Below, piece by piece: positions 1 through 51,623 of a stretch of DNA of 51,623 nt. Under the pieces are notes generated by a model. The model worked only from the letters and a program-made list of their open reading frames with translations. It was not told the origin of the DNA and made no database searches. Numbering within the stretch: position 1 is the stretch's first letter; every line of letters begins with the position of its first letter. The stretch lies in contig NZ_JAGDWX010000033.1 in NCBI RefSeq assembly GCF_023256195.1, positions 26,184-77,806 on the forward strand, given 5' to 3'. This DNA comes from Acidithiobacillus sp. Its GTDB lineage: Bacteria > Pseudomonadota > Gammaproteobacteria > Acidithiobacillales > Acidithiobacillaceae. A program made the translations under genes and the position numbers.

Positions 1-2
1 CT

Positions 3-647
3 GCCGCCATTCCGGCGGTGGCGCAGGCCGCCCGGAGCGCGGATCCTTCCCAGGGTACTACTGGGGCGCCGGCGTCGCAGTTGGGCCTGGCGCTGGAGAT
101 GCTGGCCAGCCAGGCCTACCACTGGGCGCGGCACCCCTTGACGGCGCTGGAAGCCAGCGGTGATGCCGCCGTTGGGCGTCAGGGCGTGGCCAATCTCGCG
201 GCAGACATCGCCGAGGCGGCGGACGCTGGTGGTTCCTCGGACGGCGACGGCAGCTGGCTGTCGCCGCGGTCACTGGTGCGCTCGGCGTTGAAATTCATCG
301 GCGCCCCGTATCGCTGGGGCGGGATGAGCCCAGCATCTGGCTTCGATTGCAGCGGTTTCGTCAAGTACGTCCTGGCCAAGTTCGACATCGAGGTGCCTCG
401 GACCTCCTACGCTCAGGCAGCGGTCCTGCCGCGCATTCCTCGCAGCGACCTGAAGCCCGGCGATCTGGTTTTCTTCAATACCATGCATCGGGCCTATTCC
501 CACGTGGGGATCTATATTGGGCACGGACGCTTCGTCAGCGCGCAGACGCCCAGTTCCGGGGTGCAGGTGGCGAGTCTCGACAATCCCTATTGGGCGGCTC
601 GCTTCGATGGCGCTCGGCGGATACCGGGATCGGCCCACCCCAGCTGA
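3..647 (+). CDS. NlpC/P60 (C40) cell-wall peptidase, 5' truncated by window edge
   Basis: The frame is open from base 3, so the true start lies outside the window. The first visible residues, AAIPAVAQAA, look like the end of a signal peptide (AVA|QA), which suggests export to the periplasm. Counting from an internal GTG at 18, residues about 84-203 form an NlpC/P60 domain. It has the catalytic Cys111 in DCSG and His162 in SHVGIYIG, plus the family's GAPYRWGG and LKPGDLVFF motifs. Such enzymes cleave peptide stems of peptidoglycan (typically D-Glu-mDAP bonds). About 80 low-complexity residues lie between the signal region and the domain. The gene is convergent with ccsB, and a bidirectional-looking hairpin separates them. 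The fold assignment is firm; the exact substrate is inferred from the family. Confidence 0.85.
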   Translation, partial: AAIPAVAQAARSADPSQGTTGAPASQLGLALEMLASQAYHWARHPLTALEASGDAAVGRQGVANLAADIAEAADAGGSSDGDGSWLSPRSLVRSALKFIGAPYRWGGMSPASGFDCSGFVKYVLAKFDIEVPRTSYAQAAVLPRIPRSDLKPGDLVFFNTMHRAYSHVGIYIGHGRFVSAQTPSSGVQVASLDNPYWAARFDGARRIPGSAHPS

Positions 648-689
648 GCGCGGAGACCGGCGCGGCTTGCCGCATCGGCGTGACAGAAA

Positions 690-729
690 AGGCCGCGATG
701 CTTACCAAGGCGTCGCGGCCTGATCTTTT
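690..729. terminator. Hairpin terminator between convergent genes
   Basis: AGGCCGCGA (690-698) and TCGCGGCCT (713-721) form a perfect 9-bp inverted repeat. A short T run follows on the plus strand (ATCTTTTG) and an A run precedes it (AAAA, 687-690), so it could stop transcription from both sides. It lies between the stop of the NlpC gene (647) and the stop of ccsB (745). Confidence 0.7.
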
Positions 730-744
730 GTGGCGCCCGAGATC

Positions 745-1911
745 CTAGAGCTTGCCGTAGGAGTGCAGCCCGCCAAGGAAGAGGTCGACACCGATGAAGC
801 AGAAGGTCACGACGATGAGGCTGGTGAAGGCCCACCAGGCCATGGGGCGGCCATGCCAGTTCTTCTGGCTGCGCGCGTGCAGGAATCCGGCGTAGTTGAG
901 CCAGACGATGAGCGCCCAGGTCTCCTTCGGGTCCCAGGACCAGAAGCCGCCCCAGGCACGTGCCGCCCATACGGCCCCGAGAATCGTGCCGACCGTGAAG
1001 AACAGAAAGCCGAAGCTGATGGTTCCGGTAAAGGTGCGTTCCAGGAGGTTCAGGCTGGGCAAGCGTCGGGCAAGTACGCTGTCCCGGGCTTCGCCCTTCT
1101 CCTTGAGCAGCCAGGCCAGAGCCGCCATGGCGGAAATGTAGAAATTCGCATAGGCCACGAACATGGAAGGAACGTGGATCTTCATCCAGAAGCTCTGCAG
1201 GGCGGGGATGAGGGGCTGGATGCGATCCAGGTGATAGGCCGCACCCACCCAAAGCAGGAAGACGTCGGCCACCAGGACCAGGGGCAGAACGAAGGCGCCG
1301 AGCCCTCGGCTGTCGGTATCCTCTTCATGGTAGAGATAGAAAAGGATGGTCATGGCACAGAAAAGTACCATGACGTCGTAGATATTGCTGACGGGAATGT
1401 GGCCCCAGCTGGGGTGGCCCAGATAGGTTTCGCGCCAGCGGATGGCAAGGCCGGCAAAGCCCAGGGTCGATGCCATCCACGCGAAACGCTGTCCCCAGTC
1501 GCCCGCCCATTGGACACCGCGGAAGAGATAGCCGTAATACCCGGCGGCGCTCAGGGCAATGGCCGCGCTCATCCACACGAACATGGCGTTGCTCTGGAAA
1601 AAATAACGCATCAGCAGGCTATTGTGGGCGTTCAGACCGGCACCATAGAGTCCGACGCCCATGCCTGAGATGGCAAGAACCGTTAGGGTAAGGCTACGAA
1701 AGTGCGGCCATTTGAGCCCGAACCACAACAGCCCCAGGTACCACAGCGCGAGAATGATGTATTGCCAGAGCCAGAATTGCGCGCGGAAGATGCCCCAGAC
1801 GGCTAGGGCGCCGCAGGTCAGGAATGCCAGCCAGGCGAATTCCGGCCAGCGCCAACGGAAAGGTCGCGGAGCGGTCAGTGCAAGCGACGACTCCTGAGTC
1901 TGCACAGACAT
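745..1911 (-). CDS. ccsB: System II cytochrome c biogenesis protein CcsB/CcsA (ResC-type)
   Basis: This 388-residue integral membrane protein has about eight hydrophobic segments. The conserved tryptophan-rich haem-handling motif (WGGFWSWDPKETWALI) is near residue 320, and the LHSYGKL tail is typical. In cytochrome c maturation system II this subunit works with ResB/Ccs1 to carry haem across the inner membrane and attach it to CxxCH motifs of apocytochromes. No ResB gene is next to it on the visible side; the upstream minus-strand gene is an unrelated small ORF, so the partner must be elsewhere. AAGGAGG sits 7 bases before the ATG. Family assignment is firm; naming varies between ccsA and ccsB. 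Confidence 0.92.
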   Translation of the reverse strand: MSVQTQESSLALTAPRPFRWRWPEFAWLAFLTCGALAVWGIFRAQFWLWQYIILALWYLGLLWFGLKWPHFRSLTLTVLAISGMGVGLYGAGLNAHNSLLMRYFFQSNAMFVWMSAAIALSAAGYYGYLFRGVQWAGDWGQRFAWMASTLGFAGLAIRWRETYLGHPSWGHIPVSNIYDVMVLFCAMTILFYLYHEEDTDSRGLGAFVLPLVLVADVFLLWVGAAYHLDRIQPLIPALQSFWMKIHVPSMFVAYANFYISAMAALAWLLKEKGEARDSVLARRLPSLNLLERTFTGTISFGFLFFTVGTILGAVWAARAWGGFWSWDPKETWALIVWLNYAGFLHARSQKNWHGRPMAWWAFTSLIVVTFCFIGVDLFLGGLHSYGKL

Positions 1912-2026
1912 GCAGTGTCCTCCTTGTTTTGCGGAAAAGCCTTGTCGCTACCGATGTTCAAGTGCGTACCTTACTGTAGCAACATTTGCGCCGCCCCGCT
2001 GTGGCGACCTCGGCGCAGGGCGATCT

Positions 2027-2419
2027 CTATTCCTGTCCCGAATGGGGCAGAGGGGGCGGGGCTACTGGTCCGTTTTCGTCCTTCGAGTCCTTAGGGGCGC
2101 CGCCCGGGCTGCCGCTGTTGTCCAGTCGCGCCAGAAGTCGCAGTCCGCCCAGAAGACCCTCGATGCGTTCGGCCAGGCTGTCTTGCAGTGGCTCCACCAG
2201 CGACCACTGGCGCACCAGGGCCTGGGGCGATGCTTTGGCTCGGATCGGCTCGGGCGGGGTGTCGAGCCAGACGATGAGATCGGGCCACTGCGGTGGGGCC
2301 TCGGCGCCGGCCGCGACGATCCAGCCCGCGCCCCGTTGCGCGCAGAGCTCAAGGGCCAGGCGGCAGAGCTCTGGATTCTGAGGGCTCAGAAACTGTATGT
2401 GGGCAGGGCGTTTGTACAT
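2027..2419 (-). CDS. Small hypothetical protein, possible degenerate LMW-phosphatase/ArsC-like fold
   Basis: This 130-residue ORF starts at the ATG at 2419 with a distant GGAG upstream. It is divergent from the helicase gene. The N-terminal half (IQFLSPQNPELCRLALELCA, then PDLIVWLDTPPEP) resembles the strand-loop-helix and later strand of low-molecular-weight phosphatase/ArsC proteins. The catalytic CX5R loop is not preserved, so the resemblance is structural speculation. The last 30 residues are Pro/Gly/Asp-rich and probably disordered. I do not recognise a characterised family. Coding is supported by clean start spacing and sensible protein composition; function is unknown. Confidence 0.5.
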   Translation of the reverse strand: MYKRPAHIQFLSPQNPELCRLALELCAQRGAGWIVAAGAEAPPQWPDLIVWLDTPPEPIRAKASPQALVRQWSLVEPLQDSLAERIEGLLGGLRLLARLDNSGSPGGAPKDSKDENGPVAPPPLPHSGQE

Positions 2420-2436
2420 GAGGCGGTCTTTTCTCC

Positions 2437-2451
2437 ATTTTGTGACAAAAT
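2437..2451. promoter_or_regulatory. 15-bp AT-rich palindrome in divergent intergenic region
   Basis: ATTTTGT-G-ACAAAAT is a perfect 7+1+7 inverted repeat. It lies in the 35-base gap between the divergent starts of the small ORF (2419) and the helicase gene (2455). Its symmetry and position suit an operator that could serve both genes. It does not match the LexA box. The regulator is unknown. Confidence 0.4.
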
Positions 2452-2454
2452 AGC

Positions 2455-4431
2455 GTGGCGCAGGCCAGAGGGAAAAGGGATGGAAAGGCGTTGAGGCAGG
2501 AGGGAGCGTGGCACGCCGCGCTGGGTACGGATAGTCCTCTGGCCCGTATCCTGCCACATTTTCGCGTACGTCGGCAGCAGCAGGACATGGCGGAACGGGT
2601 GGCCGGCTGGCTCCAGAGTGGCGGTGTCGGTCTCGTCGAGGCGGGTACCGGCACGGGCAAGAGTTTCGCCTATCTGCTCCCGGCCCTTCTGTGCGAGCGC
2701 AAGGTACTGATTTCTACTGGCAGCCGGGCCCTGCAGGATCAGATACTCGACAAGGACATCCCCGTACTGGCCAAGGCTTGGTCCAGCCAGCGCCGCGTGG
2801 TGCGCCTCAAAGGCCGCAGCAATTATCTCTGTCCCTTTCGCCTGCAGCGCGCCCTGGCGGAGGGGGCGGCGCCGCGCCTTGCCCGGGATCTGCTGATCGT
2901 CGCCGATTGGGCCAGCCGCACCGGTGAGGGGGATATCGCCGAACTGGGCGCCCTGCCGGAATCCTCCCCCGTCTGGCCGCTGGTGACATCTACCCGCGAC
3001 AACTGCCTCGGCAGCGATTGTCCGGAGTATGGCCACTGCCCAGTGGTGGCCGCCCGCAAGCGTGCTCAGGAGGCCGACGTGGTGGTGGTGAACCATCACC
3101 TCTTGCTGGCAGATCTGGCTCTGCGCGTGGATTCCCGTGGCGACCTCCTGCCGCGCGTCGACGCCATCATCATCGACGAGGCACATCAGCTGGCGGATCT
3201 GGCAGGGCAGTACTTTGGCCAGCACCTCAGCAGTCATCAGTTGCTGGAGTGGAGTCGCGATAGTCGGCAGGCGCTGTTCGCGGCTGCCCGGGACGACGCC
3301 GAGCTCGGCGTGGTCACGCTTTTGGAGCAGAGCATCGAGGCTTGGCTGGCTCTGGGGCAGCGGGTACACGGCGGCGAGAGTCGCTGGGAGTGGCCTTCGG
3401 GTGTGCCACAGGAGCTCGTTGCCGGTCTGCAGGGGGTGGCTGCCGAGGTCGCGCGGCTGGACGCCACGCTGCGGCCCTTGCGTGAGGTGAGCAAAGAGCT
3501 GGAGCAGTGTGCCGGGCGCGGTCAGCACCTGGCGGCAATGCTGGCGTTTTTTCTGGATTCGGCGCAGGAGCCGGCGGCCGTGCGCTGGCTGGAGCGCCGA
3601 GGTCGCGGTCTCCTGCTGCACGCCAGCCCCATCGAGCTCGGCCCGCTCCTGCGCGCGGAGCTTTTCGAGCGCAGCGCGACCACCATTCTGGTCAGCGCCA
3701 CGCTGCGGGTAGGAGAGGATTTTCGGGCCGTGGAAGCGCGTCTGGGTCTGGCGGAGGTGGAGCCTGGCCCGCAGCATTTCGTGGCCGACTCACCGTTCGA
3801 CTATGCCCGCCAGGCTCTGCTCTACCTGCCCCCGCAGATGCCGGAACCGGCCAGCCCGCAGTTTACGGCGGCCTGTATCGAGGCCGCCATTCCCGTTATC
3901 GAGGCCAGCGGTGGCCGCTGCTTCTTTCTCTTTACCAGCCATCGCGCCCTGCAGGAGGCGGCGGCACAGTTGCCCCGCCGTCTGGCCTTTCCCATACTGG
4001 TACAGGGAAGCATGCCACGGGCGCGTCTGTTGGATGCTTTTCGGCGGGCCGGCAATGCGGTGCTTCTGGGAGCTGCCAGTTTTTGGGAGGGAGTGGACGT
4101 GCAGGGGGAAACGCTGTCTTGTGTCATCATCGACAAGCTGCCCTTTGCCAATCCCAGTGACCCCGTCCTGCGGGCGCGCCACCGCCATTGTGCAGCCATG
4201 GGTGGCGACCCCTTCCGCGATCTGCAACTGCCTCAGGCGGTCATCGCCCTGCGCCAGGGTGTCGGTCGCCTCATCCGCTCCGAGAGCGATCGGGGGGTGT
4301 TGACCATCTGCGATCCGCGCCTGCTGAGCAAGGGCTACGGTCGGATCTTCCTGCGCAGCCTGCCGCCGCTGCCGCTGGTGCAGGACATCGCGGCGGTGCG
4401 GGAATTCTGGCACAACGGAGACGGGCAATGA
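2455..4431 (+). CDS. yoaA: DinG/YoaA-family Fe-S DNA helicase
   Basis: This is a superfamily 2, XPD-like 5'-3' helicase of 658 residues. Visible motifs are Walker A in VEAGTGTGKS, four Fe-S cluster cysteines (NYLCPF, then DNCLGSDCPEYGHCPV), DEAH box IIDEAHQL, and motif VI QGVGRLIRS near the C-terminus. The family unwinds damaged or stalled replication structures and R-loops. Its stop overlaps tsaB by four bases (ATGA), the same neighbour order as E. coli yoaA-yeaZ, which favours YoaA over DinG. The GTG at 2455 lacks a good ribosome site and abuts the palindrome, so the true start may be the in-frame TTG near 2491. Confidence 0.88.
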   Translation: MAQARGKRDGKALRQEGAWHAALGTDSPLARILPHFRVRRQQQDMAERVAGWLQSGGVGLVEAGTGTGKSFAYLLPALLCERKVLISTGSRALQDQILDKDIPVLAKAWSSQRRVVRLKGRSNYLCPFRLQRALAEGAAPRLARDLLIVADWASRTGEGDIAELGALPESSPVWPLVTSTRDNCLGSDCPEYGHCPVVAARKRAQEADVVVVNHHLLLADLALRVDSRGDLLPRVDAIIIDEAHQLADLAGQYFGQHLSSHQLLEWSRDSRQALFAAARDDAELGVVTLLEQSIEAWLALGQRVHGGESRWEWPSGVPQELVAGLQGVAAEVARLDATLRPLREVSKELEQCAGRGQHLAAMLAFFLDSAQEPAAVRWLERRGRGLLLHASPIELGPLLRAELFERSATTILVSATLRVGEDFRAVEARLGLAEVEPGPQHFVADSPFDYARQALLYLPPQMPEPASPQFTAACIEAAIPVIEASGGRCFFLFTSHRALQEAAAQLPRRLAFPILVQGSMPRARLLDAFRRAGNAVLLGAASFWEGVDVQGETLSCVIIDKLPFANPSDPVLRARHRHCAAMGGDPFRDLQLPQAVIALRQGVGRLIRSESDRGVLTICDPRLLSKGYGRIFLRSLPPLPLVQDIAAVREFWHNGDGQ

Positions 4432-5105
4432 ACTGGTTGGCCCTGGAGACGGCAACGGAATACTGTTCGGTAGCGGTGGCGGTGGGCGATGCGGTCTACT
4501 CGCGGGGAACCCTCGCCGCTCACCGCCACAGCGATCTGCTGCTGCCCATGATCGACGCCGTGCTGGCGGAGGCAGGGATAGGGGCCGGCGCGCTCGATGC
4601 CATTGCCTGCGGTGTGGGGCCCGGCGGCTTCACGGCGGTGCGCATCGGGGTGAGTACCGCTCAGGCGCTGGCCCAGGCCTTGGACCTGCCCGTCTATGCC
4701 GTATCCAGCCTGCAGGCCCTGGCGGCAGCCTCTCTCGATCGCGGGGTGCTGGCTGCCTTCGATGCCCGCAAAGGCGAGGTGTATGCCGGGGTTTTCCTGC
4801 GCGACGACACCGGCTGGCCGCAACTGCAGGGCGCCGAGCGGGTCTGCCCGCCCGAGGCTCTGCACTGGCCGCCGTCGCAGCCCGCAGGCCACACCTGGCG
4901 CGGCATGGGCAGTGGCTGGCAAGTCTATGGGGATGTCTGGCAAGGTCCTCATCTGGTGGCGGTGGACGCCGACCGCTATCCCCAGGCTCGGGAGGTCCTG
5001 AGCCTGGCACGCGGGCGCGCTGAGCAGGGAGACGGTGGTCTTGCCCCCTGGGAACTGGAGCCGCACTACATTCGTCCGTCGCAGGCCGAGCTGGGCGGTC
5101 GCTAG
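4428..5105 (+). CDS. tsaB: tRNA t6A modification protein TsaB
   Basis: This 225-residue ASKHA-fold protein has the family motifs LALETATEYCSVAVA at the N-terminus and GVGPGGFTAVRIGVSTAQALA at about residues 63-83. TsaB is the scaffold partner of TsaD and TsaE in making N6-threonylcarbamoyladenosine at position 37 of ANN-decoding tRNAs. It lacks its own kinase-type catalysis but is essential for the complex. Its start overlaps the helicase stop (ATGA), and rimI begins 3 bases after its stop, so the three are very probably co-translated. Confidence 0.93.
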   Translation: MNWLALETATEYCSVAVAVGDAVYSRGTLAAHRHSDLLLPMIDAVLAEAGIGAGALDAIACGVGPGGFTAVRIGVSTAQALAQALDLPVYAVSSLQALAAASLDRGVLAAFDARKGEVYAGVFLRDDTGWPQLQGAERVCPPEALHWPPSQPAGHTWRGMGSGWQVYGDVWQGPHLVAVDADRYPQAREVLSLARGRAEQGDGGLAPWELEPHYIRPSQAELGGR

Positions 5106-5107
5106 CC

Positions 5108-5632
5108 ATGCGTCTGCGGCCCATGGAAGCAGAGGATCTCGATGCCGTCGCGGCGCTGGAAGCGGCGATTTCGCCAGGGCCGTGGACGCGGGGCATCTTT
5201 CGCGACTGCCTCATGGCAGGCTACGACGCCTGGGTGGGGCTGGACGGGGAAGCGCATCTGTTGGCTTTCGGTATTCTGTCCACCGGTGCGGCGGAGGCGC
5301 ACATCCTCAATCTGGGTGTCGATCCCGGTGCGCGTCGGCGCGGCTACGGTCGCTGCATGCTGCGCCACCTCCTGTGTCGGGCCCGCCAATTGGGGGCGGA
5401 GCGCGCCTTTCTGGAGGTGCGCGTTTCCAATCTGCCGGCACAGAATCTCTACCGCTCCTTGGGTTTTCACGAAATCGGCGTGCGCCTGAACTACTACCGT
5501 AACCCCGAGGGACGGGAGGACGCTCTCGTACTTTCCCTGGCCCTGGATGCGCTGCAAACCACCGTCGAGGAGGGGGAGCCCGCTGCAGGTCTCGGCAGCG
5601 AGCGTAGCAGCCCGGGCGCACTGCCGCGGTGA
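5108..5632 (+). CDS. rimI: Ribosomal protein bS18 N-terminal acetyltransferase RimI
   Basis: This GNAT-fold protein has 174 residues. It has the acetyl-CoA-binding core LGVDPGARRRGYGRCML (motif A, about residues 70-86) and the C-terminal NLPAQNLYRSLGFHEIGVRLNYY segment, both characteristic of RimI. The family acetylates the N-terminal Ala of S18. The tsaB-rimI pairing is widespread in proteobacteria. It is about 25 residues longer than typical RimI because of a polar, probably disordered tail (QTTVEEGEPAAGLG onward). Confidence 0.88.
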   Translation: MRLRPMEAEDLDAVAALEAAISPGPWTRGIFRDCLMAGYDAWVGLDGEAHLLAFGILSTGAAEAHILNLGVDPGARRRGYGRCMLRHLLCRARQLGAERAFLEVRVSNLPAQNLYRSLGFHEIGVRLNYYRNPEGREDALVLSLALDALQTTVEEGEPAAGLGSERSSPGALPR

Positions 5633-5730
5633 ATGTCGCGGGTCTTTGCGGTATGCTCACGCATCCGCTGTGTTATCCCGCGCCTGTGTCCATCGAGGCG
5701 GGGATCTGAGATGTGAGGGTGTACGCGTTC

Positions 5731-7365
5731 ATGGAACAGGAAGTCCAGGAGACACTGGCGTCTCCCCGGGGAGATCTGGCGGCGGAGGTCGGTCGACGCC
5801 GGACCTTCGCCATCATCTCCCACCCCGACGCCGGCAAGACCACGCTGACAGAAAAGCTTCTGCTTTTTGGTGGTGCCATTCGTCTTGCCGGCACCGTCAA
5901 GGCGCGCAAGAGCAGCCGCCATGCCACCAGCGACTGGATGGCCATCGAGAAGAGCCGCGGTATTTCCGTCGCCAGTTCGGTGATGCAGTTCGAGTACGAT
6001 GACCACGTCATCAATCTTCTCGATACACCCGGTCACCAGGATTTCTCCGAGGATACCTATCGCGTACTGACGGCGGTAGATTCGGCGCTCATGGTCATCG
6101 ACGGTGGCAACGGCGTCGAGGCGCAGACCATCAAGCTGTTGGAAGTCTGTCGTCTGCGCGACACCCCTATCATCACCTTCATGAACAAGTTCGATCGGGA
6201 AAGCCGCGATCCTACGGAGCTCATGGACGAGGTGGAGTCGGTGCTCCGTATCGAGTGCGCGCCGGTGACCTGGCCCATCGGTATGGGCAAGCGTTTTCGC
6301 GGGGTCTATCACCTGCTGCGTGACGAGGTCCTGGTCTTCACGGCGGGGGAAGAAACCAAGGCGCAGGATCTGGAACGCATAGCGGGCCTCGACAATCCCG
6401 AGCTGGATCGGCGTTTCCCGGACGAGATGGCGGAATTGCGGGAGCAGGTGGAGCTGCTGCGGGCGGCCGCCAACCCTTTTGATCTGGAGGCCTTTCTGGC
6501 GGGCAAGCAGACGCCGGTCTTTTTTGGTTCCGCCATCAACAATTTTGGCGTGCAGGAACTCTTGGCCGCGCTCATCGACTGGGCTCCCGGTCCACGTCCC
6601 CGCCCGGCCCACGAGCGCGTGGTGGATGCCCTGGAGCCCAACTTCAGCGGTTTCGTGTTCAAGATCCAGGCCAACATGGATCCGCAGCACCGCGATCGGG
6701 TCGCCTTTCTGCGTATCTGTTCCGGCCACTTCCAGCGCGGCATGCGCATCCGTCACCTGCGCCTGGGGCGGGATATCCAGGTGCACAATCCCATCACCTT
6801 TCTGGCACAGGAGCGGGAAGTGGTGGAGGAAGCCTACGCCGGCGACATCATCGGCCTGCACAATCACGGCAGTATCCAGATCGGTGACAGTTTTTCCGTG
6901 GGAGAACCGCTGCAGTTCACGGGCATTCCCTATTTTGCCCCAGAGCTTTTCCGTAGGGTGCGCCTGCGCAATCCCTTGCGCGCCAAGCAGTTGCAGAAGG
7001 GCCTGCAGCAGCTGGCCGAGGAGGGGGCGACCCAGGTTTTCCGTCCCCTGGGCGGCGGCGATCTGGTGCTGGGCGCCGTGGGTATCCTGCAGTTCGACGT
7101 GGTGGCAGAGCGCCTGCGTACGGAATATGGGGTGGAGGCGGTCTTCGAGTCGGCACCCATCCACACGGCTCGCTGGGTCTACGGGGATGATCCCAAGCGC
7201 CTCAGCGAGTTCACCGCCAAACTGGAAGCGCATCTGGCCCTGGATGCCGGCGAACGCCTGGCCTTCCTGGCACCAAGCCGGGTGAACCTGGAGCTGACCA
7301 TGGAGCGCTGGCCCGACATCCGCTTCATGGCTACCCGGGAGCACGCGCCGCGGCAGACGTCCTAG
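5731..7365 (+). CDS. prfC: Peptide chain release factor 3
   Basis: RF3 is a translational GTPase that recycles RF1/RF2 from the ribosome after peptide release. From the ATG at 5731 it is about 544 residues. The G1 motif is HPDAGKTT, G2 is in RGISV, G3 DTPGHQDF and G4 NKFD, followed by RF3 domains II and III ending [22 protein letters not shown] prefer 5731 over the in-frame GTGs at 5713 and 5719 because it has a GAGGG stretch about 12 bases upstream and leaves a normal RF3 N-terminus. It ends 18 bases from the convergent GNAT gene. Confidence 0.95.
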
Positions 7366-7382
7366 GATCCCGTCCGCTGGAC

Positions 7383-7913
7383 TTACCGTGCTGCTGGCAC
7401 CCGCAAACTGCGGCTGAAACGTCTGGCTTCCAGGCGTCGCCCGTCTTTGTACAGGACCTGGGGGCAGGGGCCTTCGGCGATGAAACCCAGCTTATCCAGC
7501 ACACGCTCGGAAGCCGTATTGCCGGCGTAGACCAGCGTCTCCAGGCAGTCGAAGCGCGCTTCTGCACGCAGGTGCTCCACGAAGGCGCGGCCCGCTGCGG
7601 TGGCAAGGCCGAGTCCCCAGAAGGCCTCACCGATCCAGTAGCCGATGTGGCCGCGTGGAGCGTCCCCGGTGGCGCGCACGCCGATATTGCCGATGGCTGC
7701 GCCGCCAAAAACGACGGCCAGTTGCAGCGCGCTTTCACTATCCTGCGCGTGGGCGATCCAGGCATCGGCAGCAGCCAGGGTGTAGGGTTTGGGAAAGTCC
7801 TCGGCAAGCCACCGCCAGATTCTGGGGTTGTTGGCCTGGGCGCAGAGGGAATAGCGATCCGAAGGTTGCCAGGTGCGCAGTTCACAGCGTGGATTTTCCG
7901 TTGCCAGATGCAT
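7383..7913 (-). CDS. GNAT-family N-acetyltransferase (RimJ/RimL-like)
   Basis: This 176-residue protein reads from the ATG at 7913 (MHLATENPRC). It has a GNAT architecture: substrate part LRTWQPSDRYSL, central IGNIGVRATG strand, and GYWIGEAFWGLGLATAAGRAFVEHL at about residues 97-122, which is the acetyl-CoA site of the RimJ/RimL group. The NTASERVLDKLGFIAEG C-terminal signature follows. The frame stays open far upstream to 8156, but that part (Gly/Arg/Cys-rich) is not GNAT-like and is left out. The substrate could be a ribosomal protein or a small amine and cannot be told from sequence. Confidence 0.8.
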   Translation of the reverse strand: MHLATENPRCELRTWQPSDRYSLCAQANNPRIWRWLAEDFPKPYTLAAADAWIAHAQDSESALQLAVVFGGAAIGNIGVRATGDAPRGHIGYWIGEAFWGLGLATAAGRAFVEHLRAEARFDCLETLVYAGNTASERVLDKLGFIAEGPCPQVLYKDGRRLEARRFSRSLRVPAAR

Positions 7914-8388
7914 GGACGATACCCCGGAGTTTTCCGATGTTCTGGCCACAAGGCTCCCCAACCGCGGAGCCCGACACACCGCCCTTCGGGCTCCGCCGCA
8001 CGCTACGGGAGTCTGGGTTTTTACGGCAACTCCCGCGCCCTTGCCGATACAAGACGCACCCCAGATAGTATCGCCGTGACCGCAGCTCCTGCCAAGCTGC
8101 TGTGGTACCGCCGTGGCTGACCACATCCCCCGGCCTCTGCCTCCCAGCGCTACCACCCGGTCGCCTTTTGCCCAGATTCTTCTGAGCTTGCTGCGCTATC
8201 CGTCGTCCATGGCGGTGCTCGGTAACCGGCCCCGCACGCATGGGAGGGTGCAGGTCCGGTGGCAGCGCCCCATGCCCAGTACATCTGCCCCATCGCTGTC
8301 GGGGTGACAGCGGGGTCGGCACTTTGTACCATGCCTTGCACTGCCACGATGGCGGACAAACGGAAGGCCCGCAGGGCTAAGGAACTCG
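7914..8388. other. 475-base gap without a credible gene; several stable inverted repeats
   Basis: No frame here has a protein-like translation with a ribosome site. Three perfect inverted repeats are visible: CGGAGCCCGA/TCGGGCTCCG (7965-7974 and 7986-7995), GGGAGT/ACTCCC (8007-8012 and 8029-8034) and CGCTGTC/GACAGCG (8294-8300 and 8306-8312). None has a terminator-like T run directly after it, although GGGTTTTT lies in the second loop. The region separates the divergent GNAT and FIST genes and may hold leaders, an RNA gene or decayed sequence. I cannot match it to a known RNA family. Confidence 0.4.
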
Positions 8389-9504
8389 ATGAAGCACGAC
8401 AGCTTTCCCTATGGGCATGCGGCGGGAGAGGACTGGTCCTCGACGCTGACGAAAGCCCTCGCGACGATTCCGGAAGACTTTCCGGCGACTCTGGGTTTCC
8501 TCTACGTCACCGATGGCTTCGAGGCGGATCTGCCGGCTATCCTCTCGGCGCTCCAGCAGCGTTTTCCCGGGGTTGCCTGGGTAGGTAGTATCGGTATCGG
8601 TATCTGTGCGACCAGCACGGAGTATCTCGATGAGAAGGCTTTGGCCCTCATGCTCACGGACCTTCCGCGCGAGGATTTTCAGGTCTTCCACGGGATGGCG
8701 CCCTATGGCACCGAGGGTTGGAAGCTGGCCAACGGCAGCGCGCCCTTTTTTGCGGTGGTCCATGGCGATCCGCACAGCGGTGATCTCAGCGCTCAGGTTG
8801 CCGATCTCGCCAGTCGGACCAGCAGCGGTTTTTTGGTGGGCGGCGTCAGCAGCAGTCGCGCCGAGGGAGCGCAGATCGCCGGCGATATCGTCCACGGTGG
8901 GTTGAGCGGTGTGGTGCTCTCGGAGCGGGTGGCCGTGGTCACCCGCCTGACCCAAGGCTGCAGTCCCATCGGTCCCGTCCATCGGGTGCAGGAGGCGCAG
9001 CGCAATATCATCGCCACCCTGGATCGCCACCCCGCCCTGGAGGTGCTCTACGCCGAGGTGGGTGAGATCCTCGCTCGCGACATTCGCCGTGCCGCCGGTT
9101 TCATTTTTGCAGCCTTGCCCGTCAGCGGCGACGATCGCGGCGACTACCTGGTGCGAAACCTCGTGGGAGTGGATCAGGAACATGGCCTCGTCGCCATCGG
9201 CGAACTCGTGGAACCCGGTCAGGAGCTGATGTTCTGCAAACGGGACGCGGAGACGGCGCGGAACGATCTGGCCCGCATGCTGACGGACATCGATGCGCTG
9301 CGGGCCGGACGCGAGATCCGGGGAGCACTGTATTTTTCCTGTCTGGGGCGTGGCGAGAGCCTGTTCGGGCCAGACTCGGCCGAGCTGCGGCAGATTGCCG
9401 CGAGCCTCGGACCGGTGCCGCTGGTCGGCTTTTTTGCCAACGGCGAGATTTCCCGAGATCGTATCTATGGGTACACCGGCGTGCTGACCTTGTTCCTCGC
9501 TTAG
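8389..9504 (+). CDS. FIST N- and C-domain sensory protein
   Basis: This 371-residue soluble protein starts at the ATG at 8389, with AAGGA 6 bases upstream. The N-terminal FIST domain (about residues 30-215) includes the FPGVAWVGSIGIGI strand-turn. The C-terminal FIST_C domain (about 220-365) ends in FSCLGRGESLFG and VPLVGFFANGEISR, the family hallmark. FIST domains are proposed to bind small ligands, perhaps amino acids, and usually couple to signalling modules. Here the domain pair stands alone. The gene lies 61 bases upstream of cydD and could be co-transcribed with it. Confidence 0.88.
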   Translation: MKHDSFPYGHAAGEDWSSTLTKALATIPEDFPATLGFLYVTDGFEADLPAILSALQQRFPGVAWVGSIGIGICATSTEYLDEKALALMLTDLPREDFQVFHGMAPYGTEGWKLANGSAPFFAVVHGDPHSGDLSAQVADLASRTSSGFLVGGVSSSRAEGAQIAGDIVHGGLSGVVLSERVAVVTRLTQGCSPIGPVHRVQEAQRNIIATLDRHPALEVLYAEVGEILARDIRRAAGFIFAALPVSGDDRGDYLVRNLVGVDQEHGLVAIGELVEPGQELMFCKRDAETARNDLARMLTDIDALRAGREIRGALYFSCLGRGESLFGPDSAELRQIAASLGPVPLVGFFANGEISRDRIYGYTGVLTLFLA

Positions 9505-9565
9505 TGCGGCAGTCTTTGGCGACATATTGTAGTATGGTGATGGACTGTCAGAGATAGGAGCCCGC

Positions 9566-11332
9566 ATGGCGAAAGCAGAACGGCTGGATCAACGCTTGAT
9601 GCGCGAGGGCCGCGCTGCGCGAGGGGTGCTCTACTTCGCCATCGGCCTGGGTCTGGCGGCAGGGCTGCTCATCATTCTCCAGGCAGACATCCTGGCGCGC
9701 GTGATCAATGCGGTGTCCTTCGAGAACGCCGATCTCGGCGCGGTGATGCCGTGGTTGTGGGGCCTGCTGGCCTTGTTTGTGCTACGTGCGGCCCTGTCCT
9801 GGGCCGGTGAGGTGGTTGCCTTTCACGCCAGTGCGCGGATCAAGACGGATCTGCGGGCGCAGATGCTTTCGGCCCTGCTGGCCCGCGGGCCGGTGGCGCT
9901 GAGCAGTGAGAGCAGTGGCGACATCAGCAGCACCATCATCGAAGGGGTGGAAGCCCTCGAGCCCTATTTTTCCCGATATCTCCCGCAGATGGCCTTGGTC
10001 AGCCTGGTGCCTCTGGCCATCTTGGTCTTCGTCTTCCCCGTGGATTGGATCAGCGGTCTGATCCTGCTCATCGCCGGACCTCTGGTGCCCTTTTTCATGG
10101 TGCTGGTGGGGTATCGGGCGGAAGCCATCAACCAGCGCCAGTGGCGCAAACTCCTGTTGATGAGCGCCCATTTCCTGGATGTGATTCAAGGTCTGACCAC
10201 GCTGAAGATCTTCGGTCGAGCCAAGGACGAGATCGAGATCGTCGCTCGTATCTCCGACGATTACCGGCAGACCACCATGGCGGGTCTGCGCGTGGCCTTT
10301 TTGACCTCGGCGGTGCTGGAATTCTTTGCCAGCCTGTCCATTGCCCTGGTGGCGGTCTCTCTGGGCGCTCGCCTGCTGCAGGTGCACGCCTCCGTGACTT
10401 TCCTGGCGGCATTTTTTGTCCTCCTGCTGGCGCCGGAATTCTTCAATCCCTTGCGTGGACTGTCTACCCACTACCACGCCCGGATGAGCGCCATTGCCGC
10501 CGCCAAGCGTATTTTCGAGATCCTCGATGCGCCACGGCCCGAGTTACCTGCGCCCTCTATGGAGCTACCGCGCCTTGGCGGACCCATCGGCCTGCGTCTG
10601 GAGGATCTGCAGTTTTCCTATCCCGATGGCAGTGTCGCCTTGCAGGGCATGTCTGCCCATCTTCCGGCGGGGAGCTTCACCGCCGTGGTCGGTGCCAGCG
10701 GCGCGGGCAAGAGCACCTTGGCCGCCGCCATCCTCGGTTTTATCGTTCCACAGCAGGGGCGCATTCTGGTGGAGGATGAAAACGGCCACGGCGCCCAGGT
10801 GCTGGCCGAGATCCCGCGCGAAGTCTGGTGGCAGCAGCTCGCCTGGATTCCGCAGAACCCTCGCCTTTTTCACGGGAGTATCGGCGATAACCTGCGTCTG
10901 GTCCGACCCGAAGCCAGCCTCGAGGAGTTGCGGGAGGCGGCACTGGCCGCACACGCCTGGGATTTCATCCAGGCCCTTCCCGAAGGTCTGGAGACGCAGA
11001 TCGGTGATCTGGGTCAGGGGCTTTCGGGCGGACAGATCCAGCGTCTGGCGCTGGCCCGTGCCTTTTTGAAGGATCCGCGGCTGCTCATCCTGGATGAGGC
11101 CACCGCCAACCTCGACATGGACAGTGAATCCTTGGTGCTGGATGCCTTGCAGCGCCTGGTGCGTGGGCGCACGGCGGTAGTCATTGCCCATCGCCTGGCG
11201 ACGGCCGAGCGGGCCGATCGAATCCTGGTCGTGGATGCTGGTCGGGTGGCAGAAACAGGTACGCATCGCGAGTTGCTCGCCGCGGGCGGTGCCTATGCGC
11301 GGCTGGTGGCCGCTTATCGGGGGGGGCAATGA
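9566..11332 (+). CDS. cydD: Thiol reductant ABC exporter subunit CydD
   Basis: This 588-residue type IV exporter half-transporter has six membrane helices (residues about 20-300) and an ATPase domain. Walker A is VVGASGAGKST, the signature LSGGQIQRLALARA, Walker B LLILDEATANLD and the H-loop AHRLAT. CydDC handles cysteine/glutathione or haem in the inner membrane and is required to assemble cytochrome bd. AGGAG sits 5 bases before the ATG. It overlaps cydC by four bases (ATGA). The bd oxidase genes are about 23 kb away in this window. Confidence 0.93.
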   Translation: MAKAERLDQRLMREGRAARGVLYFAIGLGLAAGLLIILQADILARVINAVSFENADLGAVMPWLWGLLALFVLRAALSWAGEVVAFHASARIKTDLRAQMLSALLARGPVALSSESSGDISSTIIEGVEALEPYFSRYLPQMALVSLVPLAILVFVFPVDWISGLILLIAGPLVPFFMVLVGYRAEAINQRQWRKLLLMSAHFLDVIQGLTTLKIFGRAKDEIEIVARISDDYRQTTMAGLRVAFLTSAVLEFFASLSIALVAVSLGARLLQVHASVTFLAAFFVLLLAPEFFNPLRGLSTHYHARMSAIAAAKRIFEILDAPRPELPAPSMELPRLGGPIGLRLEDLQFSYPDGSVALQGMSAHLPAGSFTAVVGASGAGKSTLAAAILGFIVPQQGRILVEDENGHGAQVLAEIPREVWWQQLAWIPQNPRLFHGSIGDNLRLVRPEASLEELREAALAAHAWDFIQALPEGLETQIGDLGQGLSGGQIQRLALARAFLKDPRLLILDEATANLDMDSESLVLDALQRLVRGRTAVVIAHRLATAERADRILVVDAGRVAETGTHRELLAAGGAYARLVAAYRGGQ

Positions 11333-13089
11333 GAGATCTCTGGCGTCTGCTCAAGCTGTTTGCGCCTTATCGCTGGTGGATGCTGGGAGGCGCGCTCCTC
11401 GCCCTGCTGACCATGCTCTCCAACTTTGGTCTCATGACTTTGTCCGGATGGTTCCTGGCCAGTGCTGCTCTGGCTGGCCTCGGCGGTTACGCCACCCTCA
11501 ATCTCTACAATTTTTTTCTGCCGGCGGCAGGGGTACGAGGCTTCGCCACCATCCGTGTCCTGTCGCGCTGGTTGGAGCGCATCGTTACCCACGAAGCGAC
11601 CTTTCGCCTGTTGGCGCAGTTGCGGACCTGGTTCTATGCCCGGCTCGAGCCCCTGGCGCCGGCGGGGCTGCAGGGCCTGCGCTCCGGTGACCTGCTGGCG
11701 CGGCTCGTGGCCGACATCGATACCCTCAACAATTTCTATCTGCGCGTTTTCACCCCTTTCCTCGTGGCCGGTCTGGCGACTCTGGTCATGGCGGGCTTCT
11801 TTGCGCTCTATGCCTGGCAGTTGGGGCTTGTGCTCCTGCTCTTCCTCGTGATTTCCGGCCTCGCTCTACCTTTGCTGAGCGAGCGTCTAGGGGCACGGGC
11901 CGGGGCCGAGATGACCCAGATTCAGGCCGAGATGCGCGTCCAGATCGTCGATACCCTGCAGGGCATGGGCGAACTGCTGGTGGCCAATGCCGGGCCTCGG
12001 CTACAGCGGGAACTGGCCGAGAAGAATGCCCAGCTCATCGCCAGACAGGGGCGTCTGGCGGGGGTGGCCGGTATCGGCAGCGCGGGCATGAGCTTCATGG
12101 GCAATCTGGCCCTGTGGGTGATCCTGCTCCTGGGGATTCCCCTGGTGCGCCACGGCATTGGCCGCGCCGAACTGCCCATGTTCGCGCTGGGCACCATGGC
12201 CGCCTTCGAGGCTATCGCGGCCCTGCCCTTGGCCTTCCAGTTTCTGGGGCAGACGCGGGCAGCGGCGCGACGCATCTTCGCCGTGGCCGATCTGCCCGCG
12301 CCCTTCGCCGATGCGGCGGGCCCGGCGCCACAGCCCAAGGGGCTGGACCTCGCGATGGTGGACGTCCACCTGCGCTACCCAGGCGCCCGCTCGGATGCCC
12401 TGAGCGGCTTGACCCTGTCCGTGCCCGAGGGCAGCCGCACTGCCATTCTCGGGGCCACCGGCGCCGGCAAGAGCAGTATCGTCAACCTCCTCCTGCGCTT
12501 CTACGACTATCAGGCCGGTTCCGCCCGTCTGGGAGGGTGTGAGCTGCGCGACTTTCCCGCCGATGACCTGCGCCGATATTTTGCCGTCGTGTCCCAGCGC
12601 AGTTACCTTTTTCACAGCACCATCCGCGACAATCTCCTGCTGGCCAAGGGCGACGCCGACGAGGAGGCGCTCTGGGCCGCCCTGGCGGCCGCACAGCTGG
12701 ACGAATTCGTGCGCAGTCTTCCTCAAGGGCTCGACAACATCGTCGGTGAGGGCGGGATCAATCTGTCCGGTGGTCAGGCGCGGCGGATGGCCATCGCTCG
12801 CGCCTTTCTCAAGGACAGCCCCATTCTCCTGCTGGATGAGCCCACGGAAGGACTGGATGCCATCACTGAGGCGCACTTCCTCGTGGCCCTGAAAGCTTTG
12901 ATGAAGGGCCGCAGCGTCGTCTACATCACCCACCGGCTCCTGGGCCTGGAGGACATGGATCAGATCCTGATCCTGGACGGTGGTCAGGTGGTGGAATCCG
13001 GAACCTATGCCGAACTCATCGCGCGACCCGATGGTCGCCTGCGCCACTTCGCCAGTTTCCGGAGCCTGCCGGAGCTCAGCGCGACTTAG
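11329..13089 (+). CDS. cydC: Thiol reductant ABC exporter subunit CydC
   Basis: This is the 586-residue partner of CydD, with membrane helices in residues about 15-290 and an ATPase domain with Walker A ILGATGAGKSS, signature LSGGQARRMAIARA, Walker B ILLLDEPTEGLD and H-loop THRLLG. It pairs with CydD to form the heterodimeric exporter needed for cytochrome bd maturation. The start overlaps the cydD stop. The last 14 bases overlap the convergent small membrane protein gene at 13076. Confidence 0.93.
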   Translation: MRDLWRLLKLFAPYRWWMLGGALLALLTMLSNFGLMTLSGWFLASAALAGLGGYATLNLYNFFLPAAGVRGFATIRVLSRWLERIVTHEATFRLLAQLRTWFYARLEPLAPAGLQGLRSGDLLARLVADIDTLNNFYLRVFTPFLVAGLATLVMAGFFALYAWQLGLVLLLFLVISGLALPLLSERLGARAGAEMTQIQAEMRVQIVDTLQGMGELLVANAGPRLQRELAEKNAQLIARQGRLAGVAGIGSAGMSFMGNLALWVILLLGIPLVRHGIGRAELPMFALGTMAAFEAIAALPLAFQFLGQTRAAARRIFAVADLPAPFADAAGPAPQPKGLDLAMVDVHLRYPGARSDALSGLTLSVPEGSRTAILGATGAGKSSIVNLLLRFYDYQAGSARLGGCELRDFPADDLRRYFAVVSQRSYLFHSTIRDNLLLAKGDADEEALWAALAAAQLDEFVRSLPQGLDNIVGEGGINLSGGQARRMAIARAFLKDSPILLLDEPTEGLDAITEAHFLVALKALMKGRSVVYITHRLLGLEDMDQILILDGGQVVESGTYAELIARPDGRLRHFASFRSLPELSAT

Positions 13090-13420
13090 TGGAGTCCCCT
13101 CCGAGGATCTTGCCCAAGAGCTCCTGGGCCTCGGCCCGATTCTGGGCGCATTGTGGCAGGGTGGGGTCCTGGGCGCAGCGGGCGGCGCTGCCCAGGATCT
13201 GCAGGGCCTGATGCTGGAGCCCAGCCTCCTCGCGCCGGTGCGCGGGGCTCGTGGTGATCAGGGATACCCCATAGCCCAGAGCCGTGGAGACGACGCTGGC
13301 AAAGAGGAAGACGCTGAGTTTGCGGGTGAAGCCGGCTTCCATGCCTTGATCTTCGAGGAAGCGATGGCCATACCAGGCTGCAGGAAAGTAGCTCACCACG
13401 CCCACCACCAGGCCCCACAT
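13076..13420 (-). CDS. Small membrane protein of unknown function
   Basis: This 114-residue protein has two likely membrane helices (MWGLVVGVVSYFPAAWYG at 1-18 and LSVFLFASVVSTALGYGVSL at about 35-54) followed by a soluble tail with two cysteines. Its ATG overlaps the ygfZ stop by one base (TGATG), so it is probably translated by coupling to ygfZ. The 3' end runs 14 bases into convergent cydC. I recognise no family. Confidence 0.65.
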   Translation of the reverse strand: MWGLVVGVVSYFPAAWYGHRFLEDQGMEAGFTRKLSVFLFASVVSTALGYGVSLITTSPAHRREEAGLQHQALQILGSAARCAQDPTLPQCAQNRAEAQELLGKILGGDSTKSR

Positions 13421-14385
13421 CAGCGAGGCTCCGCTGCCTGCTGCAGGGGCAGCGTGTAGGGCAGATCGAGTTTTTCCAGGGGAGTCTGTCCCTGGGGCTC
13501 CAAACCAAGGGTGCTGTGCTCGGCATCCTCGGCGCGGACCACGGCCAGAGCCTCGAAGCTGCCATCCTCGGCCGCGGCCGCCTGAATCACGAGGCCGATG
13601 CTCTGTTCGCCCATGGCGGTGCTGAAGATCTCACGGCCCGGCTCCAGGGACGTGTGGGCGCGCAGGCGGTAGCACTGATTCTTGAGACGCCCCAGATAGT
13701 GGGAACGCGCCACGATTTCCTGTCCGGGATAGCAGCCTTTGGTGAAGCTGATGCCGCCCAGCACCTCGAGATTGAGCTCCTGGGGGATCACCTTCTCTGT
13801 GGTAGCGGCGTTGATGAAGGCGATGCCGGCGCGGATGCTGTCCAGGACCCAGCGCCCGCCCGCCACCAGCTCGGCACCGCGCGCCTGCAACTGCTCGCGC
13901 CAGAGTGGCGAGGCGTCTGCTTCGACAAGGATCAGAAAGGAGGGCTCCGGCCAGGGCAGGCGTACCATCTTCGCTTCTTGGTGCACGCTCACGGCATGTG
14001 GCGCATCCAGAGCGTCCGCACCGCCGAGATCGCGCAGTATCTCCATCGCACCGCTCCCCCACAGGCCGAGGAGCGCATGGCTGGCGGTAGCATCTTCGAT
14101 ATCCACCTTGGCCATCAGGCGGAACTTACGCAGCCGCTCGGCTACGGTATCCGTCAGATCCCGGGACAGCAGGAGCCAGAAGCCATCGGCGGCGCGCAGT
14201 ATATAGAAGTTGGCGATCATCCGTCCCTTGGCGGTGCTGTAGCTACTCCATTGCCCGCCGGGACTGGGCAGGGCGGTCAAATCGTTGGAAAATTGCCCTT
14301 GCAGGAACTTTTCCGCATCGGCACCATGGCAGTGAATGATGCCCAGTTCCTCGGAAAGCGGTGCCAAAAAGGACGAATGGGACAT
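13420..14385 (-). CDS. ygfZ: Folate-dependent Fe-S protein maturation factor YgfZ
   Basis: This is a 321-residue GcvT-like protein with the diagnostic KGCYPGQEIVARSHYLG motif (about residues 212-228). The near-invariant cysteine and the Gln-Glu are present. YgfZ uses tetrahydrofolate to help repair or assemble [4Fe-4S] enzymes such as MiaB and SdhB. The start at 14385 (MSHSSFLAPLSEELG) has AAGGAG 8 bases upstream, and the frame extends further without homology. The gene next to it on the other strand is YgfX-like, a conserved pairing in gammaproteobacteria. Confidence 0.9.
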   Translation of the reverse strand: MSHSSFLAPLSEELGIIHCHGADAEKFLQGQFSNDLTALPSPGGQWSSYSTAKGRMIANFYILRAADGFWLLLSRDLTDTVAERLRKFRLMAKVDIEDATASHALLGLWGSGAMEILRDLGGADALDAPHAVSVHQEAKMVRLPWPEPSFLILVEADASPLWREQLQARGAELVAGGRWVLDSIRAGIAFINAATTEKVIPQELNLEVLGGISFTKGCYPGQEIVARSHYLGRLKNQCYRLRAHTSLEPGREIFSTAMGEQSIGLVIQAAAAEDGSFEALAVVRAEDAEHSTLGLEPQGQTPLEKLDLPYTLPLQQAAEPR

Positions 14386-14402
14386 GGAGGTGCTCCTTGG
14401 GG

Positions 14403-14897
14403 ATGAAGGTACAGCGGGATGATAGCGCTGCCCGGACCGTGGACCCAAGTCTCGGATGGTTGGAGCTGGGACCGCGGCATCGGCAGCTCGCCTTGCACGC
14501 GCTGCCCTGCGGGCTGGTTGCCGTGGCCGCGCTCCTGACCTTGGTCCACGATTGGCGCTGGGGGCTGCTCTGTGTGGCTCTGGTGGCCGTGGCGAGCGCG
14601 CTGCTCTGCCCCTGGCGTCGGGCCCAGAGGGAGAATCTGCCCTGCGGCTTGTCCATGGACTCGGAGGGCGGCCTGCAGTTGCACCGCGCCGACGGCCGCT
14701 CTTGTGCGGTCGAAATGCAGCCTGGCATGATCCTGACGCCGCGGCTGCTTCTGTTGCCTCTGCGGCAGGAGGACGGGACGCGGCTTACCGTGCTGTCCCC
14801 GATGTCGCCGACGTCGGAATCCTGGCGACGCTGGCGTCTTTACCTGCGTCGACGATGGGACGACGCTCTGGCTGCCCCTGTCCCCAACGCTGAATGA
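14403..14897 (+). CDS. YgfX/CptA-like inner-membrane protein
   Basis: This 164-residue protein has two adjacent membrane helices (residues about 28-66), a short loop, a beta-rich cytoplasmic part (LLLLPLRQED) and an Arg-rich C-terminus (SWRRWRLYLRRRW). This is the layout of the YgfX/CptA family. In E. coli CptA was reported to interfere with FtsZ and MreB, and its family usually neighbours sdhE, ygfZ and nadB. Here ygfZ and nadB flank it but sdhE is absent. The final 113 bases are antisense to the 3' end of nadB. I chose the ATG at 14403; the upstream extension in frame is antisense to ygfZ. Confidence 0.65.
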   Translation: MKVQRDDSAARTVDPSLGWLELGPRHRQLALHALPCGLVAVAALLTLVHDWRWGLLCVALVAVASALLCPWRRAQRENLPCGLSMDSEGGLQLHRADGRSCAVEMQPGMILTPRLLLLPLRQEDGTRLTVLSPMSPTSESWRRWRLYLRRRWDDALAAPVPNAE

Positions 14898-16425
14898 GGT
14901 CAGACGGGGGCTGCAGCGCATCGGGATAATCGGCATCGTAGTGGCAGCCGCGGGACTCACGCCGCGCCAGGGCCCCGCGCGCCATGAGCCAGGCGCACTG
15001 CAGGCGATTGCGCAAGGCCGTGTGGGTGGCATCCATGCTGACACCAGCCGCGGCAAGCGCCCCGTCTTCTCCCCACTGCGTGAGTTGATCCACGGCCTGC
15101 TGCAGTGCCTCGTGCCGGCGCAGGATGCCCACCCGATCCCACATGAGCCCCTGCAGCGCGTGCGCGCGCTCCCGGGCGATCTCGCTGGGGATGGGGGGCA
15201 GGATATCGGGTCGGGACGGCGCCGCGGCAGGGGCTGAGGGCATGCTCGCCATGCCACTGAGATGGGTGGCGACGGCGCGGGCAGTGACGAGGCACTCCAG
15301 CAGGGAGTTGCTGGCCAGGCGGTTGGCGCCGTGCAGGCCCGTCCAAGCCGCTTCGCCGACGGCGTAGAGTCCGGGCAGGGTGGTCTCGCCCGAGGGCTTG
15401 GTGACGATCCCGCCGCAGGTGTAGTGGGCCGCCGGAACCACCGGCACTGCTTCCCGGCAGAGATCGTAGCCGCGCTCCTGGCAATGGGCGTAGATGCTCG
15501 GGAAATGGCGACGGATGCGGGCGCAGTCCTGCTCGTGGATATCCAGGTACAGGTGATCGATGCCGCGTTGGCGCATCTCGAAGGCCATGGCCCGCGCCAC
15601 CACGTCCCGCGGCGCCAGTTCGGCACGGGCATCATAACCCTCCAGAAAGGCCTCGCCGCTGGGTAGTCGGAGTTTGGCACCCTCACCGCGCAGGGCCTCC
15701 GACAGCAGGAAGGCTGGCTGGCCGGGGTCATAGAGGGTGGTGGGGTGAAACTGGACGAATTCGAGGTTGGCCAGCTCGGCTCCCGCACGCCAGGCCATGG
15801 CCAAGCCGTCGCCGTTGGCTCCCTTGGGACTGCTGCTGTACCGATAGACCTGGCCGGCGCCGCCGCTGGCGAGGATCACGGCGCGGGCGGTGAAGGCCTG
15901 GAGCCTGCCTTGTGCATCCAGAACCCAGGCGCCAAGACAGCGCTCGCCGTCTTGGATGAGATCGAGGGCCGTGGTGTGGGTGAGAATCTCCACGGTGGCC
16001 AGGCGCCGAGTCTGCGCGAGCAGGGTGCGGGTGATGGCGGCGCCGGTGTGGTCGGCAACGTGCAGTACCCGCCGCGCACTGTGGCCGCCCTCGCGGGTGA
16101 GCTGCCAGCCATTGGCATCACGATCGAAGGGCACCCCCCAGTGCGCCAGTTCTTCCACCACCGCGGGCCCCGCCGCGACGATGGCCTCGACCCGCTCCCT
16201 GTGGCACAGACCACCACCGGCGGCAAGGGTGTCGGCAAGGTGGGCGGCGATGCTGTCCCGGGTAAAGTCGGTCACCGCCGCGATGCCACCCTGGGCCCAA
16301 TCGCTGGCAGATTCCGTTGCCTCGCCTTTGCTGAGGACGGCAACCCGGCCCAGCGCTGCCAGCCCCAGTGCAGTGCGCAGTCCGGCAGCACCAGCGCCGA
16401 TGATGAGAAAATCGAAAGAAGGCAT
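14785..16425 (-). CDS. nadB: L-aspartate oxidase
   Basis: NadB oxidises L-aspartate to iminoaspartate with FAD, the first step of de novo NAD synthesis. The 546-residue protein opens with the FAD-binding IIGAGAAGLRTALGLA, followed by the SDWAQGGIAA loop. HPTTLY, RGEGAKL, the HYTCGGI active-site segment and GEAAWTGLHGANRLASNSLLE are in the expected order. Length matches the family, but the last 30 residues are unconserved in character and antisense to the YgfX-like gene. It is divergent from rpoE. Confidence 0.95.
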   Translation of the reverse strand: MPSFDFLIIGAGAAGLRTALGLAALGRVAVLSKGEATESASDWAQGGIAAVTDFTRDSIAAHLADTLAAGGGLCHRERVEAIVAAGPAVVEELAHWGVPFDRDANGWQLTREGGHSARRVLHVADHTGAAITRTLLAQTRRLATVEILTHTTALDLIQDGERCLGAWVLDAQGRLQAFTARAVILASGGAGQVYRYSSSPKGANGDGLAMAWRAGAELANLEFVQFHPTTLYDPGQPAFLLSEALRGEGAKLRLPSGEAFLEGYDARAELAPRDVVARAMAFEMRQRGIDHLYLDIHEQDCARIRRHFPSIYAHCQERGYDLCREAVPVVPAAHYTCGGIVTKPSGETTLPGLYAVGEAAWTGLHGANRLASNSLLECLVTARAVATHLSGMASMPSAPAAAPSRPDILPPIPSEIARERAHALQGLMWDRVGILRRHEALQQAVDQLTQWGEDGALAAAGVSMDATHTALRNRLQCAWLMARGALARRESRGCHYDADYPDALQPPSDLIQRWGQGQPERRPIVDAGKDASVARIPTSATSGTAR

Positions 16426-16448
16426 GGGATCCTCGGCCGCGGGGGCGA

Positions 16449-16479
16449 TTGCGCGATGGCGTGCCCCTCATGATACGAT
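16449..16479 (+). promoter_or_regulatory. Candidate rpoE promoter with extended -10
   Basis: TTGCGC (16449-16454) and TGATACGAT (16471-16479, TGn plus TACGAT) form a -35/extended -10 pair with 19-base spacing. It sits in the nadB/rpoE divergent gap, 87 bases before the rpoE ATG. Spacing is long, so confidence is low. I see no clear sigmaE-type GAACTT/TCTGA pair. Confidence 0.3.
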
Positions 16480-16565
16480 GCGAGACATAAACAGGTGAAG
16501 AAGGCCGCAGGATTTGCCACCGGGTCGGCCAGCGCGGACGTGTGCAGTGCAGAAGGATAGGCCGA

Positions 16566-17198
16566 ATGACAGAAAAGACAGGACGCGGCGAATCGGTGGG
16601 ACAGGATGCCGGTGCGCAGAGCGACCTCGTCCTTGTACGGCGCGTCCAGAAGGGGGAAAAAGCGGCCTTCGACCTTTTGGTGCGCAAATACCAGCACCGG
16701 GTGCTTGCCCTCGTCGGCCGTTTCGTTCGCAACCCGGAGGAAGCCGAGGATGTGGCCCAGGAGGCCTTCGTCAAGGCCTACCGGGCCCTCAAGAACTTTC
16801 GTGGCGACAGCGCCTTTTATACCTGGCTCTACCGCATTGCGGTCAATACCGCCAAGAACCATCTGGTCGCCCAGGGTCGGCAGGTAGCCATCGCCGATGT
16901 GGAGACCGAGGATGCGGAACAATTTGCCAGTGCCGATGGACTAAGGGAATACGACACCCCGGAAGGTCTCCTGCTCAGCAAGGAGATTGCCCAGCACATC
17001 GACGCAGCACTGACGGCTCTGCCCGAGGATCTGCGGATTGCGGTGACCCTGCGCGAGTTCGAGGGACTCAGCTACGACGAGATAGCGCAGGTGATGGAGT
17101 GTCCGGTAGGTACGGTGCGGTCGCGGATTTTTCGGGCGCGTGAGGCCATTGCCAAGGTGCTGGCGCCCTTGTTGGAGCAGAGTGATCATGAACGATGA
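16566..17198 (+). CDS. rpoE: RNA polymerase sigma factor RpoE (ECF)
   Basis: This 210-residue ECF sigma factor has region 2 (AFDLLVRKYQHRVLALVGRF, then EEAEDVAQEAFVKAYRAL and FYTWLYRIAVNTAKN) and region 4 (LPEDLRIAVTLREFEGLSYDE, then GTVRSRIFRAREAI). It directs the extracytoplasmic stress response. The following genes, an RseA-type anti-sigma factor and a DegP-type protease, give the rpoE-rseA-degP order of the AlgU/MucA/MucD group. MucB is missing. The ATG at 16566 has AAGGA 8 bases upstream. The stop overlaps the next ATG by 11 bases. Confidence 0.93.
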   Translation: MTEKTGRGESVGQDAGAQSDLVLVRRVQKGEKAAFDLLVRKYQHRVLALVGRFVRNPEEAEDVAQEAFVKAYRALKNFRGDSAFYTWLYRIAVNTAKNHLVAQGRQVAIADVETEDAEQFASADGLREYDTPEGLLLSKEIAQHIDAALTALPEDLRIAVTLREFEGLSYDEIAQVMECPVGTVRSRIFRAREAIAKVLAPLLEQSDHER

Positions 17199-17865
17199 GT
17201 CGCAGAAAGCCTTGATGGCGTTCATGGCAGGGGAATTGCGCGGTCTGGAAGCGGAGCGCATGGCGCAGCGGCTGGAACGCGAGGGAGCGCTGGCCGAGGC
17301 CTGGGAGCGGCAGCACTGGGTGAGTTTTCTCCTCCAGCAGGGACGTTCCGGCCAGCGGCCGGCGCCTGCCGATTTCGCCGCACGGGTGCGTGCGGCCATA
17401 GCTCAGGAAGTCGAGGCATCGCAGGTCGCCGAGCATCGGCGCAGTGCGGCCAACGGTCCCTGGTTGAAGGTATCGGCGGTGGCGGCGGTAGTGGTCTTGT
17501 CGGTATCGGTCCTGAGCTTCTTGCCCGGTCGAGAGCGTGGCGTGGGTAGCCCGATGGTCAACTCGCCGACGGCGGTGGCGAGTGCCCAGCAGACGAAAGC
17601 CATGGACGGCAGTGGCAGAGCGGTCTTTGCCCTGCGGCCCGTCCGTTTCGTGGCAAGGGTGCAGCCCGACAGTCGCGCCGACCTGCTCATTCAGCGCGAT
17701 ATCCGCCGGATCTGGGTGCCGGGTGGTCGCGCCTATCCGGGCAATGCTCCCAGCTACGCCAGCAGCGACGCGGCGCCGTTCGGGGGAGGGCTTCTTCCCA
17801 CCAGCTATGAGCGCGGAGCCGGAATCGTCAACCCCAATCTTTGGGCGAACGCGGGTCGCCCCTGA
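17188..17865 (+). CDS. rseA: Anti-sigmaE factor, RseA/MucA type
   Basis: This 225-residue protein has a cytoplasmic N-terminal domain typical of RseA (MNDESQKALMAFMAGELRGL), one membrane helix at about 92-112 (WLKVSAVAAVVVLSVSVLSF) and a periplasmic domain. The cytoplasmic part would sequester RpoE at the membrane until regulated proteolysis. The ATG lies inside the end of rpoE (11-base overlap). The periplasmic part is Arg/Pro-rich and unlike E. coli RseA, and no RseB/MucB is encoded nearby, so activation may differ. Confidence 0.82.
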   Translation: MNDESQKALMAFMAGELRGLEAERMAQRLEREGALAEAWERQHWVSFLLQQGRSGQRPAPADFAARVRAAIAQEVEASQVAEHRRSAANGPWLKVSAVAAVVVLSVSVLSFLPGRERGVGSPMVNSPTAVASAQQTKAMDGSGRAVFALRPVRFVARVQPDSRADLLIQRDIRRIWVPGGRAYPGNAPSYASSDAAPFGGGLLPTSYERGAGIVNPNLWANAGRP

Positions 17866-17941
17866 TAGCCTTTTTTGTCTCGGTGCTTTAGAGTAATCAC
17901 CAGTAGATGGGCAGTCGGTAATGCAATGCTCCATCGCCGTG

Positions 17942-17963
17942 GCCGCCTGAGAGGGCAGGCGGC
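17942..17963. promoter_or_regulatory. Hairpin in the rseA-degP leader
   Basis: GCCGCCTG (17942-17949) and CAGGCGGC (17956-17963) are a perfect 8-bp inverted repeat with a six-base loop, 42 bases before the degP start. No T run follows, so it is more likely an mRNA structure or attenuator-like element than a full terminator. Confidence 0.35.
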
Positions 17964-18004
17964 TCTACACCCATAGATCATCGACGAGCTTTTAGGGAGG
18001 CTTT

Positions 18005-19474
18005 GTGCGGAGAGAGCGTTTTACGGGCCTGAAGAGCCCCGCGATTGTATTGGCTGTGGCTCTGGGTCTGGGTTTTGGACCCCTGTCGCCAGTCTACGCC
18101 GACGCTGCCAATGCGCCGGCACTGGTCAATCTCCCGGATTTCACTCCCATCGTGCGGCAATACGGGCCGGCGGTGGTGAATATCAGCACGACGGAAACCA
18201 AAACGGCCCGTAATCCGGCATCGCCCTTTCCGCCCAACTCACCGCTGAATCAGTTCTTTGCGCCCTTCTTCGGGCCTCAGGGGCCGGGTGGCCCGGGCGG
18301 TTCCGAGGACAAGTATCAGGTACAGTCCTTGGGCTCCGGCTTCATCGTCAGCCCCGATGGCTACATCGTCACCGCCGCACACGTGGTCAAGGGGGCGCAG
18401 AAGATCATCGTCAGCCTGACCAACCACCAGCAGTACGAGGCCAAGCTGGTGGGCCTGTCGACGCGCATCGACGTAGCCTTGCTGAAGATTGACGCCAAGA
18501 ATCTGCCCACGGTACAGATCGGCGACTCCGGCAAGCTCGAGGTGGGGCAGTGGGTGCTGGCCGTGGGAGCGCCCTTCGGGTTTGAGAACAGCGTCACCCA
18601 GGGTGTGGTCAGTGCGACCTCCCGTCCCCTTCCCGACGATCCCTATATTCCCTTCATCCAGACGGATGTGCCCATCAATCCGGGCAACTCCGGTGGCCCG
18701 CTTTTCAACATGCGCGGCCAGGTGGTGGGTATCAATGATCAGATCTACACCAATAGCGGCGGCTACATGGGGCTGTCCTTCTCCATCCCCATCAACGTCG
18801 CCATGGATGCGGTCAAGCAGCTGAAGTTGGGACAGAAAGTCCATTTCGGCTGGCTTGGGGTGATGATCCAGGATGTCAGCATGGATCTGGCCAAGTCCTT
18901 CCACATGAAGGAGCCCATGGGCGCCCTGGTGTCGCAGGTGGTGCCCAACGGCCCCGCGGCCAAGGCCGGCATCAAGCCCGGAGACGTCATTGTCTCCTTC
19001 GACGGTCAGCCGGTATACAACTCGGCACAGCTGCCGCCTCTGGTGGGTGCCCTGCCGGCAGGCTTCAAGGCCAAGGTGGGAATCATCCGCGACGGCAAGG
19101 CCATGACCCTGCCCATCACCATCGAAAGCCTACCCTCGGACATGAGTGCCAAGGATGAGGGTCAGGAGCCAGCGAGCCCAAGCCAGAAGGGCGACATCAA
19201 GCGTCTGAACATCCAGGTGGGTCCGCTGTCCGCCTCGGCCCGGCAGCAGCTGGAAGTGAACAGCGGGGTGCTGGTCCTGGGAGTCGGGCAGGGGCCCGCG
19301 GGACAGGCGGGTGTGCGCCCGGGCGACGTGATCCTGCAGGTGGCCCAGCAGCCGGTGACTTCGGTGGCGGACCTGCAGAAGATCGTGGCGAGCCTGCCGG
19401 CGGGACAGCCCATCCCGGTACTCCTGCACCGTGCTCAGGGCAACTTCTACGTCGTGCTGACTCTGCCGCGCTGA
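18005..19474 (+). CDS. degP: Periplasmic serine protease DegP/MucD (Do family)
   Basis: This 489-residue exported HtrA protease starts at a GTG with AGGGAGG just upstream. A signal peptide is likely cleaved after residue 32 (PVYA|DA). The triad is His126 (VTAAHVVKG), Asp156 (TRIDVALLK) and Ser229 (NPGNSGGPLF). Two PDZ domains follow (about 285-375 and 400-485). A Pro/Gly-rich loop (residues 70-100) precedes the protease, as in the LA loop of Do proteases. It degrades or refolds damaged envelope proteins and is a typical sigmaE target. Confidence 0.93.
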   Translation: MRRERFTGLKSPAIVLAVALGLGFGPLSPVYADAANAPALVNLPDFTPIVRQYGPAVVNISTTETKTARNPASPFPPNSPLNQFFAPFFGPQGPGGPGGSEDKYQVQSLGSGFIVSPDGYIVTAAHVVKGAQKIIVSLTNHQQYEAKLVGLSTRIDVALLKIDAKNLPTVQIGDSGKLEVGQWVLAVGAPFGFENSVTQGVVSATSRPLPDDPYIPFIQTDVPINPGNSGGPLFNMRGQVVGINDQIYTNSGGYMGLSFSIPINVAMDAVKQLKLGQKVHFGWLGVMIQDVSMDLAKSFHMKEPMGALVSQVVPNGPAAKAGIKPGDVIVSFDGQPVYNSAQLPPLVGALPAGFKAKVGIIRDGKAMTLPITIESLPSDMSAKDEGQEPASPSQKGDIKRLNIQVGPLSASARQQLEVNSGVLVLGVGQGPAGQAGVRPGDVILQVAQQPVTSVADLQKIVASLPAGQPIPVLLHRAQGNFYVVLTLPR

Positions 19475-19490
19475 GGACAGGCGCGCCCAC

Positions 19491-19524
19491 GGGGGGCTGG
19501 CCGGCTGGGCCCGCCCCCTTTTTC
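19491..19524 (+). terminator. Rho-independent terminator after degP
   Basis: A GC-rich hairpin pairs GGGGGC (starting near 19491) with GCCCCC (ending near 19518), with an inner GGCC/GGCC pairing. It is followed directly by TTTTTCTT. It lies 17 bases after the degP stop. Confidence 0.75.
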
Positions 19525-19552
19525 TTGTGGCCCGGTCTTTTTCTGATAGGAT
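19525..19552 (+). promoter_or_regulatory. Candidate promoter for lepA
   Basis: TTGTGG (19525-19530) and TAGGAT are spaced 16 bases apart and lie directly after the degP terminator, about 58 bases before lepA. The two boxes match the sigma70 consensus at four positions each, so this is a modest call. Confidence 0.35.
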
Positions 19553-19609
19553 GTGGCGCTATTGTCGGCGCTGCCGTCCTGCCCTGGTTTTGGAAGCTGA
19601 ATCTGGTCC

Positions 19610-21412
19610 ATGAGCGAACAGTCCCTCATCCGTAACTTCTCCATCATCGCCCACGTGGATCACGGCAAGTCGACCCTGGCGGATCAGTTCATTCGCCTGT
19701 GCGGCGCCTTGAGCGATCGCGAGATGTCGCAGCAGGTGCTGGATACCATGGATATCGAGCGGGAGCGGGGCATCACCATCAAGGCCCAGAGCGTGCGTCT
19801 GAGTTACCGGGCCGACGATGGCAAGCTCTACGCCTTCAATCTCATCGATACTCCCGGCCACGTCGATTTTTCCTACGAGGTCAGCCGATCTCTGGCCGCC
19901 TGCGAGGGTGCGCTTTTGGTAGTGGATGCCTCCCAGGGCGTGGAGGCGCAGAGTGTAGCCAATTGCTACACCGCCATGGAGCACGATCTGGAGATCATCC
20001 CCGTGCTCAACAAGATCGATCTGCCCGCCGCGGATCCCGAGCGGGTGCGGCGGGAGATCGAGGAAATCGTCGGCTTGCCCGCCGCCGATGCCATCCTTGC
20101 CAGTGCCAAGGAGGGCATCGGGATCCGCGACATCCTCGAGCAGGTGGTGCGGGACATTCCGCCCCCTCGGGGAGATAGCGAGGCGCCCCTGCAGGCGCTC
20201 ATCATCGACTCTTGGTTCGACAACTACGTCGGTACGGTGGTGCTGGTGCGGGTCGTCAACGGCAGCCTGCGCGCAGGGCAGAAGATCCGGACCATGGTGG
20301 GACAGAAGGACTATGTGGTGGAGAAGGTGGGAGTCTTCACGCCCAAGGCCCTGATTGTCACGGAGCTGGAGACCGGGGCGGTGGGCTTCGTCATCGCCGG
20401 GGTGCGCAGCATCGACGGCGCGCGGGTAGGCGATACCCTGACGGAGGCCAGCCGTCCGGCGGCGCAGCCGCTGCCCGGGTTTCGGGAGGTGCAGCCGCAG
20501 GTCTTTACCGGCCTGTATCCCGTGGACTCCAGCGATTACGAAAGTTTCCGCGAGGCCTTGCAGAAGCTGCGCCTCAACGATTCCGCACTGCAGTTCGAGC
20601 CCGAGACCTCGCAGGCCCTGGGCTTTGGTTTTCGCTGCGGTTTCTTGGGACTGCTGCACATGGAAATCGTGCAGGAGCGTCTGGAGCGTGAGTACGGTCT
20701 GGAGCTGATCAGCACGGCGCCCACCGTGGTCTACGAGGTGGAAACCACCGATGGCAGCGTTCTGCATATCTCCAATCCCGCCGACCTGCCGCCCCCCAAT
20801 CGCATCCACGATATCCGTGAGCCGGTCATCCTCGCCAATATCCTGACCCCCGAGGGCTACCTCGGGCCCGTCATCACCCTCTGCGAGGAGCGCCGCGGGC
20901 GACAGAAAAATCTGCAGTTCACGGGTGGGCAGGTCATGGTCAGCTACGAGCTGCCTCTGAACGAAGTGGTGCTGGATTTCTTCGACCGACTCAAGTCCGT
21001 AAGCCGAGGTTATGCCTCAATGGATTATGAGTTCGCGCGTTTCGACAGTGGTCCCTTGGTGAAGATGGACGTGCTCATCAATGGCGAAAAGTTGGACGCT
21101 CTATCCTGGATCGTTCACCGCGACTTTGCCGAGCGCCGCGGACGTGAGCTGGTGGGTCGGCTGAAGGAACTCATTCCCCGGCAGATGTTCGAAGTTGCCA
21201 TACAAGCGGCGATCGGTGCCAAGATCATAGCGCGCGAGACGGTCAAGGCGCTGCGCAAGAATGTCTTGGCCAAGTGCTATGGTGGCGACATCACCCGCAA
21301 ACGCAAGCTTCTGGAGAAACAGAAGGAAGGCAAGAAACGGATGAAGCAGGTGGGGCATGTGGAGATCCCGCAGGAGGCATTTCTGGCAATCCTCCAGAGT
21401 GATAAACGTTGA
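19610..21412 (+). CDS. lepA: Elongation factor 4 (LepA), back-translocating GTPase
   Basis: EF4 is a ribosome-associated GTPase linked to back-translocation and to 30S biogenesis under stress. The 600-residue protein has G1 HVDHGKST, G2 RGITI, G3 DTPGHVDF and G4 NKIDLP. The LepA C-terminal domain includes [19 protein letters not shown]. Length is standard. It is followed by lepB 44 bases later, the usual order. Confidence 0.96.
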
Positions 21413-21456
21413 ACGACAAGCGCTTGCCAACCGGGCACAAGGAAAGAGGATAAGGC

Positions 21457-22251
21457 ATGGATTTTACCCTGGGTTTGTTTTTGGCCGTGGTGCTCACGGG
21501 GCTCGTCTGGCTGCTGGACATCCTATTCTTTCGGGCTCGCCGCACACCGGAGATGAAAGAATCCATAGTCGTGGAATATGCGCGCAGCTTCTTTCCTGTG
21601 CTGCTGGTGGTATTTCTGATCCGCGCCTTTCTCTTCGAGCCCTTTCAGGTACCGTCGGGCTCCATGATCCCCACGATTCGCGTCGGCGATTTTCTGCTCG
21701 TCAATAAATTTGCCTATGGTTTGCGTTTGCCATTGATCCACACGGAACTGACCCACGGTGGACCGGTGCAGGCGGGCGACATCATGGTCTTCCGCTATCC
21801 CAAGAATCCGCGTATCGATTATATCAAGCGGGTCATCGGTTTGCCGGGCGATACCATCGAGGTCAAGGGCAACGATCTCTATATCAACGGTAAACTCATC
21901 CCGCAGCACTACATCGGACCCTTTGCCTATCGCCCCGAAGGGCAGGGTGACCGCGGCATGGTCATCCCCACCAAGGAATATGCCCAGACCATCGGTGGCC
22001 ACACCTTCCATATCATCGAATTCGACACTCCCGAAGCGCACATGGATTTCGGACCCTACAAGGTGCCGCCCAATTGTTATTTCATGATGGGAGACGATCG
22101 CGACAACAGTAACGACAGCCGCTTCTGGGGTTGCGTACCGCGCGCCAATATCGTCGGTAAGGCCATGTTTGTCTGGTTTTCCTGGGACAGTGAAAACTGG
22201 TCCATCCGCTGGAACCAGATCGGTCGGGCGCTGGATGGTCCGCACAACTGA
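21457..22251 (+). CDS. lepB: Signal peptidase I
   Basis: This 264-residue membrane protease removes signal peptides on the outer face of the inner membrane. Two N-terminal helices (about 3-23 and 44-60) precede the catalytic Ser69 in PSGSM and Lys124 in YIKRVIGLPGD. The box E sequence MMGDDRDNSNDSRFWG is near residue 210. AGAGGA lies before the ATG. Only the standard Ser-Lys dyad enzyme is seen. Confidence 0.95.
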   Translation: MDFTLGLFLAVVLTGLVWLLDILFFRARRTPEMKESIVVEYARSFFPVLLVVFLIRAFLFEPFQVPSGSMIPTIRVGDFLLVNKFAYGLRLPLIHTELTHGGPVQAGDIMVFRYPKNPRIDYIKRVIGLPGDTIEVKGNDLYINGKLIPQHYIGPFAYRPEGQGDRGMVIPTKEYAQTIGGHTFHIIEFDTPEAHMDFGPYKVPPNCYFMMGDDRDNSNDSRFWGCVPRANIVGKAMFVWFSWDSENWSIRWNQIGRALDGPHN

Positions 22252-22315
22252 ACCCGGGTCTTGCAAAGTGTTGAGAATGTCCTAATTGGCGTAGCAGATG
22301 AGAGTAGGTGGCGAC

Positions 22316-22696
22316 ATGAATGCAGGGCGCAGTCATCCGATGGTGTTTTCCCGCGAGGGCGGCATGTCCCTCATCGGGGTCGTTTTCTGGATCGTGATCC
22401 TGGCCATGGTCGTCGCCCTCATCGTCAAAGTCATGCCTATCTACTACGACAACCTATCCCTGCAGCACATCGTCCAGCAGCAGGTGCAGGCGGCCGGTCC
22501 GGAAGAATCCCTGGATCAGGTGCGGCGCGATCTCAACGATCGCTTGGCCGTGGCCATGATCGAGATCCCGCAGCGGGATATCTTCATCAGCCGCAACGGG
22601 ACATCCGGGCCGGTGCAGATCCGGGTGGACTATGAGCGGAAAGTACCGCTCTTTGCCAATGTGAGTCTGCTCATCCACTTTGACACCCGGGCCTGA
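22316..22696 (+). CDS. DUF4845 single-pass membrane protein
   Basis: This 126-residue protein has one N-terminal membrane helix (GGMSLIGVVFWIVILAMVVA) and a soluble C-terminal domain (residues about 40-126). It belongs to the DUF4845 family, which is almost always placed between lepB and rnc in beta- and gammaproteobacteria. The GMSLIGV start of the helix is pilin-like. Function is unknown. I chose the ATG at 22316 over the in-frame ATG at 22298 because TAGGTGG sits close upstream. Confidence 0.75.
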   Translation: MNAGRSHPMVFSREGGMSLIGVVFWIVILAMVVALIVKVMPIYYDNLSLQHIVQQQVQAAGPEESLDQVRRDLNDRLAVAMIEIPQRDIFISRNGTSGPVQIRVDYERKVPLFANVSLLIHFDTRA

Positions 22697-22743
22697 GATC
22701 GGCCCCAGGCCATCGCCCTCTCTCATTGTCGTGCATTTCGATT

Positions 22744-22749
22744 TATAAT
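22744..22749 (+). promoter_or_regulatory. Perfect -10 hexamer directly upstream of rnc
   Basis: TATAAT at 22744-22749 ends six bases before the rnc ATG at 22756, and no ribosome site lies between. A start point 6-7 bases downstream would be the A of the ATG, giving a leaderless mRNA. No good -35 box is visible at 16-18 bases upstream. Confidence 0.4.
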
Positions 22750-22755
22750 CTTTTC

Positions 22756-23454
22756 ATGAAATCATCAGAACGATTGCAACACGCCATCGGCTACGTCTTT
22801 CGCGACGAGGGGCTCCTGCGACAGGCCCTCACCCACCGCAGCGCCGGCGCCCAGCACAACGAACGTCTGGAGTTTCTGGGCGATGCCGCCCTCAATTTCG
22901 TGGTGGCGGCGGAGCTCTTTGCCCGCTTCCCTAAAGTCAGCGAGGGCAATCTGTCGCGTATGCGGGCACGCCTGGTGCGGGAGGAAACCCTGGCCCAAGT
23001 GGCAGGCGAGATTGCCCTGGCCGATTCCCTCATTCTCGGGCCGGGCGAGTTGCGCTCCGGCGGTGCGCGGCGTGACTCCATCCGTGCCGATGCCCTGGAG
23101 GCGGTCATCGGCGCCGCCTATCTGGACGGAGGCTTCGCCGCCGCCCAGGGCATCGTACGCCAGCTTATCGTTCCCTTGATGACCGATGCCCTGGGAGACG
23201 AAGAACTGCGCGACCCCAAGACGCGGCTGCAGGAATTTCTCCAAGGCCAGGGCAAGCCTCTGCCCAGCTACAGTCTGGTGGAAGAGAAGGGGCAGGCGCA
23301 CGAGCGCCGCTTTGTCGCCCGCTGCTCCGTCGCCGGGGTGCCGGCGACGGATGCCGAGGCCAGCAGCCGACGCAAGGCAGAACAGCAGGCGGCACAGCAG
23401 ATGCTGGAACAATTGCAGCAATCCTCCGCGGGTCAGCAGCGGCATGCCGGCTGA
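22756..23454 (+). CDS. rnc: Ribonuclease III
   Basis: RNase III cleaves double-stranded RNA in rRNA precursor processing. The 232-residue protein has the catalytic signature HNERLEFLGDAALN (residues about 36-49) and the second acidic cluster ADALEAVIGAAYLDGG. The C-terminal dsRNA-binding domain (about 155-225) contains PLPSYSLVEEKGQAHERRF. The start MKSSERLQHAIGYVF aligns with the family N-terminus, although no Shine-Dalgarno site precedes it. The stop overlaps era by 11 bases. Confidence 0.95.
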   Translation: MKSSERLQHAIGYVFRDEGLLRQALTHRSAGAQHNERLEFLGDAALNFVVAAELFARFPKVSEGNLSRMRARLVREETLAQVAGEIALADSLILGPGELRSGGARRDSIRADALEAVIGAAYLDGGFAAAQGIVRQLIVPLMTDALGDEELRDPKTRLQEFLQGQGKPLPSYSLVEEKGQAHERRFVARCSVAGVPATDAEASSRRKAEQQAAQQMLEQLQQSSAGQQRHAG

Positions 23455-24346
23455 AGACGCCGTCGCGCGCTGCGGCGCGGTGGCCCTGGTCGGCCGTCCC
23501 AATGTGGGCAAGTCGACCCTCCTGAATCATCTCATCGGCCAGAAAATCAGCATCACCGCGCCGCGGCCGCAGACGACCAGGGATCAGATCCTGGGCATCT
23601 GGACGCGCGAGCGTGGGCAGATACTCTTTCTCGACACGCCGGGCGTACACAGTGGCTATCGCCGGCTCAACCGTCACCTGCTGCGCGCCACCCGCGCAGC
23701 CCTGGACGGTGCCGATCTTGGGGTGCTGGTGGTAGAGGCGCTGCTGTGGACGGCGGCCGACGCCGAGGCCCTGCGTTGGTTGCAGCAGCGTTCCATCCCA
23801 CTGCTGGCGGTGGTGAACAAGGTGGATCGTCTGCGCGACAAGACCCGTCTGCTCCCCTACCTTGCAGAGCTCGGTCAGCGCGCCAGTTTTCTGGAAATCC
23901 TGCCCCTCAGCGCTCGCCGCGCTCAGGACGTGGAGCTGCTTGCCCGCCGTATCCTGCCCCATCTGCCCGAGGGGCCGCCGCGCTTTGCCGCCGATGAGCT
24001 GACGGATCGACCGCTACGCTTTCTGGCGGCCGAGTTCGTGCGGGAACAGATCTTTCGGCAGCTGGGCGCGGAAGTCCCCTACGATACTGCTGTCGCCATC
24101 GACCGCTACACCCTTGCCGACGATGGTCGGCATGAGATCGAGGCTACCATCTACTGCCGCCGCTCGGGACAGAAGGCCATGCTGGTGGGCGAGGGCGGCC
24201 AGCGCCTCAAGCAGATCGGCAGCCGGGCCCGCCAGGCCATCGAGGAACTGACGGGTGGGCGCGTGTGGCTAGGTCTATGGGTCAAGGAAAAAGAGGACTG
24301 GGATGGCGATCGCAGTCTGCTCCACGAACTGGGTTATGACGACTGA
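23444..24346 (+). CDS. era: GTPase Era
   Basis: This essential GTPase binds 16S rRNA near its 3' end in 30S assembly. The 300-residue protein has G1 GRPNVGKST, G2 in PQTTRD, G3 DTPG and G4 NKVD. A C-terminal KH domain contains the MLVGEGGQRLKQIG loop. The ATG lies inside the rnc stop region, and the era stop in turn overlaps the recO ATG by 11 bases. Confidence 0.95.
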   Translation: MPAEDAVARCGAVALVGRPNVGKSTLLNHLIGQKISITAPRPQTTRDQILGIWTRERGQILFLDTPGVHSGYRRLNRHLLRATRAALDGADLGVLVVEALLWTAADAEALRWLQQRSIPLLAVVNKVDRLRDKTRLLPYLAELGQRASFLEILPLSARRAQDVELLARRILPHLPEGPPRFAADELTDRPLRFLAAEFVREQIFRQLGAEVPYDTAVAIDRYTLADDGRHEIEATIYCRRSGQKAMLVGEGGQRLKQIGSRARQAIEELTGGRVWLGLWVKEKEDWDGDRSLLHELGYDD

Positions 24347-25014
24347 GGGGGAAGACCGAGCCTTCATCCTGCATCGCTATCCCTTCTCGGACAGCAGCCT
24401 CGTACTGGAGGTTCTCACGGCAAGCCGGGGACCCCTTCCTGTTACGTTGGCGTGGTCACGGCGAGCTGCTGACCCTGGTGGGTGCCGATGAGGCGTCTCC
24501 AGCACGTCTGTTCGATCCCTGGCAGGGGCTTTGTCTGTTCTACGTCAACGAGCTGGTGCTGCGGCTTACCGCCCGCAACGACCCGGCGCCGGAGCTCTTC
24601 GCAGCCTACACCGAGGTCCTGGAAGCCTTCTGGAGTGAGCGCCGCGCCACTTGGTATCTGCGCCGTTTTGAGCAACGATTGCTGCAGGCTCTGGGGTGGG
24701 CGGCGGATTTGTCCCATTGCGCCGTCTGCGGCAGCGCCTGGCAGCCCGGTACGGATGCCTGGAGCCAGGGGCCGGGGACGGCGCCGCGCTGCCCTCGGCA
24801 CGCCGAACCCGGCGCCCCGGTTCTCCCGGATGCCCTGATCCAATGGCTGCGCGGCCATATGGCAGAGGCACCGCCCGCAGCGGTGCGAGAGCCCCTTCGG
24901 CGCTATCTGCGGGCCCAGATCGACGGCCTCCTGGATGGTCGCCCACTGGAGAGTCGTCGGCTCCTTGCGGCATACTTACAAAGACAGAGGGATTCCGGGA
25001 GGCCGGTATGGTAG
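24336..25014 (+). pseudogene. recO: DNA repair protein RecO, internal deletion with frameshift
   Basis: The ATG at 24336 opens a normal RecO N-terminus (RAFILHRYPFSDSSLVLEVLTASRG) that soon runs out of family similarity and stops at 24491. A second frame carries the rest: DPFLLRWRGHGELLTLVGADE joined to FYVNELVLRLTARNDPAPELF and the zinc-site part CAVCGS and CPRH, ending at 25014. Comparing with the RecO OB-fold, about 25-30 residues (the usual RLGLVARGARR strand) are absent at the junction near 24428, and the frame shifts there. RecO loads RecA through RecFOR, so the gene is probably inactive. A separate product could start at the GTG at 24478 but would lack the OB fold. A sequencing error alone would not explain the missing residues. 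Confidence 0.7.
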
Positions 25015-25733
25015 CGCTGGGCGTCAATATCGATCACGTGGCAACGCTGCGGCAGGCGCGTGGTACTCTCTACCCCGATCCCCTGGAGGCGGCCTTCGTC
25101 GCGGAGCGCTTTGGTGCCGACGCCATTACGGCCCACTTGCGGGAGGACCGACGCCACATCCAGGAGCGCGACATTCGCCTGCTGCGCCAGTGCCTGCGCA
25201 CCCGTCTGAATCTGGAGATGGCAGTGAGTGAGGACATCCTGCGCCTCGCCGAGGAGCTGCAGCCCAGCGATTGCTGCCTGGTGCCGGAGCGACGCGAGGA
25301 GCTGACGACTGAGGGCGGGCTGGATGTCTGCCAGGGTCGCGAGCGCATTGGTGCTGCCTGCAAACGTCTGGCAGCGGCCGGAGTGCGGGTATCGCTCTTC
25401 ATCGATCCGGAGCGACGCCAGCTCGAGGCGGCGGCAGCCCTTGGTGCACCGGTGGTGGAGCTGCACACGGGCTTGTATGCCAATGCGCGTACGCGCGCCC
25501 AGCAGCGCAGCGAACTGGCCAAGCTGCGGGAAGCAGCACAGCATGGGGCGGGCCTGGGCCTGCGGGTGCACGCCGGACACGGTTTGGATTATCCCAACGT
25601 GCAGGCCGTGGCGGCCATTCCCGAGGTGACGGAGCTCAACATCGGCCACGCCATTGTCGCCCATGCCATCTTCACGGGTCTTGGGGCAGCGGTGGCAGAG
25701 ATGAAGCGGCTTCTGCTCGAGGCCCGCGGGTGA
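25008..25733 (+). CDS. pdxJ: Pyridoxine 5'-phosphate synthase
   Basis: PdxJ condenses 3-amino-2-oxopropyl phosphate with deoxyxylulose 5-phosphate to make PNP (vitamin B6). The 241-residue TIM barrel has the family landmarks [32 protein letters not shown] and GHGLDYPNV. The ATG overlaps the recO stop by 7 bases with GGGAGG upstream. The stop overlaps acpS by four bases (GTGA). The recO-pdxJ-acpS order is conserved in proteobacteria. Confidence 0.95.
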
Positions 25734-26137
25734 TCGTCGGCCTAGGCTCCGACCTCATTGCCGTCGCCCGCATGGCCGCACTCCACGAGCGTTACGGCGA
25801 ACGCTTGCAACAGCGTCTGCTGGCAGGCGCGGAGCTCGGCGAAGTTCCCTCGGGCCCTGCGGTTGCGGCCTTTCTGGCGCGCCGCTTCGCGGCCAAGGAG
25901 GCGGCCCTCAAGGCACTGGGTACGGGTCTGCGGCAGGGCATACGTTGGGTCGATCTGGAGATCGCCCACGACGCTCTGGGTCGACCGCAGCTCCATATGC
26001 GCGGTGCCGCTCAGCAACGCCTGCAGACACTGGCCAGACGCCCGGGGCTGTGGCTCAGCATCAGCGACGAACGGGCCTATGCCATGGCCACGGTGGTCAT
26101 CGAGGACCAGGATCCGCGTCACGGAGTGGAATCTTGA
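25730..26137 (+). CDS. acpS: Holo-[acyl-carrier-protein] synthase
   Basis: AcpS transfers phosphopantetheine from CoA to acyl carrier protein. The 135-residue protein has the [12 protein letters not shown] start with the metal-binding Asp, and the [14 protein letters not shown] motif with the second acidic ligand. It starts at a GTG inside the pdxJ stop. Length is normal. Confidence 0.93.
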
Positions 26138-26150
26138 GGGAGGGTGAAGG

Positions 26151-27476
26151 ATGCGCGTGACGGTGATCGGCACCGGCTATGTCGGCCTGGTGACGGGCGC
26201 CTGCCTGGCGCAGGTGGGCAATCGGGTCCTCTGCATCGATGTGGACGCCCAGAAAGTGGCGCGTCTGCAGCAGGGACAGGTGCCCATCCATGAGCCTGAC
26301 CTGCCCGAGATCGTCGGCGAGGGGCTGCGAGGCGGCCGACTCGATTTCAGTACCGACATCGCCGCCGGCGTGGCCCACGGCGAGTTCATCTTCATCGCCG
26401 TCGGCACACCGCCCGAGGAGGACGGCTCTGCCGATCTGCGTCACGTGCTGGCGGTGGCCGATGCCATCGGTCAGCACCTCGAGGACGAACGCATCGTCAT
26501 CAACAAATCCACGGTACCGGTGGGCACCGCCGCCCGGGTTCGGGAGCGGATCCAGGCGCGCTTGCGCGAACGTGGTCTGGATCTTTCCATACCGGTGGTT
26601 TCCAACCCGGAGTTTCTCAAGGAGGGAGCTGCCGTAGCGGACTTCATGAAGCCGGATCGGATCATCGTTGGCACGGACGATGCCGCGGTCGCCGAGCGCA
26701 TGCGCAGTCTGTATGCGCCCTTCAATCGCAACCACAACCGCCTGATTCTGATGGATGCACCCTCGGCCGAGCTGACCAAATACGCGGCCAATGTCATGCT
26801 CGCCACCAAGATCTCCCTCATGAATGAGCTCGCCGGTCTGGCGGAGCGTCTGGGTGCCGACATCGAGGCGGTGCGCATCGGTATCGGTGCCGATCCGCGG
26901 ATCGGCTATGAATTCATCTACCCTGGCTGCGGCTATGGTGGTTCCTGCTTCCCCAAGGATGTGCGGGCTCTGGAGCATACCGCCCGCAGCGTCGGCTTCC
27001 CGGCCCCGCTCATCAGCGCCGTCGAGGCCGTCAATAATCGGCAGAAAGGGATCCTGGAGCAGAAACTCGCGGCTCTGCTGGGGGAGGAGACCCTGGCGGG
27101 AGCCCGCATCGCCCTGTGGGGCTTGGCCTTCAAACCCAATACCGACGACATGCGTGAGGCTCCCAGCCGCACCCTGATGGAGGGGCTCTGGGCCCGCGGC
27201 GCCCAGGTCCGCGCCTACGATCCGGCGGCCATGGACGAGGCGCGGCGGCTCTATGGCGAGCGTGCCGACCTCACCCTCTGTGAGGATCCCTACGCGGCCT
27301 GCGACGATGCCGAAGCGCTGGTCATCTGCACCGAGTGGCAGATCTTCCGCAGCCCGGACTTTGCCGACATCCGCCGTCGCCTGCGTCGACCCATCATCAT
27401 CGACGGGCGCAATCTCTACGATCCCGCCAGCCTGCGCCGCGAAGGTTTCAGCTATCATGCCATCGGTCGTCCCTGA
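26151..27476 (+). CDS. ugd: UDP-glucose 6-dehydrogenase
   Basis: This enzyme oxidises UDP-glucose to UDP-glucuronate with two NAD+. The 441-residue protein has the dinucleotide motif [14 protein letters not shown], the VGTPPEEDG segment and the catalytic Cys in [12 protein letters not shown] (about residue 264). The C-terminal [15 protein letters not shown] follows. A strong GAGGGAGG site precedes the ATG, 13 bases after acpS. The product feeds exopolysaccharide or LPS, matching the heptose kinase gene that overlaps its end by 20 bases. Confidence 0.93.
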
Positions 27477-28422
27477 TTCACTCCCCTGGGACGATTTCGT
27501 GCCCCGGCCCGTCGCCGTGGTGGGCGACGTCATGCTCGACCGTTACTGGTTCGGCAAGGTCGAGCGCATCTCGCCCGAGGCCCCGGTGCCCGTGGTGCAG
27601 GTACATCGGGAAGAGACGCGTCCGGGCGGCGCCGCCAATGTGGCGGTCAATGTCTGCGCTCTGGGAGCCGTGGCCCGTCTGCTCGCGGCCGTGGGCGAGG
27701 ACGAGGCAGCGCAGCGTCTGGCCATACTTCTGCAAGAATCGGGAGTAGAGGCGGACCTGCAGCGCGACCCGACCCTGACCACCACAGTCAAGCTGCGGGT
27801 CATCGGCCATCAGCAGCAGCTCCTGCGCATGGATTTCGAGTCCCGGCTTGCCGCCCGCGCCGCTACAGCCCTGCTCGCCCGTGCCGATGGCCTGCTGCGT
27901 GGCTGTGGTGCCCTGCTGCTTTCGGATTATGGCAAGGGCAGCCTGATGGCGGTGGGCGAATGGATCCGTCTGGGCCGCGCTCGCGGGCTGCCCGTGCTGG
28001 TGGACCCCAAAGGACGGGATTACACGCCCTACCGCGGCGCTACCCTGCTGACACCGAATCGCTCGGAATTCCTGGCCGTGGTGGGCCCATGGCAGGACGA
28101 AGCGGATTTCGTCGCGCGTGGCCAGCGGCTGCGGCAGAGTCTGGAGCTGGAGGCGCTGCTGGTGACCCGGGGTGAAGAGGGCATGAGTCTGTTCACCGCT
28201 TCTGGGGTGACACATCACCCGGCGCGGGCGCGCGAGGTTTTCGACGTCACCGGTGCCGGTGACACGGTCATTGCCACCCTGGCCACGGCGCTGGCCGCCG
28301 CATGGCCCCTGGAACGGGCCGTAGACCTCGCCAATCGCGCGGCCGGGATCGTCGTCGGCAAGTTGGGGGCGGCGACGGTCACGGTGGACGAGCTGCGGGC
28401 CGCCTGCGTGACGACGGAGTGA
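27457..28422 (+). CDS. hldE: D-beta-D-heptose 7-phosphate kinase (HldE kinase domain only)
   Basis: This ribokinase/PfkB-fold protein has 321 residues. It has the N-terminal [26 protein letters not shown] motif, the [11 protein letters not shown] binding loop, and the C-terminal VTGAGDTV with the catalytic Asp. It phosphorylates D-glycero-D-manno-heptose 7-phosphate for LPS inner-core synthesis. The adenylyltransferase half of E. coli HldE is absent, so a separate rfaE2-type gene is expected elsewhere. The start overlaps ugd by 20 bases and ttcA begins 3 bases after the stop. Confidence 0.88.
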
Positions 28423-28425
28423 TCG

Positions 28426-29193
28426 GTGTCCGGCCCGACCCCGCATCGGCTGCCCGTGCCCAAATTGCTGTCCCGCCGCATGGGCCGGGCCCTGGCGGAC
28501 TTCCGTATGATTCGGCCGGGAGACCGGGTTCTAGTGGCGCTTTCCGGTGGCAAGGATTCCTGGAGTCTGCTGGAGTTGCTGCGGGAGTGGCAGGCGCACA
28601 GCCCCATTCCCTTCACCCTGGGTGTGGCGACCGTCGACCCCATGAGCCCAGGCTACGACCCGGCACCGCTGCGCCGCGCCGTGGAGGCGCGGGGTCTGCC
28701 CTACCACCTGGAACGGCAGGACATCTATGGACGGGCGCAGGAGCACCTGGGGCGCCCGTCCTACTGCAGTTTCTGTGCGCGGATGCGGCGTGGGGTGCTC
28801 TACGCCTGCGCCCGGCGCGAGGGCTACAACGTCCTGGCCCTCGGCCAGCATCTGGACGATCTCGCGGAGAGTTTTTTCATGTCGCTGTTCTACAATGGAG
28901 AACTGCGCACGATGAAGGTCCACTACCGGGTCCGGGAAGGGGATCTGCGGGTCATTCGTCCTCTGGCCTACTGCCGCGAGCGTCAGACCCGAGACTTTGC
29001 CGAGGCCATGGCTCTGCCCGTCATCCCCGAAAACTGTCCCGCCTGTTTCGCCCACCCCACCGAGCGCGCTTACATGAAGACCCTGCTGGCGCAGCAGGAG
29101 GCCCGCGATCCCCGCCTTTTTCGGCAGTTGCGGCGGGCCATGTTGCCCCTCATGGCTCGGGGCCTGCCGCACATGGAGGAACCACAGACGTGA
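28426..29193 (+). CDS. ttcA: tRNA 2-thiocytidine biosynthesis protein TtcA
   Basis: TtcA thiolates C32 of some tRNAs using ATP and an oxygen-labile [4Fe-4S] cluster. The 255-residue protein has the PP-loop LSGGKDSWSLL and the two CxxC pairs that bind the cluster (YCSFCARMRRG and NCPACFAHP). GHQ-type residues (LGQHLDDLAESFFM) also match. The start is a GTG at 28426. The stop overlaps hslO by four bases (GTGA). Confidence 0.93.
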   Translation: MSGPTPHRLPVPKLLSRRMGRALADFRMIRPGDRVLVALSGGKDSWSLLELLREWQAHSPIPFTLGVATVDPMSPGYDPAPLRRAVEARGLPYHLERQDIYGRAQEHLGRPSYCSFCARMRRGVLYACARREGYNVLALGQHLDDLAESFFMSLFYNGELRTMKVHYRVREGDLRVIRPLAYCRERQTRDFAEAMALPVIPENCPACFAHPTERAYMKTLLAQQEARDPRLFRQLRRAMLPLMARGLPHMEEPQT

Positions 29194-30047
29194 AGTCGGA
29201 GCAGCCGAATTTTGTCCAGGGCTTCTACTGGGAGACCCTACCACTGCGCGGAGCACGCTGCCGCGTGGATGGCATCCTCGCCGAACTGCGCCAACGTTTC
29301 TCGCCAACCGACACGCTGCTGAAGCTCATGGCTGAGGCCGTGGTCGGTTTGGTGCTGATGTCCAGCACCCAGAAGCAATACGAGCGCCTGACCCTGCAGG
29401 CTCAGAGTTCCGGTGACCTGCGCCTGCTGGTGGCGGACATGTTCCAGGGGGGTGGCCTGCGTGCCTATGCCCATTGGCTGGGAGGGGACGGCGATGTGGA
29501 CCTGCGGGAGCTTCCCGACGCTCTGCTGGCGGTGACCGTCGATCCCGGCCTCGACCGCGACCGCTATCAGGGCCTCGTTCGCCTGCGGCACAGCCTGACG
29601 GCCTCCCTCGAGGCCTACTTCGGCGAGTCGGTACAGGCGCCTGCCTATTTCCGGATCGTGGTGGATATCGAGGAGGGGGTGGCCGGCGGCTATTTTCTCC
29701 AGCGGCTGCCAGGCATCCTGAGTGTGGAGGAGTGGCGTGTGGCTACGCAGTTCTTCGCCGTGGGTAGCGATCGCTCGCTGATGCTGGCGCGACCGGAGCA
29801 GTTTCTACCGGAGATCTTTCCAGGGGTCGGGTTGCGCCTGCAGAAGCAGCAGGCCCTGCACTTTCAGTGTTCCTGCTCTCGTGAGCGGGTAGAGAACATG
29901 CTGTTGGCCCTGGGGGAGGCGGAGGTGATGACCACCCTGCAACAGGAGGGCGCTATCCTGGTGACCTGTGAGTACTGCCAGCAGAGTTATCGCCTGGGGG
30001 AGGCGGAGGTGGCGGCGCTGTTCGGGCAGGAGGCGGCGCGCCACTGA
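29190..30047 (+). CDS. hslO: Redox-regulated chaperone Hsp33
   Basis: Hsp33 is a holdase switched on by oxidation of a C-terminal zinc site. The 285-residue protein has the Hsp33 fold signature LMAEAVVGLVLMSSTQK and the C-terminal cysteines QCSCSRERVENMLLALG and CEYCQQSY. These supply the CxC and CxxC zinc ligands. I chose the GTG at 29190, which overlaps the ttcA stop and has GGAGG upstream. Its last 95 bases are antisense to the PsiE-like gene. Confidence 0.9.
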   Translation: MKSEQPNFVQGFYWETLPLRGARCRVDGILAELRQRFSPTDTLLKLMAEAVVGLVLMSSTQKQYERLTLQAQSSGDLRLLVADMFQGGGLRAYAHWLGGDGDVDLRELPDALLAVTVDPGLDRDRYQGLVRLRHSLTASLEAYFGESVQAPAYFRIVVDIEEGVAGGYFLQRLPGILSVEEWRVATQFFAVGSDRSLMLARPEQFLPEIFPGVGLRLQKQQALHFQCSCSRERVENMLLALGEAEVMTTLQQEGAILVTCEYCQQSYRLGEAEVAALFGQEAARH

Positions 30048-30639
30048 GCGAGGCATCCCCGATCTGGAAAGGGTAGGGGGAAGCGGATGGGGGCGGCCAT
30101 CGGGGTGTCGCCGGAGGTAGGCCGTCACCCCGGCCGCCGGCCGCCTGAGCGTAGGCGCGGCGCAGATGCAGATCATCGCGACGGTCGATGAGGTAGTAGA
30201 CGATACCCAGCACCAGGGTGGCCAGGGCATAGGCAAGGATCTTCTGGGTCGATACGTCCGTGTTCTCGATGAGGATGAACTGACGGGATATGGCCAGAAT
30301 GGCGATGAGTACCACGGTTTTCACTTTGACGATCTGACCCCGTCGCATCACCGAGTGGAAGATGGTGTGATTGAATTCCATGGCGATGAGCAGACCCATG
30401 GCGCTGCCGAACAGAGCGGTGATCTGCCTTTCCACCTGGTCTTGGTGATAGTGCAATAGGAGCTGGAGCAGGTGGTGGAAGACCGACCACAGGGACAGCA
30501 GGATGACGACGGTGAAAATCGCCGACAACACCAAAGCCACCACCTGCTCCAGACGCTCGTAGGCGCTGAGTACCGCCCAATCGCGGATGATGTTGCCGAG
30601 GCGGGAGTGTCGAAGGACCCTGTTTTCGGAGCTGGCCAT
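29953..30639 (-). CDS. PsiE-family inner-membrane protein
   Basis: This 228-residue protein has about four membrane helices in residues 30-150. The PsiE (phosphate-starvation-inducible) family pattern is visible: EQVVALVLSAIFTVVILL, MEFNHTIFHSVMR and KTVVLIAILAISRQFIL. The biochemical role of PsiE is unknown. The last 60-70 residues are Pro/Gly-rich and lie antisense to the 3' end of hslO, so the stop may be fortuitously late. The gene starts 14 bases downstream of the hemerythrin stop and is probably co-transcribed with it. Confidence 0.78.
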   Translation of the reverse strand: MASSENRVLRHSRLGNIIRDWAVLSAYERLEQVVALVLSAIFTVVILLSLWSVFHHLLQLLLHYHQDQVERQITALFGSAMGLLIAMEFNHTIFHSVMRRGQIVKVKTVVLIAILAISRQFILIENTDVSTQKILAYALATLVLGIVYYLIDRRDDLHLRRAYAQAAGGRGDGLPPATPRWPPPSASPYPFQIGDASLSGAPPPARTAPPPPPPPGDNSAGSTHRSPG

Positions 30640-30653
30640 GGCCGGGCGCGATC

Positions 30654-31400
30654 TCAGTCGGGGAAGGCGCGCCGAACCTGATCGTCCTCGCTGCCCGCCA
30701 AGAGCTCCCGAGTCCGCGCCAGGAACTCCCGGGCGCGCACCCGGTCACTGTTGTCTGCGGCCTGCCAGATGGGAAACAGGGTGTTTTCCTCGCGGTTCTC
30801 GTGCTTGGCCAGGGAGCCTGAGAGCACGGCGCAGATGGCCGGCAGCATGGCGTAATCCTGCTCCGCGAAGGTCTCTTGTACCAGGCGCGACTGGTCGACG
30901 ATGCTGTCGTGCTCATACAGCATGTCCGCCAAGGGGCCCTTTTCCACTCCACCTCCCAAGACGGGGCCAAGCACGTTATTTTCCATATGGACGTGGCGAC
31001 GCAGACCGATCCAGTAATCCTGGAAAATCCTTTCCGCCTCCTCGACCCGATTGGCGTTGGCAGCGGCCAGGACATCGGCAAATTGGCGATCGAGGCGATA
31101 GTGATCCCACGTGAGCAGATCGACGACATCCCGGGCTTCCGCTTCGAAGCGCGGGCGCACTTCCGCCGTCCAATCCCGATCCTCTCCCTCCGCTTGCCAG
31201 GAGATTCCGTCGCGCAACTGAAAAGCCGTGGCTTTGAGCAGCGCCCGAGGATCGCGATCGCTGCGTAGGCGGATGCGTTGGCCGATGCCCAGAGTCTGGG
31301 CGGCGGTGAAGAGTTTGGGGCCCGCCACACTGTCCGGCAGCCCGCGGATGTCGATCTCCGTAAAGGGGGTGAGTGCAGAATGCTCAAGGACGCCAGTCAC
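30654..31400 (-). CDS. DUF2249 plus hemerythrin HHE-domain protein
   Basis: This 248-residue protein starts at a GTG with AGGAGGTGG 6 bases upstream. Residues 16-70 form a DUF2249 domain (DIRGLPDSVAGPKLF). Residues 95-215 form a four-helix hemerythrin domain with candidate di-iron ligands His100 (WDHYRLD), His138/Glu140 (HVHMENNVL), His164 (YEHDS), and His200/Glu204 (KHENREENTLFP). Such proteins bind O2 or NO, or act in Fe-S repair. Nearby cytochrome bd genes fit a respiratory or nitrosative-stress theme, which is inference. The frame extends upstream of 31400, but that part is not conserved-looking. Confidence 0.85.
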   Translation of the reverse strand: MTGVLEHSALTPFTEIDIRGLPDSVAGPKLFTAAQTLGIGQRIRLRSDRDPRALLKATAFQLRDGISWQAEGEDRDWTAEVRPRFEAEARDVVDLLTWDHYRLDRQFADVLAAANANRVEEAERIFQDYWIGLRRHVHMENNVLGPVLGGGVEKGPLADMLYEHDSIVDQSRLVQETFAEQDYAMLPAICAVLSGSLAKHENREENTLFPIWQAADNSDRVRAREFLARTRELLAGSEDDQVRRAFPD

Positions 31401-31431
31401 GATACCACCTCCTGTCCGTTCGGTTAGACTG

Positions 31432-31460
31432 AGTATAACTAGCCCCCGGTCCGTCGGCAA
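31432..31460 (-). promoter_or_regulatory. Sigma70 promoter of the hemerythrin operon
   Basis: On the minus strand TTGCCG (31460-31455) and TATACT (31437-31432) are spaced by exactly 17 bases. The expected start point leaves a leader of about 25 bases that contains the AGGAGGTGG site before the GTG at 31400. Confidence 0.7.
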
Positions 31461-31609
31461 CGACAAGCTTTCCGGTCGCGGGTCGCCCTCGCCATGGCGC
31501 AGGGCAGCGTCCACGGGCGCACGGATTTTGGCACCATCCCTGCCCCGTGCTACTTTCACAGATCGGATGGATACGGCTCGTTTCGGTATTTACGTATTGG
31601 GGTAAAGTC

Positions 31610-31858
31610 ATGCTCTTTCTGGTTCGGCCGCTGCACCGTTGGGCAAAAAAATACCGCGTAGCGCACCACCACCTGTTGCTGGTCTGGTGTGCCCTGTCCC
31701 TGGTCATCCCGGCAATCACCCTGTTCGCGGCCTTGGGCGTGAACTTTTCCAGTACCGCACAGGCGCTGTCGCTCTTCGTACTGGGCGTCGCCATTGGTGT
31801 ATTTTTCTACATCCTCCTGCTGGCGGAAGAGGCGCGCATCGCCCAATCCTCGCATTGA
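31610..31858 (+). CDS. Small two-helix membrane protein, unknown function
   Basis: This 82-residue protein has a basic N-terminus (RPLHRWAKKYRVAHHH) and two hydrophobic helices (LLLVWCALSLVIPAITLFAA and LSLFVLGVAIGVFFYILLL), ending in a short polar tail. GGGG precedes the ATG. I recognise no family. It stands alone, divergent from the hemerythrin gene and upstream of the thiC leader. Confidence 0.6.
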   Translation: MLFLVRPLHRWAKKYRVAHHHLLLVWCALSLVIPAITLFAALGVNFSSTAQALSLFVLGVAIGVFFYILLLAEEARIAQSSH

Positions 31859-31935
31859 ACCGCGCCAGCGGCACCAGGGCGCAAGGGCGTAAGGGGGATG
31901 GTTCTGCAGCGAGGATCCGCGCGCGACCAGGGCTT

Positions 31936-31965
31936 TTGACAGCTTGCCACGGAATTGGGTAGCAT
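31936..31965 (+). promoter_or_regulatory. Sigma70 promoter of thiC
   Basis: A perfect TTGACA (31936-31941) is followed after 18 bases by TAGCAT (31960-31965). The expected start near 31972 coincides with the beginning of the TPP riboswitch. Confidence 0.65.
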
Positions 31966-31974
31966 CCGAGGATT

Positions 31975-33970
<1,996 letters not shown>

Positions 33971-33982
33971 GGCCACTGGAGC

Positions 33983-34438
33983 TTAGGCGCCGCCCCAGAC
34001 CCCCGCCAGCGTCGCCAGCAGGGCAAGCAGCGCGAAGAGCCGGGCAAAGCGCCCGAACTTGGCGAAGGCCTGCTCTGCCGCGGGCCAGTCTTGCCCACGC
34101 ACGGCCCTTTGCAGGCCTTTGCGTGAACTGAAGTAGAGGTGGAAGGCACCCAGGGCCACCACGGTCCCCAGCAGCACCATGGCCCAGCGCGCCGTATCCA
34201 GCGCCGCCAGCCCACCCATCCAGATCACCAGGCCGATGCCGGTCACGAGCAGCACGATACCGGCCACCAGCCCGAAACTCGCGAGACTCCCCGCGATACC
34301 GGCACGTTCGGTCCACAGCTCCGGCGTTGCCACGGGCTTGCCCAGGCTGCGCGGGATCCACAGAAAGCCAGCGAAGCCGAGAGCGCCGATCCAGTAGATG
34401 ACGGCCACGAGGTGAAGAAAGAGCCATAGCTGCAACAT
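33983..34438 (-). CDS. Four-helix integral membrane protein (CopD/DUF2269-like)
   Basis: This 151-residue protein begins LQLWLFLHLVAVIYWIGALG and has four hydrophobic helices with two histidines in helix 1. The layout resembles CopD or DUF2269 proteins, which are small haem- or metal-associated membrane proteins. AGGAG is 9 bases before the ATG at 34438. A strong terminator separates it from the cyd operon upstream, so it is probably transcribed by read-through or from its own promoter. Its 3' end faces thiC, 12 bases away. Confidence 0.6.
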   Translation of the reverse strand: MLQLWLFLHLVAVIYWIGALGFAGFLWIPRSLGKPVATPELWTERAGIAGSLASFGLVAGIVLLVTGIGLVIWMGGLAALDTARWAMVLLGTVVALGAFHLYFSSRKGLQRAVRGQDWPAAEQAFAKFGRFARLFALLALLATLAGVWGGA

Positions 34439-34462
34439 CGGTGTCGCTCCTGTCCATTGCAC

Positions 34463-34484
34463 AAAAAAAGGGCCCGAAGGCCCC
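34463..34484 (-). terminator. Strong terminator of the cyd operon
   Basis: On the minus strand a GGGCC-TTCG-GGCCC hairpin, with a UUCG-type tetraloop, is followed by seven T residues. It sits about 28 bases after the stop of the 33-residue peptide gene and closes the MBL-cydAB operon. Confidence 0.9.
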
Positions 34485-34511
34485 AGAATACGCTACTGGA
34501 AGGTACAAAAG

Positions 34512-34613
34512 CTATTTGAATCGCTTGCGGGTATAGAGGTACATGATCCCGGCGATGCTGAAATAGACGAAGGGCAGAAAGAAGATGATGCTCTCGAGAT
34601 CGGTGTAATGCAT
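34512..34613 (-). CDS. 33-residue single-helix membrane peptide of the cyd operon
   Basis: The ORF begins MHYTDLESIIFF, has one hydrophobic helix (IIFFLPFVYFSIAGIMYLYT, residues 9-28) and ends with a basic RKRFK. AGGAG lies 7 bases before the ATG. It is the last gene before the operon terminator and starts 9 bases after the CydX-like stop. Size and topology match small accessory subunits of cytochrome bd oxidases (CydX, CydS or CydH type), although its sequence does not resemble E. coli CydX. Coding is well supported by context; a bd-subunit role is inferred. Confidence 0.65.
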   Translation of the reverse strand: MHYTDLESIIFFLPFVYFSIAGIMYLYTRKRFK

Positions 34614-34622
34614 GGTGGACTC

Positions 34623-34826
34623 CTAACGTTCGCGGATGCCTTTCTTGGCCAGTTCCTCATCCTGCTTGTCGAACATGACCGCGCCGGCTGCGGCGATCAT
34701 GACGATCATCGTGGTGCCCACCAGCCAGGCGAAGTACCAGGGGCCGTAGTCTCCCGTCACCACGGCGAGAAAGAGGGAAAGCACCATGACGGCGGCGAGT
34801 CCAAGGAAGGTAAACAACTTTTTCAT
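34623..34826 (-). CDS. cydX: CydX-like small subunit with an extra N-terminal helix
   Basis: This 67-residue protein has two helices. The second, after GDYG, reads PWYFAWLVGTTMIVMIAAAG and strongly resembles E. coli CydX (WYFAWILGTLLAC). A charged tail DKQDEELAKKGIRER follows. The first helix (FTFLGLAAVMVLSLFLAVV) is not found in classical CydX. CydX stabilises the haem groups of cytochrome bd. GGAGG lies 8 bases before the ATG, and the gene begins 15 bases after the cydB stop. The symbol rests on the helix-2 match and position. Confidence 0.65.
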   Translation of the reverse strand: MKKLFTFLGLAAVMVLSLFLAVVTGDYGPWYFAWLVGTTMIVMIAAAGAVMFDKQDEELAKKGIRER

Positions 34827-34840
34827 GACGGGTTCCTCCA

Positions 34841-35974
34841 TCAATAGGCGTGATCGTCCTGCGCGGCGGGGGGCTCTACCTTGCCGCGCATGACGTGGAA
34901 ACACCAGGTGGTGTAGCTGATGATGATGGGCACGAAGATGAGTGCAAAGATCGTCATCCAGATCAGGTTGTACTCGCTGCCCGTGCCGTTCCAGACAGTG
35001 ATGCTTTGGTTGGGATTATCGCTGGAGGGCATGAGGAAGGGGAACATGGACACCCCTGCCGTAGCGATGGTGCCGATCCAGGCGACGGCACCCAGCCACC
35101 AGGCCAAGATTGCCTTGCCGGCGCGCATGGCCAGCGAGCCCAACAGCATGGCCGCCAGGGCGATCAGCGGCACCGCCCAGAGGATGGGGTGTGCGCCGTA
35201 GTTGTGCAGCCAGGCGCCAGCCACCTGGCTCACCACCTGACCGCTGACCGGATTGGCGGGCATGGCCGGATCACCGCTGGTGAGGACATAGCCCTTCATC
35301 CCCGATACCAGGACGCCTCCAAGCACGAAGAGGGCCATGGCAACGAGGGCGGATAAGGAGCCGATCTTCTTGGCGCGACTGTAGATGGGGTCGGTGCCGC
35401 GGATCATGAGCATCGCCGCACCCTGATACAGGGCCAGCGCCAGGGACAGGAAGCCGCAGAGCAGGGCGAAGGGATTGAGCAGATAGCTGAGGAAGGATTC
35501 GGTCTGATAGTACTGACCGTCCCAGCCGAAGTGAAAGCCGACACCCTCGAGGATATTCCCGAAAGCCGCCCCGTAGATGATCATCGGTACGGCTCCGGAG
35601 ATCAGAAAGACCCAGTCCCAGCTCGTGCGCCAGCGTTCCGTGGCCACCTTGGACCGATATTCAAAGGCCACCGGCCGCATGATCATGCTAAAGAGCAGCA
35701 GGATCATGACGATGTAAAATACCGAGAAAGAGGTGGCATAGAGGGTAGGGAAGGCCGCAAATATGGCGCCGCCACCCAAGATGAACCACACCTGATTGCC
35801 GTCCCAGTGCGGGCCGACGATATTGAGGGCCTCCCGCCGTTCGCCGTCGGTCTTGCCGACGAAGCGCAGCAGCGCGCCCACGCCCATGTCCATGCCCACC
35901 ATGATGGCCAGACCCATGAGCAGGACCCCGAGCAGGAGCCACCATAAGACTTTCAGTGCCACATAGATATCCAT
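34841..35974 (-). CDS. cydB: Cytochrome bd ubiquinol oxidase subunit II
   Basis: This 377-residue membrane protein has about eight or nine helices. It has the CydB landmarks LWWLLLGVLLMGLAIMVGMDMGVG, GPHWDGNQVWFILGGGAIFAAFP and the C-terminal SDNPNQSITVWNGTGSEYNL. It forms the heterodimer with CydA. The intersubunit spacing to cydA is 54 bases and the small subunits follow. Cytochrome bd reduces O2 without pumping protons and resists sulfide, NO and cyanide. Confidence 0.95.
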   Translation of the reverse strand: MDIYVALKVLWWLLLGVLLMGLAIMVGMDMGVGALLRFVGKTDGERREALNIVGPHWDGNQVWFILGGGAIFAAFPTLYATSFSVFYIVMILLLFSMIMRPVAFEYRSKVATERWRTSWDWVFLISGAVPMIIYGAAFGNILEGVGFHFGWDGQYYQTESFLSYLLNPFALLCGFLSLALALYQGAAMLMIRGTDPIYSRAKKIGSLSALVAMALFVLGGVLVSGMKGYVLTSGDPAMPANPVSGQVVSQVAGAWLHNYGAHPILWAVPLIALAAMLLGSLAMRAGKAILAWWLGAVAWIGTIATAGVSMFPFLMPSSDNPNQSITVWNGTGSEYNLIWMTIFALIFVPIIISYTTWCFHVMRGKVEPPAAQDDHAY

Positions 35975-36028
35975 TTCCGTCTCCTTGTGCGCGGGAACCC
36001 GGCGCTCACCGGTGCCCCCGCGGTTCCA

Positions 36029-37669
36029 TCAGTGTTTCGGGCTCAGGCTGGGCTTGGCGAAAGCCGGCTGCCCCGCCATACCTCCACCAGCCGTCTGCGG
36101 TTCGGGCTGGTGATGGTGTTGCTCCTGCGGTCCGAGGCGCGCGTACTTGAACATCAAGTAGAGCTCGACGGCGATGAAGGAGCTATAGAGGAGCGTGAAG
36201 CCGATGAGGGAGAAGATCATGTAGCCCACGGAGTGGCTGGAAGCCGAGACGAAGGTGGGCAGCCAGCCATAGACGGTCCAGGGCTGACGACCGTTCTCGG
36301 CGGTGATCCAGCCAAACTCGCAGGCAACCCAGGGCAGAGGTAGGCTCCACAGCGCTACCTTCAGCAGGAGCGGGTGCTTCTCGATCTCGTTCTTGAGGCT
36401 GTAGTAGGCCGCGAAGGCAAAGAGCGCCAGCATGAAGAAGCCTGCCGCCACCATCAGACGGAAGGACCAGAACTCCACCCAGACATTGGGGATGGTCGCC
36501 TTGGCGGTCTTGTCCAGCACGCTCGGCAGGTTGCTGGCATTGACCTTGGCCAGATCCTGATCGGGAGCGAATTCCTTGGCCAGGAAGCCGTAGCCCATGT
36601 CGTTCTCGTACTTTTTGAAGGTGGCCAGGGCTGCGGTGTTGCCATGATCCTCGTTATAGGCCTTCAGGGCCACCATGGCCTTGATACCGTTTGCGATACG
36701 GGGCTTGGCTTCCTGCTCCAGCTGGATGATACCGGGGATCACCGTATCCTCGGAGTGGGTGAGCAGCGGCGTCAGCACATAAGGAATACTGATCTCAAAA
36801 TAGTTCTTCTGCTCGCTGCGGCTGGGGAAAGCGATAAGATTCCAGGCCGCACTCACGGGGTGTGGATCCGTGGTCCAGATGGCCTCCATGGCTGCCAGCT
36901 TGGTCGGCTGCGCGTGGGCATCGATGTAACCCAAGGCGTCACCCAAGGTGATCACGCCGATGGTGGAGATGGCACCGAAGACCGTGGCGATACGGAAAGA
37001 GCGCAGGGCAATGTCCTTGCGTTTGTTGGTCAGCAGGTAATAGGCGCTGATGGCCATCACAAACATGGAACCCGTGACGAAGCCGGCGATGGAAGTGTGC
37101 ACGAACTTCGCCTGCGCGTCCGGATTGAAGATCAGATCGACGAAGCTCGAGAACTGCATGCGCATCGTATTGGGGTCGAAGGTGCCGCCCCGGGGGTCCT
37201 GCATGAAGCCGTTGGCGATGAGGATCCACAGTGCCGAGAGATTGGAGCCCAGGGCCACGAGATAGGTGACCACCAAGTGGGCGCGGGCGCTCAGACGATC
37301 CCAGCCAAAGAACATGACGCCGACGAAGGTCGACTCCATGAAGAAGGCCATGAGCCCTTCGATGGCCAGAGGCGTACCAAAGATGTCGCCGACGAAGTGG
37401 GAGTACATGGACCAGTTAGTCCCGAACTCGAACTCCATGGTCAATCCGGTGGCCACGCCCAGGGCGAAATTGATGCCGAAGAGCTTGCCCCAAAACTGAG
37501 TCATCTCCTTGTAGATGGGCTTGCCGGTGATGACGTAGACCGATTCCATGGTGGCAAGGATGAAGCTGAGCCCCAGGGTCAGAGGTACGAAAAGAAAGTG
37601 GTACAGGGCCGTCAGGGCAAACTGCGCCCGCGACAGCTCCACCACCGTGGGATTGATCAACATGTCCAT
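36029..37669 (-). CDS. cydA: Cytochrome bd ubiquinol oxidase subunit I
   Basis: CydA carries all three haems (b558, b595, d). The 546-residue protein has His24 in TALYHFLFVPLTLG as the equivalent of the distal haem ligand, the quinol loop, and the GRQPWTVYGWLPT signature near residue 450. Its length indicates a long Q-loop form like E. coli. GAGG of the ribosome site directly follows the stop of the upstream MBL gene, only 10 bases from the ATG, so the two are probably translationally coupled. Confidence 0.96.
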   Translation of the reverse strand: MDMLINPTVVELSRAQFALTALYHFLFVPLTLGLSFILATMESVYVITGKPIYKEMTQFWGKLFGINFALGVATGLTMEFEFGTNWSMYSHFVGDIFGTPLAIEGLMAFFMESTFVGVMFFGWDRLSARAHLVVTYLVALGSNLSALWILIANGFMQDPRGGTFDPNTMRMQFSSFVDLIFNPDAQAKFVHTSIAGFVTGSMFVMAISAYYLLTNKRKDIALRSFRIATVFGAISTIGVITLGDALGYIDAHAQPTKLAAMEAIWTTDPHPVSAAWNLIAFPSRSEQKNYFEISIPYVLTPLLTHSEDTVIPGIIQLEQEAKPRIANGIKAMVALKAYNEDHGNTAALATFKKYENDMGYGFLAKEFAPDQDLAKVNASNLPSVLDKTAKATIPNVWVEFWSFRLMVAAGFFMLALFAFAAYYSLKNEIEKHPLLLKVALWSLPLPWVACEFGWITAENGRQPWTVYGWLPTFVSASSHSVGYMIFSLIGFTLLYSSFIAVELYLMFKYARLGPQEQHHHQPEPQTAGGGMAGQPAFAKPSLSPKH

Positions 37670-37679
37670 GGACTACCTC

Positions 37680-38414
37680 CTACGAAGAGGCCGGGGTGTA
37701 AAATCCCGGCGCGTAACGTTGCAGATCATTGGCCGTGTCCTGGTGAGGACGGTCTTCTTGGGGACTTGCGGCTTCGGTTTTCTTGTCGTTGATGAGCAGG
37801 GCGCAGCGGCGCAAAAAATGCCCACTGCCACCATCGGGGCCCTTGCCGGCCATCTGGCAGCGCAGTTCGGCCACACTGGCCAGACGTCGGCCGCGGATTT
37901 CACGGCTGGGGTAGAGCAGGGTTTCCCCGGCAAAGCTCAGGATCCTGCTCTCCACCAATTTCCGCGCCTGCGCGCGCGCACGCCCGCGCAGGCGCCCATT
38001 GAGCCCATTGGCCAGCAGGGTGAGGCCGGTAAACAGACGATCCTCCCAGGCAAAGGCGACGGCGCAGGGCGTGAGCCCCGGAAGGTGTATCACCCGCAGA
38101 CGCTCTTCGCCAAAGTAGATCACGTCCCCATCCCGGACCCGCACATCGACGGCGTTGGAGCGCACCTCCTCGTGGGCGAGCAGGCGCGCTCCGTGGCTCT
38201 CGCGCAATGCCTGTGCGGCAGCGACGTGGCCCTCATCGTGGTGGGTCTGCATGCAATAGCGCAGGTGCAAACCGCGCTGCCGGGTGAAATCCTCCAACTC
38301 CTCTACCAGGGGCGGCAGCGGATCGATGATCACCGCCTCCCGGGTGACGGGATCGCCCAGAAGATAGGCAAGGGCGCCGATTCTGTCTCGGGTACACAAC
38401 TGTCTGAAGATCAT
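37680..38414 (-). CDS. MBL-fold protein, persulfide-dioxygenase-like but with degenerate metal site
   Basis: This 244-residue protein follows the ETHE1/persulfide dioxygenase/glyoxalase II outline: IFRQLCTRDRIGALAYLLGD, REAVIIDPLPPLVEEL and RLRVIHLPGLTP. However, the HxHxDH motif reads THHDEGH (His58, Asp60, Gly62, His63). The usual GHT histidine is Leu (PGLTP), and the TGD aspartate is Leu131 (FTGLTLL). Four of about six ligands are lost, so iron-dependent dioxygenase activity is doubtful. A regulatory, structural or sulfur-binding role is possible. It is the first gene of the cyd operon, behind a sigma54 promoter. Confidence 0.8.
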   Translation of the reverse strand: MIFRQLCTRDRIGALAYLLGDPVTREAVIIDPLPPLVEELEDFTRQRGLHLRYCMQTHHDEGHVAAAQALRESHGARLLAHEEVRSNAVDVRVRDGDVIYFGEERLRVIHLPGLTPCAVAFAWEDRLFTGLTLLANGLNGRLRGRARAQARKLVESRILSFAGETLLYPSREIRGRRLASVAELRCQMAGKGPDGGSGHFLRRCALLINDKKTEAASPQEDRPHQDTANDLQRYAPGFYTPASS

Positions 38415-38450
38415 GGTGGCCGCCTGCGTGGATGGACCCGCCCCTATATC

Positions 38451-38466
38451 AGCAATCGCCGTACCA
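38451..38466 (-). promoter_or_regulatory. Sigma54 promoter of the MBL-cydAB operon
   Basis: On the minus strand the sequence TGGTACGGCGATTGCT matches the -24/-12 consensus TGGCACG-N4-TTGCW at all but one base, with exact GG-N10-GC spacing. The predicted start near 38440 leaves a 26-base leader before the MBL ATG at 38414. The divergent gene encodes a sigma54 activator, which strongly supports the call. Confidence 0.85.
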
Positions 38467-38580
38467 GCGCGCAGAGGCCCCCGACTGGGGCGGGACCAAT
38501 GGTCATTTATCCATAAAAAACAATTGCCTGCGCACCAATTGCGCGGATGGGGACGGAACGGGGCAGCGCCGTGTCCTGGG

Positions 38581-38604
38581 GCGTCTGCCATTCGTGGCAG
38601 ACGC
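38581..38604. promoter_or_regulatory. Perfect palindrome, candidate activator binding site
   Basis: GCGTCTGCCA and TGGCAGACGC are 10-bp arms flanking TTCG. The centre is about 150 bases upstream of the predicted sigma54 start of the MBL operon, a typical enhancer distance. An AT-rich stretch (38505-38530) with two CAATTG copies lies between and might bend the DNA. The same palindrome could instead form an RNA hairpin in the regulator's leader. Confidence 0.5.
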
Positions 38605-38683
38605 GATCCGGCAGTTCCTGCTAGAATTGTCAGTATCAGGGAGAGCTGGGATCGACGACCCGGATTCGGGTGCGGGGGAGGGC

Positions 38684-40033
38684 ATGACCGAGTTGTTCGC
38701 GCAATTGCGTCCGGAGCTGACATCGCTCATGGATTGCTTTGCCACGCCCGCGGTGCTGCTGCGTCCCGACGGCACCGTCATCACCGCCAACCAGGCCTAC
38801 CGGCGGCGCTTTGGCGATGGCAAGCCCCTGCAAGGGCGCTCCTGCGACGGCATCATGGCCGCCGCCGGCTACGACTGCCACACCCAGGGCAACATCTGCC
38901 CGCTGGAGAGCTGTGGGCAGACGGGTCTGGAGCAGCACGTGCTGCACGTCCACGACCAGGGTGCGGTACAGATCGACCTCTACCCCATTCGCGACGATCA
39001 AGGGGTACCCCGCTATTTCCTGGAACTGCTCAGCCCACTGCTCAACAAAGGCGAAGAATCTTCCAGTATGGTGGGCAACTCCGCAGCGTGGCGGGAAGTC
39101 TTGCATCTGATCCGCCGCGCTGCCCCCAGCGATTCTGCTGTGCTGCTCCTGGGGGAGTCCGGGACGGGCAAGGAGTTGGCCGCCGCCGCCATCCACCGCG
39201 CCAGCCCCCGCAGCGCCGGCCCTTTTGTAGTACTGGACTGCTCCGGGCTATCGGAGACCTTGTTCGAGAGTGAGCTCTTCGGCCACGAGAAGGGTGCCTT
39301 CACCGGCGCCCACAGCCGCAAGATCGGTCTTGCAGAAGCGGCCAACGGCGGCACCCTCTTCCTCGACGAGGTGGGTGACATTCCCCTGGCGCTGCAGGTG
39401 AAGCTCCTGCGCCTTCTGGAAACCGGTCAGTTCCGGCGGGTTGGGGGTGTCGATCCCATACACTCCGACTTCCGACTCATCTCGGCAACCCACCGCGACC
39501 TGGAAAAGTTGGTGGCGGAGGAGCGTTTCCGGCGGGACCTCTACTACCGCATCAATATGTTCCCGATCTTCCTACCGGCCCTGCGGGAGCGGCGCGAGGA
39601 CATCGATGCCCTGGCCGAGGCGCTGCTGCACCGCTTGCCGGAGGGACGTCGCCTGCGTCTGCACCCCGATACCCTGGCCTGTCTGCGCAGTTACGATTAT
39701 CCCGGTAATATCCGCGAGTTGCGCAATATCCTGGGGCGCGCGGCGCTGCTGGCGGACGAGGTCTGGATCCTGCCGGAGCACCTTCCGCCCTATGTGCGGC
39801 AGGGCGAGATCCAGGCCACGTCGAGTCCTCTGGCCCAGAGTGCCAAGGGCAGCGACAAGGTCGAAATTCTGCCCTTGGCAGAGCTCGAGGCGCAGTACCT
39901 GCGCTGGGCCAGGGACAACTTTCCGGGTGATCGCCGCACGCTGGCGCGCCGCCTGGGCGTCAGCGAACGCACCCTCTATCGCAAGTTGGACCAGCTGGAC
40001 GAGCGTCAGAGCCATGCCCCGCAGCTGGCCTGA
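38684..40033 (+). CDS. fisR: FisR-like sigma54-dependent transcriptional activator with cysteine-rich PAS sensor
   Basis: This 449-residue bacterial enhancer-binding protein starts at the ATG after GGGGGAGG. Residues 1-120 are a PAS-like domain (LLRPDGTVITANQAYRR) containing Cys54, Cys65, Cys72 and Cys77 (RSCDG, YDCHTQGNICPLESC). Residues 127-360 are the AAA+ domain: Walker A GESGTGKE (157-164), GAFTGA (204-209) for sigma54 contact, and Walker B LFLDE. A Fis-type helix-turn-helix ends it (RRTLARRLGVSERTLYRKL). The cysteine spacing 11 and 7 matches what I recall for sulfane-sulfur sensing FisR. Targets are inferred from the divergent sigma54 promoter. Confidence 0.8.
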   Translation: MTELFAQLRPELTSLMDCFATPAVLLRPDGTVITANQAYRRRFGDGKPLQGRSCDGIMAAAGYDCHTQGNICPLESCGQTGLEQHVLHVHDQGAVQIDLYPIRDDQGVPRYFLELLSPLLNKGEESSSMVGNSAAWREVLHLIRRAAPSDSAVLLLGESGTGKELAAAAIHRASPRSAGPFVVLDCSGLSETLFESELFGHEKGAFTGAHSRKIGLAEAANGGTLFLDEVGDIPLALQVKLLRLLETGQFRRVGGVDPIHSDFRLISATHRDLEKLVAEERFRRDLYYRINMFPIFLPALRERREDIDALAEALLHRLPEGRRLRLHPDTLACLRSYDYPGNIRELRNILGRAALLADEVWILPEHLPPYVRQGEIQATSSPLAQSAKGSDKVEILPLAELEAQYLRWARDNFPGDRRTLARRLGVSERTLYRKLDQLDERQSHAPQLA

Positions 40034-40691
40034 GGCAGTCTGGGAGCGGCCTGGCCGCCGGCCCGATGCGCCGCGGCTGGTGCTGCTGCATGGCTTGGGA
40101 GCCGATCCGCAGGATATGGCCGGACTGACGCCCCTGCTGGACCCGGACGAAACATGGCAGGTGCTGGCACCGGCGGCGCCACGGCGGCCGGTGACCATTC
40201 AGGGAGGTCTGGTCATGCCGGCCTGGTACGATATTCTGGACTTGGCGGCAGATTCCCCAGAGGATGCCGAAGGAATCGCCGCCATGGCGACGCTGCTCGG
40301 GCAGTGGCTGGCCCGTGGCGGTGGATCGCCCTGGGTCTTGGGTGGCTTTTCCCAGGGGGCGGCACTGTCTCTTTATGCCGCTCTGCACGCCCGACTCCCG
40401 GCGCAGGCGGTATTGGCCTTCAGCGGCTATTTGCCCCTGCGCCACCAGCTGCCGCCGGCAGCGGGGGACAGTCCGCCGATCTTCTGGGGTCACGGCACGC
40501 GCGATTCGGTACTGCCCCTGGAGTTCGCCCAGATCGGCACGACCATCCTGGAGGAAAAAGGCTATACCTTGGAGCGCCGCGATTACCCTATGGCCCACCA
40601 AGTATCGTCGACGGAACTGGAAGACGCGCGCCGTTTTCTGGAGCACTGTCTGAGGGGTGATACCAGCGCCCGAGTCCCTACCCGGAAATAA
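40014..40691 (+). CDS. Carboxylesterase/phospholipase, alpha/beta hydrolase
   Basis: This 225-residue protein belongs to the LYPLA-like carboxylesterase family. It has the LLHGLGADPQDM oxyanion segment, the nucleophile in GGFSQGAA (GxSxG), the acid in GHGTRDSVLP and the catalytic His in PMAHQVSS. It hydrolyses short-chain esters or lysophospholipids. The start lies inside the fisR reading frame (20-base overlap), so the two are probably one transcript. A GCGCCG/CGGCGC hairpin with a TATTTT tail follows. Confidence 0.88.
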   Translation: MPRSWPEAVWERPGRRPDAPRLVLLHGLGADPQDMAGLTPLLDPDETWQVLAPAAPRRPVTIQGGLVMPAWYDILDLAADSPEDAEGIAAMATLLGQWLARGGGSPWVLGGFSQGAALSLYAALHARLPAQAVLAFSGYLPLRHQLPPAAGDSPPIFWGHGTRDSVLPLEFAQIGTTILEEKGYTLERRDYPMAHQVSSTELEDARRFLEHCLRGDTSARVPTRK

Positions 40692-40727
40692 GCGCCGGCA
40701 CTACTCGAGCTGCGCGGCGCCTATTTT
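40692..40727 (+). terminator. Putative terminator after the esterase gene
   Basis: GCGCCG (40692-40697) and CGGCGC (40715-40720) can pair around a 17-base loop, followed by CTATTTTCT. It directly follows the esterase stop codon. Confidence 0.45.
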
Positions 40728-40865
40728 CTATGGGACTTGCCCCAGGTTTCGACCCAAGACCGCCGCTGCGTCCATTTCGGCGGGGAAGAAATCCGTCGGC
40801 ACCGACCAGGGCGGCCCTCCGTCCCTGCGCAACGCCATCTGCCCCGCCCCTCCCTGCCCGTTCAT
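40728..40865 (-). CDS. Possible 45-residue protein translationally coupled to the flavoprotein gene
   Basis: The ATG at 40865 overlaps the stop of the upstream flavoprotein gene (ATGA), and the ORF ends at a TAG at 40728. The translation begins MNGQGGAGQMALRRDGG and includes PTDFFPAEMDAAAVLG, with about 80% G or C in third codon positions, similar to neighbours. No family is recognised and no separate ribosome site is needed if coupled. This is a tentative call. Confidence 0.3.
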   Translation of the reverse strand: MNGQGGAGQMALRRDGGPPWSVPTDFFPAEMDAAAVLGRNLGQVP

Positions 40866-42271
40866 GCCTCGCCATAGAGGAAATCCCCGAGGCCCCAGCG
40901 TGCTGCCAGAGTCTCGGTGGCATTGAGCACTTCCTCGGCACGGGCCGGATGATTGTAGCGGGCGGCGATGAACTGTCGCAGCAGTGCATCCCGGTCCGCG
41001 CCTTGGGCGAGGAGGTGGATCAGTTCGCCGGCATCGCGACCGACGATCTCGCCACCCAGGAAGGCACCGCTGTCCATGTCCGCCAGCAGCCGCACGAATC
41101 CGGCAGCATCGTCCTGGCCCAGAGCACGCGGTGAGGTTTCGAAGGCAGCGAAGCCGACCGCCGGCTCCAGATCGGCATCCTCGGCCTGCTCTTCGTCCAT
41201 GCCGATGCGGGCGAGCTCCAGGGCAGAGTAGACGAGTTCCGGCACCCACAGGGGGTCGCGCTGCGCCTCGGTCTTGCCGAGAATGCGGTCCACCACCAAG
41301 GTGGCGTCGGCCAAAGCCTGATTGGCATTCATGAGCGGGCCGACGACGTCGCCAATGGCATAGACCCCCGGCTCGTCGCTCTGCAGTCCGGCGTCGACGC
41401 GGATGAAGCCGCGCTCGTCCTGCCGCACTGCGGTGTGCTCGAGGCCGAGACCCTCCGTTTCCGGGCGGCGGCCGGTGGCCAGCAGAACCCAGTCTGCCTC
41501 GTATCGATGGCCTTGCGCGTCCTCAACCCAGGCCAGGTCGCCCTCGACACCGGCTTTTTTCAGGACGAAGCCGCGCTGCGCCTCGATATCCAGAGCAGAC
41601 AGTGCATCCGCCAGGGCATCCTTGGCCTGCTCCGAATAGCGGGTGTGGCTGAGGGCTTCGGAGTGCACCAGCCAGGTCACCTGCCGCCCCAGCATGGTGA
41701 AGATGTAGGCAAATTCCGTACCGATGATACCGCCGCCGACGATGATGACGCGCTCGCCCTCGGGCACGCCCGCATCGAATAGCTGGTCGCTGTGCAGGAT
41801 TCGGCCCGTTACGGTCTCTATCCCTTCGGGTAAGGCAGGGCGGGAGCCGGTGGCGATGATGACCTGGTCGCAATGGATCCCGGTCGCGCCCTCGGTGGAC
41901 TCGATCTGCAGCTCGTGGCCGCGGATGAAGCGCCCCTGTCCATGAAACATCTGCACGCCCAGACGCTTGAGATAGTCCAGATAACTCTGGCGCACGGAAT
42001 TGACCACCTCGTGCTGGTGTTTCCAGGCACGGGCGAGATCCCCCCGCAGCGGGTTGCCGATGATGCCGCGCTGCTCGAAGTGTCGGCTCTGCTCGATCCA
42101 CTTGGCGCTTTCGTGCCAATCCTTTTTGGGTACGCAGCCGCGATTGAGGCAGGTCCCGCCCCAGGTCGCCCGCTCGATGATGGCGACTTTCTGGCCACGC
42201 AGCGCTGCCAGCACCGCGGCACGGTAACCGCCAGGTCCGCTGCCGATGATACCGATGTCAAAGTCTTTCAT
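40862..42271 (-). CDS. Dihydrolipoyl dehydrogenase-like pyridine nucleotide-disulfide oxidoreductase
   Basis: This flavoprotein of 469 residues from the ATG at 42271 has an FAD motif IGSGPGGYRAAVLAA and the redox-active pair in GGTCLNRGCVPKK. It also has an NAD motif IIVGGGIIGTEFAYI and ATGRRPETEGLGL, and the dimer-interface His/Glu (NHPARAEEVLN). Catalytic pieces of an active disulfide reductase are all present. No lipoamide acyltransferase or lipoate-binding protein gene is nearby, so its partner is unclear; in sulfur oxidisers such enzymes often serve lipoate-linked sulfur carriers. That role is inference. Confidence 0.85.
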   Translation of the reverse strand: MKDFDIGIIGSGPGGYRAAVLAALRGQKVAIIERATWGGTCLNRGCVPKKDWHESAKWIEQSRHFEQRGIIGNPLRGDLARAWKHQHEVVNSVRQSYLDYLKRLGVQMFHGQGRFIRGHELQIESTEGATGIHCDQVIIATGSRPALPEGIETVTGRILHSDQLFDAGVPEGERVIIVGGGIIGTEFAYIFTMLGRQVTWLVHSEALSHTRYSEQAKDALADALSALDIEAQRGFVLKKAGVEGDLAWVEDAQGHRYEADWVLLATGRRPETEGLGLEHTAVRQDERGFIRVDAGLQSDEPGVYAIGDVVGPLMNANQALADATLVVDRILGKTEAQRDPLWVPELVYSALELARIGMDEEQAEDADLEPAVGFAAFETSPRALGQDDAAGFVRLLADMDSGAFLGGEIVGRDAGELIHLLAQGADRDALLRQFIAARYNHPARAEEVLNATETLAARWGLGDFLYGEA

Positions 42272-42647
42272 ATCCACCCCCTGCGCCCTAGGATACGGTT
42301 CCGCAGCCTTTTGTCTCCCCTTTCTCTGTCAATGGCTTCATAACGGCTATTGATGGTGGTCTTGGAGCACTGTTGCCCGTTAGCGACAGTTTTGCCGGAA
42401 GATTCCGTCCGCGAACCTTTCGGTGTCCTGGCATCAAGACCGTCGTGTGAGCGTAAGCGCTGACTCTGCAAGGACTTACAGGCTCCAGGGCGCAGGCATC
42501 CTCCGTCGCCGGGACTCCACAGGGGATCGCCGCCCAAAAATCGGGGAAAGCGTCGGGGTGAAGCGACAGAATATCGGGCATTAACAAAAATACACAATAT
42601 AAAACATGCGATTATAAAATGGCACGCTGATTGCTTATTCACCGACC
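42272..42647. other. 376-base regulatory gap upstream of opgG
   Basis: No credible gene is seen. The part before the promoter is AT-rich (42580-42620). Two imperfect inverted repeats are visible: TCAATGGC/GCTATTGA (42329-42336 and 42346-42353) and ACTGTTGC/GCGACAGT (42369-42376 and 42383-42390), each with one mismatch. They lie about 230-310 bases upstream of the sigma54 start and could be activator sites. The second is followed by TTTT and could alternatively be a weak terminator. Confidence 0.4.
42620..42635 (+). promoter_or_regulatory. Perfect sigma54 promoter of the opgG operon
   Basis: TGGCACGCTGATTGCT matches the full -24/-12 consensus (TGGCACG-N4-TTGCW) with GG-N10-GC spacing. The -12 C lies at 42634, so the expected +1 is near 42646, only two bases before the ATG at 42648. 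Upstream AT-rich DNA would suit an IHF-type bend. Confidence 0.85.
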
Positions 42648-44198
42648 ATGAGAACGTGCAGCATTACTTACAGACTATCCGTTCGGCTTTGGCTCCTTGC
42701 GTGCCTGGGTCTCGGCCTGGGTTTTGCGACATCGGCCGAGGCCGATGCGGCCTTTGATTTTGCGCAGGTGCAGGCGCAAGCGGCGGCGTTGGCGGCGGCC
42801 CCTTATCATCCTGAGCCACTGCCGACGCCGGCCTTTCTCAAGGACCTCAGTCCCGATCAGTATGCCGAGATCCAGGACGTCAAGCCCCTGTGGTCCGATA
42901 CCGATTTGCCCTTTCAGGCCCAGTTCTACCTGCCGGGCTCCTATTTCCATCGGCCGGAGCAGATCTCGGTGGTGGATGCGGACGGTCAGGTGCAGCCCGT
43001 ACCCTTTCGTCTGGACGACTTCAGTTTCGGCGATCTTCACCCGCAGGGTCTGCCTGCGGATCTCGGCTATGCCGGTTTCCGTCTGCTCTATCCGCTGAAC
43101 ACACCGCCCTATCACAACGAATTCATTTCCTTCCTGGGAGGCACCTACTTTCGTGCGGTGGGTAAGGACGCGGTCTATGGCACCTCGGCGCGTGGTATCG
43201 GTATCGATACGGTGCAGCCTTCGGGGGAGATCTTTCCGTATTTCACCCACATCTGGCTGGTCAAGCCCAAGGCCGGCGCCAAGAGCATGACCGTGTATGC
43301 GCTGATGGATAGTTCCGTGGTGACAGGCGCCTACCGCTTCGTCATCACCCCGGGCGAGAGCACCACGGTAGCCGTGGAGTCGACCATCTATCTGCGTAAA
43401 CCGGTGCAGGTGCTGGAGTTGGCGCCTTTGACCAGCATGTTCTGGCATGGGCACGGTCGTGGCGTGGTGGCGGGGGACTGGCACCCGGCCCAGCACGACT
43501 CCAGCGATCTGGTCATGGCCAACGGCAACGGCGAGTGGATCACGCGGCCCCTGTCCAACCCCCTGCATATCCAGACCACCACCTACAGCATGGACAACCC
43601 GCAGGGTTTTGGACTGATTCAGGAGGACCGCGACTTCAGCGCCTACCAGGGTATCGATACCCAATATCAGAAGCGTCCCAGCGTCTGGGTGAGTCCCGAG
43701 GGAGATTGGGGCAAGGGCGAGGTGCGTCTCGTAGAACTGCCCACCAACAATCCGGACATGGACAACATCGATGCCTTCTGGGTGCCGGCGCAGGCGCCGA
43801 AGCCCGGGCAGCCTTACCACTTTGCCTACACCCTGCGTTTTTTTCTGGATAACCACGGCCTCATTCCGCTGGGTCATCCCGTCGCCACCTATCTGGGTTA
43901 CGACGTCAAGGATCCCAGCATTCGCGATGTCGTCATCGATTTCTCTGGGGGCGCGCTGCGGGATCTTCCCGGTCACATGCCCGTGCAGGTGCATCTGACG
44001 GCGGACCATGGGGCCAAGATCCTTGCGCAGGATTTGCAGTGGGACAAGGACGGACATTTTTGGCGGGTCAAGGCAAGGATTCAGCCTGCTGCCGGCGTAC
44101 CCAGCAATGTTCGTTGTTTTCTCAGTCTCGATGGCCAGGTCATGAGCAATACCTGGACCTACCTACTACACCGTACCGAGGTACAAGGAGGGCAGTGA
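42648..44198 (+). CDS. opgG: Periplasmic glucan biosynthesis protein OpgG/OpgD
   Basis: This 516-residue exported protein has a signal peptide (RLSVRLWLLACLGLGLGFATSAEA, cleaved after about residue 33). The MdoG domain begins DFAQVQAQAAALAAAPYHP and includes FYLPGSYFHRPEQI, FISFLGGTYFRAVGKDAVYGTSARG and FWVPAQAPKPGQPYHFAYTL. It shapes and branches osmoregulated periplasmic glucans exported by OpgH. It heads a three-gene unit driven by the sigma54 promoter. No upstream ribosome site fits the predicted start point. A stop-start TGATG joins it to the next gene. Confidence 0.93.
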   Translation: MRTCSITYRLSVRLWLLACLGLGLGFATSAEADAAFDFAQVQAQAAALAAAPYHPEPLPTPAFLKDLSPDQYAEIQDVKPLWSDTDLPFQAQFYLPGSYFHRPEQISVVDADGQVQPVPFRLDDFSFGDLHPQGLPADLGYAGFRLLYPLNTPPYHNEFISFLGGTYFRAVGKDAVYGTSARGIGIDTVQPSGEIFPYFTHIWLVKPKAGAKSMTVYALMDSSVVTGAYRFVITPGESTTVAVESTIYLRKPVQVLELAPLTSMFWHGHGRGVVAGDWHPAQHDSSDLVMANGNGEWITRPLSNPLHIQTTTYSMDNPQGFGLIQEDRDFSAYQGIDTQYQKRPSVWVSPEGDWGKGEVRLVELPTNNPDMDNIDAFWVPAQAPKPGQPYHFAYTLRFFLDNHGLIPLGHPVATYLGYDVKDPSIRDVVIDFSGGALRDLPGHMPVQVHLTADHGAKILAQDLQWDKDGHFWRVKARIQPAAGVPSNVRCFLSLDGQVMSNTWTYLLHRTEVQGGQ

Positions 44199-44716
44199 TG
44201 TATACCGATCATTGGAATCTGGGGGTCAACCCGGAGCATGCGCCGAGGGATCTCGCGGAACCGATGCCGGCTGAGTCCTTGCCAGCGCCGTGGCAGGTCC
44301 TGGCGCGCCTGGACCTCTATCTGCAGCGGCTTGCCCTGACAGATGCCCAGCGACTGTGGTTGCGCACCCAGGTGCTCAACCAGCTGGCGCAGACGCCCAC
44401 CATGGACGAGGCGGGCGCGCTCTCCTTCGCTTTCGCCAAACTGCAGCAGTCCCTCGGGACCCTGAGCGACGGTGATGAGCTGGAAGCGCGGCTCGGCCTG
44501 GCCTTGGGATCCGCTTTGGCGGGCGCCGGCGAATTGGGCAAGAGCCCATCGCGTTGGTTACGGGAGCAGATGCAGCCGCCGGTGCAGCGGCAGACCATGG
44601 CCTCCCTGCCCATGCGGCGCTCCTGGCGCGCTCTGTTCGGGCGGCTCTGGCAACGCCTGCGTGTCGGCCAAGGTAAGACGCGGGTGCGTCCAGCCCTGAG
44701 CGGGGAGATCCGTTGA
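44198..44716 (+). CDS. Soluble protein between opgG and opgH, likely detached OpgH N-terminal region
   Basis: This 172-residue, helix-rich cytoplasmic protein has no membrane segment. It starts at an ATG overlapping the opgG stop by one base and ends in a TGATG overlap with opgH. Its C-terminus (PVQRQTMASLPMRRSWRALF) recalls the Arg/Pro segment before the first helix of E. coli OpgH. OpgH here is about 150 residues shorter than E. coli OpgH at exactly that end. I infer that the N-terminal cytoplasmic domain is encoded separately; homology is weak by eye. Confidence 0.6.
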   Translation: MYTDHWNLGVNPEHAPRDLAEPMPAESLPAPWQVLARLDLYLQRLALTDAQRLWLRTQVLNQLAQTPTMDEAGALSFAFAKLQQSLGTLSDGDELEARLGLALGSALAGAGELGKSPSRWLREQMQPPVQRQTMASLPMRRSWRALFGRLWQRLRVGQGKTRVRPALSGEIR

Positions 44717-46797
44717 TGAGTGCCACCAGCCCCCTGTGGCAGCGTTTCAGCCAGAGTCGCCGACGCTGGTTGACGGCGCTCATCGTGCTGCCCGCCGCCA
44801 TTCTGGGACTGGTGCTGCATCACTTCTTGGTCAATGACCTGCCGCTTGGCCTGGAAATTCTGACCCTGACCGTCTTCGTCCTGCTCTTTGCCTGGATTTC
44901 GGCCGGGTTCTGGACGGCGGTCGTGGGCTTCCTGTTGCTGGTGCGTGCGCGAGGCGACACCGTCCCGGGAGCGCCGGAGGCCCGCCGTCAAGCGCCACGC
45001 CCTGGAACCCGGGTGGCCGTTCTCATGCCCATCTATAACGAGGATGTGGCACGAGTTGCTGCGGGGTTGCAGGCGACCTATCGCTCCCTGGAACGGGCGG
45101 GGGCTCTGCAGTATTTCGAGTTCTTTATCCTCAGCGACACCCGCGACCCGGCCGTCTGGCTGCGAGAAGAGCTAGCTTGGTCAACCCTGTGTCAGCAGTT
45201 GGACGCCTTTGGGCGCATCCACTACCGTCGTCGCCCCGTCAACAACAAGGCCAAGAGCGGCAATGTCGCCGATTTCTGCCGGCGCTGGGGCAAGGCCTTC
45301 GAGTACATGGTGGTGCTGGACGCCGATAGCGTCATGAGTGGTGAGACCCTCTACCAGATGCTGGAGATGATGGAGGGGAACCCGCAGGTGGGTATCCTCC
45401 AGACCAATCCCGTGGCGGTGAACCGCGAAACCCTCTATGCGCGGCTGCAGCAGTTTGCCCAGCAGCTCTACGGCCCGCTCTTCAGCGCCGGCCTTCGTTT
45501 CTGGCAGCTGGGTGACGGCCACTACATCGGCCATAATGCCATGATTCGCACCGCACCCTTTACGGAATTCTGTGCCCTGCCGGTACTGCCGGGCAAGGCT
45601 CCCCTCGGCGGCGCACTCCTCAGCCATGACTTTGTCGAGGCGGCGCTCATGGCGCGAGCCGGCTGGGAGGTCTGGTTCCTGCCGGAGCTTGGTGGCAGCT
45701 ACGAGGAGGTACCCCCGACCCTGCTCGATGACCTCAAGCGCGATCGTCGCTGGGCGCAGGGGAATCTGCAGCATCTGCGCCTCTTGGCGGGTGAGGGGCT
45801 GCAGTCGGCCCATCGTTTCCTGTTCATCAACGGGGCCATGTCCTTTCTCGCAGCACCCCTGTGGGGGCTCTTTCTCTGTCTCGGCGCGCTCGCGTCCTGG
45901 CAGATGTGGCGACAGGGCAGCCTTGCCGATCCTCTCGCCTGGACGGGTTCCGGCGACGGTGATCCCCTGCCGCTGTGGCTGATCGGTATCACCGTCCTCT
46001 TCCTGCTTGGACCCAAGCTCCTGGCCGTGCTCTGGATTGCTTGGCGCGGTGCGGGGCGACAGTTTGGCGGTCTGCCCCGATTGCTCCTCAGCATGGTCCT
46101 GGAAAGCGTCTTTTCCATCCTCATGGCGCCGGTACGGATGGTCTTTCACAGTCTGTTCGTGATTCAGACCCTGCGTGGGCGCAGCGTACAGTGGGGTGCC
46201 CAGGTGCGGGAGGATGCCGAGACCAGTTGGACTACGGCTTGGCAGACCTTTGGCTGGTGCACGGCAGCGGGAGTCGGTGTCGCCGCCCTCGTTTACCCCT
46301 TTGTGGGTGGCTGGCACTTCCTCTGGCTCTTGCCGGTGGTAGGCGGCCTCGCTCTGGCCGTGCCTCTGGCCGCCTGGACTAGTCGGCCATCCTGGGGCCG
46401 CTGGGCACGTGCCCACGGCCTTTTCCTGATCCCGGAGGAGGTACAGCGGCCGCGGGAACTGCTGGATCTGGACGCTGGTGTCGCCCATGCGCTGCCCCGC
46501 TTTGCCGGTGATGCCTTTGTGGAGGCCGTTGTCGATCCCCGCTTCAATGCTCTGCACAGTGCTTTGCAGCGCGATCGCAGTGGTCTGTGGGGACGGTGTG
46601 CCGGACTGGTGCACAAGGCCTTGGCCGAGGGTCCCGGGTGCTTGAGTCGACGGGAGCGGAACCTTATCCTGAGCGACAGGCAGTCCATGTTGACCTTGCA
46701 CCGCGCGGTCTGGTCTCTGCAAGATCCGCAGCAACTGGCGGCCTGGGGGCTGGGGCGCGACCCTGGCGATGGTCGGTGGGCGCCCAGCGAGCGCTGA
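44716..46797 (+). CDS. opgH: Glucan glucosyltransferase OpgH, lacking the N-terminal cytoplasmic domain
   Basis: This 693-residue GT2 glycosyltransferase makes and translocates the beta-1,2-glucan backbone. Helices 1 and 2 lie at about 19-38 and 50-76. The catalytic domain has VAVLMPIYNED (about 100-110), DADS (202-205), SHDF (303-306) and RDRRW (342-346). Four to six helices follow between about 360 and 580. E. coli OpgH has about 847 residues; the missing N-terminus corresponds to the upstream 172-residue gene. I use the ATG at 44716 rather than the TTG at 44713. Confidence 0.92.
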   Translation: MSATSPLWQRFSQSRRRWLTALIVLPAAILGLVLHHFLVNDLPLGLEILTLTVFVLLFAWISAGFWTAVVGFLLLVRARGDTVPGAPEARRQAPRPGTRVAVLMPIYNEDVARVAAGLQATYRSLERAGALQYFEFFILSDTRDPAVWLREELAWSTLCQQLDAFGRIHYRRRPVNNKAKSGNVADFCRRWGKAFEYMVVLDADSVMSGETLYQMLEMMEGNPQVGILQTNPVAVNRETLYARLQQFAQQLYGPLFSAGLRFWQLGDGHYIGHNAMIRTAPFTEFCALPVLPGKAPLGGALLSHDFVEAALMARAGWEVWFLPELGGSYEEVPPTLLDDLKRDRRWAQGNLQHLRLLAGEGLQSAHRFLFINGAMSFLAAPLWGLFLCLGALASWQMWRQGSLADPLAWTGSGDGDPLPLWLIGITVLFLLGPKLLAVLWIAWRGAGRQFGGLPRLLLSMVLESVFSILMAPVRMVFHSLFVIQTLRGRSVQWGAQVREDAETSWTTAWQTFGWCTAAGVGVAALVYPFVGGWHFLWLLPVVGGLALAVPLAAWTSRPSWGRWARAHGLFLIPEEVQRPRELLDLDAGVAHALPRFAGDAFVEAVVDPRFNALHSALQRDRSGLWGRCAGLVHKALAEGPGCLSRRERNLILSDRQSMLTLHRAVWSLQDPQQLAAWGLGRDPGDGRWAPSER

Positions 46798-46822
46798 AGT
46801 CTCCGTGAAGGAGGTGGGACGG

Positions 46823-47242
46823 ATGGATTGGGACGAGAAGCATCTGGACCTATTGGAGTTGGCTGGTCTCCGGGATGATCTGGAGGCCCTGCGGCAGCGG
46901 GCTCTGGCGGGCGATCCCGTGGCGCAGTTCAACATGGGCGTGCGCTATGCCGAGGGCCGGGGGGTTGCACCCGATCTGCTGGAGGCCGCCAAATGGTACA
47001 GCGCTGCCGCCGACCAAGGCGATGCCCAGGCCCAGTTCAATCTCGGGCTGCTCTTCTATCAGGGGCAGGGGCTACCCCGCAATCTCGTCTATGCCTACGA
47101 ACTCTTCCGCGCAGCCGCTGCCCAGGGCGACGCCCGGGCAGCGGCGGGCCTGGCGGCGCTAGACCGTGAACTCAGCGCCGAGGACCGTAGCGTCCTCGGT
47201 CTGGACGCATCCGGGCAGCAACCGCAGCCCACCCGGCACTGA
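46823..47242 (+). CDS. Sel1-repeat (tetratricopeptide-like) protein
   Basis: This 139-residue protein carries two clear Sel1-like repeats (AQFNMGVRYAEGRGVAPDLL and AQFNLGLLFYQGQGLPRNLV) flanked by a half repeat at each side. Sel1 repeats mediate protein-protein contacts. It has no signal peptide, so it is probably cytoplasmic. AAGGAGG sits 8 bases before the ATG, 25 bases after opgH, so it may be part of the opgGH transcript. Its 3' end is 6 bases from the convergent SDR gene. Confidence 0.8.
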   Translation: MDWDEKHLDLLELAGLRDDLEALRQRALAGDPVAQFNMGVRYAEGRGVAPDLLEAAKWYSAAADQGDAQAQFNLGLLFYQGQGLPRNLVYAYELFRAAAAQGDARAAAGLAALDRELSAEDRSVLGLDASGQQPQPTRH

Positions 47243-47248
47243 GTGTTC

Positions 47249-48289
47249 TCAGCGGCGCTGACGGATCTCCGCCAGACGCGCAGCGCGGTTGCCCTTGTTG
47301 CCCAAGTAATTCGGTACCACACTGGCGATGGGCGTGGCGTCGATACCGAACACCTCCTTCAGATCGTTGCGACGGCAGACGTTGTCCACAGACAGAGAGC
47401 GCAGGTTGTCGCGGGTCAGCAATTTACCCGGCAGACGCTCCATGACGCTGGCCTGCAGCTCGGCGATGAAGTCGGGGAGACCGATGATGGCGCGGTGCGT
47501 GCCGATCTGGCTCTGGGTGTAGCGCACCAATTCTCCCAAGGTGAATACTTCGGGACCACACAGGTCGTACGCCTGGCCGTAGGTTCTCTCGTCGTCCATG
47601 GCGAGCACGAAGGCGCTGACCACATCTTCCACCCACACCGGCTGCATCTTGGCCTGCGCCTTGGCCAGGGGAATGACGAAGGGCACCTTCCGCAGCAGAT
47701 CGGCAAAGCGATTGAAGAAGCTATCTCCCTCGCCAAAGATCACCGAGGGGCGGAAGCTCGTGACCTTGAGTCCCCGTCCCCAGAGCAATTTGGGGCCATT
47801 GAGGTAGGTAAAGTGGCCGAGGCTCGCGCTGTCCTCACCGGCCTGACGCACGATCTCCTCGCCCAGTCCTTTGGAGCGCAGATAGGCGCTGGGCGCAATG
47901 GGACTGGCACCCAGGGCGCTCATGTGCAGCAGCCGCGGAACCCCGAGGCGTCCGCAGGTATTGGCCACCAGGCGCGGCAGCTCGATGTGCACCCGCTCGA
48001 AATCGCCGTGGCGAGCCGGAGGGAGATCCTGCCGCCCGGGACGATCCTCGTTCAGAATCCCCACCAGGTTGACGACCACGTCTCGATCGCGCAGCTGGCT
48101 CTCCAGGCTCATGGGATCGAAGATATCGGCCTCGATGAGTTCCAGGCCGGGCAGGACCAGCAGATCTTCGCGGTGGCGCTCACGGCGACGGGTGAGAATA
48201 CGGACCGAGTGTCCGTCCTTGCAGAGCTTTTCAGCGAGGTGGCGTCCGACGAAGCCGGAGCCGCCCAATATGGCAATACGGTGTGTCAT
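47249..48289 (-). CDS. NDUFA9-like NAD(P)-binding SDR (atypical)
   Basis: This 346-residue extended SDR has the dinucleotide motif GGSGFVGRHLAE and VVNLVGIL, HMSALGASP, and a YxxxK-type SAYLRSKGLGEE. Such complex I NDUFA9-like proteins are often linked to quinone or respiratory assembly, but the bacterial members are uncharacterised. Between KGLGEEIVR and GLKVTSFRPS there are about 24 residues (QAGEDSASLGHFTYLNGPK) where the family usually has fewer; this may be a local insertion. A sugar epimerase is a less likely alternative. Confidence 0.8.
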   Translation of the reverse strand: MTHRIAILGGSGFVGRHLAEKLCKDGHSVRILTRRRERHREDLLVLPGLELIEADIFDPMSLESQLRDRDVVVNLVGILNEDRPGRQDLPPARHGDFERVHIELPRLVANTCGRLGVPRLLHMSALGASPIAPSAYLRSKGLGEEIVRQAGEDSASLGHFTYLNGPKLLWGRGLKVTSFRPSVIFGEGDSFFNRFADLLRKVPFVIPLAKAQAKMQPVWVEDVVSAFVLAMDDERTYGQAYDLCGPEVFTLGELVRYTQSQIGTHRAIIGLPDFIAELQASVMERLPGKLLTRDNLRSLSVDNVCRRNDLKEVFGIDATPIASVVPNYLGNKGNRAARLAEIRQRR

Positions 48290-48479
48290 GCTGACCCTCT
48301 CGACGCTGTACTGTTATCCTTTTCCCGAGGTCCTGCCGCGAATTCCGGAGTCTGCGACCGAGCGATCGCGACGCGGACGGTGTCGCTGCAATCGTGCGCA
48401 AGCATAGCACAGGCACGGTAAACTCGTTCACAGACCATATTTATGGGATGATCAGGGCTTTTCCAATGAGGGCGTGACC

Positions 48480-48893
48480 ATGATCGAAGACCCGGTCCGG
48501 CTTGCCGATAGGCGGCGTGGCTTGCAGTTTGCCGCGCTCGGAGCATTCCTCTGCGCTTTGGCCGTGATTCTCGCGGCCGCCGGTGATCACCTGGTGGCGG
48601 GAGAGGTCTCCGCAGCGCGCCTGCACACCTACGATATCGCCAATCGCTTTCAGATCTTTCAGGGTATCGGCCTCGTGCTGGCGGGTTTTGCCATTGCCCA
48701 GTGGGGTCGACGCCGCAGCCTGTGCCTCGCGGCCATCCTCATGTTCCTCGGCGTCGTATCTTTCTCGGGTGCTCTCTATCTTCTGAGTGTCACTGGCCAA
48801 CAGGGCTGGGCCATCTTTGCCCCCATCGGCGGCAGCGCGCTCATCTTCGCCTGGCTCACCTTCGCTTATGGCTTGTGGCGGCTGTCGCGTTGA
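48480..48893 (+). CDS. DUF423 small membrane protein
   Basis: This 137-residue protein has four helices (about 17-37, 60-77, 84-105, 112-133). The DUF423 pattern is recognisable: FAALGAFLCALAVILAAAGDH at the N-terminus and FAPIGGSALIFAWLTFAYG at the end. Function is unknown. GAGGG is 8 bases before the ATG at 48480; an in-frame GTG at 48474 lies too close to it. It is the last chromosomal-type gene before the accessory region. Confidence 0.78.
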   Translation: MIEDPVRLADRRRGLQFAALGAFLCALAVILAAAGDHLVAGEVSAARLHTYDIANRFQIFQGIGLVLAGFAIAQWGRRRSLCLAAILMFLGVVSFSGALYLLSVTGQQGWAIFAPIGGSALIFAWLTFAYGLWRLSR

Positions 48894-49599
48894 TGGATCG
48901 GCAGGCGGAATCCCGTGGTCAAGATTTTTTGCTGCCGGCAACAGGAATCGAGCCCGTGACCTAACGGTTAAAAGTTTCCAGCCAGCCCTCTAGTATCATG
49001 CCCGTTTGCGTGACGGAGTCGTGCCATGCCCGAAATCGTCCGTCCCTATCACCACACGGCCCTTCAGGTCGATGAATCCGGCTATGCCCATAGACTGTGC
49101 CAGGTCCGCGACAAGGAAACGGCCCTAGAGCTCGCTGGGGCAGAGTTCGCGCAAAAAAAATTAGCGATCCGTAGCCCACGAGGATGCCGAAATCTAAGCC
49201 TTGAAGGTTTAATTCGGTGAGCTGTCCGACTCGGGCCAGCATTGCTCTTTTTGGATAGATACGATCTTGTGCCGGCATGTCAGGTCACTCTACATGGCTT
49301 AATAATACTGTTGCTGCCTGGGATCATCGCTCTGTAGCCTGGTGTGCCAGACCGTGGAGGATCTGGACTCAGAAAGGGCGGCAATACAGCGGAAGCAGTC
49401 GTCCAGCAGGAGGTTGACCATCGTATTCTCGAAGCTCGTCATCAGGGACCAAACCGTCGGTATCGTTGCGAGAGCGGTTTTCGAGAATCGCAACTCGTTC
49501 ATTCTCCTCATAGCGATTGTCACCATTTGATGCCTCTCCAAAACGGCCGGTTTTGACATTCAGTGTTGCTTTATAAAATTTAAACCGCCTAACTCCGAG
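48894..49599. other. 706-base gap with degenerate sequence between core genes and AT-rich cassette
   Basis: Apart from the tRNA remnant at 48930-48974, nothing credible is seen. A few ORF scraps exist: plus 49026-49220 (MPEIVRPYHHTALQVDESGY...) and a start-less minus frame about 49369-49598 containing YEENERVAILENRS. They look like fragments of decayed genes or transposed DNA. GC content steps down towards the right. Confidence 0.4.
48930..48974 (-). tRNA. 3' remnant of a tRNA gene (Thr- or Lys-like)
   Basis: Read on the minus strand, a T-arm is intact: stem ACGGG, loop CTCGATT, stem CCTGT, followed by acceptor TGCCGGC and AGCA in place of ACCA. CTTTTAA precedes it where an anticodon loop would lie, but the 5' half, D-arm and pairing acceptor strand are missing. 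The fragment is the kind of duplicated 3' tRNA end left by tyrosine-recombinase integration. The parent tRNA cannot be fixed; GCCGGC acceptors fit tRNA-Thr and CTTTTAA fits tRNA-Lys. Confidence 0.5.
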
Positions 49600-50277
49600 C
49601 TATTTCTTACCAAAATAAATTATTGTTTTACACACCACTGTTCTGAGAATAGCTGTAACGAAATAAATAATTCCAATTGACAGAAAAGAAATGTACCCAT
49701 ACACTACACCCAGTCCAAATCTATTGTAGTACAATTGAACAAACATATCGTTTATCAGGTTGGATGAGCCGCCATAGCTGTGGAGAAGTGAATATTGAGA
49801 CAAACCTCTACCGCTGATAAAGCCAAGCGGGAGTTTTGGAAACCATGAAAAATTTGGAAGAACGATAATCAAGAGGAATAAAGTTAAAACTGCTGATGAA
49901 TATAATAACTGGCTTACACTTAAACCAGATATCAGCTCAGGAAATTGTTCATTAAGGTTCATACATGTTTTTCTGTTGCATCCGGATAGGTTCATCACGA
50001 TGACCAGAAGACTAGCAAAAATTATCAGGATCCATGATATAAGTCCAACGACAAGAGATAGTTCAGGAGAAAACGATCCCCGCGAAAAAACTGAAATTGC
50101 TGTGATATAATGCGAACAAAATGTCGCTGCTCTGACGATAAAATTAGGATAGCCTTCTTCTGGAATAATCATTGGTAAAAAGATTATCGTAAAAATAAAT
50201 GGGATTAAAAGCTTTGTGATATTGTCTGTTAACTTTTTTGGCAATACTGGCGATTGATAAAAATCAGACCTGGCCAT
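49600..50277 (-). CDS. AT-rich integral membrane protein of unknown function
   Basis: This 225-residue protein has about four to five hydrophobic helices (LLIPFIFTIIFLPMII, LSLVVGLISWILIIFASLLV, VLTLFLLIIVLPN and YISFLSIGIIYFVTAIL). Its codons are AT-rich, unlike the core genes. The ATG overlaps the upstream gene's stop by 14 bases, so the two are probably co-translated. I recognise no family. The cytoplasmic or periplasmic loop FISGRGLSQYSLLHSYGGSS might be functionally important. Confidence 0.55.
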   Translation of the reverse strand: MARSDFYQSPVLPKKLTDNITKLLIPFIFTIIFLPMIIPEEGYPNFIVRAATFCSHYITAISVFSRGSFSPELSLVVGLISWILIIFASLLVIVMNLSGCNRKTCMNLNEQFPELISGLSVSQLLYSSAVLTLFLLIIVLPNFSWFPKLPLGFISGRGLSQYSLLHSYGGSSNLINDMFVQLYYNRFGLGVVYGYISFLSIGIIYFVTAILRTVVCKTIIYFGKK

Positions 50278-50749
50278 TTTTTTGTCCGCCGAAAAGATAC
50301 TTGCTGGTTTTCCTATTGTTGAACATTGCCCAGAACAAAAATCCATATCCCGCAGCTGCCATGTTGGCATTACCTATAAAATTATATAGTGCGTCATGAT
50401 TGCCAAGAGCAATAAATGGCATGACCTGGTTTAATCCAACAATGATAATTGTCATCATCGCTATATGCCAATTGATGATTCTGTATCCAGCAGAATGCTT
50501 GTCCATCTTGTAGAAATCTCGCCACAGAGAAAGAAGCAAGAAGTAATCAACAATCTGGATAATAAATAACCATGATGGTATGTATATAGTTGGATTTGGA
50601 TGAATGGTTATAGGAATATGTGTTCCCGCACTCAACATTGACGGAACGAAAAAGACCATACCTATTATTAGAGAAAGTGCCGCGTTTACGGCCGTCATAT
50701 TTGCAATATATCGACGGCGTTGTGCGTCGTTTACAGTGCTTTTAGGCAT
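50264..50749 (-). CDS. AT-rich four-helix membrane protein of unknown function
   Basis: This 161-residue protein has a short basic N-terminus (NDAQRRRYIAN) and four helices (about 18-40, 55-75, 92-113, 122-140). GAGG lies 9 bases before the ATG at 50749. It overlaps the downstream gene by 14 bases. Both genes are markedly AT-rich and stand out from the surrounding GC-rich DNA, a sign of transfer. No known domain was recognised. Confidence 0.55.
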   Translation of the reverse strand: MPKSTVNDAQRRRYIANMTAVNAALSLIIGMVFFVPSMLSAGTHIPITIHPNPTIYIPSWLFIIQIVDYFLLLSLWRDFYKMDKHSAGYRIINWHIAMMTIIIVGLNQVMPFIALGNHDALYNFIGNANMAAAGYGFLFWAMFNNRKTSKYLFGGQKNGQV

Positions 50750-51053
50750 CTATCCAGCCTCAATGTTCAAGTAATCTGACCCACCATGACCGCCTCCTAC
50801 CTTGTGTGTACCTTCCCATTCTATCAGTTCAGCCTGTGCAGAGCTTCCTTAGAGTCTCTTTACAAGATTCCTGTGATACCGTTTTATTCCGGAAAAGGGC
50901 TATCCGTGCTAGCTTCCGGATCCCGGTAAAATTACAACAGACCTTTTACATCATTCTGTCTGGTGGGCACTAACTCCGGCTGGGCGAACAGCCTGGTTTT
51001 GCTGGGTTCTCCGCCTACCGAGTAGGCGCTGTTTTGAGAGAAAACGATAGAGA
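50750..51053. other. 304-base gap upstream of the AT-rich pair and downstream of hicA
   Basis: No gene is seen. A perfect 7-bp hairpin CGCCTAC/GTAGGCG (51012-51018 and 51022-51028) is followed on the plus strand by CTGTTTT, a weak terminator-like arrangement. It lies just past the end of the hicA gene, which ends at 51054. The rest may contain the promoter of the membrane gene pair. Confidence 0.35.
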
Positions 51054-51269
51054 TCACCGCAAGTCCTCCGGAGATAGGCCGGTCTGCTTAGCAATCCGTG
51101 CCAGCATCTTCGGGCCGATTTCTTCCCCGTCGTGAAACGCAAACACCACGTCCGGCCAGTTCGGTCTGGTAAGCGTTCGATGCGATCCTGTCTGTCGTTT
51201 AACGCGCCAACCAATCCGGAGAAGTGCGGCCAAGACCAGCCGCGCTTTCAAAGAAGGCCATTGGCTCAT
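51054..51269 (-). CDS. hicA: HicA-type mRNA interferase toxin
   Basis: This 71-residue protein has the HicA dsRNA-binding-like fold. The sequence LLRIGWRVKRQTGSHRTLTRP includes the catalytic His in GSHR, and VVFAFHDGEEIGPKMLARIAKQTGLSPEDL completes the domain. HicA cleaves mRNA when free of antitoxin. The start (51269) overlaps the hicB stop by four bases (ATGA), a classic co-translated TA pair. Confidence 0.85.
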   Translation of the reverse strand: MSQWPSLKARLVLAALLRIGWRVKRQTGSHRTLTRPNWPDVVFAFHDGEEIGPKMLARIAKQTGLSPEDLR

Positions 51270-51481
51270 GCCTGAGCACGTTCCAGTATCTCGATAGTGA
51301 TAGGGCAAGCCGCCATTTCACCTTCATCGAGGCGCTCGGCTATGGCCCTCAGCGCCAGGGCCTCCACCTTGGCCGCCGCATCGTTACGCGACACGCCATA
51401 ACACATGACGCCAGGCAGTTCCGGTATCTCAGCTATCCAACGCCCGTCTTCTTCCTGTTCGTACTCAACGTGGAGCTTCAT
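51266..51481 (-). CDS. hicB: HicB-type antitoxin
   Basis: This 71-residue protein has the RNase-H-like HicB domain: LHVEYEQEEDGRWIAEIPELPGVMCYGVSRNDAAAKVEALALRAIAERL. It binds HicA and neutralises it. There is no C-terminal DNA-binding extension, so autoregulation is not evident from this subunit. The antitoxin gene precedes the toxin gene. GAGG is about 9 bases upstream of the ATG. Confidence 0.85.
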   Translation of the reverse strand: MKLHVEYEQEEDGRWIAEIPELPGVMCYGVSRNDAAAKVEALALRAIAERLDEGEMAACPITIEILERAQA

Positions 51482-51623
51482 CTGATCCGCCTCGCGCCAT
51501 GGGCTTGCAACTGGCCCGTAGGGCTATAACCCCAGAATAATTGTTGATCATCGATGAATGACCGCTTCCAGTCTGATACCGCCCTTTCCGGCAGCGGTGA
51601 GAGAATGACCCTCCACCTCGCCG

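Follow-up and report, generated by a model that had tools for sequence, protein, structure and literature searches.

Within the stretch of 51,623 nucleotides of Acidithiobacillus sp. DNA analyzed here (hereafter the window), we found that opgG, which codes for a periplasmic glucan biosynthesis protein, is preceded by a sigma54 promoter whose genuineness we regard as near certain. Based on the sequence of this promoter region and its retention in related genomes, we propose that transcription of opgG is under the direct control of the response regulator GlrR and sigma54 and yields an mRNA whose leader measures 0-3 nt and which would be translated as a leaderless message, a proposal in which we place considerable, if incomplete, confidence. 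All parts of this arrangement are of known kinds; what is new is their conserved combination. The features concerned are collected in Table 1, and published work is cited by PMC identifier.

Table 1. Features of the opgG promoter region and operon, in window coordinates
Feature	Position	Strand	Remarks
Distal inverted repeat TGTTGCCCGTTAGCGACA	42371..42388		Probable second GlrR-type site, 249 bp 5' of the -24 element
Proximal inverted repeat CGTCGGGGTGAAGCGACA	42551..42568		Probable upstream activator site (UAS) of a GlrR/QseF-type enhancer-binding protein; conserved in 29/29 genomes
A+T-rich spacer between proximal repeat and promoter	42569..42619	+	Weak IHF-like matches
Weak sigma70-like match TACACA-N18-TAAAAT	42591..42620	+	9/12; possible alternative or basal promoter
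Sigma54 -24/-12 element TGGCAC-N5-TTGCT, TGGCACGCTGATTGCT	42620..42635	+	Pattern scan, family conservation
Predicted transcription start zone	42645..42648	+	42646 by the -12 rule; 42647 by glmY geometry; should initiation favor a purine, 42645 or 42648 (the latter being the A of ATG)
opgG (mdoG), periplasmic glucan biosynthesis protein	42648..44198	+	516 aa; Pfam MdoG PF04349, E 5e-166
ORF between opgG and opgH	44198..44716	+	172 aa; without Pfam match
opgH (mdoH)-like glucosyltransferase	44713..46797	+	Glycosyltransferase family 2 domains

A sigma54 promoter conserved across the Acidithiobacillaceae

The earlier note on this DNA had claimed a full-consensus sigma54 element ahead of opgG, and this is exactly what a pattern scan returns: TGGCACGCTGATTGCT, a perfect -24/-12 element with the GG at -24 and the GC at -12 that mark sigma54 promoters, lies 12 nt 5' of the opgG ATG and is the sole zero-mismatch instance of TGGCAC-N5-TTGCT in the window. 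With equal base frequencies, the chance expectation for its 11 fixed bases on both strands of 51.6 kb is approximately 0.025, and across the whole genome TGGCAY-N5-TTGCW occurs at 11 sites as opposed to a single site for the reversed-pattern control. When up to two mismatches are admitted the window has 19 sigma54-like sites versus a mean of 16.7 in shuffled sequences, that is, no window-wide excess. This last comparison is what favors the view that the match arose by chance or is silent and that opgG depends on an ordinary sigma70 promoter; however, the element, the repeat upstream of it and both spacings are kept in 29/29 genomes while neighboring bases drift, leaving that view only a vanishingly small likelihood. 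A chance match of the -24/-12 element was rejected on this conservation.

The family sample comprises 29 genomes from four genera, some of them incomplete, each represented by its best opgG match. Upstream of every one of these matches we observed the element with at most two mismatches, with the in-frame ATG following at 11 nt in 19 genomes and at 12 nt in the other 10, spacings being counted to the ATG rather than to the nearest in-frame ATG, GTG or TTG; the opgG start codon is ATG in all 29. A repeat of the form GTCGGG-N5-GCGAC stands upstream of the element in every genome as well, at a distance of 68 bp in 13, 69 bp in 15 and 70 bp in one. The same layout of element, ATG and repeat recurs in 21 of 22 public opgG loci, a second collection whose species overlap with the first, and three of these loci (L015, L019 and L022) have an additional in-frame ATG 2 nt after the element. 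The exception, L021, has the least similar opgG (63%) and neither element nor repeat. By eye, a TTGCT can be seen there 11 nt before the ATG, but no -24 GG at the right distance; its promoter region is possibly a decayed or incipient form. A class-wide search with a strict pattern combining repeat, element and ATG spacing retrieved 4 of 369 genomes, namely two family members at opgG, the only two that the sample contained, and two others; looser versions of the pattern may exist elsewhere.

Mean pairwise identity is 0.91 over the 11 fixed bases of the element and 0.80 over the proximal repeat, and falls to 0.36 in the 11 nt before the ATG, 0.34 in the N5 and 0.31 in the 50 nt upstream of the repeat. 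Thus, the segment between element and ATG drifts in sequence but not in length, which suggests that the interval separating the -12 element from the ATG is constrained. Sigma54 control of opgG, likewise put forward in the earlier note, is strongly supported by the retention of the element in 29/29 genomes and, at a fixed position upstream, of a repeat of a type to which sigma54 activators bind.

Inverted repeats and the predicted activator

A candidate upstream activator site is recognizable in the repeat 68-70 bp 5' of the element in 29/29 genomes, together with a more distal repeat. Published descriptions give TGTN12ACA as the QseF consensus (PMC6075780) and TGTCN10GACA as the GlrR/QseF site (PMC8745638). 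In the window the proximal copy reads CGTC-N10-GACA and the distal copy TGTT-N10-GACA, each one base off TGTC-N10-GACA; the distal copy fits TGTN12ACA, and full TGTC-N10-GACA matches occur in relatives, the perfect form being absent from the proximal repeat in most species as it is in the window. Family members are exemplified by TGTCGGGATTAAGCGACA for the proximal and TGTCGCCAAAAGGCGACA for the distal repeat.

Measured against TGTCGC-N6-GCGACA, from which the window's distal repeat deviates by one mismatch, the best match beyond -90 has at most three mismatches in 29/29 genomes (zero or one in 10, two in one and three in 18), as opposed to 75 of 580 shuffled controls. These matches lie at -249 to -255 in 21 genomes, at -216/-217 in five, at -268/-269 in two and at -185 in one. 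Hence, two activator sites, one proximal and one distal, seem to be present at opgG. The A+T-rich spacer between the proximal repeat and the promoter includes an A conserved 19, 18 and 17 bp before the element in 25, 29 and 22 of the 29 genomes, respectively; its IHF-like matches, equalled in 4 of 200 mononucleotide shuffles, are suggestive only of an IHF site.

The genome (1.98 Mb) encodes RpoN, detected as one DNA-binding domain match (E 3.1e-70), and nine strong sigma54 activator domains. Among its activators is an orthologue of GlrR, 58% identical to the E. coli protein over 426 aa, whose best NCBIfam model is GlrR itself (622.9 bits, under the cut-off of 763). Its gene, located elsewhere in the genome (G000:C9), lies downstream of a histidine kinase recognized by Pfam and of a small ORF that by eye resembles a lipoprotein, an order like that of glrK-qseG-glrR in E. 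coli. The orthologue is at least 86% identical in 28 of the 29 family genomes, with one copy partial and one split over two contigs. In four genomes (G002, G008, G013 and G015) we further observed GTCGG-N6-GCGAC 78-81 bp upstream of a sigma54 element, before a small gene that adjoins the kinase-GlrR genes. This combination of repeat and sigma54 element ahead of the kinase-GlrR genes ties this kind of repeat to GlrR; the outer bases of these repeats differ from TGTC...GACA. A survey of Acidithiobacillia sigma factors published in 2025 describes two groups of GlrR orthologues (PMC12194929), and the terms 'opg', 'mdo' and 'glucan' are absent from its main text.

Taken together, the sequence evidence suggests that control of opgG by GlrR is likely and that a GlrR/QseF protein is the most likely activator. 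The conserved promoter could instead be driven by a different one of the nine activators. Among these, L044 is also GlrR-like, sharing 49% identity with the E. coli protein, and could bind in place of the main GlrR. Moreover, the main GlrR orthologue was not found in the 91% complete G023 assembly, though this genome keeps the repeats. The close match of the repeats to the published GlrR/QseF consensus and the similar repeat preceding the kinase-GlrR genes in four genomes nevertheless speak for GlrR, and we judge a different activator to be unlikely while granting it a real chance.

Transcription start and the leaderless reading

Upstream of the opgG ATG the reading frame runs back to a TAA stop at 42615 with no other start before it, and after codon 1 no ATG, GTG or TTG occurs in frame before codon 41 (GTG), so the ATG at 42648 is the only plausible opgG start; a misannotated start codon was rejected for the same reason. 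Counting the C of TTGC (42634) as -12 places the predicted start at 42646. The predicted transcription start at about 42646, the ATG at 42648 and the lack of a close downstream in-frame start that the earlier note had given therefore all hold; its leaderless reading gains support as a prediction from the spacing of 11-12 nt, the poor Shine-Dalgarno sequences, the pyrimidine before the ATG, the long leaders of related promoters and the geometry of glmY, as detailed below.

The E. coli glmY element reads TGGCAC-N5-CTGCA, and the annotated +1 of this gene, an A preceded by CC, follows the CTGCA by 11 nt. In 19 of the 29 genomes the opgG ATG has its A at just this distance, and in 10 the A is one nucleotide further. 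A pyrimidine just before an A favors initiation on the A, and the base preceding the opgG ATG is a pyrimidine in all 29 genomes (C in 26), which would suit a start on the A. In Campylobacter, 8-13 nt separate the end of the sigma54 element from the start (PMC3847290). The spacing of the element and the geometry at glmY together predict a leader of 0-3 nt, which we consider likely for the opgG mRNA.

No clear Shine-Dalgarno sequence precedes the opgG ATG in the window. Across the family, 7 of 29 opgG genes have a Shine-Dalgarno core of at least 4 nt, none longer than 4 nt; of the two references used, which gave 4/29 and 7/29, the latter is the one applied to the comparison families below.

Two other gene families with a comparable promoter arrangement provide a contrast. 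One codes for a small exported protein rich in Ala, Lys and His (6 loci: L161 on G000:C28, and L148-L152 among them), and the other for a conserved protein of about 71 aa with LLAALRRVR near its start (8 loci: L027 on G000:C18, L117, L154-L158 and L162). Both have a sigma54 element with a GTC-N10-GAC site located 78-82 bp 5' of it, and the window's genome has one member of each (L161 and L027). In 14/14 of these loci, which are those met during the analysis rather than a full census, the element lies 33-74 nt from the ATG, so that the leaders should be about 22-63 nt long, and there is a Shine-Dalgarno core of at least 4 nt. The same kind of promoter module thus appears to have ordinary leaders elsewhere and none at opgG. 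The protein of about 71 aa is a possible further GlrR target. We also noted that the Ala/Lys/His-rich protein gene adjoins the kinase-GlrR genes in four genomes.

Additional evidence comes from further opgG matches, ten in all (50-56% identity), in nine genomes of a single genus. Nine of these second copies were analyzed (L137-L145), L146 being cut by a contig end and left out. Eight of the nine have an element with at most three mismatches whose distance to the ATG is 11 or 12 nt. Between -204 and -210, seven of these eight show TGTC-N10-GACA and the remaining one CGTC-N10-GACA; in L140 the repeat is present and no element occurs near the start. The ATG spacing is hence retained while the activator site sits elsewhere.

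Could such spacing be a general habit of sigma54 promoters in this family? Sigma54-like sites 11-12 nt before a start number 52 in the family, made up of 25 at opgG, four at second copies and 23 others; against these 23, roughly 20 would be predicted given the 275 sites found at 28 other distances (52, 25, 4, 327 and 275 are totals summed manually over per-genome tables). In the lack of a clear excess beyond opgG and its second copies, a general habit was rejected.

We consider the leaderless reading of opgG to be well supported as a prediction because the 11-12 nt spacing, the weak or absent Shine-Dalgarno sequence, the pyrimidine in 29/29 genomes, the long spacings in the two other families and the glmY geometry all agree with it. 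The rival reading takes the sigma54 promoter to be real and the leaderless form to be minor, with a leadered sigma70 transcript supplying most of the translation, or with the sigma54 start several bases earlier. The weak sigma70-like match listed in Table 1 is in keeping with it, as are the overlapping weak sigma70 promoter of glmY, a known GlrR target (PMC6075780), and the 370 bp that separate opgG from the divergent upstream ORF. On the other hand, conservation just 5' of the proximal repeat is low (0.31 pairwise identity), and a longer leader ending at the same ATG would still be without a good Shine-Dalgarno sequence in most species; accordingly, we regard a mainly leadered supply as rather improbable and favor the near-leaderless opgG message.

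Proposed mechanism and operon organization

In the mechanism we envisage, a GlrR/QseF-type response regulator would be phosphorylated upon an envelope signal and would then bind the proximal and distal repeats (42551-42568 and 42371-42388), IHF perhaps bending the A+T-rich spacer between repeat and promoter. GlrR would drive the ATP-dependent opening of the element at 42620-42635 by RNA polymerase-sigma54, RNA synthesis would begin on the opgG ATG's own A or no more than about 3 nt away from it, and the near-leaderless message would be translated from its 5'-terminal AUG. We infer, rather than observe, the binding of GlrR to the repeats, the exact start, leaderless translation and the inducing signal.

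We further posit, with somewhat less assurance than for this mechanism though still leaning in its favor, that a GlrR-controlled sigma54 promoter starting on the opgG AUG has been fixed family-wide, and that it represents a selected leaderless architecture together with a rewiring to direct GlrR control of glucan synthesis that does not pass through glmY and rpoE. The case for selection draws on the diverged second opgG copies, in which the ATG spacing is retained even with the GlrR-type site displaced to about -205.

The opgH-like gene is probably in the same operon as opgG, and the sigma54 promoter probably also serves both it and the 172-aa ORF. This ORF runs into the beginning of the one for the OpgH-like glycosyltransferase, and it may contain the counterpart of the N-terminal part of E. 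coli OpgH.

Comparison with known systems

The closest parallel to the opgG promoter is that of E. coli glmY, where TGTC-N10-GACA sites, three in number and one of them TGTCGCCAGAAAGCGACA, lie upstream of TGGCAC-N5-CTGCA, with activation by GlrR/QseF and assistance by IHF. Yet glmY drives a small RNA from three sites, whereas opgG is a coding gene with two sites seen. A search for GlmY was positive in the E. coli control and recovered it in 0/29 family genomes, in many of which no more than 67 of the first-look candidates were scored.

In E. coli, GlrR/QseF activates glmY and rpoE (PMC6075780), and mdoGH appears in a table of the sigma-E regulon (PMC2731931); GlrR could thus reach E. coli mdoGH indirectly. 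The same pathway genes are listed under sigma-E there and would, by our proposal, be under sigma54 here, where the link to GlrR would be direct. In A. ferrooxidans, MdoG protein and mRNA rise with copper, and an ORF lies between mdoG and mdoH, like the 172-aa ORF here (PMC6070983); neither a promoter nor a regulator is named for mdoG in the available text of that study.

Leaderless mRNAs of Sinorhizobium, Bradyrhizobium and Campylobacter start at or beside the start codon (PMC3616915, PMC4842269, PMC3847290). Those of Campylobacter and Bradyrhizobium have -10 boxes of the sigma70 type (PMC3847290, PMC4842269), unlike the sigma54 element of opgG, and the passages considered from the three papers report no link between leaderless mRNAs and sigma54. 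Of the Campylobacter leaderless genes, few (3 of 23) are shared with Helicobacter, according to the portion of PMC3847290 available. In this literature, as far as its accessible text extends, leaderless messages are transcribed from sigma70-type promoters or are little conserved between species. We found no description of a leaderless sigma54 opgG in the retrieved literature on opgG/mdoG, sigma54, GlrR/QseF and Acidithiobacillus, as covered by main texts and a minority of subscription papers.

If our reading is correct, a stress-switched sigma54 promoter with a leaderless appearance in 29/29 genomes would make selection for a leaderless message directly testable, candidate selective reasons being escape from Shine-Dalgarno competition or from small-RNA control under envelope stress. 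The proposed GlrK-GlrR regulon of these biomining acidophiles would comprise opgG and the two small proteins described above, and may be the way in which copper brings about the published rise in MdoG.

A divergent hydrolase-activator pair

Elsewhere in the window we noticed a gene for an MBL-fold hydrolase (37680-38414, minus strand), identified by Pfam as Lactamase_B, with GloB as its best NCBIfam match, below cut-off. A sigma54 element with one mismatch, TGGTACGGCGATTGCT, occurs at 38451-38466 on the minus strand, 36 nt before the likely start of this gene (38414). Divergent from it is a gene for a Cys-containing sigma54 activator (38432-40033, plus strand), and the two may constitute a regulator-target pair.
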